Part shown: positions 1 through 64,000 of the stretch, one piece after another
How the letters are laid out: every line of letters starts with the position of its first letter
How positions within the stretch are numbered: position 1 is the stretch's first letter
Assembly: GCA_020073215.1 (NCBI GenBank)
Contig: JAIQFO010000001.1
Location: 62,001-126,000 of the forward strand
Length of the DNA stretch: 64,000 nucleotides
DNA from: Terriglobia bacterium
GTDB lineage: Bacteria > Acidobacteriota > Terriglobia > Terriglobales > Acidobacteriaceae
Direction of reading: 5' to 3'
Made by a program: the position numbers and the translations under genes
Notes under the pieces: model-generated
Databases searched by the model: none
The model's input: only the letters and a program-made list of their open reading frames with translations
What the model was told of the DNA's origin: nothing

Positions 1-124
1 ATAAGGTTCGCAGCAGGGACTCTGCCAAGGCCACTATTTTCCACAGCATAGAGGAATGGGCGTGGACCGGAAGGGTAGTCGATCACCGCTGGGTTTTTTC
101 GCTGACCGTATCCGGCGATCGGGG

Positions 125-154
125 TTGGGCGAAACGATTTTGTTCCGTTATAAT
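125..154 (+). promoter_or_regulatory. putative sigma70 promoter of tRNA-Arg
   Basis: TTGGGC, 18 nt spacer, TATAAT at 149-154, about 26 nt upstream of the tRNA. Confidence 0.5.
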
Positions 155-179
155 TCAAAACACGCAATTCTGCCACGAT

Positions 180-256
180 GCGCCCGTAGCTCAATTGGAT
201 AGAGTGCTTGGCTACGAACCAAGAGGTTGGGAGTTCGATTCTCTCCGGGCGCACCA
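180..256 (+). tRNA. tRNA-Arg (anticodon ACG), CCA encoded
   Basis: GCGCCCG...CGGGCGC acceptor stem, TTGGCTACGAACCAA anticodon arm, GTTCGATTC T-loop, 3' ACCA in the genome. Confidence 0.95.
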
Positions 257-308
257 GTTTTTCTCCGATCTGCACGGCCGAAGGGGCTCCGAACATGCGC
301 CCCCAAAA

Positions 309-1100
309 TCAAGTGCAACACAGAGTTTTCACCGTACTGGTGACCTGTTTGAAAGCTTCCGAAGCGGGATCAATCAGATCAAAGTGGCCTGCGTGCGGAA
401 TCTCCAGCAACTCCGCCAACTCGCCAGCCTTCTTTTTCTGTATGACGTAATCGCGGCTGAACTCCGGCGGCACTGTGTCATCTTCCCTGCCGTGGATTAG
501 CCACTGCCGAGCTTGCGGAATCCTGAGTTCCATCGGATCAGCTGCCCGGTAGTGCTCCGGCACCTGGTCGGGCTTGCCGCCCAGGAATTCCGCCACGGCG
601 TCATGACTCAGATGCAGCGCAAAACCTTTCTTTAGATCAACAACTCCGGCCAGCGAAATTACGCGACCGAGCGAAGGTTCGTGGGCCGCCAAACAAAGGG
701 CAAGCTGCCCGCCCGCCGAATGTCCCATCACCACCAACCGGTTCGGGTCCGCGTGGGATCGGGAATGCACTTGCTGAACAAAGCGGTAGGCCGACCGGAT
801 ATCCTCGAACGTTCCGGGCCATCCACCACCGGCATTGCCCACACGCCGGTATTCGAGGTTGAAAGTCGCGACCCCGGCCTTTCGCAGCGCTTCGCACAGG
901 TGTCCGGCGTGCTTGAGGTCATACTTCGACCGCCAATATCCCCCATGAATGTTCAGCAGAATGGAGTGTGGCCCCTTGGCGCGCGGCAGGCGCACTTCAA
1001 GAAATTGATTGGGGTCAGTGCCGTATGCCACCCGCTCATCGGGAGGGGGCTGCGGCTGGCTCAGAATGTCTTCTGCCGGCACAGATCGCTCTCTGGGCAA
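309..1100 (-). CDS. alpha/beta hydrolase (esterase/kynurenine formamidase-like)
   Basis: HGGYW oxyanion motif, GHSAGG nucleophile elbow, C-terminal GHFDLID. Confidence 0.85.
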   Translation of the reverse strand: MPRERSVPAEDILSQPQPPPDERVAYGTDPNQFLEVRLPRAKGPHSILLNIHGGYWRSKYDLKHAGHLCEALRKAGVATFNLEYRRVGNAGGGWPGTFEDIRSAYRFVQQVHSRSHADPNRLVVMGHSAGGQLALCLAAHEPSLGRVISLAGVVDLKKGFALHLSHDAVAEFLGGKPDQVPEHYRAADPMELRIPQARQWLIHGREDDTVPPEFSRDYVIQKKKAGELAELLEIPHAGHFDLIDPASEAFKQVTSTVKTLCCT

Positions 1101-1102
1101 AG

Positions 1103-1351
1103 CTAGCCCTGCTTCAGCTTTAGCTTGCTCTTATTTTCTTCAATAAAAACCTTAAGATCGGGGACAGCCTCGAGCAGTCTCGTCCACTGTTCGTAGTAAA
1201 GCGTCACGGGAAAGCGGCCCAGGCCGTACACGCTGACGCCGCCCTTCTCACTGACGCGGAACTCCAAGGCTCCGCTTCGTTTCTTTGCCTCCACCTGTTT
1301 TTCCAGATCGGCAAGGCGAGCTTTTAGTTCTTCGTAACTGGGCTCTGTCAT
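1103..1351 (-). CDS. small hypothetical protein (MTEPSYEELKARLADLEKQ..., start trimmed from the ORF track)
   Basis: Internal ATG preferred; acidic coiled N-terminus followed by VSEKGGVSVYGLGRFPVTLYYEQW. Confidence 0.6.
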   Translation of the reverse strand: MTEPSYEELKARLADLEKQVEAKKRSGALEFRVSEKGGVSVYGLGRFPVTLYYEQWTRLLEAVPDLKVFIEENKSKLKLKQG

Positions 1352-1742
1352 GAATGCACCTCGAATGTCCTTTTTTATCATAGGGCGGCAACCGTGCGGC
1401 GGCAATCGCGGGGCGGCAGGGAGTTTCCGCCGCACCCAGACGTGGCAGTTCGTCATAAACACGTGTCAACGTAGAAGGGAGAAGGACACGCGGTGCGGTT
1501 TCGTTCCGGCTTAGCAGCGCCTCAAACCTCGAAGCAAGGGAGTTGGTCCTTGCGCAAAGATTCTGGATTCTGCTGCAGCGGTAGCTTCCGCTTAGGTGAA
1601 AAACTCTTCACCATCGCTCTTGGCCCGCGGACCATTCCTGCCATCTCTAGCTGCCACAAGTTGTTACGCCCCTCCCCGACGCCGGGAATGGAAGCGTAAA
1701 TGCTAAAATGACTGACAACCGATCCCGAGGGGAGAACACAGA

Positions 1743-1889
1743 ATGGCCAACAAGAGAAAGTCACTACTAGAAAGTTTGCCCTTGCTCGTGCTGCTGGGCC
1801 TGCTCGCTGGCGCCGTGGGAGGCTTGGGAGTGGGTATGATCCAGTTGCATTCAATGTCGGTGGCTTCATCTTCAGCCAGCGGCAAGTAG
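1743..1889 (+). CDS. 48-aa putative small membrane protein (MANKRKSLLESLPLLVLLGLLAGAVGGLGVGMIQLHSMSVASSSASGK)
   Basis: ATG preceded by GAGGGGAGA with about 8 nt spacing; single hydrophobic helix; below the ORF-track cutoff. Confidence 0.5.
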   Translation: MANKRKSLLESLPLLVLLGLLAGAVGGLGVGMIQLHSMSVASSSASGK

Positions 1890-1920
1890 ACCTTGCCCCC
1901 GCGCGGATAGACCAGCCTGG

Positions 1921-2526
1921 TCAATCGCAGTCCCCCTTGCTGCAAACACCTATGCCCATGTTTTCCAGAGAGGACTCGACCTGTGCGATGCTCTCGTAAT
2001 CGGAATCATTCTCAGTAATGAATTCCAAGCCATAGGTGTAGCGTTGACGGTTCCGAACAAAGCACCGGACTCTGAGCGGTTGTCCAGAGCATGGTGGGGT
2101 GAATTCCACGGCGACCTGCGCCCCAATCTCCAGTTCAACTCTGCCAGACACCGCCATCCCTCCGCAGTTCAGGTCTGAACCGCGACCTTGGACCATGATG
2201 ACATTCGTCGGACCGTGTGTGACCACCTGAACGGGCACATCGGTCTTATAGCGCGGAAACCGTCTCCCCGTTGCTTGTGCCGGTTGTGGCGGGACAGCTT
2301 GAATCGCCATCAGTGATGAACCCCAAGGTACAAGCGTATTCAATCGCAACGACTCTCGGAAGGTCACAAAAGTAGCAGAAAGCCTTTGTCCGATTACCGA
2401 GCCGCGGCCTCCAGTTTCCTGATGTTGGGCCAGCCTGACCATTGCGCCAGCAATTCTCAATGAGTCTAATCGGGTTACAACAGGCCGGGTACAAGTGTAG
2501 ACGGGGATCTTTCGCCAACAAACCAA
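1921..2526 (-). CDS. PilZ-domain protein (start uncertain)
   Basis: RRFPRYKTDVPVQV...DLNCGGMAVSGRVELEIGAQVAVEF, PilZ-like signature. Confidence 0.7.
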   Translation of the reverse strand: MVCWRKIPVYTCTRPVVTRLDSLRIAGAMVRLAQHQETGGRGSVIGQRLSATFVTFRESLRLNTLVPWGSSLMAIQAVPPQPAQATGRRFPRYKTDVPVQVVTHGPTNVIMVQGRGSDLNCGGMAVSGRVELEIGAQVAVEFTPPCSGQPLRVRCFVRNRQRYTYGLEFITENDSDYESIAQVESSLENMGIGVCSKGDCD

Positions 2527-2539
2527 GTGTTTGGAAAGA

Positions 2540-2614
2540 TGGAGCGGGAGACCGGGATCGAACCGGCGACATCCAGCTTGGGAAGCTGGCGTTCTACCGC
2601 TGAACTACTCCCGC
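2540..2614 (-). tRNA. tRNA-Gly (anticodon CCC), CCA encoded
   Basis: Reverse complement GCGGGAGTAGTTCAGCGGTAGAACGCCAGCTTCCCAAGCTGGATGTCGCCGGTTCGATCCCGGTCTCCCGCTCCA. Confidence 0.95.
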
Positions 2615-2768
2615 TCAACTTCGCTAGATTACCATCCCACCTTATCCAAGACAACGGTCACTGACCGCTACCCGACAATGCCACCGGCGGTTGCGTTTCG
2701 CGCGCTCTCTTCGTAAGATTCCCGCTCGGACGTGCATCCGTACGACACAGCGCGCCGCAGGAGTTGTC

Positions 2769-4424
2769 ATGGCCACCGATTCCCTCTCGTCCAAGAAAAA
2801 CTCGCGACGCAATTTCCTTCGCACCGGGGTGACCGCGACTCTGGCCACTGCGGTTTGTCCGTCGCCAGGCTCGGCCCGCGTGGGCGATTCTGCACCTGCG
2901 GCTGCGCCGACCGTCGCTGTCAAAGACTTCGAACTCGACGAAATCACGATTGACGACGCCCAGAAGGCACTCCAGTCCGGCCAATATTCCTCCCGCTCCT
3001 TAACCGAGAAATACCTGGCGCGCATTCAGGAGATCGACAAAGCCGGACCCATGGTCAACTCCGTGATCGAGCTGAACCCGGACGCACTCCAGATCGCCGA
3101 CGCCCTCGACCATGAACGCAAGTCGAAAGGGCCGCGTGGACCGCTTCATGGCATTCCGGTCCTCATCAAGGACAACATCGATACCGGGGATCGTATGAAC
3201 ACGACGGCGGGTTCGCTGGCGCTGCTCGGCTCTCGTCCTGCGAACGACGCTTTCGTCGCCGCGCGGTTGCGCGCGGCCGGCGCCGTGATCCTGGGCAAAA
3301 CCAATCTTAGCGAGTGGGCCAACATTCGCTCCAGTCACTCCACCAGCGGATGGAGCGGCCGCGGCGGGTTGACTCGCAACCCTTATGCGCTCGACCGCAA
3401 TCCCTGTGGATCGAGCTCCGGGACTGGAGCTGCCGTCTCGGCGAATCTCTGCGTTGCCGGCGTGGGCACGGAGACAGACGGATCGGTCGTCTGTCCCGCG
3501 TCTGCAAACGGTGTGGCGGGACTTAAACCTACGGTTGGACTGGTCAGCCGCAGCGGCATTGTTCCGATCTCGCACAGCCAGGACACTGCGGGTCCGATGG
3601 CTCGCACCGTGCGCGATGTCGCCATTCTTCTCGGAGCGATGGCGGGCGCCGATCCCCAAGACTTCGCGACCGCTGACAGTCAGGGCAAGCGGTCAACCGA
3701 TTACACAAAGTTCCTTGATCCCGCGGGACTCAAAGGCGCGCGCCTGGGAGTGGTGCGCAAGTATTTCGGCTTCAACGATGCGGTTGACCAGCTAATGGAC
3801 TCGTTCATCGGCGACATGAAGCGCGCTGGCGCGGAGATCGTCGATCCCGCCGACATTCCGACCATTGGCAAGTTCGACGAAAGCGAACTCACCGTCTTCT
3901 ACTATGAACTCAAGGCCGACCTGGCCGAGTATCTGGCTCGCCGCGACAGTTCCTCGATCAAGGGATTGAAGGATGTGATTGAGTTCAACGAGCGCAATCG
4001 CGCGCGCGAAATGCCCTACTTCGGGCAGGACATCTTTCTTAAGTCGGAACCGAAGGGGCCGCTCAGCACGAAGGAGTATCTCGATGCCCTGGCCCTGAAT
4101 CGCCAACTCAGTCGAACAGAAGGCATCGACTTCGTCATGGACAAGTTCAAACTCGACGCGCTCCTCGCTCCCACCGGAGGTCCCGCCTGGATCACCGATC
4201 TGATTAATGGCGATCACGCTGCCGGAGGCAGTTCGAGCGCCGCCGCCGTTGCCGGCTATCCCAATATCAACGTAACGGCCGGATACCTCTGGGGACTCCC
4301 GGTCGGCATCTCGTTCTTTGGACGCGCCTGGAGCGAGCCTACCTTGCTGAAGATTGCCTACGGGTTCGAGCAGTTGACGAAAGCGCGTCAGAAACCGCAT
4401 TTCCTGCCCACGATGACCGTGTAG
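2769..4424 (+). CDS. Amidase signature family enzyme with Tat-type signal peptide
   Basis: RRNFLRTG twin-arginine motif; GSSSGTGAAVSANLCVAGVGTETDGSVVCPA amidase signature. Confidence 0.9.
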   Translation: MATDSLSSKKNSRRNFLRTGVTATLATAVCPSPGSARVGDSAPAAAPTVAVKDFELDEITIDDAQKALQSGQYSSRSLTEKYLARIQEIDKAGPMVNSVIELNPDALQIADALDHERKSKGPRGPLHGIPVLIKDNIDTGDRMNTTAGSLALLGSRPANDAFVAARLRAAGAVILGKTNLSEWANIRSSHSTSGWSGRGGLTRNPYALDRNPCGSSSGTGAAVSANLCVAGVGTETDGSVVCPASANGVAGLKPTVGLVSRSGIVPISHSQDTAGPMARTVRDVAILLGAMAGADPQDFATADSQGKRSTDYTKFLDPAGLKGARLGVVRKYFGFNDAVDQLMDSFIGDMKRAGAEIVDPADIPTIGKFDESELTVFYYELKADLAEYLARRDSSSIKGLKDVIEFNERNRAREMPYFGQDIFLKSEPKGPLSTKEYLDALALNRQLSRTEGIDFVMDKFKLDALLAPTGGPAWITDLINGDHAAGGSSSAAAVAGYPNINVTAGYLWGLPVGISFFGRAWSEPTLLKIAYGFEQLTKARQKPHFLPTMTV

Positions 4425-4498
4425 AGACGGGGCTTGCCCCGTCTTCCTTTGTGCTCGCTCTCTCTAGGCGGCGGAGACGCGGCAAGCCGCGTCTCTAC
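4421..4498. repeat. Dispersed bipartite REP/BIME-like palindromic element, copy A
   Basis: GTAGAGACGGGGCTTGCCCCGTCT...AGACGCGGCAAGCCGCGTCTCTAC; provides the amidase stop codon. Confidence 0.85.
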
Positions 4499-4527
4499 AA
4501 GGAATGAGCGCTATGGCAGGACGTGCA

Positions 4528-5442
4528 CTAGCGCTGCGCTGTGGGCTCTGGGCTCGGAGACTTATCGAGACTCGGCTTGTCCTGTGGCACTTTGCCGGGA
4601 ACGACGGGCCCGACGGGCGCAAGCGGCGGCTGGCTCGGTGCTGGCAGTAACGACGCCGGACTAGCAAACAGCGGATCGGGCAGCGAATCGGGCGCCGCCT
4701 GCGCTTGCGCGGGGCGGATTCCCTTCGCCTCCACGATCGACCATCGCCAATCTTCATCGGGGCCGGGAGTGATCCCGATATTCTCGTGAAACGCGGTGGT
4801 GCTGAAGGGTTTGGCCTCGGCTTTGAGGTGATAGAGGAGGGTCACGTCGGAACGCCGCTCGACGGCGACGGGCACTGTGGCCTCGGCGGCGGGAATTACA
4901 CGCGCCCGCGCCGCCACCTCGGCATTTTCTCCGGGCTTGCGTTCCAGCGTGAGGCCCACCGTAATTTCGCGCAGATCCCAGTCAGTTCCATTGAATATTT
5001 CCAACTGCAGACTCTCGTCCTGAATCGAACCGGGGCCGTCGATCTTGAGCAACTCGGTCAGCGGCACATCTTCTATGAGGACGGGCTTGATCAGCAGCGC
5101 ACTGGCGCGAGCGTTGAACGAGAGACTGCAGGTTACATCCGGTGACGATACCTTGAGGGTATTGCCGGAGGGGTCAATCGAAAAGACGGTCTTATCCGAT
5201 TTCACCGGCCTTGCCTTTTTGGCGTTGTCCATGACCTGGGTCAGATTGTCGTTGTCGATCACGGTGCGGGCCGGGTCTGGCGTTGCTTGAGGCTGCTGCT
5301 GTGCTCGGTTTCTGCGCTGGTCGCGTGCGAAGTCGCCCAGCGAAGGGGCGTCATCTTGTGCCGAAGCGGCGAACGGGCAGAGCAACGCCAGGAGCAGCGC
5401 AACGGAAGCAACCCACGGCAAGGTGAGGAATCTGGATCGCAT
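4528..5442 (-). CDS. Hypothetical secreted protein (Sec signal peptide)
   Basis: MRSRFLTLPWVASVALLLALLCPFAASAQ start; long intact ORF. Confidence 0.7.
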   Translation of the reverse strand: MRSRFLTLPWVASVALLLALLCPFAASAQDDAPSLGDFARDQRRNRAQQQPQATPDPARTVIDNDNLTQVMDNAKKARPVKSDKTVFSIDPSGNTLKVSSPDVTCSLSFNARASALLIKPVLIEDVPLTELLKIDGPGSIQDESLQLEIFNGTDWDLREITVGLTLERKPGENAEVAARARVIPAAEATVPVAVERRSDVTLLYHLKAEAKPFSTTAFHENIGITPGPDEDWRWSIVEAKGIRPAQAQAAPDSLPDPLFASPASLLPAPSQPPLAPVGPVVPGKVPQDKPSLDKSPSPEPTAQR

Positions 5443-5661
5443 GATCTCGGTCGTTGAGCGGTACGTGTTGAGCGGCACGCGCCCAGCGCGTCCACAAGGA
5501 AAGTTTAGGCGAGATGGGATGGAAAAGAAGTTACCGGAGGGACACGGCGGTACTAGCACTTCCGGAGTTGGTAAGAAATATGGATGGGGCCAGGGCATGA
5601 ACGCGCTCAGATCGAAGCGCCGCGCAACGGGGCGCGCCCATGCCCTTTTACCCAGTGACGC

Positions 5662-5784
5662 TTACAGCAGGCCAGAGGTACGAAAACGGGAAACCGGATC
5701 GGTTATTTGCATGGGCTGACGCTTAAAAACCCAGCGCGCCACCGCAATTCCCAATGCCGCATAAGCCAGATGCCAGAGTTTCAT
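5662..5784 (-). CDS. 40-aa putative membrane microprotein (MKLWHLAYAALGIAVARWVFKRQPMQITDPVSRFRTSGLL)
   Basis: SD-like GGGGAG 6 nt upstream of ATG; hydrophobic helix; missed by the ORF track. Confidence 0.5.
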   Translation of the reverse strand: MKLWHLAYAALGIAVARWVFKRQPMQITDPVSRFRTSGLL

Positions 5785-5942
5785 GATCGCTCCCCACGCC
5801 GGACCTTTATCGGGGAGAGACTACGAAGGTCCCGTCGTGAACTAACCCTACCGCTGCTCTATCGGCAGGTCTAGGCCACGAAGGTGCTACGAGATCACAC
5901 AAAAGTACTGGTTAGTAACCAGGCGAAGTAATCAAAACACGT

Positions 5943-6008
5943 GTAGAGACGGGGCTTGCCCCGTCTCCGCAGCGAACAAGGCCGAGCCGCGGCAAGCCGT
6001 GTCTCTAC
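5943..6008. repeat. Dispersed REP/BIME-like element, copy B
   Basis: GTAGAGACGGGGCTTGCCCCGTCTC...CCGCGGCAAGCCGTGTCTCTAC. Confidence 0.8.
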
Positions 6009-6020
6009 CTAGAAACTTGT

Positions 6021-7139
6021 TCAGGAGTTTTCGATCCAACCGCCGCCCACGACGATATCCCCATCGTAAAAGACGGCGGCCTGCCCGGGGGTAATGGCGC
6101 GCTGCGGCTCGTCAAAGGTAGCTCGGATTTCGTCCGGCCCGGCAGATTCAATCACGGCCGGCGCGGGCTGATGCTTGTGGCGGATCTTCACCGCAACGCG
6201 CATAGGCTCCCGCAGCGCGGCCGTTGAAATCAGGTTCACCCGCCGAGCCAGCAGAGTCCGCGAGTAGAGCTCCTCGTCTTTGCCGACCACGACCTGCCGC
6301 GTGTCGTTCTTAATCTGGATCACATACAGAGGGGATCCGGTGGCAACCCCGAGTCCCTTGCGCTGACCGACGGTGAAGTTGTGAACGCCCAAGTGCTCGC
6401 CGATCACCTTGCCGTCGCTGGTGACCATCTCGCCGGTAATCTCCCCCGGCGTTTCTCCCTGCTCGGCGAGGTAGGCTTCAAGAAAGCGCTTGTAATCGCC
6501 TCCTGGAACAAAGCAGATTTCCTGCGAGTCGGGCTTTTCGGCAATCAGCAGGCTGTGCTTACGGGCCAGTTCCCGCACTTCCGGCTTGGTCATGCCGCCG
6601 AGCGGAAACAGAGTTCGGCTCAACTGCTCTTGTGTCAGGCCGAAGAGGAAGTACGTCTGGTCTTTCGACTTGTCGGCGGGACGCTTCAGCAGCCAACGCC
6701 GGAGTGGCTCATCGAACATGACTTGGGCGTAATGTCCCGTGGCAATCTTATCGGCGCCAATCTGTTGTGCCACAACAAGAAGCTGGTCAAACTTCAAGTG
6801 ATTGTTGCAGAGGCTGCACGGGATCGGCGTACGCCCGGCCAGATACTCCTCGACGAAAGGCCGCACCACCTCACGCTCGAAGCGCTCTTCATGATTGACC
6901 ACGTAGTAAGGGATGCCCAGGGTCTCGGCAACGCGCCGGGCATCGTAAACGTCGTCGATCGAACAGCAGCGGCCCTGGACGGATTCGGGCATGCCTGCGT
7001 GTCCGGCAAGACGGCGCTGGTTCCAGAGCTGCATGGTCAGGCCGATGACGTTGCGCCCTTCGGCGCGCAGCATGGCCGCAACGGCCGAGGAGTCGACTCC
7101 TCCCGACATGGCAACGGCGATGGTTTCGGAATTCAGCAT
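6021..7139 (-). CDS. mnmA: tRNA-specific 2-thiouridylase MnmA
   Basis: AMSGGVDSSAVAAML PP-loop; C-N-K and C-x-x-C context; full length. Confidence 0.97.
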   Translation of the reverse strand: MLNSETIAVAMSGGVDSSAVAAMLRAEGRNVIGLTMQLWNQRRLAGHAGMPESVQGRCCSIDDVYDARRVAETLGIPYYVVNHEERFEREVVRPFVEEYLAGRTPIPCSLCNNHLKFDQLLVVAQQIGADKIATGHYAQVMFDEPLRRWLLKRPADKSKDQTYFLFGLTQEQLSRTLFPLGGMTKPEVRELARKHSLLIAEKPDSQEICFVPGGDYKRFLEAYLAEQGETPGEITGEMVTSDGKVIGEHLGVHNFTVGQRKGLGVATGSPLYVIQIKNDTRQVVVGKDEELYSRTLLARRVNLISTAALREPMRVAVKIRHKHQPAPAVIESAGPDEIRATFDEPQRAITPGQAAVFYDGDIVVGGGWIENS

Positions 7140-7176
7140 CTAGCCCTTAGCAGTTAGCAATTAGCTCAAACCGAGT

Positions 7177-8355
7177 TCATGTCGCAAGTTTGCGGGACAC
7201 CACGCCAGCCCCGGCCCACACCGGCGACAACTCCCGAAGACGCGCAACCGTCTCCGGAATCAGTCCCAACGCGAAGTCCACATCCTCCGGCGTATTTTGC
7301 TTCCCGAGACTGAAGCGAATGCTGGCTTTCGCGCGATCGGGACGCAGCCCCATCGCAGTCAGTACGTGTGAGGGTTCGATCGCCCCCGAAGAGCACGCGG
7401 CGCCAGTCGAGACCGCCAGTCCCTTCAAGTCGAGCGCGATCACCAGCGCCTCGCCTTCGATGCCATCAAAATAAATGTTGGTCGTGTTCGGCAGGCGCGG
7501 CGCGCCTTCGCCGTTTAACCCCGTCGCTTCGATCTCGAGCAGTTCCCTTTCCAGACGGTCGCGCTCGGTCGCCATTTTCAAGTCGTCGCCACGTTCCAGG
7601 CCAGCGCGGGCTAACTCCGCTGCCTTGCCTAATCCAACGATGCCCGGGACGTTCTCCGTCCCGGCGCGGCGCGAGCGTTCATGGCTCCCGCCATAAAGCA
7701 TCGGCTCGATCTGAGTTCCCTTGCGAACGTAGAGCGCGCCCACCCCTTGCGGCCCGTGAAGCTTGTGGCCGGAGATGGTCAGCAGATCGCACTCGATTTG
7801 GTTGACATCGATCGGGATCTTCCCCGCTGCCTGTACCGCGTCGGTGTGGAAGTAAATATCGGCCTGGGCGGCAATCTTCCCAATTTCCGCGGCAGGTTCG
7901 ACGACGCCGGTTTCGTTGTTGGCGAGCATGATCGTGATCAGCTTCGTATGGGGCCGAATCGCGCGCCGCACGTCCGCCGGATCCAACCGGCCGCGCCCAT
8001 CCACGGAAATGTAGGTGACATCGCATCCCTTGGAGGCGAGATGCTTGCAGGCATTGAGGACGGCGTGATGTTCTACGGTCGAGGTGATGACGTGGTCGCC
8101 CGGCCGCGCCAGGCCAAATATCGCAAGATTGTCGGCCTCCGTACCGCCGCTGGTAAACACGAGTTCGGAGGCGCGGCAGCCCACCAGGGCGGCCACGGAT
8201 TCGCGAGCGCACTCAACCGCAGCCCGCGTCTCCTGTCCATGATGGTGGATGGACGACGCGTTGCCAAAGTGATCGCCAAAGTACGGCCGCATGGCCTCCA
8301 GAACCTCGGGGAGCACCGGGGTCGTAGCGTTGTTATCGAGATAGACCCGGCTCAT
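7177..8355 (-). CDS. Cysteine desulfurase (NifS/IscS family)
   Basis: YLDNNATTPVLPEVLEAM, SGHKLHGPQGVGALYV PLP-lysine, STGAACSSG catalytic Cys loop. Confidence 0.97.
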   Translation of the reverse strand: MSRVYLDNNATTPVLPEVLEAMRPYFGDHFGNASSIHHHGQETRAAVECARESVAALVGCRASELVFTSGGTEADNLAIFGLARPGDHVITSTVEHHAVLNACKHLASKGCDVTYISVDGRGRLDPADVRRAIRPHTKLITIMLANNETGVVEPAAEIGKIAAQADIYFHTDAVQAAGKIPIDVNQIECDLLTISGHKLHGPQGVGALYVRKGTQIEPMLYGGSHERSRRAGTENVPGIVGLGKAAELARAGLERGDDLKMATERDRLERELLEIEATGLNGEGAPRLPNTTNIYFDGIEGEALVIALDLKGLAVSTGAACSSGAIEPSHVLTAMGLRPDRAKASIRFSLGKQNTPEDVDFALGLIPETVARLRELSPVWAGAGVVSRKLAT

Positions 8356-8573
8356 TAGTTTCTATTGTACCGATGCCGTGGGAGGTTGACAGGCTGCGCG
8401 AGGCAAGCTGACCGGTCATGGCTCGAGCCCGCGGCACCGGTTGACGTTTGCTCACCGCTGCCGTCTCACTATTGGCCGGGAAGTGCGCACGGCGTAGACT
8501 AATCGGTGCTTCTTGTTGCCCATTCGAAACCGTGCACCTCTGGCAGAATCCCCAAAATAATTCGGAGAAATTC

Positions 8574-10664
8574 ATGAAAACAAGATTGTTCATTTTCGGC
8601 CTGATCCTTGCTCTGGCGGCGCCGCTGGCGCTCGCCGACGAGGGCATGTGGTTATACAACGCGTTCCCGAAAGATCGCGTGCAAAAGCAATACGGTTTTC
8701 TGGCGACGCAGGAATGGCTGGACCACCTGCAGTTGTCCTCAGTACGCTTTAACAACGGAGGCTCAGGTTCTTTCGTCTCCCCCAATGGCCTGGCATTCAC
8801 CAATCATCACGTGGGCGCCGACTGCATCGGGAAACTCGGCACCTCCGGTCATGACTACATGAAGACCGGCTTTTACGCCAACACCCAGGCGGAGGAAGCC
8901 AAATGTCCTGACCTTGAACTGAACGTGCTGACTGGCATCGACGACGTCACCGCCAAAATCAAAGGTGCTGTCACCCCGGCCATGTCGGCCGCCGACGCTG
9001 GCCAGGCGCAGCGCGCCGCCATGAGCGCCATCGAAAAAGATTGCGCGACTTCGACCGAACTCCGCTGCGACGTGGTCACCCTCTATTCCGGCGAAGTTTA
9101 TAACCTCTATAAATACAAAAAATACACCGATGTGCGCCTGGTGTTTGCGCCGGAATTTGACGCGGCATTTTTCGGCGGCGATCCCGACAACTTCACCTTC
9201 CCGCGCTATGACCTGGATATCACTTTCTTCCGAATCTATGAGAACGACAAACCAGTCCATCTCGACCACTACCTGCAGTGGTCGAAAGTCGGCGTGAAAG
9301 ATGGCGATCTGATTTTCGTTTCCGGCCATCCCGGAGGCACGGATCGCCTGAAGACCGTCGCGCAATTACAGTTCCTGAAGAACACGGATTATCCGTCGCG
9401 CCTCGCCAACTACAAACGCCGAATCGACATGTTCCAGAAATTCAGCGCGGAGTCGGCGGAGAACGCGCGCATTGCGCAAGAGAACATCTTCGGGTACCAG
9501 AATTCGCAAAAAGCCATTAAGGGCGAGTATGAAGGGCTGCAAGATTTGGCCAGGATGTCGCAGATGAACGTGGAGGAGCGCGAGCGTGAACAGGCTTACA
9601 TGGGTAAACACCCGGGCGACCCCAATCCGTGGCAAGAGATATCCAATGCCATGAAGACGAATCGCGAAATTTACGACGCGCTAATCTACGTTGAGCGCAT
9701 GCGCGGGTTCAATGTCGACCTGGCACTTTATGCCCGGACTCTAGTCCGCTCCGCGGAGGAAAAGCCGAAACCCAATGGCGCCCGCCTCCGCGAGTATCGC
9801 GATTCCGCCCTGCCCTCACTCGAGCAGGAACTGTTCAGCACGGCTCCGATCTACAAGAATTTTGAGACCGCGACTTTGGCCCTTGCCCTGACCCAACTGC
9901 GGGAAGCGCTGGGACCCGAGGATGCAGCGGTAAAGGCGTCGCTAAACGGCAAGTCGCCGGAAGAAGCCGCCAAGGCGCTGATCAGCAGCACCAAGTTGGA
10001 CGATGTCGCCGTCCGCAAGCAACTGTACGCAGGCGGGAAGGCGGCGGTGGATGCCAGTACAGATCCGCTGATCGTCCTGATGCGCAACATCGATCCCGAG
10101 GCACGGGCTGTCCGCAAGCGCTTCGACGACGAGGTCGATGCGGTGGCGCGGCGCGACGGTGCAACCATCGCCCGGGCGCGTTTCGCCCAAACCGGCTTCA
10201 CCCAGCCTCCGGACGCGACCTTCACGCTGCGCCTCAGTTATGGAACGGTGAAGGGATATGAAGAGGATGGAAAGAAGATTCCTTACTTCACTACCATCGG
10301 CGGCGCGTTTCAACATTCCGAGGAGCACGCCAACCAGCCTCCGTACAATCTGGGCGCAAGCTGGCCGAAGATGAAGTCGAAACTGAAGCTGGACACGCCG
10401 CTGAACTTTGTTTCCACCGCGGATATTATCGGCGGCAATTCCGGGAGCCCAACCGTGAACCGGGCGGGTGAAGTGGTCGGAATTATTTTCGACGGTAATA
10501 TCCAGTCGCTGGTTTTGAATTTCTACTACGACGATCGTCAGGCACGCGCTGTATCCGTCGATTCGCGCGGCATCATCGAAGCGCTGCGCAACATTTACGG
10601 CGCCGACGCTCTGGCCAACGAACTGACCGGCACGAAAGCGGCAGCCAAGGCGGCCGGAGAATAG
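8574..10664 (+). CDS. S46 family dipeptidyl-peptidase (DPP7/DPP11-type)
   Basis: Signal peptide; DEGMWLYNAFP; LAFTNHHVGADC; GGNSGSPTVN. Confidence 0.93.
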   Translation: MKTRLFIFGLILALAAPLALADEGMWLYNAFPKDRVQKQYGFLATQEWLDHLQLSSVRFNNGGSGSFVSPNGLAFTNHHVGADCIGKLGTSGHDYMKTGFYANTQAEEAKCPDLELNVLTGIDDVTAKIKGAVTPAMSAADAGQAQRAAMSAIEKDCATSTELRCDVVTLYSGEVYNLYKYKKYTDVRLVFAPEFDAAFFGGDPDNFTFPRYDLDITFFRIYENDKPVHLDHYLQWSKVGVKDGDLIFVSGHPGGTDRLKTVAQLQFLKNTDYPSRLANYKRRIDMFQKFSAESAENARIAQENIFGYQNSQKAIKGEYEGLQDLARMSQMNVEEREREQAYMGKHPGDPNPWQEISNAMKTNREIYDALIYVERMRGFNVDLALYARTLVRSAEEKPKPNGARLREYRDSALPSLEQELFSTAPIYKNFETATLALALTQLREALGPEDAAVKASLNGKSPEEAAKALISSTKLDDVAVRKQLYAGGKAAVDASTDPLIVLMRNIDPEARAVRKRFDDEVDAVARRDGATIARARFAQTGFTQPPDATFTLRLSYGTVKGYEEDGKKIPYFTTIGGAFQHSEEHANQPPYNLGASWPKMKSKLKLDTPLNFVSTADIIGGNSGSPTVNRAGEVVGIIFDGNIQSLVLNFYYDDRQARAVSVDSRGIIEALRNIYGADALANELTGTKAAAKAAGE

Positions 10665-10676
10665 AAACGTAACGTT

Positions 10677-10753
10677 GTGTGGTGACGGGGCTCTGCCCCG
10701 TCTCGGCGGGGCGCTTCGGCTCCATTCAGGGCAGGCTCCGCCCGCCACCACAC
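10677..10753. repeat. Dispersed palindromic repeat, GTGTGGTG...CACCACAC subfamily
   Basis: GTGTGGTGACGGGGCTCTGCCCCGTC...CCCGCCACCACAC between convergent genes. Confidence 0.65.
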
Positions 10754-10768
10754 GAGCCAGCCCCGTTG

Positions 10769-11611
10769 CTATTCCGGCCAAATTGAGGCCGCGGTCTTGC
10801 TCAAAATCTGCTCGCGCATCTCTGCGCTCATGGGCAGCGCTTTGAATTCCTCAAGATTCCGTTTGACGTCCGGAACCCCCGGACCTGGCCAGTCGGTGCC
10901 AAACAGCGTTTTGTGGGCGATCTCATCAAGCCGCGGAAAATACTTCAGCAGCGTTTTCGGAGGAATGCCGCTGCTGTCAAGGTAGACGTTGGGATGCCGC
11001 CGGATGAGAAAAAACGCAGTGTCCATCCAGAGCGGGCGCCCGCCGTGCGCCAGCAGAATTCTTAGCCTCGGGAAATCGACCGCGACATCGTCAACGTAGA
11101 TCGGATCTCCATACTTATTGCGCGCGCCGGGAAAAATCGACGTTCCGGTGTGGAACATGACGGGGATTCCATTGGCCTCGGCAGCCCGGTAAATGATTTC
11201 GAGTTCCTTCACTCCGTGCAGATAATCGTTCGGGAACAGCAGTTGGTGCGGGGGATGAATTTTGATCATGCGAAGGCCGAGACGCAGAATGTGCTCGACA
11301 TCGGCCAGGATGTTAGCGGTGTGCCGCGGGTGCAGGCTGCCGCAGGAAATCAGGCGCTTGGGATCGTATCGGGTGTAGTCGGCGACGAACTGATTCACCT
11401 CGGGCGTAAACCCGATCACTTCCGGTGCGACGTAGTTGATCAGCGCCGCGCGGTCAACGCCGCAACGGTCCAGATAGTTCAGGAAGGCCTTCGGCGAACG
11501 GCAATATTCGGCGATCTCGTCGAAATTGGCGCGCTTGCGCTGCATCAGTTCCAGCGCATGAGGCTTAAAGAGTTCGAGTGGCTGGATGTGGATGTGGCAG
11601 TCGGTGATCAT
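10769..11611 (-). CDS. Amidohydrolase family (amidohydrolase_2) metal-dependent hydrolase
   Basis: MITDCHIHIQP; HTGTSIFPG; LAHGGRPLW; LFGTDWPGP. Confidence 0.85.
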   Translation of the reverse strand: MITDCHIHIQPLELFKPHALELMQRKRANFDEIAEYCRSPKAFLNYLDRCGVDRAALINYVAPEVIGFTPEVNQFVADYTRYDPKRLISCGSLHPRHTANILADVEHILRLGLRMIKIHPPHQLLFPNDYLHGVKELEIIYRAAEANGIPVMFHTGTSIFPGARNKYGDPIYVDDVAVDFPRLRILLAHGGRPLWMDTAFFLIRRHPNVYLDSSGIPPKTLLKYFPRLDEIAHKTLFGTDWPGPGVPDVKRNLEEFKALPMSAEMREQILSKTAASIWPE

Positions 11612-11706
11612 AGTCAGTTGCCAGTGGCAGTGGTCAGTTCTAGCTTGCCGCCTGCGCAAAGCTTTGGGTTTAGCTAAGTGCTAAAGGCTAAGTGCTAAGC
11701 GTTGCT

Positions 11707-12030
11707 TCAGTACAACGGCACTTTCGGATCCACCGTCCGTGCCCAGCCGTCGATGCCGCCGCGCATGGATTGAACGTTTTCGTATCCCTGTTGGCGAAGC
11801 CAGTTGGTGACCATCAGCGAGCTCACACCGTGATGGCACACGACCACGATGTGATCGTCCGGGTCGAGTTCCTGGTGAGCGCGCGTTGGAATCTCGCCCA
11901 AAGGCATCTGCTTTGCCCCTTCGATGCGGGAGGCTGCGCATTCCCAGGGCGCGCGAACATCGAGCAGCGTAAATGTTTCACCGCGCTCCTGCAGCGCCTT
12001 GACCTGACTGGGGGAAATTTCGAAGTCCAT
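11707..12030 (-). CDS. Rhodanese-like domain protein
   Basis: LLDVRAPWECAASRIEGA; active-site loop VVVCHHGVSSLM. Confidence 0.85.
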   Translation of the reverse strand: MDFEISPSQVKALQERGETFTLLDVRAPWECAASRIEGAKQMPLGEIPTRAHQELDPDDHIVVVCHHGVSSLMVTNWLRQQGYENVQSMRGGIDGWARTVDPKVPLY

Positions 12031-12041
12031 AACTTGCTTCC

Positions 12042-12118
12042 GTGGAGACGGGGCTTGCCCCGTCTCAGCTTGCGTCGGCCGCGTTCGCCTCAGGAACGGG
12101 GCAAACCCCATCTCTGCC
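12042..12118. repeat. Dispersed REP/BIME-like element, degenerate copy C
   Basis: GTGGAGACGGGGCTTGCCCCGTCT...GGAACGGGGCAAACCCCATCTCTGCC. Confidence 0.65.
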
Positions 12119-12122
12119 GAAA

Positions 12123-12605
12123 TTAGACGTGGTTCCCTGGGGAATCCGCAGCGCCTCTCAGCGTGCTCAGACTTACCAGCGCCGCCAATGCCCAGAGCGC
12201 ACCAGTTCCAATCCTGGCGAGGCGCACATCGCCGTCTGGAACATTGCGCCACACGGTCAGTCCACAGCCGGCCACGAAATTGATCACGAGCAAGCCGAAA
12301 AACAGGCGCTCGCGCAGGCAGCGCGTGTCGACCGCCAAGCCGGCTAACAAGACGATCCACACGATGTAGGTTGTGGCGGTCCACACGTCGTGCGGCCAGT
12401 CATACTCGCTGCGCGTGACGTGGCTGAACGAAATCCACGCGAAGTAGGCGCAACTGAGGAAGCCCGCCACTCCCCACAACGGCGCGCGGCACATCAGGTG
12501 GCCGGAGCGGGAGGGCCGCTTCGCGGCGACCTTCGCTCCGCCGCCCGTTCCGACACTCGCTCCGGCCCCAGCCTTCGCGTCTTCTATTTGCTGATCCATT
12601 TCCAT
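12123..12605 (-). CDS. Hypothetical multi-pass membrane protein
   Basis: Several hydrophobic segments; intact ORF. Confidence 0.55.
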   Translation of the reverse strand: MEMDQQIEDAKAGAGASVGTGGGAKVAAKRPSRSGHLMCRAPLWGVAGFLSCAYFAWISFSHVTRSEYDWPHDVWTATTYIVWIVLLAGLAVDTRCLRERLFFGLLVINFVAGCGLTVWRNVPDGDVRLARIGTGALWALAALVSLSTLRGAADSPGNHV

Positions 12606-12759
12606 GCCCGTTTATCAAGGAACGCCATGATACCCTTGCGCGGGTCCGAGGTACAACGGTATAGACGATCGCGGAGGACACGTCCCTGCTCTTCTCCGTC
12701 GCTCCGTGCCTCCGTGGTAGCTTCACTGGGCGCGGGCAAGAGTGCCCGCCCTGCACGAG

Positions 12760-13935
12760 TTAAAGGTTGATCGCCGACTTCCGCGGCTCGCCAATCGTGG
12801 ACAGCGGATCGCGCGCGCCCTCTTTTTCCTTGATCCACTTCTTTTCGTTACGCAGGATGTCGAGCAGCAACTCTTTGTCCTTAGCGCCGGGCAGATTCTC
12901 TTCACAGTGTTGCCCGTAACTGCGGTCGTCCAGCGGCTCGCCGGTTTCGCAGTGGCACTTCTTCCCTGCCCATCGTCCGATGTTGCGGTTGAAGTGGATG
13001 TCGGGCGTGTAAAACTTCTTCTCGCCCGGCTGCAAGAAGGTGTTCAGCCGCTCCACCAATCCCGCAACTTCCTGCCGATAGAGATGACGGCTGTAGTCGT
13101 TCAGGTCGTCGAGGTCAGCGGCCTTATCGTTCTGCGGTTCGTCGTAGCGCCCTTTGATCCCCCAGACGTAGGCCCAGTGCGCCGAGGAAGAATGATCGGT
13201 GCCGAAAAGGTCGTAGGAACTCGAGATCCACTTGTTCAGATATTTCTGCATGAGCCACCGCGGAATGGCTCCGGCTTCGACCACCCGCCGCAGCCCATCG
13301 TGGCCGGTTCCCATGTGGAAAGCTTCTTCGCGCAGCATGTAAGAGGTCGAGCGTCCCAGCGGCGCAAACGCGGAATACTTCAGCATCTGGAGCTGGAATT
13401 TGCCGTCGCGATCCACAAAATCGGTGTAGGTGAAGAAGTCGAGCCAGTTATCGACGTCGACGTTGAAGGTGCCCAACAATCGTTTGTTTTCGAATGCCCG
13501 CCGCTCCAGCATTTTCTGCGCTTCGACTTTTCCGGAAGACCCGAAGAAGTCGATCAGCAGCGCGCACATTTGCCAGCCGTGGCGCATCTCTTCGATCATG
13601 ACCCGGGTCAGCGCTCGGCGATCATATTCCGTAGGCGCGGTGGCAAACAGATTGCGCTGCTGCTCGACGCTGGCAAATTCAGTGTCGCCCTGGTAGACGA
13701 TCATGTTCATCAGAGCGTCGCGCATCTGCTGCGTCGGCACCTGACGCAGGTTCTCCCACTTATTGCGGCCCTTGTAAGACCCGAATTGGATCTCCCCGGT
13801 CTCGACCGCTCCGTAGAGGGTATCGAAGTGGAAAGCCTCGACGTCGTCCTTGTCGACGCCAACTTCCTTGCGCCATTCGTTGAATAATCCGACCCAGTCG
13901 CTGAAGTTTCCGATTTTCGCTACTTTGCCTGGCAT
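12760..13935 (-). CDS. PaaA/BoxB-like di-iron oxygenase (phenylacetic acid catabolism family)
   Basis: Ferritin-like ExxH motifs (EEMRHGWQ; REEAFHMGTGHDGLRR). Confidence 0.8.
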   Translation of the reverse strand: MPGKVAKIGNFSDWVGLFNEWRKEVGVDKDDVEAFHFDTLYGAVETGEIQFGSYKGRNKWENLRQVPTQQMRDALMNMIVYQGDTEFASVEQQRNLFATAPTEYDRRALTRVMIEEMRHGWQMCALLIDFFGSSGKVEAQKMLERRAFENKRLLGTFNVDVDNWLDFFTYTDFVDRDGKFQLQMLKYSAFAPLGRSTSYMLREEAFHMGTGHDGLRRVVEAGAIPRWLMQKYLNKWISSSYDLFGTDHSSSAHWAYVWGIKGRYDEPQNDKAADLDDLNDYSRHLYRQEVAGLVERLNTFLQPGEKKFYTPDIHFNRNIGRWAGKKCHCETGEPLDDRSYGQHCEENLPGAKDKELLLDILRNEKKWIKEKEGARDPLSTIGEPRKSAINL

Positions 13936-14038
13936 AAGACCTCAGGGGCTAAAGCCCGCGTCTTTATTGGTTCTGGGGCGGCACAGCTGAAACCGTGCCC
14001 TTCCGACAACCTAAGCGACCCAGAGTTGTTCAGCAGTC

Positions 14039-14064
14039 CGAGACGGGGCAAGCCCCGTCTCTAC
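14039..14064. repeat. Half-unit of the REP/BIME-like element, copy D
   Basis: GAGACGGGGCAAGCCCCGTCTCTAC. Confidence 0.7.
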
Positions 14065-14074
14065 GAGGCTGCAA

Positions 14075-14896
14075 TTACTTCGCCGTAAAAACTGCTGGAC
14101 GCTTCTCTACGTAGGCAGCCAGTCCTTCTTTCGCGTCGTCGCTCTGGAACAGGATCTGCTGATTCTCGCGCTCGACGGCCAAGGCCGATTCCATCGGGAT
14201 TTCCCACCCGGTCTGCACCGCCCGCTTGATGCGTCCCACAGCCTTGGCGGCTTTGTTCGGAGGCGTGAACTGGCGCGCATACTCCATGATGTTTTCCATG
14301 AAGCCGTCGCGCTCGAAAATGTCGTTCACAATGCCGAACTCCTGCGCCTCTTCGAACGAGAACGTATTGCCGGTGATCATCAGCTCGATGGCCTTGCTTT
14401 TCCCGACCAGGCGCGACAGGCGCTGCGTTCCTCCGGTGCCGGGGAGCACGCCCAGGTTGACCTCGGGCAGGCCGATCTTGCCCGCGTCTTTGCGAGCGAT
14501 GCGGAGGTCGGCAGCCATTGCGATCTCGAGGCCTCCCCCAACGCAATGCCCGTTAAGCGCGGCAATGACCAGCTTCGGCGTGTGCTCCAGCCGTAGCAGC
14601 GTTTCATTGGCGTGCAGGCAGAAGTAGTACTTGAACGTGGGATCGACCGAGGCCAGCATCTTGATGTTCGCGCCCGCCGAGAAAAACTTGTCGCCCACCC
14701 CCGTCAGCACGATCACGTACACGCCGTTATCCATACGCGCCCGCAGGATGGCCTCGTCGAGTTGGCGATTCATTTCGTAGGTGTAGGTGTTCGCCGGAGG
14801 ATCGTTCATCTCTATCACCGCCACGCCGGCGTCGGTACGGTAGTTGATAAGTTGCTTGGTGGTTTCGCCGGTAGCCGGCTGCATTGTGGTCGCCAT
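14075..14896 (-). CDS. Enoyl-CoA hydratase/isomerase family protein
   Basis: FFSAGANIKMLA; ALNGHCVGGGLEIAMAADLRIA; LPGTGGTQRLSRLVG. Confidence 0.93.
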   Translation of the reverse strand: MATTMQPATGETTKQLINYRTDAGVAVIEMNDPPANTYTYEMNRQLDEAILRARMDNGVYVIVLTGVGDKFFSAGANIKMLASVDPTFKYYFCLHANETLLRLEHTPKLVIAALNGHCVGGGLEIAMAADLRIARKDAGKIGLPEVNLGVLPGTGGTQRLSRLVGKSKAIELMITGNTFSFEEAQEFGIVNDIFERDGFMENIMEYARQFTPPNKAAKAVGRIKRAVQTGWEIPMESALAVERENQQILFQSDDAKEGLAAYVEKRPAVFTAK

Positions 14897-14948
14897 AGAT
14901 TGCTCCTTAAATGAGTTTCGCCAATAAATCTCGCCGAGAAGGTTTCGC

Positions 14949-15070
14949 ATCAGGGCATCGCTTCAGCCATGCCGTAAAGCCCTCGAAGCCAGACGCCCCT
15001 TGCTGAGTCGGCTTCGTATCAGGGCATCGCTTTAGCGATGCCGTAAAGTCCTCGAAGCCAGACGCCCCTT
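14949..15070. repeat. Two direct copies of a ~53-bp unit (atcagggcatcgcttYagcSatgccgtaaagYcctcgaagccagacgcccct)
   Basis: Copies at 14949-15001 and 15018-15070, nearly identical. Confidence 0.85.
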
Positions 15071-15080
15071 TAGGGGCTGG

Positions 15081-15752
15081 TCAGCGGGCGTTGCCTTTCT
15101 TGCGCCGCCCGTTGCCACCGTGCACAATTCCGTTGAGAACAATATTGCCCATTTGCTCCGCGAGCGCTTCGGCGTTGCCGTCAACCCGCGGGTTGTACCA
15201 GGTGTAGATCCAGTTGATCATGCCAAACAGGCTCATTACCGCTGTCCGGGTGTTGAAGTTGAGACGGCGCTCCCGCCGCAGGTCTTCCATCAGCCCGAGG
15301 CAGATGCGGTAGTATTCGCGCTTGATGCCGGCGATCTCCGAGCCGAAGCCGTTCTTCAACGATTCGTCTTCATGCGCCAGCACCTTCAGCCCGTGCTCAT
15401 TGCTCACAAAATATTCGAGATGATTCAGGATGAAGATGCGGATCCGCAGCTCGGGATTGGTGGCGCTTTCCAGACGCGTCTTTAAGGTATCGACAATGGT
15501 GGTGAAAGTATGTTTCTGAATCAGGAACAGCAGGCGCTCTTTCGATTGGAAGTAGTGATAAAGTCCGGCCAGCGACATGCCGGTAGCGCGAGAAAGATCG
15601 CGCATGGAGGCCCCCTCGTACCCCTTGAGGTAAAAGACCTCGGTGGCATGGGAGAGAATCTCTCCAAGGCGGCGGTCGAAACGGTTCGCGGGCTCACCGC
15701 TGGAGGATCTGCGAGGAGCAAGAGCAGTGCGGGTTGCGGGGAGGGTGGCCAT
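15081..15752 (-). CDS. TetR/AcrR family transcriptional regulator
   Basis: N-terminal HTH: ATEVFYLKGYEGASMRDLSRATGMSLAGLYHYFQSKERLL. Confidence 0.95.
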   Translation of the reverse strand: MATLPATRTALAPRRSSSGEPANRFDRRLGEILSHATEVFYLKGYEGASMRDLSRATGMSLAGLYHYFQSKERLLFLIQKHTFTTIVDTLKTRLESATNPELRIRIFILNHLEYFVSNEHGLKVLAHEDESLKNGFGSEIAGIKREYYRICLGLMEDLRRERRLNFNTRTAVMSLFGMINWIYTWYNPRVDGNAEALAEQMGNIVLNGIVHGGNGRRKKGNAR

Positions 15753-15771
15753 ACGTTCGAACGTTCGTTCT
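15753..15771 (-). promoter_or_regulatory. Putative TetR auto-operator
   Basis: AGAACGAACGTTCGAACGT: overlapping palindromes directly against the tetR start codon. Confidence 0.65.
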
Positions 15772-15784
15772 AAGTATAGCCGGA

Positions 15785-15800
15785 TGTGACGTAGATCACA
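15785..15800. promoter_or_regulatory. Crp/Fnr-type palindrome TGTGA-N6-TCACA overlapping the tetR -35 region
   Basis: TGTGACGTAGATCACA; on the minus strand TTGTGA (-35), 17 nt, TATACT (-10). Confidence 0.6.
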
Positions 15801-15843
15801 AGGCTCTGTGATCCGAAAGCCGAGAAGAGATTGCTCCGCAACC

Positions 15844-16665
15844 TCAGTGCTTTGACTGAGGCTGCGCGGGGATCGGTTGAATGACGATGGGCTGCAGCGT
15901 GACTTGACGCTCGACTAGTATCATCTTCTTCACTTGGTTGCGTTCCAGCGTCTGCTCCTTGCCATCGACGCTGACCACCACGGCGGAGAGTGACATCGAG
16001 AGCACATCTCCTAATAGAACAGTGCCGTCGCGCAACTCTACGGTATCTCGCGACAAGCCGCCTAACTCCACGGTGATGCTCCCACCCGGGAGTTCGTCCG
16101 GAGTAACATCGAATGGCGTGGTTCCGGGCGCATATCCTTCCTTGGTCAGATCAAGGGTGTGGTTCCCAATCGTGAGTTTGACCATGACTGGGGTTGTGCC
16201 CGCATCTTGTCCGTCGACTTTGAGCTTTGCGCCGGGTGGAACAGAGAGTACTCGCAGAGGAATTGTTCTGACGCCGGGCGCGGCCAGCATGTCTTTTCTG
16301 GCAGAGAGCGTCAAGCTGGCCGGCACGCCCACCGACGTGAACTGCAAACGAGCTTTTACCTGCTGCTGGGGGTTGAGGTCAGACAAACTTAACAAGCCTT
16401 CGCCTATCCGCACATTGTTCTTATCGTTGCCATAAATAGTAAACGAAGCACGCGGCACCGGTTTGTCGGTTAGGTTCTCGACGACCACATCACAAACAAA
16501 AGTGCTCTGTCCGGCGAGCGCTGCGATCTGCTGAAATTTGCCGAACGTAAGTTTGATGGCCGGCTTATCTTGCGGCCACTGTAAAGTTATGGCTGCGTCC
16601 TTTGCCATGCAGAAACCGCTGGTTAGAACCAAGATAACGGCAAGTACAGTCACACTCTTCTTCAT
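15844..16665 (-). CDS. Secreted PEGA-domain protein
   Basis: VPPGAKLKVDGQDAGTTPVMVKLTIGNHTLDLTKEGY PEGA motif; signal peptide. Confidence 0.75.
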   Translation of the reverse strand: MKKSVTVLAVILVLTSGFCMAKDAAITLQWPQDKPAIKLTFGKFQQIAALAGQSTFVCDVVVENLTDKPVPRASFTIYGNDKNNVRIGEGLLSLSDLNPQQQVKARLQFTSVGVPASLTLSARKDMLAAPGVRTIPLRVLSVPPGAKLKVDGQDAGTTPVMVKLTIGNHTLDLTKEGYAPGTTPFDVTPDELPGGSITVELGGLSRDTVELRDGTVLLGDVLSMSLSAVVVSVDGKEQTLERNQVKKMILVERQVTLQPIVIQPIPAQPQSKH

Positions 16666-16720
16666 TTGACTGTGAGTTGTAACACAGCAAGTGCGCTCGG
16701 GCAATGCAAAAGGGCACTGC

Positions 16721-17842
16721 TTAACTGCGAATGCCGGCCATCAACGTCTCGATCTCAGCCTTTTGCTCTCCGGTGAGCGGTAAGAAAGGCAGCCGCGACG
16801 GGCCTCCATAGTAGCCGTTCAGGTCCAGGGCGTACTTCACGCCGGGGACGCCTAGTTCACTGACCACCCGCTGAGCAGCCAGCTTCACCCGCTCTTGCTT
16901 CTCACGGGCGAGAGCGTGGTCTCCGTCTTTGAGCGCGGCGTAGATTTCGTAGCACGCCATGGGCGCGGGGCAGGCGAAAGCGAGGATGGCGCCGACTGCG
17001 CCCAAGCCCAGTGATGGTTCCAACTGGTGCGCGGCGCCGACCATGACCTGGAACCCGACTTCCTTCTGCCGCGTCTTGAGTTTGCCCACCACCGTCACCG
17101 CGGCGGATGAGGGCTTTGTGGCGGGGTCTGCGTGGACGGGCGAGGACGCCCGTCTCTCCGCCGATTCGGCGGACCCAGCGAGCGAGGCCACACTCACCAG
17201 TTCCCTGCTCTGCTTTTCGCTTTCGGCTGCTGCCGCCTTCAACATGCGCGGAGTCACGGCCTCAAACGTCTCTGTCACCGTCGCCTGCCGCTTCACATGA
17301 CGCGTGCCCACGACCATCTGTTTCACCTTGTCGAGGTTGCCGCTCGATTCTTTGATAGCCGCAATGTTGGGATGGCCGGCAAGTTCGATCACGACTTCGG
17401 CGGGAATGTCGTATCCGGTGGCTTGCGGAAAGTTGTAAATGATAACCGGCAGCGCAGACCGGTCAGCCACCGTGCGATAGAAGGCGAGCAGGTTCGCCGG
17501 CAGCATCTGCTTTTTGTAGTAGTGCGGAGTGCGCACCATAGCGGCGTCATAGCCGAGCTCGGCCGCATAGTCGGTGAGCCGCAGCGTTTCCTTCGCAGAC
17601 TCGATACCCGTGCCTGCGATCATCACTTTATTGGGCGCGGCGGCAGCGATGGCGGCCTTGAGGACTTCGCGGCGCTCCTGGTCGGAAAGCAGAATCGCTT
17701 CGCCCGTCGAGCCTTGCACGACAATGCCCGCGACGGGCGTGCGCGAGTAGCGCTCGACATTCGACTCGAGCTTTTTGTAATAGACTTCGCCGTCAGGATA
17801 GAAGGGCGTCGTGATCGGCGGAAAGATTCCGGATAAAAGCAT
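16721..17842 (-). CDS. DapA/dihydrodipicolinate synthase family protein with internal low-complexity insertion
   Basis: GIVVQGSTGEAILLSDQER; VIIYNFPQATGYDIP; IAAIKESSGNLDK. Confidence 0.9.
   Translation of the reverse strand: MLLSGIFPPITTPFYPDGEVYYKKLESNVERYSRTPVAGIVVQGSTGEAILLSDQERREVLKAAIAAAAPNKVMIAGTGIESAKETLRLTDYAAELGYDAAMVRTPHYYKKQMLPANLLAFYRTVADRSALPVIIYNFPQATGYDIPAEVVIELAGHPNIAAIKESSGNLDKVKQMVVGTRHVKRQATVTETFEAVTPRMLKAAAAESEKQSRELVSVASLAGSAESAERRASSPVHADPATKPSSAAVTVVGKLKTRQKEVGFQVMVGAAHQLEPSLGLGAVGAILAFACPAPMACYEIYAALKDGDHALAREKQERVKLAAQRVVSELGVPGVKYALDLNGYYGGPSRLPFLPLTGEQKAEIETLMAGIRS
17132..17173. repeat. Double GC palindrome inside the DapA-family CDS
   Basis: GACGGGCG-agga-CGCCCGTC followed by TCCGCCG-att-CGGCGGA. 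Confidence 0.75.
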
Positions 17843-17861
17843 GTTGTACCTCAGTCGTTAG

Positions 17862-17997
17862 TGGCTAGAACTCGTCTCATAAATGGTTTTGGGAAGGGCA
17901 CGGCTTCAGCCGTGCCGCTACCGGCCAATAACAACGAGGGCTTTAGCCCCTGAGGGCCGCTTGCTCTGAAAACCATTTATGAGACTACTTCTAGCCA
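17862..17997. repeat. MITE-like element with ~29-bp terminal inverted repeats
   Basis: TGGCTAGAACTCGTCTCATAAATGGTTTT / inverted TGGCTAGAAGTAGTCTCATAAATGGTTTT, 27/29 matching. Confidence 0.7.
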
Positions 17998-18053
17998 TTT
18001 AGTCGTAACCATTATAAGTTGCGTACATAGGCAGTCCCCGTAAACGCTCTGTC

Positions 18054-21358
<3,305 letters not shown>

Positions 21359-21359
<1 letters not shown>

Positions 21360-21793
21360 TATGTTGATGGCCTGAATAATATTGTGACCGTTTGTTCAGT
21401 TCTTCCAGTGTTTTGGTCGAACGAGAACACAGGACTTAGAGAACATTTCCCGCCGTCATAGTCCTTTTCCAAAAAAATCGGAAATGCGATCTGAGGGGAG
21501 TTCTTCACTACAACAAAATAACGCCCCGCTGCGAGCTTGCCGGAATTGAACGTACCCTTCGTGTCGGTTCGCAAATCAGTGATCACGTCGGCGTCCCAAC
21601 AACAAGGGGCGTGCGTCGACTTTGATCGATACAGCGTTAAGTCGGTATCCTTCAACACCGTACTCTTTTGCTTGTCAACGATTCGAATCTGGCCGCACAA
21701 CTCGCGGCTAACGTGCCAAGACACTCGGGTGCAGGCGACGCACGAGAAGGCAACGGAAACGACGAGCAGCAGTCTACTGAAGTGCGCTCTCAC
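21359..21793 (-). CDS. Hypothetical secreted/lipoprotein-like protein inside the car operon
   Basis: GTGA overlap with the carA stop, TAATG overlap with the carB start; hydrophobic N-terminus with Cys residues. Confidence 0.7.
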
Positions 21794-22920
21794 CGCTTGC
21801 ACTCCTCCATCATTTTCACAAAATCCTTAAACAGGTAATGCGAATCGTGCGGCCCTGGCGCCGCCTCCGGGTGGTACTGCACCGTGAACAGCGGCAAATT
21901 CCGGTGCCGCATCCCCTCCAAAGTCGAGTCGTTTAGATCCATGTGCGTCAACTCAACTTCGCTTTGCGGCAGCGAATCAGGATCGACGGCGAAGTTATGG
22001 TTATGCGCTGTGATCTCGATCTTGCCCGTGGCCAACTGCTTCACCGGATGATTCCCGCCGTGGTGGCCGAATTTCAGTTTGAAGGTCTTCCCTCCGAGTG
22101 CAATGCCCGTGAGTTGATGTCCCAGGCAGATTCCGAAAATCGGCTGCCGCCCCATCAGCCGCCGAATGTTGTCAACCGCGTAGGTGCAAGGCTCGGGATC
22201 ACCAGGGCCATTCGACAGAAACACGCCGTCGGGCTTCAACGCGAGCACATCTTCTGCAGTAGTCTGCGCCGGGACGACCGTCACCTTGCAACCTTCTCCG
22301 CGCAGCTTGCGCAGGATGTTCTGCTTGATGCCGAAGTCGTAGGCGACCACGTGGAAGCGCGCCGGTTCGTCTTTTACTCCGACCACTTCGTCGGGCAGGT
22401 GTGAGCGCTCGCCCGTCTCCCACACATAGGTGTGGTTGGTCGAAACGACTTTGGCGAGATCCTGGCCGTCCATCTTCGGAATCGCGCGCGCCTTGGCTAC
22501 TAGCTTGTCGGACTCCTCTTCGAGGGTCGAGATCACGCCCCGCATCACGCCGTAGGTGCGCAGATGGCGGACCAGCGCTCGCGTGTCGATCTCAGCGAGC
22601 ACCGGAATCTTGAACTGTTCCATGAACTCGTCGGTCACCTGCTGCGAGCGCCAGTTGGAACTCACTTTCGAAAACTCGCGCACAATCAGTCCCTCGATAT
22701 ACGGACGCACGGCCTCGCTGTCTTCAGGATTGGTGCCGTAGTTTCCGATTTCGGGGTTGGTCAGGACGACGATCTGCCCCGCGTAAGAGGGGTCGGTGAA
22801 AATTTCCTGGTAGCCGGTAATGGAAGTATTAAAAACGACTTCGCCGGAGCACTCGCCTTTGGCGCCGTAGCCTTTGCCTCGGAAGACTCTGCCGTCTTCG
22901 AGCGCAAGGATCGCTTGCAT
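21790..22920 (-). CDS. carA: Carbamoyl-phosphate synthase small subunit
   Basis: GICLGHQLTGIALGGKTFKLKFGHHGGNHPV glutaminase motif. Confidence 0.98.
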   Translation of the reverse strand: MQAILALEDGRVFRGKGYGAKGECSGEVVFNTSITGYQEIFTDPSYAGQIVVLTNPEIGNYGTNPEDSEAVRPYIEGLIVREFSKVSSNWRSQQVTDEFMEQFKIPVLAEIDTRALVRHLRTYGVMRGVISTLEEESDKLVAKARAIPKMDGQDLAKVVSTNHTYVWETGERSHLPDEVVGVKDEPARFHVVAYDFGIKQNILRKLRGEGCKVTVVPAQTTAEDVLALKPDGVFLSNGPGDPEPCTYAVDNIRRLMGRQPIFGICLGHQLTGIALGGKTFKLKFGHHGGNHPVKQLATGKIEITAHNHNFAVDPDSLPQSEVELTHMDLNDSTLEGMRHRNLPLFTVQYHPEAAPGPHDSHYLFKDFVKMMEECKR

Positions 22921-23048
22921 TGGAACTCCTGGGAGTGGATTTTAGGAAGTTTAGCAGGAGACAGACAGATGGTGTCAGCTATTTCGCGGTCCCAGGCGCA
23001 GATGGAAACTCGCGGGGATCTCCCCAGACAAGCCGCGGCGGCTCGAGC

Positions 23049-23077
23049 AAAAAAAAGCCTACCCGAGAAGGGCAGGC
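23049..23077 (-). terminator. Rho-independent terminator of the S53 peptidase gene
   Basis: Minus strand GCCTGCCC-TTCTC-GGGTAGGC-TTTTTTTT, 20 nt after the stop codon. Confidence 0.85.
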
Positions 23078-23096
23078 CGTTCTTGCGAATCGGGTT

Positions 23097-24317
23097 CTAC
23101 TTGCCCAACTTCCCTTTGTCGACCCCTACGCCCGTGCAGAAGTCCCACCCCGCGACCGCGGAGTAGCCCGCATACGGACCACAGTAGCCGGTCGCGATGC
23201 CGCGGAAGTCTGCTGTGTTGGCCATGTTGGCGTAGATGGTCGTCAACTCCGCGTTGGTTGAGGCCGCGAAACTGCCCGCCGAATTGACGATGCCAGCCAG
23301 CGAAGGCGAGGCCACGCTGGTTCCGCCCACGATGTACCACCCGCCCTGGTCGGAAACCAGCACCCAAACTCCGGTGATGGGATTGGAATCAAAGGACAGG
23401 TCGGGAACGCCACGGAAATTCCCCACGAGAGTGATTCCGTTCTGGTAGCTGGGACGCGCTTCAATCGAGCTCACGCCGCCGCCGGCGGAGTCCCACGGAA
23501 CCTCGGACAAAAAGTTGCCGGTGGACGGATTGCGGCGCACGGTCGTTCCGCCCGCCGAGACCACGTTGGGCGATGCGCCTGGCCAGATCGTGCCCGGACT
23601 GTCTCCAGAAGACGCGAAGAACACGACATTCGTCTTGACGAAGTGGGAGTCATACGCAGTCTCGCCCGAGAACTCGCTCCCTCCCCAACTGTTAGACACC
23701 TCACCTCCGCCAGCGGCATTGACCATTTTGCTGGCCACGTCTTCCGCAGCCAGCAGGTCGGTAAAGCTGTTGGAAGCCGCTTCGACCAGAACGATCTTGG
23801 CACCGGGAGCCATGGCATGGGCCCACTGCACGTCCAACGACTCTTCAATTTCCCAGCCTGCGTCATAAGGCGGTTTGGTTCCGCTGGCATAGACTTTCTG
23901 GAAGCTTGCCGCCGGCAGTGCAAACTGAGTCGAAAAAGCTGCCAGGTCGCTGGCCGCATTCGGGGCGTCGAACGCATCCACGATGGCGATCATCTTGGTC
24001 CCGCCCGTGGGGTTCTTAGTCACCGTATTCGGATTGCAGCCCGAAACCACTGTGGCCAGGTGATAGACGCAAGCCAGTGAGGCCGGCGTCTCATAGGCAT
24101 ACCCGGAGAACGGCGGTCCAAAAGGTTGCGCATTCTGCATCGGCTCCGTGGGCAGGAATATGTGGATATTCGTGTGCGCGCGTTTTGCGAAGTCGCTGGG
24201 TCGTTCAATGCTCGAATCAGGAGTAAATACCTTCCCGCTGACCGGCCTGATCTGAGCCGGAGCGAGGCTCGTTACAACGAGCACCAGGGCGAGAACCGTT
24301 ACCGAAAACAACTTCAT
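23097..24317 (-). CDS. S53 (sedolisin/kumamolisin-like) serine peptidase, secreted
   Basis: VSNSWGGSEFSGE; VGGTSVASPSLAGIVN; signal peptide. Confidence 0.85.
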   Translation of the reverse strand: MKLFSVTVLALVLVVTSLAPAQIRPVSGKVFTPDSSIERPSDFAKRAHTNIHIFLPTEPMQNAQPFGPPFSGYAYETPASLACVYHLATVVSGCNPNTVTKNPTGGTKMIAIVDAFDAPNAASDLAAFSTQFALPAASFQKVYASGTKPPYDAGWEIEESLDVQWAHAMAPGAKIVLVEAASNSFTDLLAAEDVASKMVNAAGGGEVSNSWGGSEFSGETAYDSHFVKTNVVFFASSGDSPGTIWPGASPNVVSAGGTTVRRNPSTGNFLSEVPWDSAGGGVSSIEARPSYQNGITLVGNFRGVPDLSFDSNPITGVWVLVSDQGGWYIVGGTSVASPSLAGIVNSAGSFAASTNAELTTIYANMANTADFRGIATGYCGPYAGYSAVAGWDFCTGVGVDKGKLGK

Positions 24318-24485
24318 ATTCCAGATTTCCTTTGCTTGGTTTGGTGGCCCATTTGGCTAAACTGGGAGGGGTTTTCCGATTCTCGCGCAAGTCTGCCTGC
24401 GACCCTGAACGCTGTCAAGATGAAAGAATTTGCAATAGGGGAGGTTGTGCTCCGGACACAGTCTGCCCTTACCCGTTCCGCCAAT

Positions 24486-25082
24486 TCAGAACACAAATGG
24501 AACAAACCGCTTGGTTCGCTGCATGTATTCCCGATAGGGCTCTCCGATGGAGGTTGCGAGCGCCCGTTCTTCCACCCGCACGCGGTAGGCATAGGTAAGA
24601 GCGCCCATCCCCGCCAGGATCAGGGCGCTCAGCCAGTTGGTGAGCGCCAGTCCGGTGCCCAGGTACATGATCATACCGCCAGAGTAGGAAGGATGCCGAA
24701 CCAGGCGATAGGGGCCGGCATCAATCACCGGCTGGTCCGCCTGCACCATGACATTCGCCGTGAAGTAGCGCCCGAGTGTCCGGAAGCAATATCGTCGGAG
24801 CATCGAACCCGCCAGCAGAATCAGGATGCCGGCAGCGAACCACGCAGTCCGATGATGCAGCAGCGCGAACTTCGACCAGGACGCAACGGTGAACGACGCC
24901 GGAAACGCCAGCCATCCCGCGAGCATGATGAGCCGCATGGATCCCCGGTCGGCTGTTTCGCCGGCGGCTGGTTTCGCGCGGGCGATGAGAGCAAATTCCG
25001 GCCCATAGGCAAACAGGAATGCTGCCCAGAAAATCCAGGCATAGGGAGAAACGTATGCCAGGGGCGCGATGTGCGAAGTCAT
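24486..25082 (-). CDS. Isoprenylcysteine carboxyl methyltransferase-like membrane methyltransferase
   Basis: AGPYRLVRHPSYSGGMIMYLGTGLAL; RVRVEERAL. Confidence 0.8.
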   Translation of the reverse strand: MTSHIAPLAYVSPYAWIFWAAFLFAYGPEFALIARAKPAAGETADRGSMRLIMLAGWLAFPASFTVASWSKFALLHHRTAWFAAGILILLAGSMLRRYCFRTLGRYFTANVMVQADQPVIDAGPYRLVRHPSYSGGMIMYLGTGLALTNWLSALILAGMGALTYAYRVRVEERALATSIGEPYREYMQRTKRFVPFVF

Positions 25083-25091
25083 GTTGGTCTT

Positions 25092-25123
25092 ACTGAAAAC
25101 TGACAACTGATAACTGAAAACTG
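25092..25123. repeat. Low-complexity word repeat (actgaaaactgacaactgataactgaaaactg)
   Basis: Repeated AACTG words in the gap between two minus-strand genes. Confidence 0.7.
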
Positions 25124-25125
25124 CC

Positions 25126-25710
25126 TTACCGCAGCCTTCCCAGCTTCTCCATCGGCCAATATCCGAAGACGGCTTTGCCGTAGATGTAGCGCTCGTTCAC
25201 GGGACCGAAGTCGCGGCTGTCGTTCGACATGGTGCGATGGTCGCCGAGAACGAAGAAGCTGTTGGCCGGAACCACCACTTCGCCGTAGGAGCGGGCGTCG
25301 GCGTACTCGCTGGGAACGTAGTCCTCGTCGAGGGCCTCGCCGTTCACGAAGACCTTGCCGTTTTCGATGCGGATGCGGTCGCCGGCCACGCCGATCACGC
25401 GCTTGATGTAGCTTTTCGAAGTGTCGCGCGGATAGCGGAAGACGACGATGTCGCCGCGTTCGATCGGCTCCCAGCGATAAACGAACTTGTTGACAAAGAT
25501 GCGCTCCTGGTCTTCGAGGCCGGGCATCATGCTGGTGCCTTCCACCTTCACCGGCTGGTAAAGGAAGATAATGATGAACGCGGAAATGGCGAGCGAGACC
25601 ATTAGGTCTCGCGCCCATACCGCCACCACGGGCAGCGGGCGAGAAGCAGATTCTTTTGTCGCAACCGGAACCGGAGGCTGAGAATTCCCCACGTCAGACA
25701 TCGTGTTCAC
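25126..25710 (-). CDS. lepB: Signal peptidase I
   Basis: EGTSMMPGLEDQERI Ser box; FRYPRDTSKSYIKRVIGVAGDRI Lys box; GDHRTMSNDSRDFG. Confidence 0.96.
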   Translation of the reverse strand: MNTMSDVGNSQPPVPVATKESASRPLPVVAVWARDLMVSLAISAFIIIFLYQPVKVEGTSMMPGLEDQERIFVNKFVYRWEPIERGDIVVFRYPRDTSKSYIKRVIGVAGDRIRIENGKVFVNGEALDEDYVPSEYADARSYGEVVVPANSFFVLGDHRTMSNDSRDFGPVNERYIYGKAVFGYWPMEKLGRLR

Positions 25711-25720
25711 ATTCTATACG

Positions 25721-25822
25721 AGAGGTCAGAGGTTAGAGGTCAGAGGTTAGAGGTTAGAGGTCAGATTGCAGAGGTAAAGAATCAGGTCGGGTTTTACCTC
25801 TGCAATCTGACCTCTAACCTCT
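25721..25822. repeat. Six tandem AGAGGTY heptamers plus 30-bp perfect inverted repeat
   Basis: Arms 25749-25778 and 25793-25822, 14-nt loop, in a divergent intergenic region. Confidence 0.9.
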
Positions 25823-25882
25823 GACCCTTTTCCCTCTGACCTTGCCAAGACGCTTCGTTCCCCGTACAACTAGACTTCTCCC

Positions 25883-26305
25883 GTGACCGACTACTCCATC
25901 TTCCCGAAGATCAACGCCACCCTGAACGGATCGAGCGCGTTGCTGCTGGTCACCGGACGCGTGCTCATCGGCCGCGGCCAGCGGGCGGCGCACCGCGCCG
26001 TGATGTTGACCGCGCTCGGAACCTCTTCCCTTTTCCTGGTTTCGTACCTTTACTACCACTATCACGTGGGTTCTGTGCATTTTCGCGGGACCGGTTGGAC
26101 GCGGCCCCTCTACTTTACGATCCTGATCTCTCACACCATCCTGGCCGCGGTCATTGTGCCGATGGTGATCATCACGCTTACCCGCGCCTTGCGGGAGCAA
26201 TTTGACCGGCATAGGGCCATCGCGCGCTGGACCTTTCCCCTCTGGCTCTACGTCTCGGTGACCGGCGTGATCGTCTACCTGATGCTGTATCAGATATTTG
26301 TTTGA
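25883..26305 (+). CDS. DUF420-family membrane protein
   Basis: NGSSALLLVTGRVLI, AHRAVML, YHYHVGSVHF, HTILAAVIVPMV; DUF420-like pattern. Confidence 0.85.
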   Translation: MTDYSIFPKINATLNGSSALLLVTGRVLIGRGQRAAHRAVMLTALGTSSLFLVSYLYYHYHVGSVHFRGTGWTRPLYFTILISHTILAAVIVPMVIITLTRALREQFDRHRAIARWTFPLWLYVSVTGVIVYLMLYQIFV

Positions 26306-26331
26306 CAATCTTCCGCGTTTACTTCGCCGCT

Positions 26332-26393
26332 GTAGAGACGGGGCTCGCCCCGTCTCCGTCCGCGGCGGGAGATGCGGCAAGCCGCGTCTCTAC
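26332..26393. repeat. Dispersed REP/BIME-like element, copy E
   Basis: GTAGAGACGGGGCTCGCCCCGTCT...GATGCGGCAAGCCGCGTCTCTAC. Confidence 0.85.
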
Positions 26394-26693
26394 ATCAGTT
26401 TCGATGCTGAGCTCGTGTGGGGACGGGCGCCCTCGCCCGTCCAAGCCGAGCGTACCGGGGCCCCCGTCAAGCCCGGTGTTGGCTTGACGGGGTGGAGCAG
26501 CTCGGCAGCCTCCAGCAGCCACACCAACTTTGGATTCGCCATAGACCACTTCTGACGCCGTTTTAGGGGCTCGGCGTCGAAAGTCCACACGGCCCAACAC
26601 CGGCTCGATTCATCACATATTTTTGGTACGTGCGACACCGCCTCCGGACCGTCCAATTCTGTTATAGTGAGCGTCTCGAAGGAGCCCGCACTC

Positions 26694-27179
26694 ATGAGTG
26701 GAAAAAGCGTAAACAAAGTCATCCTGGTAGGAAACCTCGGCAAGGACCCCGAGATCAAGTACACCCCGCAAGGCAAGGCCGTGGCGAAGTTTTCTCTCGC
26801 CACCAACGAGCGCTACAAAGATAAAGACGGCAACTGGCAGGATCGCACCGAATGGCACAACATCGTGCTCTGGGAGCGGCTGGCGGAGATCGCCGGAGAA
26901 TACCTCAAGAAGGGCGGCAAGGTTTACATTGAAGGCCGCATTCGAACCGACTCCTGGGACGACAAGCAAACCGGCCAAAAAAAGTACATGACCAACATCA
27001 TCGGCAGTGACATCGTCCTGCTCGGCGGACGAGGCGAAGGCGGTGGTGGTGACCGTCCCGGCGGCTCGCATGGAGTCTCGACATCCGCGCCCGGAAACAA
27101 CTTCGACCAGAGCGCGCCCGAACCGCAGCACGCGCCCGCCGGCGGATCTCCGATCACGGATGAAGATATCCCGTTCTAG
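26694..27179 (+). CDS. ssb: Single-stranded DNA-binding protein
   Basis: NKVILVGNLGKDPEIKYTPQGKAVAKFSLATNE; acidic C-terminal tip DEDIPF. Confidence 0.97.
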   Translation: MSGKSVNKVILVGNLGKDPEIKYTPQGKAVAKFSLATNERYKDKDGNWQDRTEWHNIVLWERLAEIAGEYLKKGGKVYIEGRIRTDSWDDKQTGQKKYMTNIIGSDIVLLGGRGEGGGGDRPGGSHGVSTSAPGNNFDQSAPEPQHAPAGGSPITDEDIPF

Positions 27180-27200
27180 ATTCTCGCCGTAGGCAGAACT

Positions 27201-27530
27201 ATGCTCGCAGACCAAAAATGTGTCCCCTGCCACGGCGGCGTTCCGTCGTTGAAGGGAGAGAAGCTTGCGGAGCTTCACCGGCAGTTGGCGGAGCCTTCGC
27301 AGTGGAACATCGTCAACCAGCATCACATCGTGCGCGCCTTCAAGTTCCCCGATTTCAAGTCTGCCCTGGCCTTCGTGAATCGAGTTGGTGAAGTGGCCGA
27401 GGAGCAGGGCCATCATCCCGACATTCTGCTGGGATGGGGCAAGGTCGAGATCACGCTCTGGACCCACGCCGTCGATGGCCTGACCGAGTCGGACTTCATC
27501 CTGGCAGCAAAGATCGAACGACTGCTCTAA
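27201..27530 (+). CDS. 4a-hydroxytetrahydrobiopterin (pterin carbinolamine) dehydratase
   Basis: FKFPDFKSALAFVNRVGEVAEEQGHHPDILLGWGKVEITLWTHAVDGLTESDF. Confidence 0.93.
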   Translation: MLADQKCVPCHGGVPSLKGEKLAELHRQLAEPSQWNIVNQHHIVRAFKFPDFKSALAFVNRVGEVAEEQGHHPDILLGWGKVEITLWTHAVDGLTESDFILAAKIERLL

Positions 27531-27709
27531 CGCGCCAAAGCCACTATAATTTGCCAAATCCAAGGAAAGATCCCCTAGTGGTAGCCTCGCTTTTGTCAAG
27601 CTTGACTTTTTGATCGGGACGAAATGGGGGTCAAAAGCCGGTAAGAAGCAAAGGAGCCCCAACCGGACATCAGAAGCGGTTCTAACCCAAAGGAAAATAA
27701 AGACTTTAT

Positions 27710-27755
27710 CCCTAAGCCCTTATTCCTCAAAGACCTGGCGCGAGAATCCCGCCAA
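27710..27755. repeat. Dispersed repeat with core CGCCAGGTCTTTGAGGAATAAGG (minus orientation)
   Basis: Core shared with 53455-53490 and 53585-53625. Confidence 0.75.
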
Positions 27756-27981
27756 AGTATTGATTCCAAAAGACCGCTCATAGGGAGGGGTACTCCCGCT
27801 ACCAACCGGCAGACACACCAAGAACCGGAAAACCCCAAAAATTCCTTTCCGCCAATCCACTACCAAGAAATTTATTTTCGGGCGAACAAACGGAGAACTA
27901 TGCTTTTCCGTCTTGGTGCCGCAGCCATTCGATAAACATCTGCTCTTTGGGTTTGTCGGAGGCCAAGTTTGCGCATTGGAT

Positions 27982-29277
27982 CTACGCTGCCGCGTTCCGC
28001 CGCACCGTCCATCCCCACCACGCCGCCGGAATCAGCATCACCAGTCCCGAAACACTGGCGACGTTCCGCGCCGCGAAGCCCCAATCGACAAAGCGCCCCG
28101 CAAGATACGCTCCCGCGGCAATGGTAAACATGCAGAGGCCAAGGTCGGCGGCGAACACGCGCCCGCGAAACTTGTCTTCGCTTTGCATCTGCAATAGCGT
28201 CGTCGAGAACACCCACACGATCGAACTTCCAAAGTGCGCCAGGGCGACGCACACACACGCCTGCCAGAGATGACCCGATACGCCCAGCAGCGCGTATCCA
28301 GCGGCCGTTCCCAGATATCCCCAGAAGATCGCGACTTCCAGGCGATGTTTCCAATGGCCCACCCACGGAGCCGCCATGAGCGGCCCAAGCAGCGCTCCCA
28401 ATCCGCGAGCGCCGAGCAGCAGACTCATGCCGAGAAACGCGCCGCGCTCGGGCGCCATGCCGCGCCAGCGGACGGCGAATTCATGTTGTCCCATCACCGT
28501 GAACAGCACCCAGCCGGGCCCTATGATCAGGTTTCCGAACTTCACAAAAATCGTCGAGCGCAATCGCACCTGCGACCGCACGTAGCGGATCCCGGCGAGG
28601 ATCGGCGAAAAATCCACCAACTCCCGCGCCCGGAACGGATGACCGCCTTCGGCATGGGGCTCGGCAAAACGCATCCTCCAAATCAACGCGGCGGACACTA
28701 TAAACGACAGCGCATTGAGCACGAAGACGGCATCGCGACCCAGCAACGCCGCGACCACGCCTCCCAGGGTCGCGCCGACCATCAGATTCAATGACCACGT
28801 GGTCGACGCCAGCGTGTTCGCCAGCACCACGTCTTCCCGCTCCACAATGTTGGGGATGATGGCGTTGCGCGCGGGTTCAAAAAACGCGGCCAGCAAAGTT
28901 TCCGCCACCAGCAGCGGATACACCAGCCACACCTTGTCTTTCGACCGAATCAGCAGCATGCAGAGCACGATCAGCATGCGTCCGAGATCCGCCGCGATCA
29001 TGATTTGTTTGCGCCGCAGCCGGTCGTTCACCACGCCCGACGTCGGCCCGATCAGAGTTTGCGGCAGAACCTGCAGCACCAGCGCCAGCGCCACCGATCC
29101 GGCGCGTCCGGTAAGTTGCAGCAGCAGGTTGTAGATGGCAAGGGTGTAGAACCAGTCGCCAAGTTCGCTGACGATTTGCGCGCTCCACAAGCGGCGAAAA
29201 TTCCGGTTTCCGCCGAGCAGGCGCGCGTACGACGCAAACGACACCGGACTAATTTCCAGTTCAGGAGCAGGTTCCAT
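27982..29277 (-). CDS. MFS transporter (EntS-like exporter)
   Basis: 12-TM pattern; FRRLWSAQIVSELGDWFYTLAIYNLL; NDRLRRKQIMIAADLGRM. Confidence 0.85.
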   Translation of the reverse strand: MEPAPELEISPVSFASYARLLGGNRNFRRLWSAQIVSELGDWFYTLAIYNLLLQLTGRAGSVALALVLQVLPQTLIGPTSGVVNDRLRRKQIMIAADLGRMLIVLCMLLIRSKDKVWLVYPLLVAETLLAAFFEPARNAIIPNIVEREDVVLANTLASTTWSLNLMVGATLGGVVAALLGRDAVFVLNALSFIVSAALIWRMRFAEPHAEGGHPFRARELVDFSPILAGIRYVRSQVRLRSTIFVKFGNLIIGPGWVLFTVMGQHEFAVRWRGMAPERGAFLGMSLLLGARGLGALLGPLMAAPWVGHWKHRLEVAIFWGYLGTAAGYALLGVSGHLWQACVCVALAHFGSSIVWVFSTTLLQMQSEDKFRGRVFAADLGLCMFTIAAGAYLAGRFVDWGFAARNVASVSGLVMLIPAAWWGWTVRRNAAA

Positions 29278-29714
29278 ACCGGCGTGAGCTCGGAATTTCC
29301 CAGCATACCGGATCGAGTCAAACCCCGCACCCCTTAGCCCCAAACGGGCCGCCGGCAGCGCCGCGACTGTGCAAAGCGCTGCACACTCGAAGGCGAGTTC
29401 TGGAAAACTGCGGAAAAGTCGCCATCCCGGGGCGCAAGGCAGCCGAATCAGGCCACAGCACCGCCGCCAACCTGGGTCTGATTACCTCTCGAACAAAGGT
29501 ATGGCTCCGCCTGACGCGGCCCGTCTGAGCACCCATGTTCTGCTTGGCTGTGCAAGATAGTGCACTTTGAAATGCTGTGCATCCAAATGTACGTCTGTAA
29601 GGCAATGAGAATACGGTAGTTACTGATTCGTGGGAAAATTTCGATTTGGCGAGGGACTTGCTCCATTACAAGGGTCTAGTTGTATCAGATCGATTTCACT
29701 GGGGGATATGGACT

Positions 29715-30290
29715 ATGCGTTTGCGCCTTCTGTTTGTGCTTCTTATGCTGGCGATAGCGGTTCCTTTTGCGTCGGCTGACACGATCCTGGATTTGAATGT
29801 CACCAACGTCGCCGGCTACACCCACACCCTGATTGGCACCGTGGACCTGCATCAGGTCAGCACGGGCGTCGTTCAGGTAACGCTTACTGCTCAGCCCGGT
29901 TTCAGTTTTAAACTGAGCGGTGGCGACGTCATGTTCAATACCAGCGCCAGTCTGGTGACGGGCAAGAACAGCCCCAGCATCTCAGGGATTAGCTATCTCA
30001 CTTTGGCTAGCAACGGGCCGGCGCCCTTCGGAAAATTCAATTATGACCTCCGCAACTTGTCGGGGGGCGTCAACGCAACCACCATCACGTTCTTGGTTTC
30101 TGCGAATAACCTCACGGTCGCCGACTTTGGGAGTTTTGGCGTTCACTTCTGCGTCGGTACAAGTGGCTGCGCGCTGACCGGATTTGCCGCCACCACGGGC
30201 ACGGCGGTACCGGAACCAGGCACGCTGTCATTGCTGGGCACGGGGATCGTGGGCCTCGCTGGGTTCTTCCGGCGTCGGCTACTTTCCTAA
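29715..30290 (+). CDS. PEP-CTERM sorting-domain exported protein
   Basis: Signal peptide; C-terminal AVPEPGTLSLLGTGIVGLAGFFRRRL. Confidence 0.9.
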   Translation: MRLRLLFVLLMLAIAVPFASADTILDLNVTNVAGYTHTLIGTVDLHQVSTGVVQVTLTAQPGFSFKLSGGDVMFNTSASLVTGKNSPSISGISYLTLASNGPAPFGKFNYDLRNLSGGVNATTITFLVSANNLTVADFGSFGVHFCVGTSGCALTGFAATTGTAVPEPGTLSLLGTGIVGLAGFFRRRLLS

Positions 30291-30317
30291 GTCCCTAAGT
30301 TCGATTTCCATCTCCCC

Positions 30318-30347
30318 AATCCCCGGGCGCAAAACCCGGGGATTTTT
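30318..30347 (+). terminator. Rho-independent terminator
   Basis: AATCCCCGGG-cgcaaaa-CCCGGGGATT-TTT downstream of the PEP-CTERM gene. Confidence 0.85.
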
Positions 30348-30472
30348 CCTGCCCGGGAGTTTGTGCCTGGCTGAGACAGGCGCCATATGGCGTTCACGCA
30401 CTTCCGGAAGACCGGGAGCCGCGAGCGGCGGCCCTTCGCTGCGCCCTCCGATGGTTAGTGGCTAGAACGACA

Positions 30473-30574
30473 TTAACCGCAGAGGACGCAGAGTTCGCAG
30501 AGAGGTACTGGATAAAGAAAAGACCGGGCATCTTCCCCGGTTCTCTCTGCGTTCTCCGCGGCCTCTGCGGTTAA
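30473..30574. repeat. Long imperfect intergenic hairpin
   Basis: 32-nt arms 30473-30504 / 30543-30574, 28/32 paired, with inner hairpin ACCGGG/CCCGGT. Confidence 0.8.
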
Positions 30575-30579
30575 ACGCT

Positions 30580-31152
30580 CTACGTATCAGAAGGCCGGTT
30601 GTTTTCGATCAGGTCCAGAAAATACTGGTGAATGCGGCGATCGTCGCTGAGTTCCGGGTGGAAGGTGGCGGCGAGAGTTTTTCCCTGGCGGACCAACACC
30701 GGGTCGTTGCCTTCGGTCGCGATCACTTCCACGTCCGGGCCCACGCGTTCGATCTTGGGCGCGCGGATGAAGACCATCTCGATGGGCTCGTGCAGAAACC
30801 GTCCCTCGCGGATGGAGCTGTCGATCTGCCGCCCGTAAGCATTGCGGCGCACCGTGATGTCGAGCGCGCCCAGTCCCGCCTGCTTCGGGTTCTCCACTTC
30901 CGCGGCCAGCAGGATGCATCCCGCGCAGGTGCCAAACGCCGGCTTCGCGCGCACGAAGTCTTTCACCTTTGCCAAGCCGTCTTCCCCGAGCAGCTTGAGA
31001 AATGTCGCCGACTCGCCCCCGGGAATCACCAGCCCGTCGATGCCGTCCAGTTGCTCGGGTTTCTTCACCAGGACAACTTCCGCGCCCAACTCCTCGAGCC
31101 GGCGGCGATGCGCGTCGAAATCGCCTTGGAGTGCGAGAACTCCGATTTTCAT
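30580..31152 (-). CDS. pdxT: Pyridoxal 5'-phosphate synthase glutaminase subunit
   Basis: MKIGVLALQGDFDAHRRRLEELGA; LVIPGGESAT; FGTCAGCILLA. Confidence 0.96.
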   Translation of the reverse strand: MKIGVLALQGDFDAHRRRLEELGAEVVLVKKPEQLDGIDGLVIPGGESATFLKLLGEDGLAKVKDFVRAKPAFGTCAGCILLAAEVENPKQAGLGALDITVRRNAYGRQIDSSIREGRFLHEPIEMVFIRAPKIERVGPDVEVIATEGNDPVLVRQGKTLAATFHPELSDDRRIHQYFLDLIENNRPSDT

Positions 31153-31291
31153 GGTTATCGTCGGTCGTCTTTGGTCGTTGGCCAAGAACGATGAACTAAT
31201 TCTAAACGACGGCTTGCTGCACAAGGGAGAGACCCTTCTTGCAACAATCGAGAGAATTCTGAAAGACTGTGCAATGGGAGAGGTTGCCGTG

Positions 31292-32251
31292 ATGGGCGAA
31301 AGAAGACAATCTTGGATGGAACTCCGCGAGCAACCAGCTACAGAACAGGACTCAAAGAAGTCGATCGCCCCTCCTTCGCAAGACCTCAACGAATTGCTCG
31401 ATGACAAACTCCAGCGGCTCAACCAGGACTTGGAGCGGAGCGTTACCGAGCTGACCGGAAAACTTAGTACCGCCAACGAGGAACTGCAAAAGGAAATTGC
31501 GAACCGCCAGAGTGCCGAAAATGCGTTGCACGATGTGCAGGCGGACCTTGCTCACGTTACCCGTGTGCTGGCGGTAGGAGAACTAGTCGCCACCATTGCC
31601 CATGAAGTCAGCCAACCGCTAACCGGTATCCTCACGACCAGCAAGTTTGCCCTACGCGAGATGAAGGGCCGCAGCCCGAATCTGAGGGCGGTACAAGATG
31701 CAATTACAGAGATTGCGGAGGACGCCACCCGAATCAGTGACATCATTTCCAGAATACGGGCCCTGGTAAAGAAGGAAGCTCCCGATAAGACGGAACTGAA
31801 CATCAATTATGTGGTCCGGGAAGCCGCGCTTATCGTGAGCCATGAGGCAGCCCGAAACGATGTTCAAGTGCGGCTCGACCTCGCCATTAATCTGCCGGAC
31901 GTGCTGGGTGATCGAGTGCAATTGCAACAGGTCTTGATCAACTTGGCCATGAACGGCATCGATGCCATGCGCACCGTCGTTGGCCGACCCCGCGGCCTGG
32001 TCATCAAATCGGCGGAATACGCGGATGGTGTGCTGATTCAGGTTCAGGATTCTGGAATCGGACTCAACGCGGATCAAATCGACCGTATCTTTGAACCGTT
32101 TTTTACCACCAAGCCGCAGGGCATCGGAATGGGATTGTCGCTCAGCCGCTCCATTATTGAGTCCCACGGCGGTCGTTTGTGGGCCGAGCCGGGTTCCTAT
32201 GGTGCGCTCTTCCAGATCACCTTGCCCGCCAGTCGGAGCCGTGCCGCATGA
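31292..32251 (+). CDS. Soluble sensor histidine kinase
   Basis: SD GGGAGAGG 8 nt upstream; ATIAHEVSQPLTGILT H-box; GIGMGLSLSRSIIESHGGRLW G-box. Confidence 0.92.
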   Translation: MGERRQSWMELREQPATEQDSKKSIAPPSQDLNELLDDKLQRLNQDLERSVTELTGKLSTANEELQKEIANRQSAENALHDVQADLAHVTRVLAVGELVATIAHEVSQPLTGILTTSKFALREMKGRSPNLRAVQDAITEIAEDATRISDIISRIRALVKKEAPDKTELNINYVVREAALIVSHEAARNDVQVRLDLAINLPDVLGDRVQLQQVLINLAMNGIDAMRTVVGRPRGLVIKSAEYADGVLIQVQDSGIGLNADQIDRIFEPFFTTKPQGIGMGLSLSRSIIESHGGRLWAEPGSYGALFQITLPASRSRAA

Positions 32252-32871
32252 AGGGCGCCGCTCCCATGGTTTTCGTGGTCGATGACGATTTCTCAGTTCG
32301 ACGTGCGGTCCAGCGACTCGTAGAGTCGGTGGGTTTGCCAGTCAAGTTGTTCGAGTCTGTGCAGGAATTCTCGCTGAGCAAGCGTCCGGATGCGCCCAGT
32401 TGCCTCGTGCTCGACATTCGATTGCCGGGAATCAGTGGACTCGATTTCCAGCGCGAGTTGGCCGAAGCTGGCATTCACATTCCGATCATCTTCCTCACGG
32501 GACACGCGGACATTCTTATGGCGGTGCGAGCGATGAAGGCAGGAGCCGTCGAGTTTCTCACCAAGCCTTTCCGCGATCAGGATTTGCTGGATGCGATTCA
32601 AAACGCACTGGAGAAGGATCGGGCCAGACGCAAGAAAGAGGCGGAGATTGAGGTTTTGCAAAAGCGGCTCGAATCATTAACACCACGAGAGCGCGAAGTC
32701 CTCGCTATGGTCGTCTTGGGCACGCTCAACAAGCAGATCGCGGCTCGTATTGGAACCACCGAAAACACGGTAAAGGTTCAGCGTAGTCGGGTGATGAAAA
32801 AGATGCAGGCACGATCTCTGGCCGACTTGGTAAGAATGGTTGAACGAATTCCTTCCGGAAAAAGCCTCTAA
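32248..32871 (+). CDS. FixJ/LuxR-family response regulator
   Basis: REC domain VFVVDDDFSVRRAV...LDIRLPG...KPF; LTPREREVLAMVV HTH; ATGA overlap with the kinase. Confidence 0.95.
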   Translation: MKGAAPMVFVVDDDFSVRRAVQRLVESVGLPVKLFESVQEFSLSKRPDAPSCLVLDIRLPGISGLDFQRELAEAGIHIPIIFLTGHADILMAVRAMKAGAVEFLTKPFRDQDLLDAIQNALEKDRARRKKEAEIEVLQKRLESLTPREREVLAMVVLGTLNKQIAARIGTTENTVKVQRSRVMKKMQARSLADLVRMVERIPSGKSL

Positions 32872-33135
32872 ACCAAAGTATTATGGACATACTGCTTTCT
32901 GTTACCTAGCACTTACTATTAACTAATAGTGTTCGTCGTTCAAAGGTCATATAGTCGCGATGACCAAAACCAACCAAATTTGAGAGACCTCGCGTGGGCT
33001 TGCGAACACGGAACGAAATTTTTCCGCTACGCGCCACCGACGAGCAGGTTTAACGGTGAAGCCGCCCATGCATCGTAGGTCAGGCCCGGCACCAGTCGTT
33101 TTTCTTATCTCCGAACGGGACATTAAAGAGGAAAC

Positions 33136-33345
33136 ATGATGACTCTGGAGACCCGTTGCAGATCGGGGCACTATCTCGCGGCGGTCATGGCCATGGATGG
33201 AGACGCCAACCGAACAAAATATCAAGTGCTCGTTTTTCGGCAGGGACACGAGGTCTACCAGCAAACCGAGAAAACATTAGACGACGCGATACGGATTGCC
33301 AGCGCCTATCTAGATTGGCAGAGCGAACAGGATTTCGACAGCTAG
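33136..33345 (+). CDS. 69-aa hypothetical protein
   Basis: SD AGAGGAAAC before ATG; intact ORF in the signalling island. Confidence 0.55.
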   Translation: MMTLETRCRSGHYLAAVMAMDGDANRTKYQVLVFRQGHEVYQQTEKTLDDAIRIASAYLDWQSEQDFDS

Positions 33346-33455
33346 ATTGGTTGGAAAGTAGAACGGCACTTGGTCTCGGGGGACGCTGCACCTTGGAACC
33401 AGGCAGCACGCAAGGCTCGCAATCGACAGGATGTTCGAGAAGGAGTGACACAACG

Positions 33456-33926
33456 ATGAAGCGGTGGTTCAAAGCAAAGAGAGGCGGTCCGTCCGGCAAT
33501 CCTCCCTCCCCGTTTCTTTCCGAAGCGAAGGACGGCAATCTTCTCCCTGGAAAGCCCGTAAACGTCGTGGTGGTTGTAGTGGAAGACGAAGACGTAATTC
33601 GCGGGGCAATCTGTGAGTGGTTGCATGGCGCCGGTTACGAAGCATTCGGGGCTGCAAGTGCCAAGGATGCTCAGCGATTGCTGCTGGAGCACAAATCGAC
33701 TCCCATGATATTGATCACGGATTTGGCTTTGCGTGGGGATGGCGGCTGGTCGCTGGCTCAGTGGGCATGGGAGCGGTTCCCAAATTTACCAGTTGTCTTC
33801 ATGTCTGGATATATCGACGAATTCACCGTTCGCTCGGCTCTCGGTCATCGTCATACAGCCTTCTTGCAGAAGCCGTTTTCGCTGGACGCTCTCGTCAAAA
33901 GTCTGAGGTCCCTAATTGCGGCATGA
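33456..33926 (+). CDS. Stand-alone response regulator receiver protein
   Basis: VVVVEDEDVIRGAICEWL...LITDLALRGDGG...KPFSLDALVKSL. Confidence 0.85.
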   Translation: MKRWFKAKRGGPSGNPPSPFLSEAKDGNLLPGKPVNVVVVVVEDEDVIRGAICEWLHGAGYEAFGAASAKDAQRLLLEHKSTPMILITDLALRGDGGWSLAQWAWERFPNLPVVFMSGYIDEFTVRSALGHRHTAFLQKPFSLDALVKSLRSLIAA

Positions 33927-34044
33927 CGATCTCGTGAGGACCAGCCCGGCATGACATTCCGCTATTTTCCATCCGGAAACATGCGGAAACGGATTTTGGC
34001 CTGCCAAACCATTTCGGACGAATGACGCCTTAGCAATTCGCAAT

Positions 34045-34965
34045 TCACCAGCCGCGCGTTTGCAGCAGGTGCGCTTCGTCGAGCGTAGACACGGCGAGCC
34101 CTTTCATGGCGCCCGCCAGATGCTCGCTGACTTCAAGTAACACTTTAGGGTCCTTATAGTGCGTTGCCGCCTGCACGATTGCCTTGGCGCGCTTCTCGGC
34201 TTCCGCGGGCTCGGCGAATTCGGTCGAGTTCTTCATGAAGATGGCGGAGCCGACGAATATCGCTTCAGCTCCCAACTGCATCACCAGCGAAGCATCGGCT
34301 GGGGTGGCGATTCCTCCGGCGGAGAAATTGGGCACGGGCAGTTTGCCGTCTCGCGCCACCATCTTCACCAGTTCGTAGGGAGCCCCGTGCTCTTTGGCTT
34401 TCGCGTAAAGTTCCTGCTCGCTGAGCACGGTCAGAATCTTCATCTCCTGCACAATCTGGCGAATGTGCCGGACGGCGTGCACCACGTCTCCGGTGCCCGC
34501 CTCGCCCTTGGTGCGGATCATGGCCGCGCCTTCGGCGATGCGGCGCAAAGCTTCGCCCAGATTGCGAGCGCCGCAGACGAAGGGGACCGTAAAGGCGTGC
34601 TTGTCGACGTGATGCGCTTCGTCGGCCGGGGTCAGCACTTCGGACTCGTCAATGTAGTCGACGCCGATTTCCTGCAAGATCTGCGCTTCCGCGAAATGGC
34701 CGATGCGGCACTTCGCCATGACGGGAATATCCACCGCCGCCATGATCTCGCGAATCACTTTCGGCGAGGCCATGCGCGCCACTCCACCCTCGGCGCGAAT
34801 TTGCGCTGGGACGCGCTCCAGAGCCATGACCGCGACCGCGCCGGCGCGCTCGGCAATCTCTGCCTGTTTCGCGGTGGTGACATCCATGATGACGCCGCCC
34901 TTGAGCATTTCGGCAAGCCCGGTCTTCAGGCGGAGGCTGGTGTTGTGTCCGTTGTTCTGCGACAT
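34045..34965 (-). CDS. pdxS: Pyridoxal 5'-phosphate synthase lyase subunit
   Basis: [41 protein letters not shown]; full length. Confidence 0.98.
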
Positions 34966-35131
34966 GGGTCTACTCTTTTCTGAAATCGTGAAGGATAGCG
35001 ACGAAATCGTCGGCGCGCCGGAGCGCCACCAAGAAGAACGCGTTGGAACCCCTGTGCTTCCCGCTCCTGCACTTTATTTTACAGCCCGTAAGCGATTCGC
35101 GGTACCGCGGTCTTGTTAGCGTGCAAAATTC

Positions 35132-35183
35132 TGTGGTGGCGGGACTTTGCCCCCCAGGACGGGGCGGAGCCCCGTAACCACAC
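35132..35183. repeat. Dispersed palindromic repeat, TGTGGTGGCGGG...CCGTAACCACACG subfamily
   Basis: Similar termini and core to 10677-10753. Confidence 0.6.
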
Positions 35184-35221
35184 GATTCTACTCATCGATC
35201 CACAAATCATGGCTGCACAAA

Positions 35222-35692
35222 TCATCGCTCCACAAATCGTGCGAACATGCGGTGCGGATCGATCGCGATGAACACGCCCCGGCTGCGTGCCAGCACTTCG
35301 CCTTTTTCGTTCAGGATCTCAGCCATGTTAACGTGCTTCCGGCCCTTGACCTTCACCTCGCGCGATTCCACCCGCAGAGGCCGCCCCAGCGGCACCGGTT
35401 TCAGGTAGTTCACGGTAATTTCGGAAGTCACCGCCACTACGTCACGCAGTCTGTTCACTTTGCCCATCGCTTCATCGAGGATGGTTGCGATGATGCCGCC
35501 GTGGCTGTGTCCGGGCGGACCGGTGTAGCGCTTGCCCAGCCGGAAGCGGCAGACGAAACAGCTGCGCTCCTCGTCGTAGGTAAAGCGCAGCCGCATGCCG
35601 TCGGGGTTATTCTTGCCGCAGGCGAAGCAGTAGTTCTTCTGCAGTTGTACGTAGCGTGTGTTGTGTCCAGCTTCGTGCTTCTTGCCAGCCAT
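35222..35692 (-). CDS. PaaI-type hotdog thioesterase
   Basis: GPPGHSHGGIIATILDEAMGKVN. Confidence 0.85.
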   Translation of the reverse strand: MAGKKHEAGHNTRYVQLQKNYCFACGKNNPDGMRLRFTYDEERSCFVCRFRLGKRYTGPPGHSHGGIIATILDEAMGKVNRLRDVVAVTSEITVNYLKPVPLGRPLRVESREVKVKGRKHVNMAEILNEKGEVLARSRGVFIAIDPHRMFARFVER

Positions 35693-35748
35693 CGCACGAT
35701 TCTATCGCGAGCGCGCCGTCGGATTGGTATTCGGCGTAACCAAGGACA

Positions 35749-35782
35749 ATGGTCATTAAGAGATGACCATGTATGCTATAAT
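35749..35782 (+). promoter_or_regulatory. Operator/promoter of phd/vapC-type TA locus
   Basis: ATGGTCAT-TAAGAG-ATGACCAT perfect palindrome; extended -10 TGCTATAAT (TATAAT 35777-35782) 6 nt before ATG. Confidence 0.7.
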
Positions 35783-35788
35783 CTGTCC

Positions 35789-36010
35789 ATGAAGAAAATT
35801 GCCGCGGGGGAATTTAAAGCGCGATGTCTTGCCCTCATGGAAGACGTGCGTTCTACGCGTGAGCCGCTGGTCATCACCAAGCGTGGGAAGCCCGTTGCGA
35901 AACTAATTCCAGCCGACGAGGACGAGGACGATTTTATTGGGAGGCTGGAGGGAGTGTTCCGCGTCGTCGGCGATATCGAATCGCCTATCGGTGAGTGGGA
36001 GTCGTCGTGA
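35789..36010 (+). CDS. Type II antitoxin, Phd/YefM family
   Basis: MKKIAAGEFKARCLALMEDVRSTREPLVITKRGKPVAKLIP. Confidence 0.92.
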   Translation: MKKIAAGEFKARCLALMEDVRSTREPLVITKRGKPVAKLIPADEDEDDFIGRLEGVFRVVGDIESPIGEWESS

Positions 36011-36396
36011 TCCTGCTCGACTCGCACGTGCTGATATGGGCAGTTGCCGACTCGAAACGGCTTTCGAAAGCCGCGGCCTCGGCAATTCGTCGCGCGCGCC
36101 GTGGCGATGGGCTGGCGGTGTCAGCGATCACCGCTTACGAAGTGGCTTGGCAGATTGCGTCGGGAAGGATCCAAGGATACGGTACAGTCGAAGCCTCGGT
36201 ACTTCGATTTCTCGAAGGAGTGACGATGCGACCGATTACTCCTGAAATTGCTGCCCTGGCCACGCAGTTTCCGGACGACTACCCTCGCGATCCCGCCGAC
36301 CGCATCATTGGAGCTACCGCACGCGCCGAGGGCCTAACCTTGGTCACTCGAGATGAGAGAATACGAAACACTCCTCTACTCAAAACGGTGTGGTGA
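36007..36396 (+). CDS. PIN-domain toxin (VapC-like), GTG start
   Basis: MILLDSHVLIWAVADSKRL...YPRDPADRIIGATARAEGLTLVTRDERI; 4-nt overlap with the antitoxin. Confidence 0.94.
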   Translation: MILLDSHVLIWAVADSKRLSKAAASAIRRARRGDGLAVSAITAYEVAWQIASGRIQGYGTVEASVLRFLEGVTMRPITPEIAALATQFPDDYPRDPADRIIGATARAEGLTLVTRDERIRNTPLLKTVW

Positions 36397-36426
36397 CATT
36401 CGCTGGAGATCTAATGATTTCGAGAG

Positions 36427-36720
36427 GTGATCGTGGGGATACTTATTCTCACCATCTTCGTCTTAGCCTCGCTCGTATTCAGTGTGCGAGCGTGGCGAAG
36501 TTACGATTCCCTGCCTCGGCCAGAGCCGGACGGCCCAACCGACAGGCCCGTCCTCGTCATTAGTATCGGGGCCATTGTCCTTTATTCATCTTTGCCCGAG
36601 TTGCTGGCGCACTACACAAACTTGTCGTCGATCGCACGCATAGGAGTAACGGGTGCGGTGGTTTTGCTAGTTCAATTTGTCGCCTTTCGAGTCCTCAACC
36701 GAGTCCGGCAAAAAGCGTAG
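36427..36720 (+). CDS. Small hypothetical membrane protein
   Basis: Three hydrophobic segments; intact ORF. Confidence 0.55.
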   Translation: MIVGILILTIFVLASLVFSVRAWRSYDSLPRPEPDGPTDRPVLVISIGAIVLYSSLPELLAHYTNLSSIARIGVTGAVVLLVQFVAFRVLNRVRQKA

Positions 36721-36755
36721 GACGGGCCACAGGCCCGTCGCCACAAAAGCACTCC

Positions 36756-38153
36756 CTAATCGTAGTACTCCAGCCCCAGGTGCGTGATCAACTCTTCACC
36801 CTTCAGGTGCCGCAGCGTGTTCTTCAGCTTGATCAACTGGATGAACAGATCGTGCTCCGGATACAGCCCCGGCGCGGTCATCGGCGACTTAAAGTAGAAG
36901 CTGAGCCATTCCTGAATCCCCAGGCGGCGTAGTTCCGGCGAGCGCTGCGCGAGATCCATGAAGAGCACCAGGTCGAGCACGATCGGCGCCGCAAGAATCG
37001 AGTCGCGGCACAGGAAGTCGACCTTGATCTGCATGGGATACCCGAGCCATCCGAAGATATCGATGTTGTCCCAACCCTCTTTGTTATCCCCACGGGGCGG
37101 GTAATAGTTGATGCGAACCTTGTGGAAGATATTGCCGTAGAGCTCGGGATACAAAGCCGGCTGCAGAATATGCTCCAGCGCTCCGAGCTTCGATTCTTCC
37201 TTGGTCTTGAACGACCCAGGATCGTCCAGCACTTCACCGTCGCGATTGCCGAGGATGTTGGTCGAATACCATCCGCTCAGCCCGAGCAGCCGCGCCTTGA
37301 ACGCCGGAGCCAGCACGGTCTTCAGCAGCGTCTGCCCCGTCTTGAAATCCTTGCCGCAGATGGGCAATTCGCGCTCGTGCGCCAGTTCGTGCATCGCCGG
37401 TATGTCCACGGTCAGATTCGGAGCGCCGTTGGCGAAGGGTACGCCTTCCATCAGCGACGCGTAGGCGTACACCATCGAGGGCGCGATGTTTTCGTCATTC
37501 TCTTTCATCGCCTTTTCGAGCGCCTTCACGCTTTGGTGCGCGGCGGTGGGCTTGATGAAGCTCTCGGTCGAAGCGCACCAGATAGTGACCAAGCGGCTGG
37601 CTCGGCTCGACTTCCTGAAGTCGCGGATGTCTTGCCGTAGCTGCTCGGCCAGGTCCAGTTTGTTCTTCCCCTTCTTCACGTTCGGCCCGTCGATCTTCTT
37701 GACATAGTTGTGATCGAACACCGCCTTCATCGGCGTGATCGAACTGAGTCGCCCCTTCACTTTGTCGAGCAGGTCGCGCTCCAGCACGCCAGCATTGCGG
37801 GCAGCCGCGTACATGTTGTCTTCGAAAATATCCCAGCCCGTGAACACCAGGTCATTGAGACCGGCAAGAGGAACGAAATCCTTGATCTTCGGCGAGCGCC
37901 CATCCGTCCGCTTCCCCAGGCGGATGGTTCCCATCTGCGTAAGCGAGCCGATGGGGTGCGAAATTCCTTTGCGCACTGCCTCGACGCCCGCTACAAAAGT
38001 CGTAGCCACCGCGCCCATGCCCGGAATCATCACGCCCAGCTTGCCTTTGGCGGGTTCGATCGCGCCATCATGCCGGGCGCCGCTTGCGGATTTCACCGCG
38101 TCGGACTTCATCTCGACGCTCGCCGCCTTCTTCACTGCCTTCACCTTTGCCAT
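36756..38153 (-). CDS. ino1: Myo-inositol-1-phosphate synthase
   Basis: GMGAVATTFVAGVEAVRKG; FDHNYVKKIDG; SWYSTNILGNRDGEVL; DSILAAPIVLDLVLFMDLA. Confidence 0.92.
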   Translation of the reverse strand: MAKVKAVKKAASVEMKSDAVKSASGARHDGAIEPAKGKLGVMIPGMGAVATTFVAGVEAVRKGISHPIGSLTQMGTIRLGKRTDGRSPKIKDFVPLAGLNDLVFTGWDIFEDNMYAAARNAGVLERDLLDKVKGRLSSITPMKAVFDHNYVKKIDGPNVKKGKNKLDLAEQLRQDIRDFRKSSRASRLVTIWCASTESFIKPTAAHQSVKALEKAMKENDENIAPSMVYAYASLMEGVPFANGAPNLTVDIPAMHELAHERELPICGKDFKTGQTLLKTVLAPAFKARLLGLSGWYSTNILGNRDGEVLDDPGSFKTKEESKLGALEHILQPALYPELYGNIFHKVRINYYPPRGDNKEGWDNIDIFGWLGYPMQIKVDFLCRDSILAAPIVLDLVLFMDLAQRSPELRRLGIQEWLSFYFKSPMTAPGLYPEHDLFIQLIKLKNTLRHLKGEELITHLGLEYYD

Positions 38154-38319
38154 ATTGTCGGCTGCTTCCTTGTAGGAACTGTGGGATGTATGCAAACCAA
38201 GTATGTTCTCGCTCGGACGAGCTTTTTGCAAACGCGCACGCCTGAATCCGCCGGAAAACTACTTCAACGGCGTCAGTAGCGCATTGGGCGGTGTTCTTTC
38301 GCAGCTGGTCGCGACTACT

Positions 38320-38757
38320 TTACTTCCCTTCCAGATCGACGTTCTTGACCGGCAAGTCCCAATGTGCGTCGAGGATTTCAAACCTCCGCTGTTCTTCCTT
38401 GGTATAGGTGGCTTGGTCCGGCCAAAGCTGCTTCTTCAGCGCGTCTTCGTCGAAAGGCTCATTCGCGGCCGCAGAGTTCTTGAACACAATGGTCACACGA
38501 TAATCCCAGCGCCCGTCTTCGGTCGTGTGGTAGCGCGGCTGGTCCATCCAGACCTTGAGCAGGCGGCCCATCTCCACCTGCTTCTTGAGCAGCGGGTAGT
38601 GGTTTTTCTTAAACAGCTGCAGAAACTCGTCGGCATGTCCCCACTTGGCCTTGTAATAGTATTCGACGACAAAGGGCTTGCCGGTCTCCGGGGCCGACTG
38701 GGCGGGCAGAGTGATTGGCAGCAGAGTTAGAAACAACAAAAGGAATCTCATTTTCAT
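38320..38757 (-). CDS. Hypothetical secreted protein
   Basis: MKMRFLLLFLTLLPITLPAQS signal peptide. Confidence 0.7.
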   Translation of the reverse strand: MKMRFLLLFLTLLPITLPAQSAPETGKPFVVEYYYKAKWGHADEFLQLFKKNHYPLLKKQVEMGRLLKVWMDQPRYHTTEDGRWDYRVTIVFKNSAAANEPFDEDALKKQLWPDQATYTKEEQRRFEILDAHWDLPVKNVDLEGK

Positions 38758-38901
38758 CGCTGGTCTCCGTTGGGAATGATTGTCGCACAGGAGTACGAGA
38801 AAGAAAGGTTCCAAGGAGAGTGGAGCGACGGAGTCCCGCCCGCCCCGGCCAGCCGGGGACGCCCGGCTCTCTACCTACGCGCTCCAGTGCTAAAATTGTC
38901 T

Positions 38902-39813
38902 GTGCCCGCCGATTCCGTCCATCTCATCGCCATTGATATTGACGGTACGCTGCTCAACCCGGAATTTCAGATTTCCCAGACCGATCTAGCCACCCTCCGC
39001 AGCGTGCACGCCCAAGGCATCGAGGTCATCTTGGTCACCGGCCGCCGTCACACCTTCGCCCTGCCCATCGCGCAACAGCTGGGATTCGATCTCTGGCTGA
39101 TCAGTTCCAATGGTGCCGTCACCCGCTCGCTTGCCGGAGAAACCTTCCACCGCGACCTGCTGCCCGAGGAGACCTGCCGCGAACTCCTGCGCGCAATGCA
39201 GGAATTTCGAGGTCAGACCGTACTGACTTTTGACAGCGATGGCGAGGGCACCATCGTGATCGAGCGTCTCGATGAACTGGAAGCCAGCATCCAGCGCTGG
39301 CTGGAAAAGAACAAGCAGTATATGCAGTTCGTGGTCCCCCTCGAGAACGCGCTTACCACCGACCCCGTGCAGGCCATGTTCTGCGGCCCAGTCACGAAGA
39401 TGCAGCGGGTGTTGCAACTCCTCGCAAGCTGCGGCCTGCCCATCACGGTTTTGCGGACCGAGTACCCAGGCCGCGATCTTTCCATTGTCGATGTGCTCAA
39501 CGCCGGCTGTTCCAAGGGACACGCGCTCGAACGCTGGGCCAATTACCGCGGCGTTCCCCGCGACCAGGTCATGGCCGTTGGTGATAACTACAACGACATA
39601 GAAATGCTTGCCTTTGCCGGCCACCCCTTTATCATGGGAAATGCATCGGAAGAGTTGCGCGGCCGAGGCTGGAAGCTTACCCGCTCCAATGCCCAAAGCG
39701 GCGTAACGGCGGCGATCGAGCATCTGCTGTACGGAAAAGAGCTCGAACCCGTACTGGCGGACCCCGCCAGCGGACCAGCGATTCGCGGATCGGCGATCGT
39801 GAGCAGCTTGTGA
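38902..39813 (+). CDS. Cof-type HAD hydrolase (GTG start)
   Basis: LIAIDIDGTLLNPEFQIS; VTGRRHTFALPIAQQL; AVGDNYNDIEMLAFAGHPFIMGNA. Confidence 0.93.
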   Translation: MPADSVHLIAIDIDGTLLNPEFQISQTDLATLRSVHAQGIEVILVTGRRHTFALPIAQQLGFDLWLISSNGAVTRSLAGETFHRDLLPEETCRELLRAMQEFRGQTVLTFDSDGEGTIVIERLDELEASIQRWLEKNKQYMQFVVPLENALTTDPVQAMFCGPVTKMQRVLQLLASCGLPITVLRTEYPGRDLSIVDVLNAGCSKGHALERWANYRGVPRDQVMAVGDNYNDIEMLAFAGHPFIMGNASEELRGRGWKLTRSNAQSGVTAAIEHLLYGKELEPVLADPASGPAIRGSAIVSSL

Positions 39814-40664
39814 TGATTCGAAAAAGACGACCAACCACGCGCCGGACCGCGAGACGTATGGCCAAAATCGCCAACGCCGCGTTGTTCTGTGTCGTCACCA
39901 TGGTATTCCTAGCTCGCCCCGCAACCGCCGCCGACTTAGCGATCCTGCGCAACGGTTTTAGCATTCGCCACGAGCATCGCCTCGTAATGGGAGCAACGAC
40001 TCGTCTTTTCTTCGGCGCCGACGATTCCAGTTTCACTGACGTGCCCACGGCCGAGATCACAGGCTACGAAAAAGATCTATCTTCATCCTTGCCGCCGGCG
40101 GCACCAGTGCATTCGCATGCCTCCGTCCCGTCGCGCTCTGCGCCAGTACTATCGGCGCCCGCTCTGCATCAAGTGGTGGACTCCGCCAGCGCCGCCTATC
40201 ATCTCGATCCTGACCTGGTGAACAGCGTCATTCACGCCGAAAGCGGATTCAACTCGCATGCCGTTTCTCCCAAAGGCGCGCGCGGACTCATGCAGTTGAT
40301 GCCGGGCACCGCCAATCAACTGGGCGTAAACGATGCCTTTGATCCCCAATCGAATGTCACCGGCGGAAGCCGCTATCTGCGCGAACTTCTGGAACGCTAC
40401 AATTTCGATCTCGTCAAGGCGCTGGCCGCCTACAACGCTGGCCCCGAGCGCGTCGAGCAGTATCGAGGTGTGCCACCATTCCGCGAAACCCAAGCCTATG
40501 TGGCCCGCATCGTGCACGAGTACAACAAGAAAAAGATCGCCCAGGAAAAAGAGGCAAAACAGAAAAAGGTCGCCAGTAAAGCCCAGAGAGGTACTCGTCC
40601 CACGCTGAAATCCGGCACTCAGAAACCCGCCTCCTCCACGATCGCCACCCAATCCCCGCGTTGA
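39810..40664 (+). CDS. Lytic transglycosylase (SLT domain)
   Basis: VIHAESGFNSHAVSPKGARGLMQLMPGTANQLGV; ALAAYNAGPERVEQY. Confidence 0.94.
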   Translation: MMIRKRRPTTRRTARRMAKIANAALFCVVTMVFLARPATAADLAILRNGFSIRHEHRLVMGATTRLFFGADDSSFTDVPTAEITGYEKDLSSSLPPAAPVHSHASVPSRSAPVLSAPALHQVVDSASAAYHLDPDLVNSVIHAESGFNSHAVSPKGARGLMQLMPGTANQLGVNDAFDPQSNVTGGSRYLRELLERYNFDLVKALAAYNAGPERVEQYRGVPPFRETQAYVARIVHEYNKKKIAQEKEAKQKKVASKAQRGTRPTLKSGTQKPASSTIATQSPR

Positions 40665-40762
40665 CCCTTCGTGATTCCTCATTTACCTTCAAGTGGGGCT
40701 GCGCTCACCACAGACTGTGCCTCTCTTCGAATTGAAGAACCGAAATTGATTTTTCGTACCGC

Positions 40763-41833
40763 ATGAACAAAAAACGATACCTGGCATACGCGGTTGTCTT
40801 CGTCGTGCTGGCCGTGTTGGTCTACCTTCAGTTCCGCACCTGGCAGCACTTCGACTGGGCCCGGCTCTTTCAATTCGGCCTGAACTGGCGGCATATTCTC
40901 CACGGCGTGGCGTACATCTACCTCGCTTATTTCTTGCGCGCGGTACGATGGAAGATTTTTCTTCGACCCGTGCGCAAGGAAGCGTCCATTCTCGGATTAG
41001 TCCCGGCCACCATGATCGGATTCACCGGGCTCGCCCTGCTCGGCCGTGCCGGCGAGCTGATTCGCCCCTACCTGATCGCGCGCCGTTATAACCTGCCTTT
41101 CGCCTCGCAAGTGGCGGTCTGGGCCGTGGAGCGCATTTTTGACATTGGCGGTTTCACGGTCCTCATGCTGGCAGGCATTTTTCTGCCCTCAAAACTGCGC
41201 GCGTTCACCCTGGCCGCTCCGCCCGAAGTCAGGCACTGGATTCATCTCACGGGATACGCCCTGATCGCGCTCGTATTGGGATTGCTTTCGGGAGCGGTGC
41301 TGGTGTCCTACCGGGGGAGTCGAATTGCGCAATGGGTGGAAGACCGCTTTCCCCATCTTGCCGGGAATCTGGGCCATCGCATTGCGCAAAAGATTCGCGA
41401 ATTCACCGTCGGCCTCAATACCATTCACGGCCCCGCCGCTTTCCTCCAATTGTCGGCCGTGTCGGTCCTGATGTGGTGGTTGATCGCCCTGGCTTATAAA
41501 GAGGTGACGCATGCCTACGGCGCACCCATGCATGATATGAGCGCCACCAAGGTTCTCCTTCTCATGGGAGCCAGCATGATCGGGTCGATGGTGCAGTTGC
41601 CGGGTGTGGGCGGAGGCTCCCAACTGGCGACCATCAGCGCGCTCGACCACGTCTTTCACATTGTGCCCCAGGAACTCGCGGTCAGTTGTGGCATCATGCT
41701 GTGGCTGGTAACGTTTGTCGCGGTCGTTCCGGTTGGACTTTTGTTCTCTCATCACGAACACCTGTCGTTGCGCAAGCTGTCCGCGGAGTCCGAACAGGCC
41801 GAAGAAGTTGCAACCGTCGAGACCACGAGCTAG
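40763..41833 (+). CDS. Lysylphosphatidylglycerol synthase TM/flippase-like membrane protein (UPF0104)
   Basis: ALLGRAGELIRPYLIARRYNLPFASQVAVWAVERIFDIGGF. Confidence 0.9.
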   Translation: MNKKRYLAYAVVFVVLAVLVYLQFRTWQHFDWARLFQFGLNWRHILHGVAYIYLAYFLRAVRWKIFLRPVRKEASILGLVPATMIGFTGLALLGRAGELIRPYLIARRYNLPFASQVAVWAVERIFDIGGFTVLMLAGIFLPSKLRAFTLAAPPEVRHWIHLTGYALIALVLGLLSGAVLVSYRGSRIAQWVEDRFPHLAGNLGHRIAQKIREFTVGLNTIHGPAAFLQLSAVSVLMWWLIALAYKEVTHAYGAPMHDMSATKVLLLMGASMIGSMVQLPGVGGGSQLATISALDHVFHIVPQELAVSCGIMLWLVTFVAVVPVGLLFSHHEHLSLRKLSAESEQAEEVATVETTS

Positions 41834-41894
41834 GGGTCAGGTCTGAGGCCCAGACCTCCCTGCTACAATCTACCCGTACGCCTGAGCGCCCAGC

Positions 41895-42407
41895 ATGAAA
41901 TGCCCCTTCTGCGGGTTTGAAAATGACAAAGTCGTGGATTCGCGCGAAAGCAAGGAGGCGGATTCCATTCGCCGCCGTCGCGAATGCCTGAAGTGCGAGA
42001 AGCGCTTCACCACCTACGAGCGCATCGACGAAATCCCATACATGGTGGTAAAGAAGGACGGCCGCCGCGAGCGCTTTGACCGCCAGAAAGTGCTCAACGG
42101 CCTGATGCGCGCCTGCGAGAAGCGGCCGGTGCCGATCGGCAAGCTCGAGCAGATCGTCAATGAAGCAGAGAGCTTCGTCATCGAGTCGGCCGAGCGCGAG
42201 CGCAAGACCAGTGAAATCGGCGAGCTCATCATGAATCGTCTCCGCCGCTACGACAAAGTTGCCTATGTAAGATTCGCCTCCGTCTATCTCGATTTCAAGG
42301 ACGTGCAGGAATTCATGACCGAACTGAAAGACCTGCTGAAGGCCAAAGACAAAGACGCACCCGAGCCGAAGGGCAAAGGCAAATCGGGTGATCGGGTCAT
42401 CGGGTGA
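41895..42407 (+). CDS. nrdR: Transcriptional regulator NrdR
   Basis: MKCPFCGFENDKVVDSRESKEADSIRRRRECLKCEKRFTTYER. Confidence 0.98.
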   Translation: MKCPFCGFENDKVVDSRESKEADSIRRRRECLKCEKRFTTYERIDEIPYMVVKKDGRRERFDRQKVLNGLMRACEKRPVPIGKLEQIVNEAESFVIESAERERKTSEIGELIMNRLRRYDKVAYVRFASVYLDFKDVQEFMTELKDLLKAKDKDAPEPKGKGKSGDRVIG

Positions 42408-42462
42408 TCGGATCGTCGAAAACCCGAGTCTCCGCCGGTTCTTCGGTACCCGATGACCCGAT
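42391..42462. repeat. Low-complexity hairpin overlapping the 3' end of nrdR
   Basis: ATCGGGTCATCGGGT (42391-42405) / ACCCGATGACCCGAT (42448-42462) perfect 15-bp arms. Confidence 0.85.
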
Positions 42463-42479
42463 ACAAGATCTGATTATTT

Positions 42480-43517
42480 ATGACTCATAAAGTAACGCTC
42501 ATTCCCGGTGACGGAATTGGTCCCGAAGTCACCCGAGCAACGGTTCGCATACTCGAAGCTACCGGCGTCAAGTTCGAATGGGAGAGCTTCTCCGCCGGCG
42601 CTGAAGCCTTTGAGAAGTACAAGGAATACATTCCGAAGGAACTCAGCGATTCCCTCGAGCGCACCCGCGTCGGACTGAAGGGCCCCGTCACCACACCCAT
42701 CGGGGGCGGCTTTTCCAGCATCAACGTCGAGCTCCGCAGGCGCTTCGAACTCTTCGCCAACTTCCGCCCCATCCGCAACCTTCCGCATATTCCCACCCGC
42801 TACCCGGATGTGGACCTGATCATCGTCCGCGAAAATACCGAAGGCCTCTACTCTGGCATCGAACACGAAGTTGTCCCGGGAGTGGTGGAGAGCTTGAAGA
42901 TCATGACGGAGAAGGCTTGCACTCGCGTTTCGCGTTTCGCCTTCGAATATGCGCGCAAGAATAAGCGCAAGAAGATCCATTCCATCCACAAAGCCAACAT
43001 CATGAAGATGTCCGACGGATTATTTCTGCGCTGTTCGCGCGCCGTTGCGAAGGAGTACCCGGAGATAACCTACGGCGAGCACATCGTCGACAATACCTGC
43101 ATGCAGCTGGTGATGAACCCCTACCAGTACGATATGTTGCTGATGGAAAATCTCTACGGCGACATTCTTTCCGACCTGTGCGCCGGACTGGTCGGCGGCC
43201 TCGGCCTCGTTCCGGGTGCGAATTTCGGCCACGAGTGTGCCATCTTTGAAGCAGTCCACGGTTCCGCCCCCGACATCGCTGGAAAAAACATCGCCAATCC
43301 CACTGCCGTTTTGCGATCGGCGCTGCTCATGCTGCGCCATCTCGGCGAACACGATGCAGCCCTGAAAATCCGCAACGCCATTGACGAGGTTTACCGCGAC
43401 CGCAGCAAACTCACCCGCGACGTGGGCGGCACCGCCGGCACCTCGGAATTCGCCGACGCCATTATTCAGGCGATGGAAACGCAGAGTGCGACCACTGCGG
43501 GCCAGCAGCGCCTATAG
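42480..43517 (+). CDS. NAD-dependent isocitrate dehydrogenase (IDH/IMDH family)
   Basis: VTLIPGDGIGPEV; VRENTEGLYSGIEHEVVPGVVESLK; NLYGDILSDLCAGLVGGLG. Confidence 0.93.
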   Translation: MTHKVTLIPGDGIGPEVTRATVRILEATGVKFEWESFSAGAEAFEKYKEYIPKELSDSLERTRVGLKGPVTTPIGGGFSSINVELRRRFELFANFRPIRNLPHIPTRYPDVDLIIVRENTEGLYSGIEHEVVPGVVESLKIMTEKACTRVSRFAFEYARKNKRKKIHSIHKANIMKMSDGLFLRCSRAVAKEYPEITYGEHIVDNTCMQLVMNPYQYDMLLMENLYGDILSDLCAGLVGGLGLVPGANFGHECAIFEAVHGSAPDIAGKNIANPTAVLRSALLMLRHLGEHDAALKIRNAIDEVYRDRSKLTRDVGGTAGTSEFADAIIQAMETQSATTAGQQRL

Positions 43518-43522
43518 TCTGG

Positions 43523-43555
43523 TTGACACAGCATATGTGTGCACATATACTGTGT
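43523..43555 (+). promoter_or_regulatory. Sigma70-type promoter embedded in an operator palindrome of an RHH/PIN TA locus
   Basis: TTGACA-17 nt-TATACT; ACACAGCATATGTG-TG-CACATATACTGTGT (13/14 arms). Confidence 0.85.
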
Positions 43556-43557
43556 TA

Positions 43558-43779
43558 ATGAATATTACTCTCTCTGTGGACGAAAAGACTGTTGCCAGGG
43601 CAAGAAGACGGGCCGAAGCGATGGGCAGGAGTCTCAATCAGGTGATCCGCGAGTACCTTCAGAAGTTGGCCGGGGCGGACGATCCTGAGCGAAGTATTGA
43701 AGAATTCCGGCGGCTCTCGGGAACCGGCGATTCGCGAGGATGGCGCTTCAATCGTGACGAGATCCATGAACGCTCGTAG
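43558..43779 (+). CDS. Ribbon-helix-helix type antitoxin
   Basis: MNITLSVDEKTVARARRRAEAMGRSLNQVIREYLQKLAG. Confidence 0.88.
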   Translation: MNITLSVDEKTVARARRRAEAMGRSLNQVIREYLQKLAGADDPERSIEEFRRLSGTGDSRGWRFNRDEIHERS

Positions 43780-44179
43780 CTTCTTCGACACAAACATTCT
43801 CGTATATGCGGATGACAAACGTGCGGGCGCAAAACGAAGCCGGGCGATAGATCTGGTTGCGGAGCATCGACGAGACGGAACGGGGGTTGTCTCTCTCCAG
43901 GTGTTGCAAGAGTATTTCGTCACCGTCACGCGAAAACTAAACGTCGACTCGCCTCTCGCGCGCCGGAAGGTTGAGATACTTGCAGAGTTCGATGTCGTGG
44001 CTCCCGAGGTGGCAGACATCCTGGCGGCGATCGATCTTCACCGGCTCCACGGGTTTTCTTTCTGGGATGCTCTGATTCTGCGGTCGGCCCAACAATCCGG
44101 CTGCCGCGTTCTGTTGTCCGAAGCTTTCCAAGAAGGCCGCGAGATCGATGGAATTCAAGTCGTGAATCCGTTCCGGTAG
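43766..44179 (+). CDS. PIN-domain toxin
   Basis: SFFDTNILVYADDKR; FSFWDALILRSAQQSGCRVLLSE; overlaps the antitoxin by 14 nt. Confidence 0.93.
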   Translation: MNARSFFDTNILVYADDKRAGAKRSRAIDLVAEHRRDGTGVVSLQVLQEYFVTVTRKLNVDSPLARRKVEILAEFDVVAPEVADILAAIDLHRLHGFSFWDALILRSAQQSGCRVLLSEAFQEGREIDGIQVVNPFR

Positions 44180-44251
44180 GCGGAATGGTACACTACTGCG
44201 TTTCGGGAAACGTGCCGGGAGTCGTCGCGCGGCCCGTCTACCCTGGGAGCT

Positions 44252-45187
44252 ATGCTGAAGGGCATCGAAATTCCGTACCATCGCGGACTGCACCGCTTCG
44301 CCGTCTTCACCGCTGGCGCCACGCTCGTCCTCATCGTCGCCGGAGCGCTCGTCACCAGCAATGACGCCGGATTGTCCGTCCCCGACTGGCCGACCAGCTT
44401 CGGCTCCTACTACAAAATGCCGAGCATGGTGGGCGGCATAATGTACGAACATGGCCATCGCATGATGGCGGAATTCGTCGGACTGCTCACCATCATCCTG
44501 GCAGTCTGGACCTGGCAAGCGGAAAAGCGCCGCTGGTTGCGCCTTCTGGGCCTGGCCGCGCTGGCGACCGTAATCACCCAGGGCATTCTCGGCGGACTCA
44601 CGGTTCTATTCTTCTTGCCCGCACCCATCTCCAGCGCGCACGCCGCCGTGGCCCAGACGTTCTTCTGCATCGCCGTTGCGATCGCGGTCTTCACCGGCCC
44701 TCGCTGGGTGGAAGAGCAGCCGCGCGCGGAATTCGACCAGCGCCGCCCCGCTCTTTTCACTCTGACTCTGCTCTCGATTTTTGTGCTTTATGTGCAACTG
44801 GTCCTCGGCGCCATGTTTCGCCACCATGGCATGAGTTGGTGGCCGCACGTCATCAACGCGGGCGTTGTGGCCATCGTCCTCTCGTGGACTGCGGTTCGCG
44901 CTATCTCCATCTACTCGCAGGTGGAGGCGGTCCGCCGTCCGGCCATCGCCATGCTCGGCCTGATGGTCGCGCAACTCTGCCTCGGCTTTCTCGCCTTCAT
45001 CACCCGCGTCATGTGGGGAAGAGACGCCGCCCAACCCGAACTGCCCATGGTGATCTCGACCGTGGTCCACGTCGCCGTCGGAGCGCTGCTTCTGGCAACC
45101 ACGGTTGTTCTGGCCATCCAGGTGTGGCGACACGTCCCCGTCGCATTCGAAGAGCGTGTCCCTGGTCAGAGCGCCGTCGCCGCATAA
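44252..45187 (+). CDS. ctaA: COX15/CtaA family heme A synthase
   Basis: HRGLHRFAVFTAGATLVLIVAGALVTSNDAGLSVPDWP; YEHGHRMMAEFVG. Confidence 0.93.
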   Translation: MLKGIEIPYHRGLHRFAVFTAGATLVLIVAGALVTSNDAGLSVPDWPTSFGSYYKMPSMVGGIMYEHGHRMMAEFVGLLTIILAVWTWQAEKRRWLRLLGLAALATVITQGILGGLTVLFFLPAPISSAHAAVAQTFFCIAVAIAVFTGPRWVEEQPRAEFDQRRPALFTLTLLSIFVLYVQLVLGAMFRHHGMSWWPHVINAGVVAIVLSWTAVRAISIYSQVEAVRRPAIAMLGLMVAQLCLGFLAFITRVMWGRDAAQPELPMVISTVVHVAVGALLLATTVVLAIQVWRHVPVAFEERVPGQSAVAA

Positions 45188-45197
45188 GTTTCTTCCT

Positions 45198-45257
45198 GTA
45201 AAGACGGGGCTCCCCGTCTCACTCTGCGGCAGAAGACGCGGCAAGCCGCGTCTCTAC
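45198..45257. repeat. Dispersed REP/BIME-like element, copy F
   Basis: GTAAAGACGGGGCTCCCCGTCT...AGACGCGGCAAGCCGCGTCTCTAC. Confidence 0.85.
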
Positions 45258-45304
45258 GGAAACCCCCGGATGATGATCCCCCCGCTCTCGTCGTAGAATA
45301 GCTT

Positions 45305-46336
45305 GTGACTCCGAACTCATCTGCGATCGACGCTCCGGCCCCAGCCCAGCCTGCCCAACCCGAGGCCCAGCCCATCATTGTCGTTCGCGACCTTGTCCAC
45401 CGTTATCAGGACCGCATCGCGCTCAATGGCGTCTCGTTCGACGTTCGCCCCGCCGAACTTTTCGGTCTCCTCGGTCCAAACGGCAGCGGTAAGACCACTC
45501 TGTTCCGCATTCTTTCCACGCTCATGGTCCCGACCTCCGGCAGCGCCACGATCGCTGGCCTGGACGCGGTTCGCCAGCCCGGAGCGCTTCGCCGCCACAT
45601 TGGCGTCGTTTTCCAGGCTCAGAGCGTCGACCCCAAGCTCACCGCTTATGAAAATCTCTGGCATCAGGGACACCTCTATGGCCTGCGTGGCCTCGAGCTC
45701 AAGCAGAGAATCACGGAGATCCTCACACGTGTGGGATTGCTCGATCGCTCCGCCGACCGCGTAGAAACGTTTTCCGGAGGCATGCAGCGCCGCATCGAGC
45801 TCGCCAAAGGCCTGCTCCATCATCCGGAGGTTCTGCTCCTCGATGAGCCGACAACGGGCCTCGATCCCGGCGCCCGGCGCGACCTTTGGCAGTACCTCCA
45901 GATCCTCCGCGATCAGGAGCGCGTTTCCGTGATCGTCACCACTCACCTGATGGAAGAAGCCGAACGCTGCGACCGCCTTGCCATCCTGAATGAAGGCAAC
46001 CTGGTGGCTCTAGGCACCCCCGAGGCTCTCACTCGCGAGATCGGCGGCGACGTCATTCTGCTTGAAGCGCGCGACCCGCAAACTTTGGCCGACCACATTC
46101 GCAGCAAGTTTCACGTCGATGCCACCGTCATGGACAAACAGGTCCGCCTCGAAATTGAAAATGGACATCGCTTCGTCCCCGACGTCGTCGAAGCCTTCCC
46201 CGGAGAAGTCCAGTCGCTAAGCGTGAGCAAGCCGACCTTGGAAGACGTCTTCATCCATCGCACCGGGCACCGCTTCTGGAGCGAAGACGCCGAGCCTGCA
46301 CCACTAGGCGGAACGAAGAAAGCCAAGAAGAAGTGA
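45305..46336 (+). CDS. ABC transporter ATP-binding protein
   Basis: LLGPNGSGKTTLFRIL Walker A; ETFSGGMQRRIELAKGLLHHPEVLLLDEPTTGLDP. Confidence 0.97.
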   Translation: MTPNSSAIDAPAPAQPAQPEAQPIIVVRDLVHRYQDRIALNGVSFDVRPAELFGLLGPNGSGKTTLFRILSTLMVPTSGSATIAGLDAVRQPGALRRHIGVVFQAQSVDPKLTAYENLWHQGHLYGLRGLELKQRITEILTRVGLLDRSADRVETFSGGMQRRIELAKGLLHHPEVLLLDEPTTGLDPGARRDLWQYLQILRDQERVSVIVTTHLMEEAERCDRLAILNEGNLVALGTPEALTREIGGDVILLEARDPQTLADHIRSKFHVDATVMDKQVRLEIENGHRFVPDVVEAFPGEVQSLSVSKPTLEDVFIHRTGHRFWSEDAEPAPLGGTKKAKKK

Positions 46337-46363
46337 GCCGCCAACGCTGCTAAACTAAACTTG

Positions 46364-47194
46364 ATGGCAACCCAGACCGCCACGCTCCCCACGACTGCAA
46401 CCCCTCCCGCATCCGCCGGCGTTCTGCTGCCCGCCTTCACGCTCTGGTGGCGCGAAGTCGTACGTTTCTATCGCCAGCGCGCACGCGTGGTGGGCGTCAT
46501 AGCTTCTCCACTTTTGTTCTGGATCGTCATCGGCAGCGGTTTTGGAACTTCGTTCCGTTCCGGGCAAGCCGCCGGACAACAGCACTATCTAAATTACTTT
46601 TATCCCGGGACGCTGGTGATGATCGTGCTCTTCACCGCGATTTTTACCATGATGTCGGTGATCGAAGACCGCAACGAAGGCTTTCTGCTTTCCGTGCTGG
46701 TGGCGCCGGTGCCGCGAGCGGCCATTGTTCTGGGAAAAGTCTTAGGCGGCACCACCCTCGCCGGCGCCCAGGGACTCATTTTTCTCGTGTTCGCGCCGCT
46801 CGTCGGCGTGCACTTTACGCTCGTCTCGTTCTGGTTGATTGTCCTCACCGTGTTCCTGGTATCGTTTGCCCTGACCGCGCTCGGCTTCGCCATCGCCTGG
46901 CCCATGGATTCGACGCAGGCCTTTCACGCCATCATCAACTTGTTTCTGATTCCGTTGTGGCTGCTTTCGGGAGCGCTCTTTCCTCTGTCCGGCGCCTCAG
47001 GATGGATTCGCGGAGTCATGTATGCCAATCCGCTGACCTATGGTGTCGAGGCGCTGCGCACCCTGATGTATCCCGAAGCCCCCAGCGCATTTTCGCTGAC
47101 CGCGTCGATTCTGACCTTAGTGCTGTTTGCCCTGTTCATGTTCGGCTTAGCCTTCGTGCTGGCAAACCGACGCACAACCAAGCCAGCCGCGTAG
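46364..47194 (+). CDS. ABC-2 type transporter permease
   Basis: Six-TM ABC-2 membrane protein directly downstream of the ATPase. Confidence 0.92.
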   Translation: MATQTATLPTTATPPASAGVLLPAFTLWWREVVRFYRQRARVVGVIASPLLFWIVIGSGFGTSFRSGQAAGQQHYLNYFYPGTLVMIVLFTAIFTMMSVIEDRNEGFLLSVLVAPVPRAAIVLGKVLGGTTLAGAQGLIFLVFAPLVGVHFTLVSFWLIVLTVFLVSFALTALGFAIAWPMDSTQAFHAIINLFLIPLWLLSGALFPLSGASGWIRGVMYANPLTYGVEALRTLMYPEAPSAFSLTASILTLVLFALFMFGLAFVLANRRTTKPAA

Positions 47195-47206
47195 ATTTTG
47201 TAATCG

Positions 47207-47278
47207 TGTAATTGGGTAATTTTGTAATTTAGGAACAACACCGGTTTTGTTCTCAAATTACAAAATTACCCGATTACA
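47207..47278. repeat. AT-rich low-complexity hairpin
   Basis: 24-bp arms, 1 mismatch: TGTAATTGGGTAATTTTGTAATTT / AAATTACAAAATTACCCGATTACA. Confidence 0.85.
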
Positions 47279-47288
47279 AAATCACAAA

Positions 47289-47999
47289 ATGCCACTCGAC
47301 ATTCTCGCCCTCGCCGCGCACCGCGATGATGTTGAACAAACCTGCGGCGGAACTCTCCTCAAGATGGCCGAGCGCGGCTACCGAACGGGCATCCTCGACC
47401 TCACACAAGGCGAAATGGGCACCCGCGGTAGCGCCGAAGATCGTGCCCGCGAAGCCGCGGAGGCCGCGCGCATCCTCAAAGTTTCCTGGCGCCACGCGCT
47501 CGATATTCCCGACGGCCGCGTCGAAAATACCTTGGAGAATCGCCAGAAAGTTGCCTGCGTCATCCGCGAGCAACGTCCTCGCGTGTTGATTCTTCCCTAC
47601 TGGGAGGGTCGCCATCCCGACCACTACACCGCTTCGCTGCTCGGATATGAGGCAGCCTTCATATCGGGACTCGCCAAGTTGCCATTGGAGGGTTCCGCTC
47701 ATCGTCCCTTCAAGATTATTTACGCCAGTCTGTACCGCGACGTGCGCCCTACGTTCGTCGTCGATATTACTGCCCAGTTCGAAACCCGCCTCGAATCGCT
47801 GATGGCCTACAAGTCGCAGTTCACCGATCAGCAGGCGGGCAGCGGAATTTTCCCCGCACAAAAAGAAATTCGGGCGCGGATTGAATCCATGGCCCGCTTC
47901 TACGGCCTGCTCGGCGGCGTCACCTATGCCGAGCCCTTCGTACAAAAAGAAGTCGGATTGGTGGATGACGTGATGGCGATTCCAGTGAAGTCAATCTGA
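47289..47999 (+). CDS. bshB1: PIG-L family deacetylase, BshB1-like (bacillithiol biosynthesis)
   Basis: DILALAAHRDDVEQTCGGTLLKMAERGYRTGILDLTQGEMGTRGS; HPDHYTAS. Confidence 0.9.
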   Translation: MPLDILALAAHRDDVEQTCGGTLLKMAERGYRTGILDLTQGEMGTRGSAEDRAREAAEAARILKVSWRHALDIPDGRVENTLENRQKVACVIREQRPRVLILPYWEGRHPDHYTASLLGYEAAFISGLAKLPLEGSAHRPFKIIYASLYRDVRPTFVVDITAQFETRLESLMAYKSQFTDQQAGSGIFPAQKEIRARIESMARFYGLLGGVTYAEPFVQKEVGLVDDVMAIPVKSI

Positions 48000-48071
48000 T
48001 TTCCCCGTTAAAGTGGCCCGCCTGCCAGCCTTCCGATAAGATACGAACGTTCCCAGGCAAAGCCCCAAGCT

Positions 48072-49586
48072 TTGGCCATCTACAAGGAGTATCGCGTGGC
48101 GCGTCCTTCGGCAGTCGTCGGAACCGTGCTTCTGGCGGGACTTCTGGGCGGATTCTTTTCGATCTCAACCAGCCGCGCGGATACTCTCTATCTCAAGAGC
48201 GGAATTTCCCTCAGCGTCACCAGGGTCCAGGAGAAAGACGGGCAGGTCGAATACTGGGTTGCCAATACCCGCTACACCATCAGCAAAGACAGGGTACTCA
48301 AAATCGAAAAGGGGGACGCGCCCGCTACCCCAACACGCGGTGGATTTACCGGAGTCCAGGACCTTACTCGTCGCGATTCCGCGCCTTCGATTTCGCAGCA
48401 CGACAAGGTGAGCCTTCCGCACCTGAGCGGGCCGAAGCAGAATGAGGCCTATTGGGTCGAGCTCCGCAACCGCATCCTGACCGGGGAGACGATTGACGAC
48501 CAGCATCTCGCGGAGATCGAGATCCAGCACGACAATCGCCGGACCGCCGACGCTTTCTTTCTGGCCGGCACGATGGAGATGCAACGCGGCCATCCCGGCC
48601 AGGCCAGCGGCTATTTTGAACACGCCATCCAGGCGATGCCCGATCGTGTGGACCTGCTGCAATGGCGCGCCGCCGCTCTGGCTCGTTCCGAAAGATACGC
48701 GGAGGCGGCGCTTACCCTCGAACGCGCCAACACACTCCAACCCGACTCCCCTGAAGTGCTGCGCCTGCTCGGCATCGCGCGCTACAACGCCGATCGTACC
48801 GCCGATGCCGTTGCCGCCTGGAAGCGAGCCCAGGACCTCGCACCCGATCCCGGAACTGCCAGCCTGTTGCACAAAGCCGAGCGCGAGCTGCAGGTCGAGG
48901 AGAAGTCAAGAAGCAAGGAAAGCCGCCACTTCACCCTCCACTATCAGGGCGAAAGAACCCCGCCGGAACTGCAGCAGCAGATTCTGGCCGTGCTCGAGAC
49001 CGGCTACCAGGACGTTTCCCGGCAACTCAGCTACGAACCGCCCGAAAACATCATCGTCATTCTTTACACCCAGAAGGAATTCACCGACATCACCGATGCG
49101 CCGTCCTGGTCTGGCGGCCTGAATGATGGCAAGCTTCGCATCCCGATTGGCGGCGTCACCTCTATACCGCCGGGATTGGAACGCGTGCTCCGCCACGAGC
49201 TCACGCATTCGTTCGTACATTCGATTGCCGGTCCGCGCTGCCCGGTGTGGTTGCAGGAAGGCCTGGCACAACTGATGGAGCCGCAGAGCGCCAGCGCCTA
49301 TGCGCAGGAATTGGGGCCGCTCTTCCTGGAACGAAAGGCGGCCCCGTTCTCCCTCCTGGAACACCCGTTCTCAAGATTCTCCGCCTTACAAGCGCAGGTC
49401 GCGTATGCGGAATCGCTGGCAGCGGTCGAATATCTGCGCGGCCGCTACGGCATGGGAGAAATTGTACGCATGCTCGAAAGTATCGGCTCCGGTGTCGAGC
49501 CAGAAACCGCGCTCCGGAACAGCACCGGCATGGACTACTCCGTGCTTCAGGAACGAATCGGACAGCACCTGACCTCCGGGCAATGA
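48072..49586 (+). CDS. TPR protein with C-terminal peptidase MA-like (gluzincin) domain
   Basis: TPR helices; VLRHELTHSFVHSIAGPRCPVWLQEGLAQLME. Confidence 0.82.
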   Translation: MAIYKEYRVARPSAVVGTVLLAGLLGGFFSISTSRADTLYLKSGISLSVTRVQEKDGQVEYWVANTRYTISKDRVLKIEKGDAPATPTRGGFTGVQDLTRRDSAPSISQHDKVSLPHLSGPKQNEAYWVELRNRILTGETIDDQHLAEIEIQHDNRRTADAFFLAGTMEMQRGHPGQASGYFEHAIQAMPDRVDLLQWRAAALARSERYAEAALTLERANTLQPDSPEVLRLLGIARYNADRTADAVAAWKRAQDLAPDPGTASLLHKAERELQVEEKSRSKESRHFTLHYQGERTPPELQQQILAVLETGYQDVSRQLSYEPPENIIVILYTQKEFTDITDAPSWSGGLNDGKLRIPIGGVTSIPPGLERVLRHELTHSFVHSIAGPRCPVWLQEGLAQLMEPQSASAYAQELGPLFLERKAAPFSLLEHPFSRFSALQAQVAYAESLAAVEYLRGRYGMGEIVRMLESIGSGVEPETALRNSTGMDYSVLQERIGQHLTSGQ

Positions 49587-49646
49587 TTCGGACGGTCCTG
49601 CCCTGCGCTTCGCGAGAGGACGGACTACCCGCCGGCGTGGGTTGGA

Positions 49647-50222
49647 TCATTCAGAGCTGGTTGGCAGTGTGTACTTGAACTGATAGGAGTGCTTGCCGTT
49701 GGTCATGATGATAGTCATGGTCCCTGCGATGCCAGCGAGCCCTCCCGTGCCCGAGCCGGGCACCACGGTGACGATGAGCTGAAACCTACCCTGGTCCATC
49801 GTGCCAGTGTGCTGGAGGGCGAAGGAGCCGCTGTGGCCGTGAACGGTTCCGGTGACGCGCTCGATGGCCACGTAACCGGCGTTGCCCTTGGCGAGGTCGC
49901 CAGCCCCCAGCATCTCACCCTTGCCCGCCGCCTCAAGATCGCCGTGGTATTGCTTGTCGAGCGCGTAGCGGCCAATATCGACGCCCGCGCCTCCGGTGGC
50001 GTCATCCGGCGCGAGCGGGGTGGTCTTTACGTCGAAGGCACCGGTAGCGTGGAATGTCATGGGAGCGTCCCTCTGAATAGTTTTTGAAGGCGAAGCCTGG
50101 GGCAGCGCATTGGCCGGCAAGCCGAGACAGGCCCAAAGCATGATACTCGTGAGGATGTGAGCTCCGACGGAAATACGGCGACCAGCGTCGGTCCGCGGTC
50201 GATCTTTCAAGTAGCCCTCCAA
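49647..50222 (-). CDS. DUF3224-like protein (start uncertain)
   Basis: GAFDVKTTPL...GRYALDKQYHGDLEAAGKGEML; FALQHTGTMDQG. Confidence 0.75.
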   Translation of the reverse strand: MEGYLKDRPRTDAGRRISVGAHILTSIMLWACLGLPANALPQASPSKTIQRDAPMTFHATGAFDVKTTPLAPDDATGGAGVDIGRYALDKQYHGDLEAAGKGEMLGAGDLAKGNAGYVAIERVTGTVHGHSGSFALQHTGTMDQGRFQLIVTVVPGSGTGGLAGIAGTMTIIMTNGKHSYQFKYTLPTSSE

Positions 50223-50447
50223 ATGAATCGAGTCAGCCTATTAGATAACTGGGAATGTTGAGACACCCACGTTCTGATGTGGGAAAAAGGAACGGACTGT
50301 GGACGAGGGTGGGCCACCCGGCCCTCATTCAGTGATAATACGGTCCGCCCACTCCACCATCGACACGAAGACAGCCGGACTGCCGAATTTTGCTCCCCAT
50401 TGGTTCAAGTCTGCTTCCGTGACCCCACGGGCCCGGGAACAGGCTCC

Positions 50448-50777
50448 TCAAGAGAAGATCGGAATGTGTTTGGCGACAACTTTTTCGAGAGTTTCGCTCA
50501 GCGGGGGCCACCCCACGGGCATGATTGCATTCACCGTTGCCTTGCGCATGGTGTAGGTGGCTTCCCCCGTCAGGAAAATCTGCACGTCGTGACCGGCGTC
50601 TGCCAGAGCGAGTCCATGGGCAAAGACGAATGATGCTCGGGTCGGGTCATCCGAGCCCCACGCACTTTTCATCATGATTTTCAGCTTCTTGGCTGTCGGC
50701 GCTTCTTGCCCGCTAACCGAGCTAAATGCAAAAAGAGGCAATCCCGCAAGCCACGAGAAAAGCCTTCGGCGTTCCAT
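50448..50777 (-). CDS. DsrE-family protein with signal peptide
   Basis: KLKIMMKSAWGSDDPTRASFVFAHGLALADAGHDVQIFLTGEATY. Confidence 0.8.
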   Translation of the reverse strand: MERRRLFSWLAGLPLFAFSSVSGQEAPTAKKLKIMMKSAWGSDDPTRASFVFAHGLALADAGHDVQIFLTGEATYTMRKATVNAIMPVGWPPLSETLEKVVAKHIPIFS

Positions 50778-50915
50778 GTTCTCATCCTCCAGTAAGTTTG
50801 GATTTACCCCGGGCTCGAAAATTGCCAAACAGTTTACACCCGGGACTGGAGGAAAGCGCAAAGCCGTTGGAACTATTCTGCCAGCGTCGCGTATTGTTGT
50901 TGAGGAGAAGAACCA

Positions 50916-51470
50916 ATGCGAACGCTTCTGCGAACACTTCTGATCTGCCTTCTTGCGCCAGCCGCCATCGCCCTTGCCCAGGATAATCCGCTCAGCGCCT
51001 ACAACAAGCACGTCTACACAGGGGTGAAGGATGTCATCCTCCGCTCCGCCGAAAAAGTGCCCGAGGAGAATTACAACTTTAAGCCCACGGACGCGGTCCG
51101 CAGCTACGGCCAGATCCTTGGACACGTGGCCGACGCACAGTACCTGTTTTGTTCCCTCGTACTGGGCGAAAAAAATCCCGCCCCCCAAATTGAGCAGACC
51201 AAGACCTCGAAAGCCGACCTGATCGCCGCCCTCAAAGACGCCTTCGCCTACTGCGACAAGGCCTACGATGGCATGACCGACGCCTCCGCTGCGCAAATGG
51301 TGAAGTTCTTCGGAACCGACACACCGAAACTGGGCGTACTGTCGGTCAACAGCATGCACACGGTGGAACACTACGGCAACCTCGTCACCTACATGCGGCT
51401 GAAGAACATCGTTCCTCCCACCAGCGAGCCGAAACCCCAGCCCCAGCCCCAACCACAACCGAAGAAATGA
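50916..51470 (+). CDS. DinB-family protein, secreted
   Basis: LRSAEKVPEENYNFKPTDAVRSYGQILGHVADAQYLF; HTVEHYGNLVTYMR. Confidence 0.88.
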   Translation: MRTLLRTLLICLLAPAAIALAQDNPLSAYNKHVYTGVKDVILRSAEKVPEENYNFKPTDAVRSYGQILGHVADAQYLFCSLVLGEKNPAPQIEQTKTSKADLIAALKDAFAYCDKAYDGMTDASAAQMVKFFGTDTPKLGVLSVNSMHTVEHYGNLVTYMRLKNIVPPTSEPKPQPQPQPQPKK

Positions 51471-51586
51471 TGGGCCCTTGGGCCGGCCGCTGGTCGGCCC
51501 TAACTTCACTCGCGAATCATCCCGCCGCAACCCGCCCGCTCTTCGCTTCGCGACAGGACGGGTCACCGGCGGTCATCTGCGGTCAT

Positions 51587-53341
51587 CTAATAATGAGCTG
51601 ACATCGCCTTCTGAAAATCGTCTGCGGTGGTGCGATAACACGGCAGGACCAGGTTCAGATCGAAGTCACGCAACGCGGCTGGGAGCTTTGGGTACTTTGT
51701 GGTTGCGCGAGCTGGATCGGAGTAAGGTTGCAGTATACGGCTCAATGACTCCTTACAGCTCGGATCTGGGGTCACCCGCAGCTTGATTACCCTCGTCGGC
51801 ATTTTGTTGAAATCATATTCAGACAGTCGCCGTTGATAGGGAAGAAATTCATAGACCAGTTTTATGAGGTGCATTTGATCTTTGCCGACCCCTCCCTTGG
51901 CGACGAAGATCTCGAAATTGGAAAAATAAGAGGTGCCCGGCGCGGCAAACACCAGCCCAAGCGAACCGAGGGGCAGCTCTTCGATGGTAGATTTGTTTTC
52001 TTTGTTGCCGGACGGTGTGGGGGAAGCGTCGCCAACCGGCAGGGGATCCATTGGCTCCAACACCTTTCCCGGTCCACTCGCATCAGGGTTGCCCGCGCCC
52101 ACGACTGATCGAGGAGGAGGCGCGATCTGTGAGCCATCTTCGGACAGCGACCCTAAGCGTCCAGCCGTGCCGGAGTTGCCCGCACTGGCAACTGATGGTG
52201 GAGGTGGAACGACTTGTGAGCCACCTCCGGAAACAGAGCCCAATCTCGTTCCTCCCCCAGGGCCGCCGATGCCCTGAACCGAAGGCGGCGGCGCTACAAC
52301 CTGTGGGCCTATAGGGGACGGCCAGTTTTCGGAAATGCGATCGTTCCCAACCGGACTGCGGGCGCTTTCAACCAAGGGAGGCGGCGGTACAATTTGCGAA
52401 CCTGCACCAGCCATCGAACCCAACCGCGCAACTCCAGCAGAGTAGCCCGCACCTGGGGCTGACGGCGGAGGGGCTACAACATTCGGCTCCGCCCCGGACC
52501 ATGAACCCACCCCTGAACTCAACCGCCCTGCTCTTGACGAGTTGCCTGCGTCCTGAACCGATGGAGGAGGCGGCACAACCGCCATACCACCCGCATTGGG
52601 CGCTTTCATGGCCCGGGGCGCGGAAGACCCTCCAAGCTCGGGCGCAGGACCAACCGCGGATGCTTGAGGCAGCGCCAGCGGGTGCGCCGCAGCCTGGTCA
52701 AGCTGGGGCGGCGGACCCACAACCCCGGGCGATCCCGCCAACGCATTCCCCCGTAAGCCCGCAGCAGCTGAGAACGGAACCATAGGTGCGACCGCCTGGG
52801 AACCCACGAGGTTCGGCAGTTTGGCCGTGGCCTGCTTGATGTCAGGCGGTGTGACGATGCCCGGCCTGTGCTCTGGCGTCACCGGCATCGCCGGTTGATG
52901 TGCCGCCGCTTGCTGCGATGAAGCTTCCTTCACTCGCGAGCGCGCCCGAACGCTTGGCGCTCTGCTCTCAACTGCAGGAAAGGAATAACCAACCGGGTAA
53001 GTGAGAGACCTGCGGGATGCATCTTGCTGTGAGAACGGTTTTACTTGCACCCATACTCTGGATTGGCTCCATACGAACAGAACAATGAGCAGTAAATGAC
53101 ACAGTGTTGACTCCAGGATGGAAGACCAGCGAGCTCCGGAGGGGACGAAAACGTCGTTCCAGAAACGTGCGGGCCGTGAGGTGACAGGGATCTGCGGGGC
53201 TGGCCGCAACAGGAGCAGGTCCGCCAGATTGCGGAAGAACACACGATGGCGCGGTTCCAGTTCGATCAGCAGCCGGAGAGGGGGCAAGGGGCCTGAGCGC
53301 GGAACCCTCTGGTTCGCAATGAAAACCCCGGAGTCTCTGTT
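51587..53341 (-). CDS. Proline-rich repeat protein with N-terminal TM anchor
   Basis: TM segment SILESTLCHLLLIVLFVWSQ; about six 29-34-aa repeats with core VVxPPPSVxxAG...RLGSxxGxGSQ. Confidence 0.75.
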   Translation of the reverse strand, partial: NRDSGVFIANQRVPRSGPLPPLRLLIELEPRHRVFFRNLADLLLLRPAPQIPVTSRPARFWNDVFVPSGARWSSILESTLCHLLLIVLFVWSQSRVWVQVKPFSQQDASRRSLTYPVGYSFPAVESRAPSVRARSRVKEASSQQAAAHQPAMPVTPEHRPGIVTPPDIKQATAKLPNLVGSQAVAPMVPFSAAAGLRGNALAGSPGVVGPPPQLDQAAAHPLALPQASAVGPAPELGGSSAPRAMKAPNAGGMAVVPPPPSVQDAGNSSRAGRLSSGVGSWSGAEPNVVAPPPSAPGAGYSAGVARLGSMAGAGSQIVPPPPLVESARSPVGNDRISENWPSPIGPQVVAPPPSVQGIGGPGGGTRLGSVSGGGSQVVPPPPSVASAGNSGTAGRLGSLSEDGSQIAPPPRSVVGAGNPDASGPGKVLEPMDPLPVGDASPTPSGNKENKSTIEELPLGSLGLVFAAPGTSYFSNFEIFVAKGGVGKDQMHLIKLVYEFLPYQRRLSEYDFNKMPTRVIKLRVTPDPSCKESLSRILQPYSDPARATTKYPKLPAALRDFDLNLVLPCYRTTADDFQKAMSAHY

Positions 53342-53454
53342 CATCGGATACGCGCCGGAGGGAGAAGAAGAAACTGCCCGATTATAGCGCCATTTCACAG
53401 CGCGCGATGGATACCCCTCCGATACGGTCTTCCAGAATCAAAGACTTAGCGGGA

Positions 53455-53625
53455 GATTTTCGCCAGGTCTTTGAGGAATAAGGAGTTAGATGTAAGGTAT
53501 TTATTATTCAACAAGTTGGCTTGGTTTTCTATGTAAGGTATTTGTTTATCAATCGATTAGCTGACCATGCTCTGACCACTTCCCGGGAGAATCGGGCCAG
53601 GTCTTTGAGGAATAAAGGCTTATAT
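53455..53625. repeat. Two direct copies of a GCCAGGTCTTTGAGGAATAA-cored repeat flanking two ATGTAAGGTATTT words
   Basis: GCCAGGTCTTTGAGGAATAAGG near 53466 and GCCAGGTCTTTGAGGAATAAAGG near 53592. Confidence 0.8.
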
Positions 53626-53732
53626 CGACTCTGCGGGCGGTCAAATTGTGATAACGCACCCACCCAAACCAACACACGGCTTGAGCGGGCCACCCGCCGT
53701 TCCAGAGTGCGCGATGGGTCGGCGCGGTGCGT

Positions 53733-54176
53733 CTAGCGGTTGAGAGCGTAGGTAACGCGGATTTCCGTTTCAACCTCCACTGGTTCGCCGTTTAACAAGT
53801 ATGGTCTGTACCGCCATTTCTTCACGGCCTTGATGGAGGAAGGAATCAGTTCCGTCGGCCCCGAAGCGGCTGTGAGATCTTCAATCTTGCCTTTTTTGGA
53901 GATAGAAGCACACAACACAACGGTGCCTTCGATGTGTGCTTTTCGGGCAGTTGTCGGATAAGACGGATTCACTTTGTGAATGAGCAAACCTTTGGTGACG
54001 CCACCTTCTACACGAACGAACTTGTCGGCGTCGTGACCCACACGGCAGGGGGAGTTCGCCAGGTCCGCGCCGTTGGCGGAATTATCGGGGTTCGCGGGCG
54101 ACTGCTGCGCAAACCCGGTGCCCGCCGCGGCCAAACACAGAACGACCGAAAGAAAGCCTGACGACAAAGTTCGCAT
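53733..54176 (-). CDS. TonB C-terminal domain protein (energy-transducer TonB-like)
   Basis: HKVNPSYPTTARKAHIEGTVVLCASISKKGKIEDL...AVKKWRYRPYLLNGEPVEVETEIRVTY. Confidence 0.9.
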   Translation of the reverse strand: MRTLSSGFLSVVLCLAAAGTGFAQQSPANPDNSANGADLANSPCRVGHDADKFVRVEGGVTKGLLIHKVNPSYPTTARKAHIEGTVVLCASISKKGKIEDLTAASGPTELIPSSIKAVKKWRYRPYLLNGEPVEVETEIRVTYALNR

Positions 54177-54282
54177 GGCGAGCGAGTATATCAGGCAGGG
54201 GACACTTCGGCAGGCCACCCGGCATTCAGTTTTTTTTTTGCGCTTCTGCCCCGTCGTCGTACGAGAAGTGGGCCACCCGCCC

Positions 54283-55863
54283 CTACTGGGTGACCGAAGC
54301 CTCTGCTAACCCCGATAGATCGGGTGTAAATCTGTGGGGATAGACTAGTAGGAACGGAAATAGGAGCTCGGGGAACCTTTTCGTAAGCAAGAGGTCCAAG
54401 GGCGGTTTGCGGGTTGATGATTCTACGAGCGTCTGCCATTGCTCGGGCTGCCCGAATGGAGAGGTTACAAGCGTTCCCGTTTTTGCTCTCCAAAGATACA
54501 GGTCTGATATGGTGTCGGGGACAAATTCATTGCTCATCACAGCAGTGATGTCGTACCAGAGCGATCTCAAGAGTTGTTTTCTTTCCCGTCGACATAGAAA
54601 GGCGACTAGGCTTCTTAAGGAATACGAGACGCCGAGAAAACCTTGCTTAGGTCCGAAGATATCTTCCCGCATGAACATCCCGCGCAGCAGAATGTCGGGT
54701 CCGTAATACGGATCTGGGAAGCCAGGAGCGACTTCGCCTGAGTTGATCTTGGTGATTAAATGGATGATCTCCGCGGCAATCTGAACGGCCATTCCTTCCT
54801 GTCCGCGTAACCAGAGAAGAACCATGACAGCGTAGTAGCTCGGAACGGCACTCTCACCCCACAATCTGCCCTGATTGAGGCTCTTGCTGATTCTAGAGAA
54901 AATTTCATTCTCATAGTCGAGGATTGTGTTCTTCGCCCTCTTGTACAGTGCAAATGCCGCGAGCTGGCCGAGCACCAGCGCCGTCCGAAAGTTGACCGTG
55001 TCACCATCCACAAACGGATTGCCCTCAACCCAGCTCTTCCTTTCGAGAGACTCCTTGACCAGGGCCTCCACGGATTGTTCCCAGGCTTGAATGCAGAGTT
55101 CGATAGAAGGGAGCCATACTGGCTCGTACGATCTTACTTTCTCCGCGAGTCTTAACAGGTGGGCGATCACAAGCATCCAGCCTTCCGACAGTGCGAAGTT
55201 ATTGCCAGCCCGCTGAGGTCCACTCAGCGCGTAACTTGCAAGAAGGGCGGTAGCCGAAAAGGTCCTTCGCAACTCCGTCCTCTTAACTTCCGCAGCAAGC
55301 GGAAGCAGGTTCTCGAGAAAGGCTGCGAAGTCCTCTTTATGGAGAGGTTCCCTCTTATCCCGCAGGAGGATGCGCAGGAAAAGTTCGAAGTCTGCTGGAG
55401 TTCGCGGAAGAAAGGTTCCCTGCGCCTTAACAAACATCTCAAGGAGTTGCCACTTCGTGATCAATTCCAGTGGGGTGTGTCCGTTGCGCTTCCATCCCCC
55501 TTGGCGGTCCGTAATCTCCCTGCGGACGGGATCGGTAATGGCACCGTTAGTTACCAGCACGGGCCGGAACTTTGCAGCCTGCGGGATATTTGGGTGCTGT
55601 ATCGGAAGCTCAACAAGTTCTTCCACTTCTCCGCGAATGGTGCGGCGCCAGTTTGATAGGTCGATGTTTTCTGACTTCAGCTGATAGGCATAGTGAGTTC
55701 CGTGCTTATCGGTGGCAATGACGTCTTTACCTTGTTCCATTTGGCCGTGGGATGAGACATGATGAATCCGGAATCCTTCGCTCAATAGAACTTGGCAGAA
55801 GGCGAACTGATATTCGCGCTCGGTCGTGCTATCCAACCAATTTTCTATTACTCTCTCGATCAC
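54283..55863 (-). CDS. Putative PD-(D/E)XK (Mrr-like) nuclease fused to a large helical domain
   Basis: SEGFRIHHVSSHGQMEQGKDVIATDKHGTHYAYQLKSENI: GKD...QLK pattern, then ~380 aa helix-rich C-terminus. Confidence 0.6.
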   Translation of the reverse strand: MIERVIENWLDSTTEREYQFAFCQVLLSEGFRIHHVSSHGQMEQGKDVIATDKHGTHYAYQLKSENIDLSNWRRTIRGEVEELVELPIQHPNIPQAAKFRPVLVTNGAITDPVRREITDRQGGWKRNGHTPLELITKWQLLEMFVKAQGTFLPRTPADFELFLRILLRDKREPLHKEDFAAFLENLLPLAAEVKRTELRRTFSATALLASYALSGPQRAGNNFALSEGWMLVIAHLLRLAEKVRSYEPVWLPSIELCIQAWEQSVEALVKESLERKSWVEGNPFVDGDTVNFRTALVLGQLAAFALYKRAKNTILDYENEIFSRISKSLNQGRLWGESAVPSYYAVMVLLWLRGQEGMAVQIAAEIIHLITKINSGEVAPGFPDPYYGPDILLRGMFMREDIFGPKQGFLGVSYSLRSLVAFLCRRERKQLLRSLWYDITAVMSNEFVPDTISDLYLWRAKTGTLVTSPFGQPEQWQTLVESSTRKPPLDLLLTKRFPELLFPFLLVYPHRFTPDLSGLAEASVTQ

Positions 55864-56425
55864 GCCATTCTTCTCGTTTTCTGCTCAGTATTTCTTTCTT
55901 TCTTCGCTTTAGCCCCGGATCGTTCTCCCACTCCACGATTTTCGTCTGAATTGCCTGCAGCATGTCCGGATGGAGGACGAGCGTTGGCATGATCGGGTTA
56001 TTGTTTTGGTCGAAGTCAATTTGCATTTTCTCGAGCATGTCCAACAACATGCTCATATGAAAGGGCTTCCCGCGAGCGTCAAGAGCATTGCCGACTTCGG
56101 AGGTAGCTTCTTCGACAGCAGAGAACATCATCTTCTCGGACTGCTGCGCGAGATTGAGGGCTAACTCCTGAAGCTTGTTTTTGGCCTGTTCTTTCATCTC
56201 CTCAGAGCCAAGGTTAGCTGCTATCTCCAGGCGGGACCCGATCGTCTTAAAAGCGCTTGTGCGAAGTTTGCCATCCTGGTCTCGAATTGCAGACTTGTCG
56301 CCCTCGTGTTGTCGGGTTTGCTTTACTTGGGATATGACCGGTGCGTGCTTATCAATTTCCGCATAGAGACTGCGAATCTGCGCTTTGTGGATCGAATTCT
56401 TAACCTTAGGGAAGTCTGGGAGCAT
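55829..56425 (-). CDS. 198-aa helical/coiled-coil hypothetical protein upstream of and overlapping the nuclease gene
   Basis: Intact ORF, charged helical composition, ~35 nt overlap with the next gene. Confidence 0.7.
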   Translation of the reverse strand: MLPDFPKVKNSIHKAQIRSLYAEIDKHAPVISQVKQTRQHEGDKSAIRDQDGKLRTSAFKTIGSRLEIAANLGSEEMKEQAKNKLQELALNLAQQSEKMMFSAVEEATSEVGNALDARGKPFHMSMLLDMLEKMQIDFDQNNNPIMPTLVLHPDMLQAIQTKIVEWENDPGLKRRKKEILSRKREEWRDRESNRKLVG

Positions 56426-56471
56426 AGGTACGCTAAGATGATACGCTACGGAAGGACGAGCTATTCCAAAA

Positions 56472-56555
56472 AGGGCGGGCGGCCCATTCTTCCCCTGGCA
56501 CAGCCAAACAGTGGGTGCCCCATCCTTCGCGGCTTCTCGCGAAGGGTAGGAGTGC
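56472..56555. repeat. GGCCCATTCTTCCCC...GGGTGCCCCATCCTTCGCG dispersed-type repeat
   Basis: Contains CCTTCGCG-gcttct-CGCGAAGG hairpin (56524-56545). Confidence 0.55.
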
Positions 56556-56656
56556 GGACTGATCGCACCATGGGCTTTGCCTAACTTACCTTTGTGAAGC
56601 GTTGGCTTAGCTTTAACTCTCTTCTCGCGCCTTTCGAGAAGTGGCTTATACCGCGA

Positions 56657-56986
56657 CTATCCAGAAAGCGAATTCGCAGCCGCCATGGAGGCGGGACGGA
56701 CTTCTCTTTCGATGGTGCGCGACAACCTCTCCTCTGCGACCTCTAGATCGTAGGCAGTCTGAAGGTTCATCCAGAATCCGGCGCTGGTATTGAAGTACCG
56801 GGCCAAGCGCAGGGCCGTGTCCGGAGTGATCCCGCGGCGTTCGTGGACAATCTCGGCGATTCGCGTGACCGGCACTCTCAAGTCGAGCGCCAGGCGGTTC
56901 ATGCTGAGTTGGAGCGGCTCCATGAACTCGGCGCGCAGAATCTCGCCGGGATGGATCGCGGGAAGAAGTTTTTGGGACTTCGCCAT
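56657..56986 (-). CDS. higA: HigA-family XRE-HTH antitoxin
   Basis: IHPGEILRAEFMEPLQLSMNRLALDLRVPVTRIAEIVHERRGITPDTALRLARYFNTSAGFWMNLQ. Confidence 0.96.
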   Translation of the reverse strand: MAKSQKLLPAIHPGEILRAEFMEPLQLSMNRLALDLRVPVTRIAEIVHERRGITPDTALRLARYFNTSAGFWMNLQTAYDLEVAEERLSRTIEREVRPASMAAANSLSG

Positions 56987-57062
56987 GGGTTCCTCTTGCT
57001 CCGTGCGCCGGTCGCCCTACCGTAATCTGGACCGTACCGTTACAACGTTGCTGGTCAACACT

Positions 57063-57341
57063 CTAGTGGTAGTCCACGATCTCGACGTCGTGGGCATTTC
57101 CGTCACGCCACACAAAACAAAGACGCCACTGGTCGTTGATCCGGATACTGTGTTGCCCTCTCCGATCGCCGCGCAACGCTTCCAAACGGTTCCCCGGCGG
57201 TGCTGCCAGATCGCGCAACTCGGTAGCGCTGTCCAACTGCCGGAGCTTTCTGCGGGCGGCCTGCTCCACGGCGCGAAAGCGACGACTCGGCTGCCGGCGG
57301 TGAAGTCGCTCGGTATCCGCACAGCGGAACGACCTGATCAC
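57063..57341 (-). CDS. higB: HigB/RelE-family toxin (GTG start)
   Basis: MIRSFRCADTERLHRRQPSRRF...HSIRINDQWRLCFVWRDGNAHDVEIVDYH. Confidence 0.94.
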   Translation of the reverse strand: MIRSFRCADTERLHRRQPSRRFRAVEQAARRKLRQLDSATELRDLAAPPGNRLEALRGDRRGQHSIRINDQWRLCFVWRDGNAHDVEIVDYH

Positions 57342-57347
57342 CCGTCC

Positions 57348-57376
57348 ATCCTATCCTGCATAGCGTTTAACGTCAA
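57348..57376 (-). promoter_or_regulatory. Putative promoter of higBA
   Basis: Minus strand TTGACG-17 nt-TAGGAT, 6 nt before GTG. Confidence 0.6.
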
Positions 57377-57463
57377 GCAGTAAGCTTGGCCGGCGGAAAC
57401 CGCGCCAAGAGGCGCTATAATCTCTGGTTGCATTCATCTTTCCGCTCGACCCAGGAGTTCATC

Positions 57464-58885
57464 ATGTCTACTCTTACCGAAGCCGCCGTCCCGACCCAAA
57501 CCAAGACCCGTACCGAATCCGACAGCATGGGAAAGATCGAAGTCCCGGCGAATGTTTATTGGGGAGCGCAGACGCAGCGCTCGCTGCTGCATTTCGCGAT
57601 TGGGCGCGACACCATGCCTCCGGAGCTGATTCGCGCTTTCGGCACGCTCAAGAAGGCTTGCGCGCTGGTGAATCAGGACCTGGGAAAACTTCCGCCTGAC
57701 AAAGCGAAGCTCATTGCGCAGGCGGCCGACGAAGTGATTGCCGGCAAGCTTAATGACCAGTTCCCGCTGCGCATCTGGCAGACCGGCTCGGGCACGCAGA
57801 CCAACATGAACGTGAATGAGGTCATCTCGAATCGCGCGATTGAGATTGCGGGCGGGGAGATGGGATCGAAGAAGCCGGTGCATCCTAACGATCACGTCAA
57901 CATGTCGCAATCGTCGAACGACACGTTTCCGGCGGCGATGCACATTGCGGCGGCGGAGCGGGTGAAAAACGCGCTGATTCCGGCGATCAAGACCGTGCGC
58001 GATGCCATCACGGCCAAGGCTAAGGAATTTGAGGGCATAGTGAAGATTGGCCGCACCCATCTGCAGGATGCTGTGCCTTTGACCATTGGACAGGAATTTA
58101 GCGGCTGGGCCAGTTTGCTCGATCGTGACATCAAGCGACTGGAGCAGGTGCTCGATGGGCTTTACGATCTGGCGATTGGCGGGACGGCGGTGGGCACGGG
58201 GCTGAACACGCATCCGGAATTTGCCGAGCGCGCCGCGAAGAAGATCGCTGAATTAACGTCACTTCCCTTCCGCTCGCATCCCAACAAGTTCGCCGCGCTT
58301 TCCGCGCACGATGAGATCGTGTTTGCCCAGGGCGCTATGCAGACTCTGGCCGCTTCGCTGATGAAGATCTCGAACGATATTCGCTGGCTGGCTTCCGGTC
58401 CGCGGTGCGGGCTGGGCGAGCTGGTGATTCCAGAGAATGAGCCGGGATCGTCCATCATGCCGGGCAAGGTTAATCCCACGCAATGCGAAGCTATGACGAT
58501 GGTCTGCGCGCAGGTTCACGGAGCTACGGCTGCGGTGGGATTCGCCGGATCGCAGGGCAACTTTGAGCTCAACGTGTTCAAGCCGGTAATCATCTACAAC
58601 TTCCTGCACTCGGTCACGCTGGTCACCGACGCCTGCCACGGATATGTCGAGTATATGGTCAAGGGCATTGAAGTCGATCGCGCCAAGGTGGACTTCTACG
58701 TGAAGAATTCGCTGATGCTGGTCACGGCGCTCGCTCCGAAAGTGGGATACGACAAGGCGGCGCAGATCGCGCACACGGCGCACGTCGAGCACTCGAGCCT
58801 GCGCGAGGCGGCGCTGAAGCTGGGATATCTTACGGGTGAGGAATTCGATTCGCTGGTCAAGCCGGAGAAGATGACGCGGCCGTAG
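57464..58885 (+). CDS. fumC: Class II fumarate hydratase
   Basis: [44 protein letters not shown]. Confidence 0.98.
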
Positions 58886-58976
58886 AAGCGGCCACGCCGA
58901 GTCCGCGGAGATTGCCGAAACAAAAGGCTGGCGCACCATCAGTGATTTGTCATCACGTTAAGAGTGAGGGCGCAGT

Positions 58977-59501
58977 CTAGTTCTTCTTCAGAAATCGCCG
59001 CCGGTTGAGGTGGGTCGTGGCGGTCGGCTGGATGTCGTCGTACTTCAGCACGCTGATCGAGCCATCCACTTCTAGCACCGCCAGCGCCGCCTGCTTGTAG
59101 GTGCCGACACCGTGCTCACGGAGCGCCCGTTCCAGTTCATCCATGCTGACGTGCTCTTTGGCCATGTGGGCCTGGAGGATCTCGCCGTCGTGCACCAGCA
59201 GGGCGGGCTGTCCCTGAATGTATCTTCGGAAGCGGCGATTGCCTCCGGAAACCTCGGCTACCAAATAGTTCAGGATGAGCAGGGTAGCGGCGGCAATGGC
59301 GCCTCCGGCCAGCGATGTGTCGGGGCCGGTCATCGCATTTTGCACGGAGTTTGAAAGCAGCAGGAGAAGCACCAGATCGAACGGAGTCATCTGCCCGACT
59401 TCCCGCTTGCCGCTGATGCGAATTCCGATCAGCACGAGCAGGTAGATGACTGCGGTGCGGAGCGCGATTTCAACGAGCGTGTGCGTGTTCGGGGGCAGCA
59501 T
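58977..59501 (-). CDS. DUF421 (YetF-like) membrane protein
   Basis: GKREVGQMTPFDLVLLLLLSNSVQNAM; GQPALLVHDGEIL. Confidence 0.9.
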   Translation of the reverse strand: MLPPNTHTLVEIALRTAVIYLLVLIGIRISGKREVGQMTPFDLVLLLLLSNSVQNAMTGPDTSLAGGAIAAATLLILNYLVAEVSGGNRRFRRYIQGQPALLVHDGEILQAHMAKEHVSMDELERALREHGVGTYKQAALAVLEVDGSISVLKYDDIQPTATTHLNRRRFLKKN

Positions 59502-59527
59502 TAATATCGGTTGTCCTCGTTGCCGCC

Positions 59528-60361
59528 CTACTGCGGTGAAGCGGTAACCGGTATCGGAGCGTTTTTCGGCGTGCTCAGATAGCCGGTGACTTTGTTCTTG
59601 TCCACCGTCCAGACGACCAGCTCATACAGCATGTGCTCGCGTCCGGTGTAGAACTGCACCGGTTCGCTCTGGTTCCTGTCTTTCTTCTCGATGGTCTTGT
59701 CGTCGGCAGTGACGTTCAGCGTGTATTTGCCGCGTTTTGGGTCGGTCTTCTTCAGTTGTAAAGCCACAGTCGAAAACGCCTGTGGATGGGACCCCTTCAA
59801 TAAGGTGAACTCGTAGTACTGGCGATCGCCCCTGTGTTTGAGGGCTTCGAGATCGCTGCGCGTGTTCGCGATCAACCCGCTCTGCACGCCGAGATCGCCG
59901 ATGGTGCCCTGCAGCTTCGCGATGGTCGCCTCGAGCGACGCCTTGGTGGCGGCCACGTCGGTCTTCACGCCGCCGACGTCGGTCTTCACGTTGCCTACTT
60001 CTCCGGCAACGGCGCCCACATCTTTCTTTTCTTCCTCCGCCTGGGCTTTAAGGCGGGCCGATGCGACTTGTTGCTGACGTTGCAAATCGGCAGCACGCGT
60101 TGCCAATTCTTTTTTGGTCATGCCCAACTGTTGCGCCAGCGTCTCAGAATCGGCTTCCGCGGCCTGCATCCGTTTGGTCAGATCGCCGATCTGTTGTTGG
60201 CTGGCGGTTTGATCTTGCGTGACCTTTTGCAGCTTGCCGTGTTGGTCATAAATGAAAAATGCCGACGCGCCGACGTAGACAACCGCCAGCGCGACAAGGA
60301 TCCATTTCCCGACAGTGCTCTGCGGCTCGGGGTGGTAAACGGTCGGTTCGCCTTCAGGCAT
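59528..60361 (-). CDS. Hypothetical TM-anchored coiled-coil protein
   Basis: Single TM then long heptad region and beta-rich C-terminus. Confidence 0.65.
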   Translation of the reverse strand: MPEGEPTVYHPEPQSTVGKWILVALAVVYVGASAFFIYDQHGKLQKVTQDQTASQQQIGDLTKRMQAAEADSETLAQQLGMTKKELATRAADLQRQQQVASARLKAQAEEEKKDVGAVAGEVGNVKTDVGGVKTDVAATKASLEATIAKLQGTIGDLGVQSGLIANTRSDLEALKHRGDRQYYEFTLLKGSHPQAFSTVALQLKKTDPKRGKYTLNVTADDKTIEKKDRNQSEPVQFYTGREHMLYELVVWTVDKNKVTGYLSTPKNAPIPVTASPQ

Positions 60362-60502
60362 AAGAGTTTTATCTCCAGTTGAAATGGGCTGTAGGCTTTA
60401 TTGTTTGTGAGATGAGGGTCGGTGTCAATTGCGTTTCAGGTTCAGGGTCGAACGTAACTCCCACATCTCGAAAAACGCGAGATGTGGGGCAACCGCTAGA
60501 AT

Positions 60503-61609
60503 GTGGGCGTGAAGAATTGGGACGCAATCGTCATCGGGGCGGGCATCGTCGGGCTTTCGCTGGCGATTGAACTCAACCAGCTGGGCCTGCGGGTGCTGGT
60601 GGTGGAGAAAGGCGAACCGGGGCGAGAGGCGTCCTGGGCCGCAGGCGGCATGTTGGCCGACTTCCCCCTCGAAACGCCGCCCCTGCTGCGGGAACTGGCG
60701 ACGGCGAGCGCACGGATGTATCCCGAGTTCGTGCGCGGGCTTGAAGAGGAGTCCGGGCTGAAGATTGATTTGCGGTCGGTGGGAACACTGGTGCTTTTTC
60801 ATGGGGAGACCGGGGTCCATCGCGTGTCGGTGGGCCCAAGCCCCGCCACCACAGAAGCTTATGCTCTGCCCGGACCCCTGGCGGAACTGGAACCGGCACT
60901 TCGCGCCCCCGATGCGGCCGCGCCCCAATTCACCGCTCTGTATGCACAAGAACGCTGCGTTGATCCCCGCCATCTGACCTCAGCCGCCATCGCCGCGGCC
61001 CGACACCGCGGCGTCGACTTTTCGTCCGGTGACCCGGTGCTGGATGTCGAGGTGGTGAACGGCAAGGCATCCGGCGTCCGCACCAGCAAAGCGCGGTTTG
61101 CCGCCGGCCTGGTTGTGAATTGCGCCGGAGCCTGGGCCGGAAAGATCCCGCCCCACCATTTCCCGACGCGTCCCGTCAAAGGCCAGATGCTATGCGTCGT
61201 CATGCCGGAAAAAGAACTGGTGCGCCATGTGATCCGCACGCCCGACGTTTACCTGATCCCGCGCAGCGACGGACGCTTAGTGATCGGAGCGACTCAGGAA
61301 GAGGCGGGATTCGACAAGCAAGCCGTGCCCGGAACAATCCAGAAGTTGCGGCAGGCGGCGCTCAATCTAGTTCCGAAATTGGCCGAAGCGCGGATTCTGG
61401 AGGCATGGGCAGGTCTGCGTCCGGGAACGCCTGACGGCTTGCCGATTTTGGGAGCAACGCCGACGCCAGGATGTTTTGTGGCGACCGGACATTTTCGGGA
61501 CGGAATTCTGCTGGCGCCGGTAACCGCGCGGCTGATGAGCCAGATAATAACCGGGCAGACGCCGCAGATTGATGTACTGAAGTTCTCCGCCAGTCGCTTT
61601 GGCAGCTGA
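60503..61609 (+). CDS. thiO: FAD-dependent glycine oxidase (ThiO-like)
   Basis: DAIVIGAGIVGLSLAIELNQLGLRVLVVEKGEPGREASWAAGGML; WAGLRPGTPDGLPILG. Confidence 0.88.
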   Translation: MGVKNWDAIVIGAGIVGLSLAIELNQLGLRVLVVEKGEPGREASWAAGGMLADFPLETPPLLRELATASARMYPEFVRGLEEESGLKIDLRSVGTLVLFHGETGVHRVSVGPSPATTEAYALPGPLAELEPALRAPDAAAPQFTALYAQERCVDPRHLTSAAIAAARHRGVDFSSGDPVLDVEVVNGKASGVRTSKARFAAGLVVNCAGAWAGKIPPHHFPTRPVKGQMLCVVMPEKELVRHVIRTPDVYLIPRSDGRLVIGATQEEAGFDKQAVPGTIQKLRQAALNLVPKLAEARILEAWAGLRPGTPDGLPILGATPTPGCFVATGHFRDGILLAPVTARLMSQIITGQTPQIDVLKFSASRFGS

Positions 61610-61719
61610 TTCGAAGCACGTACTCGCCTACAGGGCGCCTGCCCATATTCCGGTATATACTGAACCGTTTTCGGCAATATCTTGCATATGCGCCCAGCGC
61701 GCCAGAAAGGCAACAGACT

Positions 61720-63090
61720 ATGGCTTCCCCGGCAGTCGATTTTGCCCGCAATAATCAGCCGCGTTTTCTTAGCGAGCTGAAGAACCTTCTCCGTATCCCC
61801 AGCATCAGCACGCTCGATGAACATAAAACTGACGTGATGAAAGCGGCGGAATTTGTGGCCGCTGAGTTGCGCCGCATTGGGATGGACAACGTCGAGATCA
61901 TCCCCACCCAAGGACATCCCCTGCTCTACGCCGACTGGCTGCACGCCGCGGGGAAGCCGACCGTTTTGATGTATGCGCATTACGACGTGCAACCGCCCGA
62001 TCCCGTCGACGAATGGCAGACGCCGCCCTTTGAGCCGACCGAGCGCAACAACAATATTTACGCCCGCGGCGCGGTCGACGACAAAGGTCAGCTTTGGATG
62101 GAAGTCAAGGCGCTCGAATCACTGATGCAGGCCAATGGGGGCACGCTGCCGGTCAACGTCAAGCTCATTTTTGAAGGCGAAGAAGAAACCGGCGGCGAAT
62201 CGATTGCCGAGTACGTCCGCAAACAGAAAGCAAAGTTGAAAGCGGATTTCGCGCTGGTCTGCGATACCGAACTGTTCGCGCCCGATCTTCCCACTCTGTG
62301 CGTCGGGCTGCGTGGCCTGGTGTACACGGAAATTGAAGCGGTTGGTGCCAAGACCGATCTGCACTCCGGCATGTACGGCGGTGCGGCGCCGAATCCGTTT
62401 TTCGCGCTGATTGAGATCATCAGCAAGCTGAAAGATGCCAAGGGCAAAGTGCTGATCCCAGGCTTTTACAAGAACGTCAAAGCGCCCAGCAAAGATGAGC
62501 TGAAAGCCTGGAAGCGGCTGCCGTTCAACGAGGAGCATTATCGCAAGACGGAGGTCGGCTCCAAGGTGCTGACCGGCGAGCCAGGCTATTCGGTCCTCTA
62601 CCGGACGTGGGCGCGTCCCACGCTCGAAGTGCACGGCATGCCGGGCGGCTTTGTCGCTCCGGGAGCGAAGACGGTGATTCCGGCGAAGGCGTCGGCGAAA
62701 GTTTCCATGCGCATGGTGCCAAACCAGGATCCGGACGACATCCTGAAACGCTACACGGCCTTCGTCAAGAAACTCACGCCCAAGGGAATTGACACGAAAA
62801 TCAAAGTTTGGAGTAAAGGCCCCGCATGTGTGGTCGGCACCGACAACCGGTTCATCAAAGCAGCCACCGAGGCTCTGCACGACACGTTCAAGAAAGAAAC
62901 CGTGTTCATCCGCTCCGGCGGATCGATTCCAATCGTGACCGATTTCCAGGACGTGCTGAAAATTCCATCGGTGATGATGGGCTTCGGGCTTCCCGACGAC
63001 AACCTGCACGCTCCGAATGAGAAGTTTCACATCCCGAACTTCCATCGCGGGATTGAGACCATCTGTTTGTTCTTTGAGAAGCTGGGATAA
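61720..63090 (+). CDS. M20 family dipeptidase
   Basis: VLMYAHYDVQPPDP; YARGAVDDKGQ; FEGEEETGGESI. Confidence 0.94.
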   Translation: MASPAVDFARNNQPRFLSELKNLLRIPSISTLDEHKTDVMKAAEFVAAELRRIGMDNVEIIPTQGHPLLYADWLHAAGKPTVLMYAHYDVQPPDPVDEWQTPPFEPTERNNNIYARGAVDDKGQLWMEVKALESLMQANGGTLPVNVKLIFEGEEETGGESIAEYVRKQKAKLKADFALVCDTELFAPDLPTLCVGLRGLVYTEIEAVGAKTDLHSGMYGGAAPNPFFALIEIISKLKDAKGKVLIPGFYKNVKAPSKDELKAWKRLPFNEEHYRKTEVGSKVLTGEPGYSVLYRTWARPTLEVHGMPGGFVAPGAKTVIPAKASAKVSMRMVPNQDPDDILKRYTAFVKKLTPKGIDTKIKVWSKGPACVVGTDNRFIKAATEALHDTFKKETVFIRSGGSIPIVTDFQDVLKIPSVMMGFGLPDDNLHAPNEKFHIPNFHRGIETICLFFEKLG

Positions 63091-63113
63091 ACAGATTGCG
63101 GCATCGCTTTAGA

Positions 63114-63175
63114 GTAGAGACGGGGTTTGCCCCGTCTCACTCCGCAGCTGGAAACGCGGCAAGCCGCGTCTCTAC
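63114..63175. repeat. Dispersed REP/BIME-like element, copy G
   Basis: GTAGAGACGGGGTTTGCCCCGTCT...AAACGCGGCAAGCCGCGTCTCTAC. Confidence 0.85.
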
Positions 63176-63287
63176 GGGAAAGTGTTGGCATGAATCGCCG
63201 TCCCGCTCGGCGCGGTGGCCCTGAACCCGCACGGTAATTCCCAATCCCTCGCCTTCAGGTAAAATAAATGGTTTGAGGATGATGGTC

Positions 63288-63746
63288 ATGCGTACACGCA
63301 TTTTCGCGTCGGCAGTGTTGTTCTTGGCGGTCACCATGGTGTCGGCGCCATGGCTGCAATCCGAATCGGATCAGGGAGTGCCGCATTTCAACGCGGGCCC
63401 TCCGGCCGCGGACGCCAAGCTTCCACCCATCCTCACCAAAGATCAGCTCTGGGGCGCGAACGCGCAGTTTCCCTATCAGACCCATGCCTATGAACTGGCA
63501 GCGAAGATTCCGAAGGTGCTCTACCAGCAGCCGTGTTACTGCTACTGCGATCGTGGCATGGGACACACCAGTCTGCACAGCTGTTTTTCGGGCACGCACG
63601 GAGCGGAATGCGGAACCTGCCTCAAAGAGCTTTATTACACTTACACCATGTACAAGCAGGGCAAGACGGCACGGCAGATTCGCGCGGGAATCATCAAGGG
63701 CGACTGGAAACTGGTCGATCTGGACAAAGCAGCCAGCATCAATTGA
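63288..63746 (+). CDS. CYCXC-motif secreted protein (start uncertain)
   Basis: PCYCYCDRGMGHTSLHSCFSGTHGAECGTCLKELYYTY. Confidence 0.8.
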   Translation: MRTRIFASAVLFLAVTMVSAPWLQSESDQGVPHFNAGPPAADAKLPPILTKDQLWGANAQFPYQTHAYELAAKIPKVLYQQPCYCYCDRGMGHTSLHSCFSGTHGAECGTCLKELYYTYTMYKQGKTARQIRAGIIKGDWKLVDLDKAASIN

Positions 63747-63808
63747 CTGTCGATTTCAACGTTTTCGATTTGCAACTCTGAACTAAATTCTGAACTAAAG
63801 GCGGTTTG

Positions 63809-64000
63809 ATGGCACTGAAGATCACCCCCAAGAAACAAGTCACCGAAGATCCGCGGCACGTCCAGGCAGTGCAGAACTACGAGTTGGGACTGCGCGCGTT
63901 GCAGGAACGCAAGTTCGAGAAGGCCAAAGGCCACCTGCAGAAAGCGCTGAGCGGACCGAACAAGTCCCTGGTCGACCGGGCTCAGGTTCATATCCTCACC
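63809..64000 (+). CDS. Partial CDS, TPR-like, truncated by the window end
   Basis: MALKITPKKQVTEDPRHVQAVQNYELGLRALQERKFEKAKGHLQKAL... open to 64000. Confidence 0.6.
   Translation, partial: MALKITPKKQVTEDPRHVQAVQNYELGLRALQERKFEKAKGHLQKALSGPNKSLVDRAQVHILT

Follow-up and report, generated by a model that had tools for sequence, protein, structure and literature searches.

The window analysed here (a stretch of 64,000 nucleotides from a 5.6 Mb genome, G000) contains two overlapping genes, one for a predicted nuclease of 526 amino acids and one for a protein of 198 amino acids. They raise the question of whether such a pair is an undescribed defence cassette (an effector nuclease with a sensor or adaptor), as the original prediction proposed, or a form of a system that is already known. 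The features on which the answer depends are the following, in window coordinates:

54283–55863, minus strand: 526-aa nuclease gene, an uninterrupted ORF with a GTG start; OloB-like PD-(D/E)XK (Mrr-type) with a helical C-terminal domain
55829–56425, minus strand: 198-aa partner gene, an uninterrupted ORF with an ATG start; the upstream gene of the pair
55829–55863, minus strand: 35-nt dual-frame overlap, encoding the partner tail RESNRKLVG and the nuclease start VIERVIENWLD
55832–55858, minus strand: C-terminal tail of the partner, basic and conserved (RESNRKLVG, with R194 and L196 invariant)
55429–55863, minus strand: nuclease catalytic domain, residues 1–145 (secondary structure of the model; Foldseek to NucS/EndoMS; matched by the OloB model)
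55723–55731, minus strand: G45-K46-D47, the predicted catalytic Asp motif, invariant in 32/32 aligned homologues
55675–55683, minus strand: Q61-x-K63, the (E/Q)xK half of the PD-(D/E)XK site; K63 invariant, Q61 nearly so
54286–55416, minus strand: all-helical C-terminal domain, residues ~150–526 (AF2 model; aligned with the same region of OloB)
56657–56986: HigA (PF01381)
57063–57341: HigB (PF05015, E 7.5e-16)
56628: end of DNA similarity to the HigBA–fumC locus of genome G020, with the pair beyond (sequence comparison)

Reality and distribution of the gene pair

Both reading frames are intact on the minus strand, in different frames and with an overlap of the predicted length, and the motifs that had been quoted from their products (EGFRIHH and EQGKDVIATDKHGTHYAYQLK in the nuclease, MPTLVLHPDMLQAIQTKIVEWENDP as the partner tail) are all present. 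Direct searches of Pfam, PADLOC, NCBIfam and the PDB sequences with the window proteins gave nothing significant, and a scan of genome contigs with the single nuclease protein gave no relatives. An alignment query of four nucleases (that of the window, those of genomes G001 and G047, which are full-length and 36–38% identical to it, and one from a Rhodococcus plasmid, where it is annotated "restriction endonuclease") did recover them, yielding 35 loci in GTDB genomes, 31 of which (L009–L039) encode full-length relatives. Four loci (L040–L043) and a viral-contig locus (L044) were left out of the membership because they share the nuclease motif only in part; no partner-like gene was seen upstream at these weak loci. 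The nuclease family comprises about 33 homologues from more than ten phyla, with members in bins of Acidobacteriota, Chloroflexota, Actinomycetota, Pseudomonadota, Planctomycetota, Kiritimatiellota, Poribacteria, Eisenbacteria, Bacteroidota, Ignavibacteriota, Thermodesulfobacteriota, Myxococcota and others; since many of these are MAGs, single taxon assignments (notably Nitrososphaerota for L011 and "Bacillus" for L036) may be binning or labelling errors. Cultured members include Terrabacter tumescens and Roseomonas nepalensis.

The two genes stay together. A small gene (~195 aa) lies directly upstream of the nuclease in 32/32 testable homologues and is the same partner each time, as expected of a co-conserved second gene; in every one its stop codon is 32–44 nt inside the nuclease gene, with a constant frame relation. 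A partner profile matches 32 of the 33 member loci (the exception, L037, starts at a contig end), and it finds the Rhodococcus plasmid partner, which was outside its training set, with E 2.6e-29. Nuclease and partner protein distances correlate within each of two subfamilies (r 0.81 and 0.80, Mantel p 0.0005). Third-codon-position identity is 0.86 in the partner frame and 0.81 in the nuclease frame inside the overlap, compared with 0.35 and 0.39 outside it, a rise that dual coding predicts. Both genes are under purifying selection, with dN far below dS in the closest pairs, where dS is near saturation; for L013–L016 dN and dS are 0.17 and 2.1 for the nuclease and 0.17 and 0.86 for the partner. 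The homologues in many phyla, the recurring two-gene layout and the low dN relative to dS together argue that these are real genes rather than chance ORFs. The constant frame relation prompted us to consider a programmed frameshift that fuses both proteins, but the aligned overlaps have no common slippery site and a fused gene is present at 0/32 loci. The fixed 35-nt dual-coding overlap can serve as a sequence signature for locating the pair.

The distribution of the pair is sparse, patchy and mobile-like. Within the genus the nuclease is present in two of 24 genomes (mutual identity 38%), and across the phylum in very few of 396. The pair was not found in phages, IMG/VR giving a single weak partial match.

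Predicted structures of the nuclease and its partner

The AlphaFold2 model of the nuclease (built from 32 alignment rows; pLDDT 91.3, pTM 0.93) has a nuclease domain of ~145 residues followed by an all-helical domain, in keeping with the helix-rich C-terminus read from the sequence at the outset. E15, H39, G40, E43, G45, K46, D47 and K63 are invariant among 32 aligned homologues and give a D...(E/Q)xK pattern, and predicted strands 32–36, 48–51 and 57–63 lie at or beside D47, Q61 and K63. The Pfam Mrr_cat model (PF04471) is reached by nine of the 32 homologues at E<=0.01, the window nuclease itself falling below its threshold in the Pfam search, and the best structural matches in the PDB are to NucS/EndoMS (Foldseek probability 0.95–0.99, E above 0.1). 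Judging from the model, we are confident that the window nuclease has the predicted restriction-endonuclease fold (PD-(D/E)XK, Mrr-type) with a D...(E/Q)xK core, and the original assignment to this class therefore stands.

That nothing matches the C-terminal part holds for Pfam, NCBIfam and PDB sequence searches but not for profile–profile comparison, where this part aligns with OloB. Olokun (OloA–OloB) is reportedly a two-gene anti-phage system, described by Millman and colleagues in 2022. Among the PADLOC models for Olokun (PDLC03925/PDLC03926), that for OloB matches 11 of the 32 members (best E 1e-10) and does not match the window nuclease itself; these matches led us to retrieve genuine OloB loci from Pseudomonadota for comparison. 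Aligned with genuine OloB by hhalign, the window nuclease family gives a probability of 98.9% and E 2.5e-17 over 435 columns, and as the alignment covers residues 3–460, the nuclease domain and most of the helical part are homologous to OloB. At the level of sequence profiles, then, the nuclease is shown to be a remote, nearly full-length homologue of OloB.

The partner belongs to no Pfam, NCBIfam, PADLOC or PHROG family. Its AF2 model (pLDDT 86.7, pTM 0.68) consists, in order, of an N-terminal helix, a beta-hairpin (residues 44–58), a 38-residue helix (74–111) that is closed by the invariant G112, and C-terminal helices; a fold search of the PDB gave no match. Its tail, which had looked conserved in the single sequence, is so across the alignment, where the family reads RESNRKLVD/G and R194 and L196 do not vary. 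Matches of the partner to Csm2 and a HAN nuclease (E 0.01) most likely reflect chance similarity between helical stretches; that to Csm2 is confined to one member.

Surroundings of the pair

HigBA lies beside the pair, as the original prediction had it, but this adjacency is incidental. In G020, another genome of the genus, HigBA stands beside fumC without the pair; the HigBA–fumC block there is 85% identical to the window, and the similarity stops at 56628, between HigA and the pair. HigBA is thus ruled out as a part of the cassette, and the pair is an accessory neighbour to which it is not tied. Nor was the pair seen upstream of fumC in eight relatives whose stretches were read (one of these ends early at a contig end). 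The left flank is also not syntenic, so the breakpoint gives no exact empty site. In addition, G020 carries fumC in tandem, the second copy being partial (G020:C14:48448-50776).

The pair had also been described as bracketed by dispersed repeats. Short dispersed intergenic repeats (GGGCCACCCGCC and similar) do occur around it and exceed chance, with four in the window (at 50311, 53687, 54270 and 56474) versus 0.87 expected, but they are not specific to it, since the same motifs recur beside HigBA in the pair-less G020 (at L109, upstream of HigBA). This rules out cassette-specific flanking repeats; the repeats look like a genus-wide family of intergenic elements. An imperfect 17-nt direct repeat with the core CGAGAAGTGG flanks the pair as well (54255–54271 and 56628–56644), its right copy sitting on the G020 similarity breakpoint; this repeat may be due to chance. 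Nearby in the window are genes for a TonB C-terminal-domain protein (53733–54218; 28 such matches in G000 and 12–23 in relatives) and for a 603-aa proline-rich protein (51587–53398) that has no Pfam match and in which VVPPPPSV-like segments recur.

At other loci the pair has defence genes as neighbours. A scan of 143 neighbours gave 67 PADLOC families at 1e-10; because many PADLOC models are generic (one is matched by a radical-SAM protein), we counted only the DISARM and Hachiman-type matches. DISARM DrmD and DrmMI (E=0) adjoin the pair at L018, and a Hachiman-type helicase (best HamB E 4e-55) adjoins the Rhodococcus plasmid copy. The expectation that homologues would lie outside purely housekeeping contexts is borne out by these, with clear defence neighbours at few of the 32 loci only and ordinary metabolic genes at many others. 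A neighbour of the pair in G001 (L003:847-1494) carries the motif IHPFSEGTGG and was read as Fic-like.

Proposed role and relation to known systems

From the patchy distribution, the DISARM- and Hachiman-like neighbours, the plasmid carriage and the kinship with OloB, we infer that defence is the most likely role of the pair. The reading that we think probable is a mobile two-gene, Olokun-like module directed against phages (or mobile elements), in which a small subunit dedicated to a nuclease effector holds and triggers it; the two would be co-translated via the overlap, and the effector would cut DNA on infection. The partner would be a dedicated sensory or regulatory subunit, bound to the nuclease and probably to the helical C-terminal domain of the latter. 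Translation of the two would be coupled by the fixed 35-nt overlap, so that no nuclease is made without its regulator. Infection would switch the complex on, and the D47/K63 site would then cleave phage DNA, or that of phage and host alike, and so stop phage production.

Partly overlapping with this is a toxin–antitoxin module, in which the upstream protein silences the nuclease and, once lost or inactivated, leaves it free to cut the host genome, for plasmid or island maintenance and possibly abortive infection. A small gene upstream of and overlapping its effector is the layout of many type II toxin–antitoxin operons, the Rhodococcus plasmid copy and the patchy distribution would suit such a module, and the conserved charged tail of the partner could plug a site. 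We nevertheless regard it as unlikely: the effector is far larger than usual toxins and has OloB relatives classed as anti-phage; for an antitoxin the partner is large, and Pfam and NCBIfam searches found no DNA-binding domain in it; and purifying selection is similarly strong on both genes. A type IV-like restriction system, whose nuclease would recognise modified or foreign DNA directly, as Mrr does, with the partner as a DNA-binding or assembly subunit, would fit the Mrr_cat similarity, the lack of a methyltransferase in the pair and the basic character of the partner's C-terminal helix and tail; we consider it quite unlikely, as no modified-base reader domain was detected and the helical C-terminal domain gave no match to a known DNA-reading module. 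A housekeeping nuclease for DNA repair or recombination, accompanied by a chaperone, is suggested by the match of the catalytic domain to the mismatch-repair endonuclease NucS/EndoMS. It is very improbable, since the E-value of that match is weak and nothing beyond the common nuclease fold is matched, and absence of the pair from nearly all close relatives strongly disfavours an essential housekeeping role in the clade.

The partner may bear a faint resemblance to HK97-type capsid proteins. Its top viral Foldseek match is gp10B, the capsid protein of phage T7M (probability 0.91, E 0.058, TM-score 0.36); the partner's helix, beta-hairpin and long helix recall the N-arm, E-loop and spine helix of HK97-fold capsids, and its helix-(L/V)V.HP-helix recalls the conserved motif of major capsid proteins. 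Partner residues 114–164 align locally around the "(I/V)VMN" capsid motif in a diverse PF05065 (Phage_capsid) set (hhalign score 23.9, E ~0.01). Under three schemes of 200 column shuffles, 0, 1 and 0 shuffles scored higher, but a portal-protein control about equalled the score. The capsid profiles of T7, HK97, epsilon15 and phiC31 gave no signal over other phage-gene controls, direct protein searches of phages gave chance-level matches alone, and, unlike HK97-fold capsids, the partner has no significant HMM match to any capsid family. The likeness is a weak hint, and it is decidedly doubtful that a captured phage capsid gene gave rise to the partner as a shrunken protein of the HK97 fold, which would co-assemble with or mimic the major capsid protein, sense capsid assembly directly and so unleash the OloB-like nuclease, as a capsid decoy.

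Of the known nucleases, the Mrr-type restriction endonucleases (PF04471) have in common with that of the window a PD-(D/E)XK-type catalytic core. E. coli Mrr has a winged-helix N-terminus; the window nuclease lacks one and has instead a large helical C-terminal domain and a dedicated partner. LmuA of Lamassu is likewise a PD-(D/E)XK-type defence nuclease, and it appears only in weak lists (one member at E 0.004, Foldseek rank 3, not significant); none of the scanned neighbours was identified as an SMC-like LmuB.

The closest comparison is with Olokun. Both are operons of two genes, of which the second encodes the nuclease. OloB (556 residues) and the window nuclease (526) are similar in length and have in common the N-terminal nuclease motif G..D ... 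K.G. The first genes differ. The gene upstream of genuine OloB is OloA (model match E 1e-85 in L058), whose model has 596 positions and which is ~550–570 aa long in the complete loci L058 and L059; the 198-aa partner is unrelated to it by profile comparison (hhalign probability 0.2%). The OloA model has no match in the genome of the window (two control genomes gave matches), the OloA profile has none in the 33 member loci, and the partner profile has none at the Olokun loci examined. The complete Olokun loci that were read have an ATGA-type 4-nt overlap, in contrast to the 32–44 nt of the window family, and in a nuclease tree OloB and the window family, which itself splits into the two subfamilies, separate with full support. 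As kinship with OloB was found and a neighbouring OloA was not, the pair falls outside Olokun proper and is an Olokun-like variant in which the partner has been replaced. A divergent OloB of 564 aa in genome G722 (L054/L060; L060:5231-7806) follows, with a short overlap, an upstream gene of 300 aa, compared with 550–570 aa for OloA, and is possibly another partner exchange in the OloB family.

"Undescribed" consequently applies to the pair, of which a literature search (of sources other than the original Olokun paper) returned no description, and to the partner, with no known family, but not fully to the nuclease, given its relation to OloB. PADLOC 2023, NCBIfam 2026 and Pfam have no model for the pair, so genome annotation currently misses it. 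Kinship with OloB supplies no mechanism, none having been found for Olokun in the literature searched. What it does offer is a widespread second lineage that has the same nuclease with a different and much smaller partner, which separates the effector from an exchangeable input module (OloA or the 198-aa protein) and makes the division of labour between the two testable.
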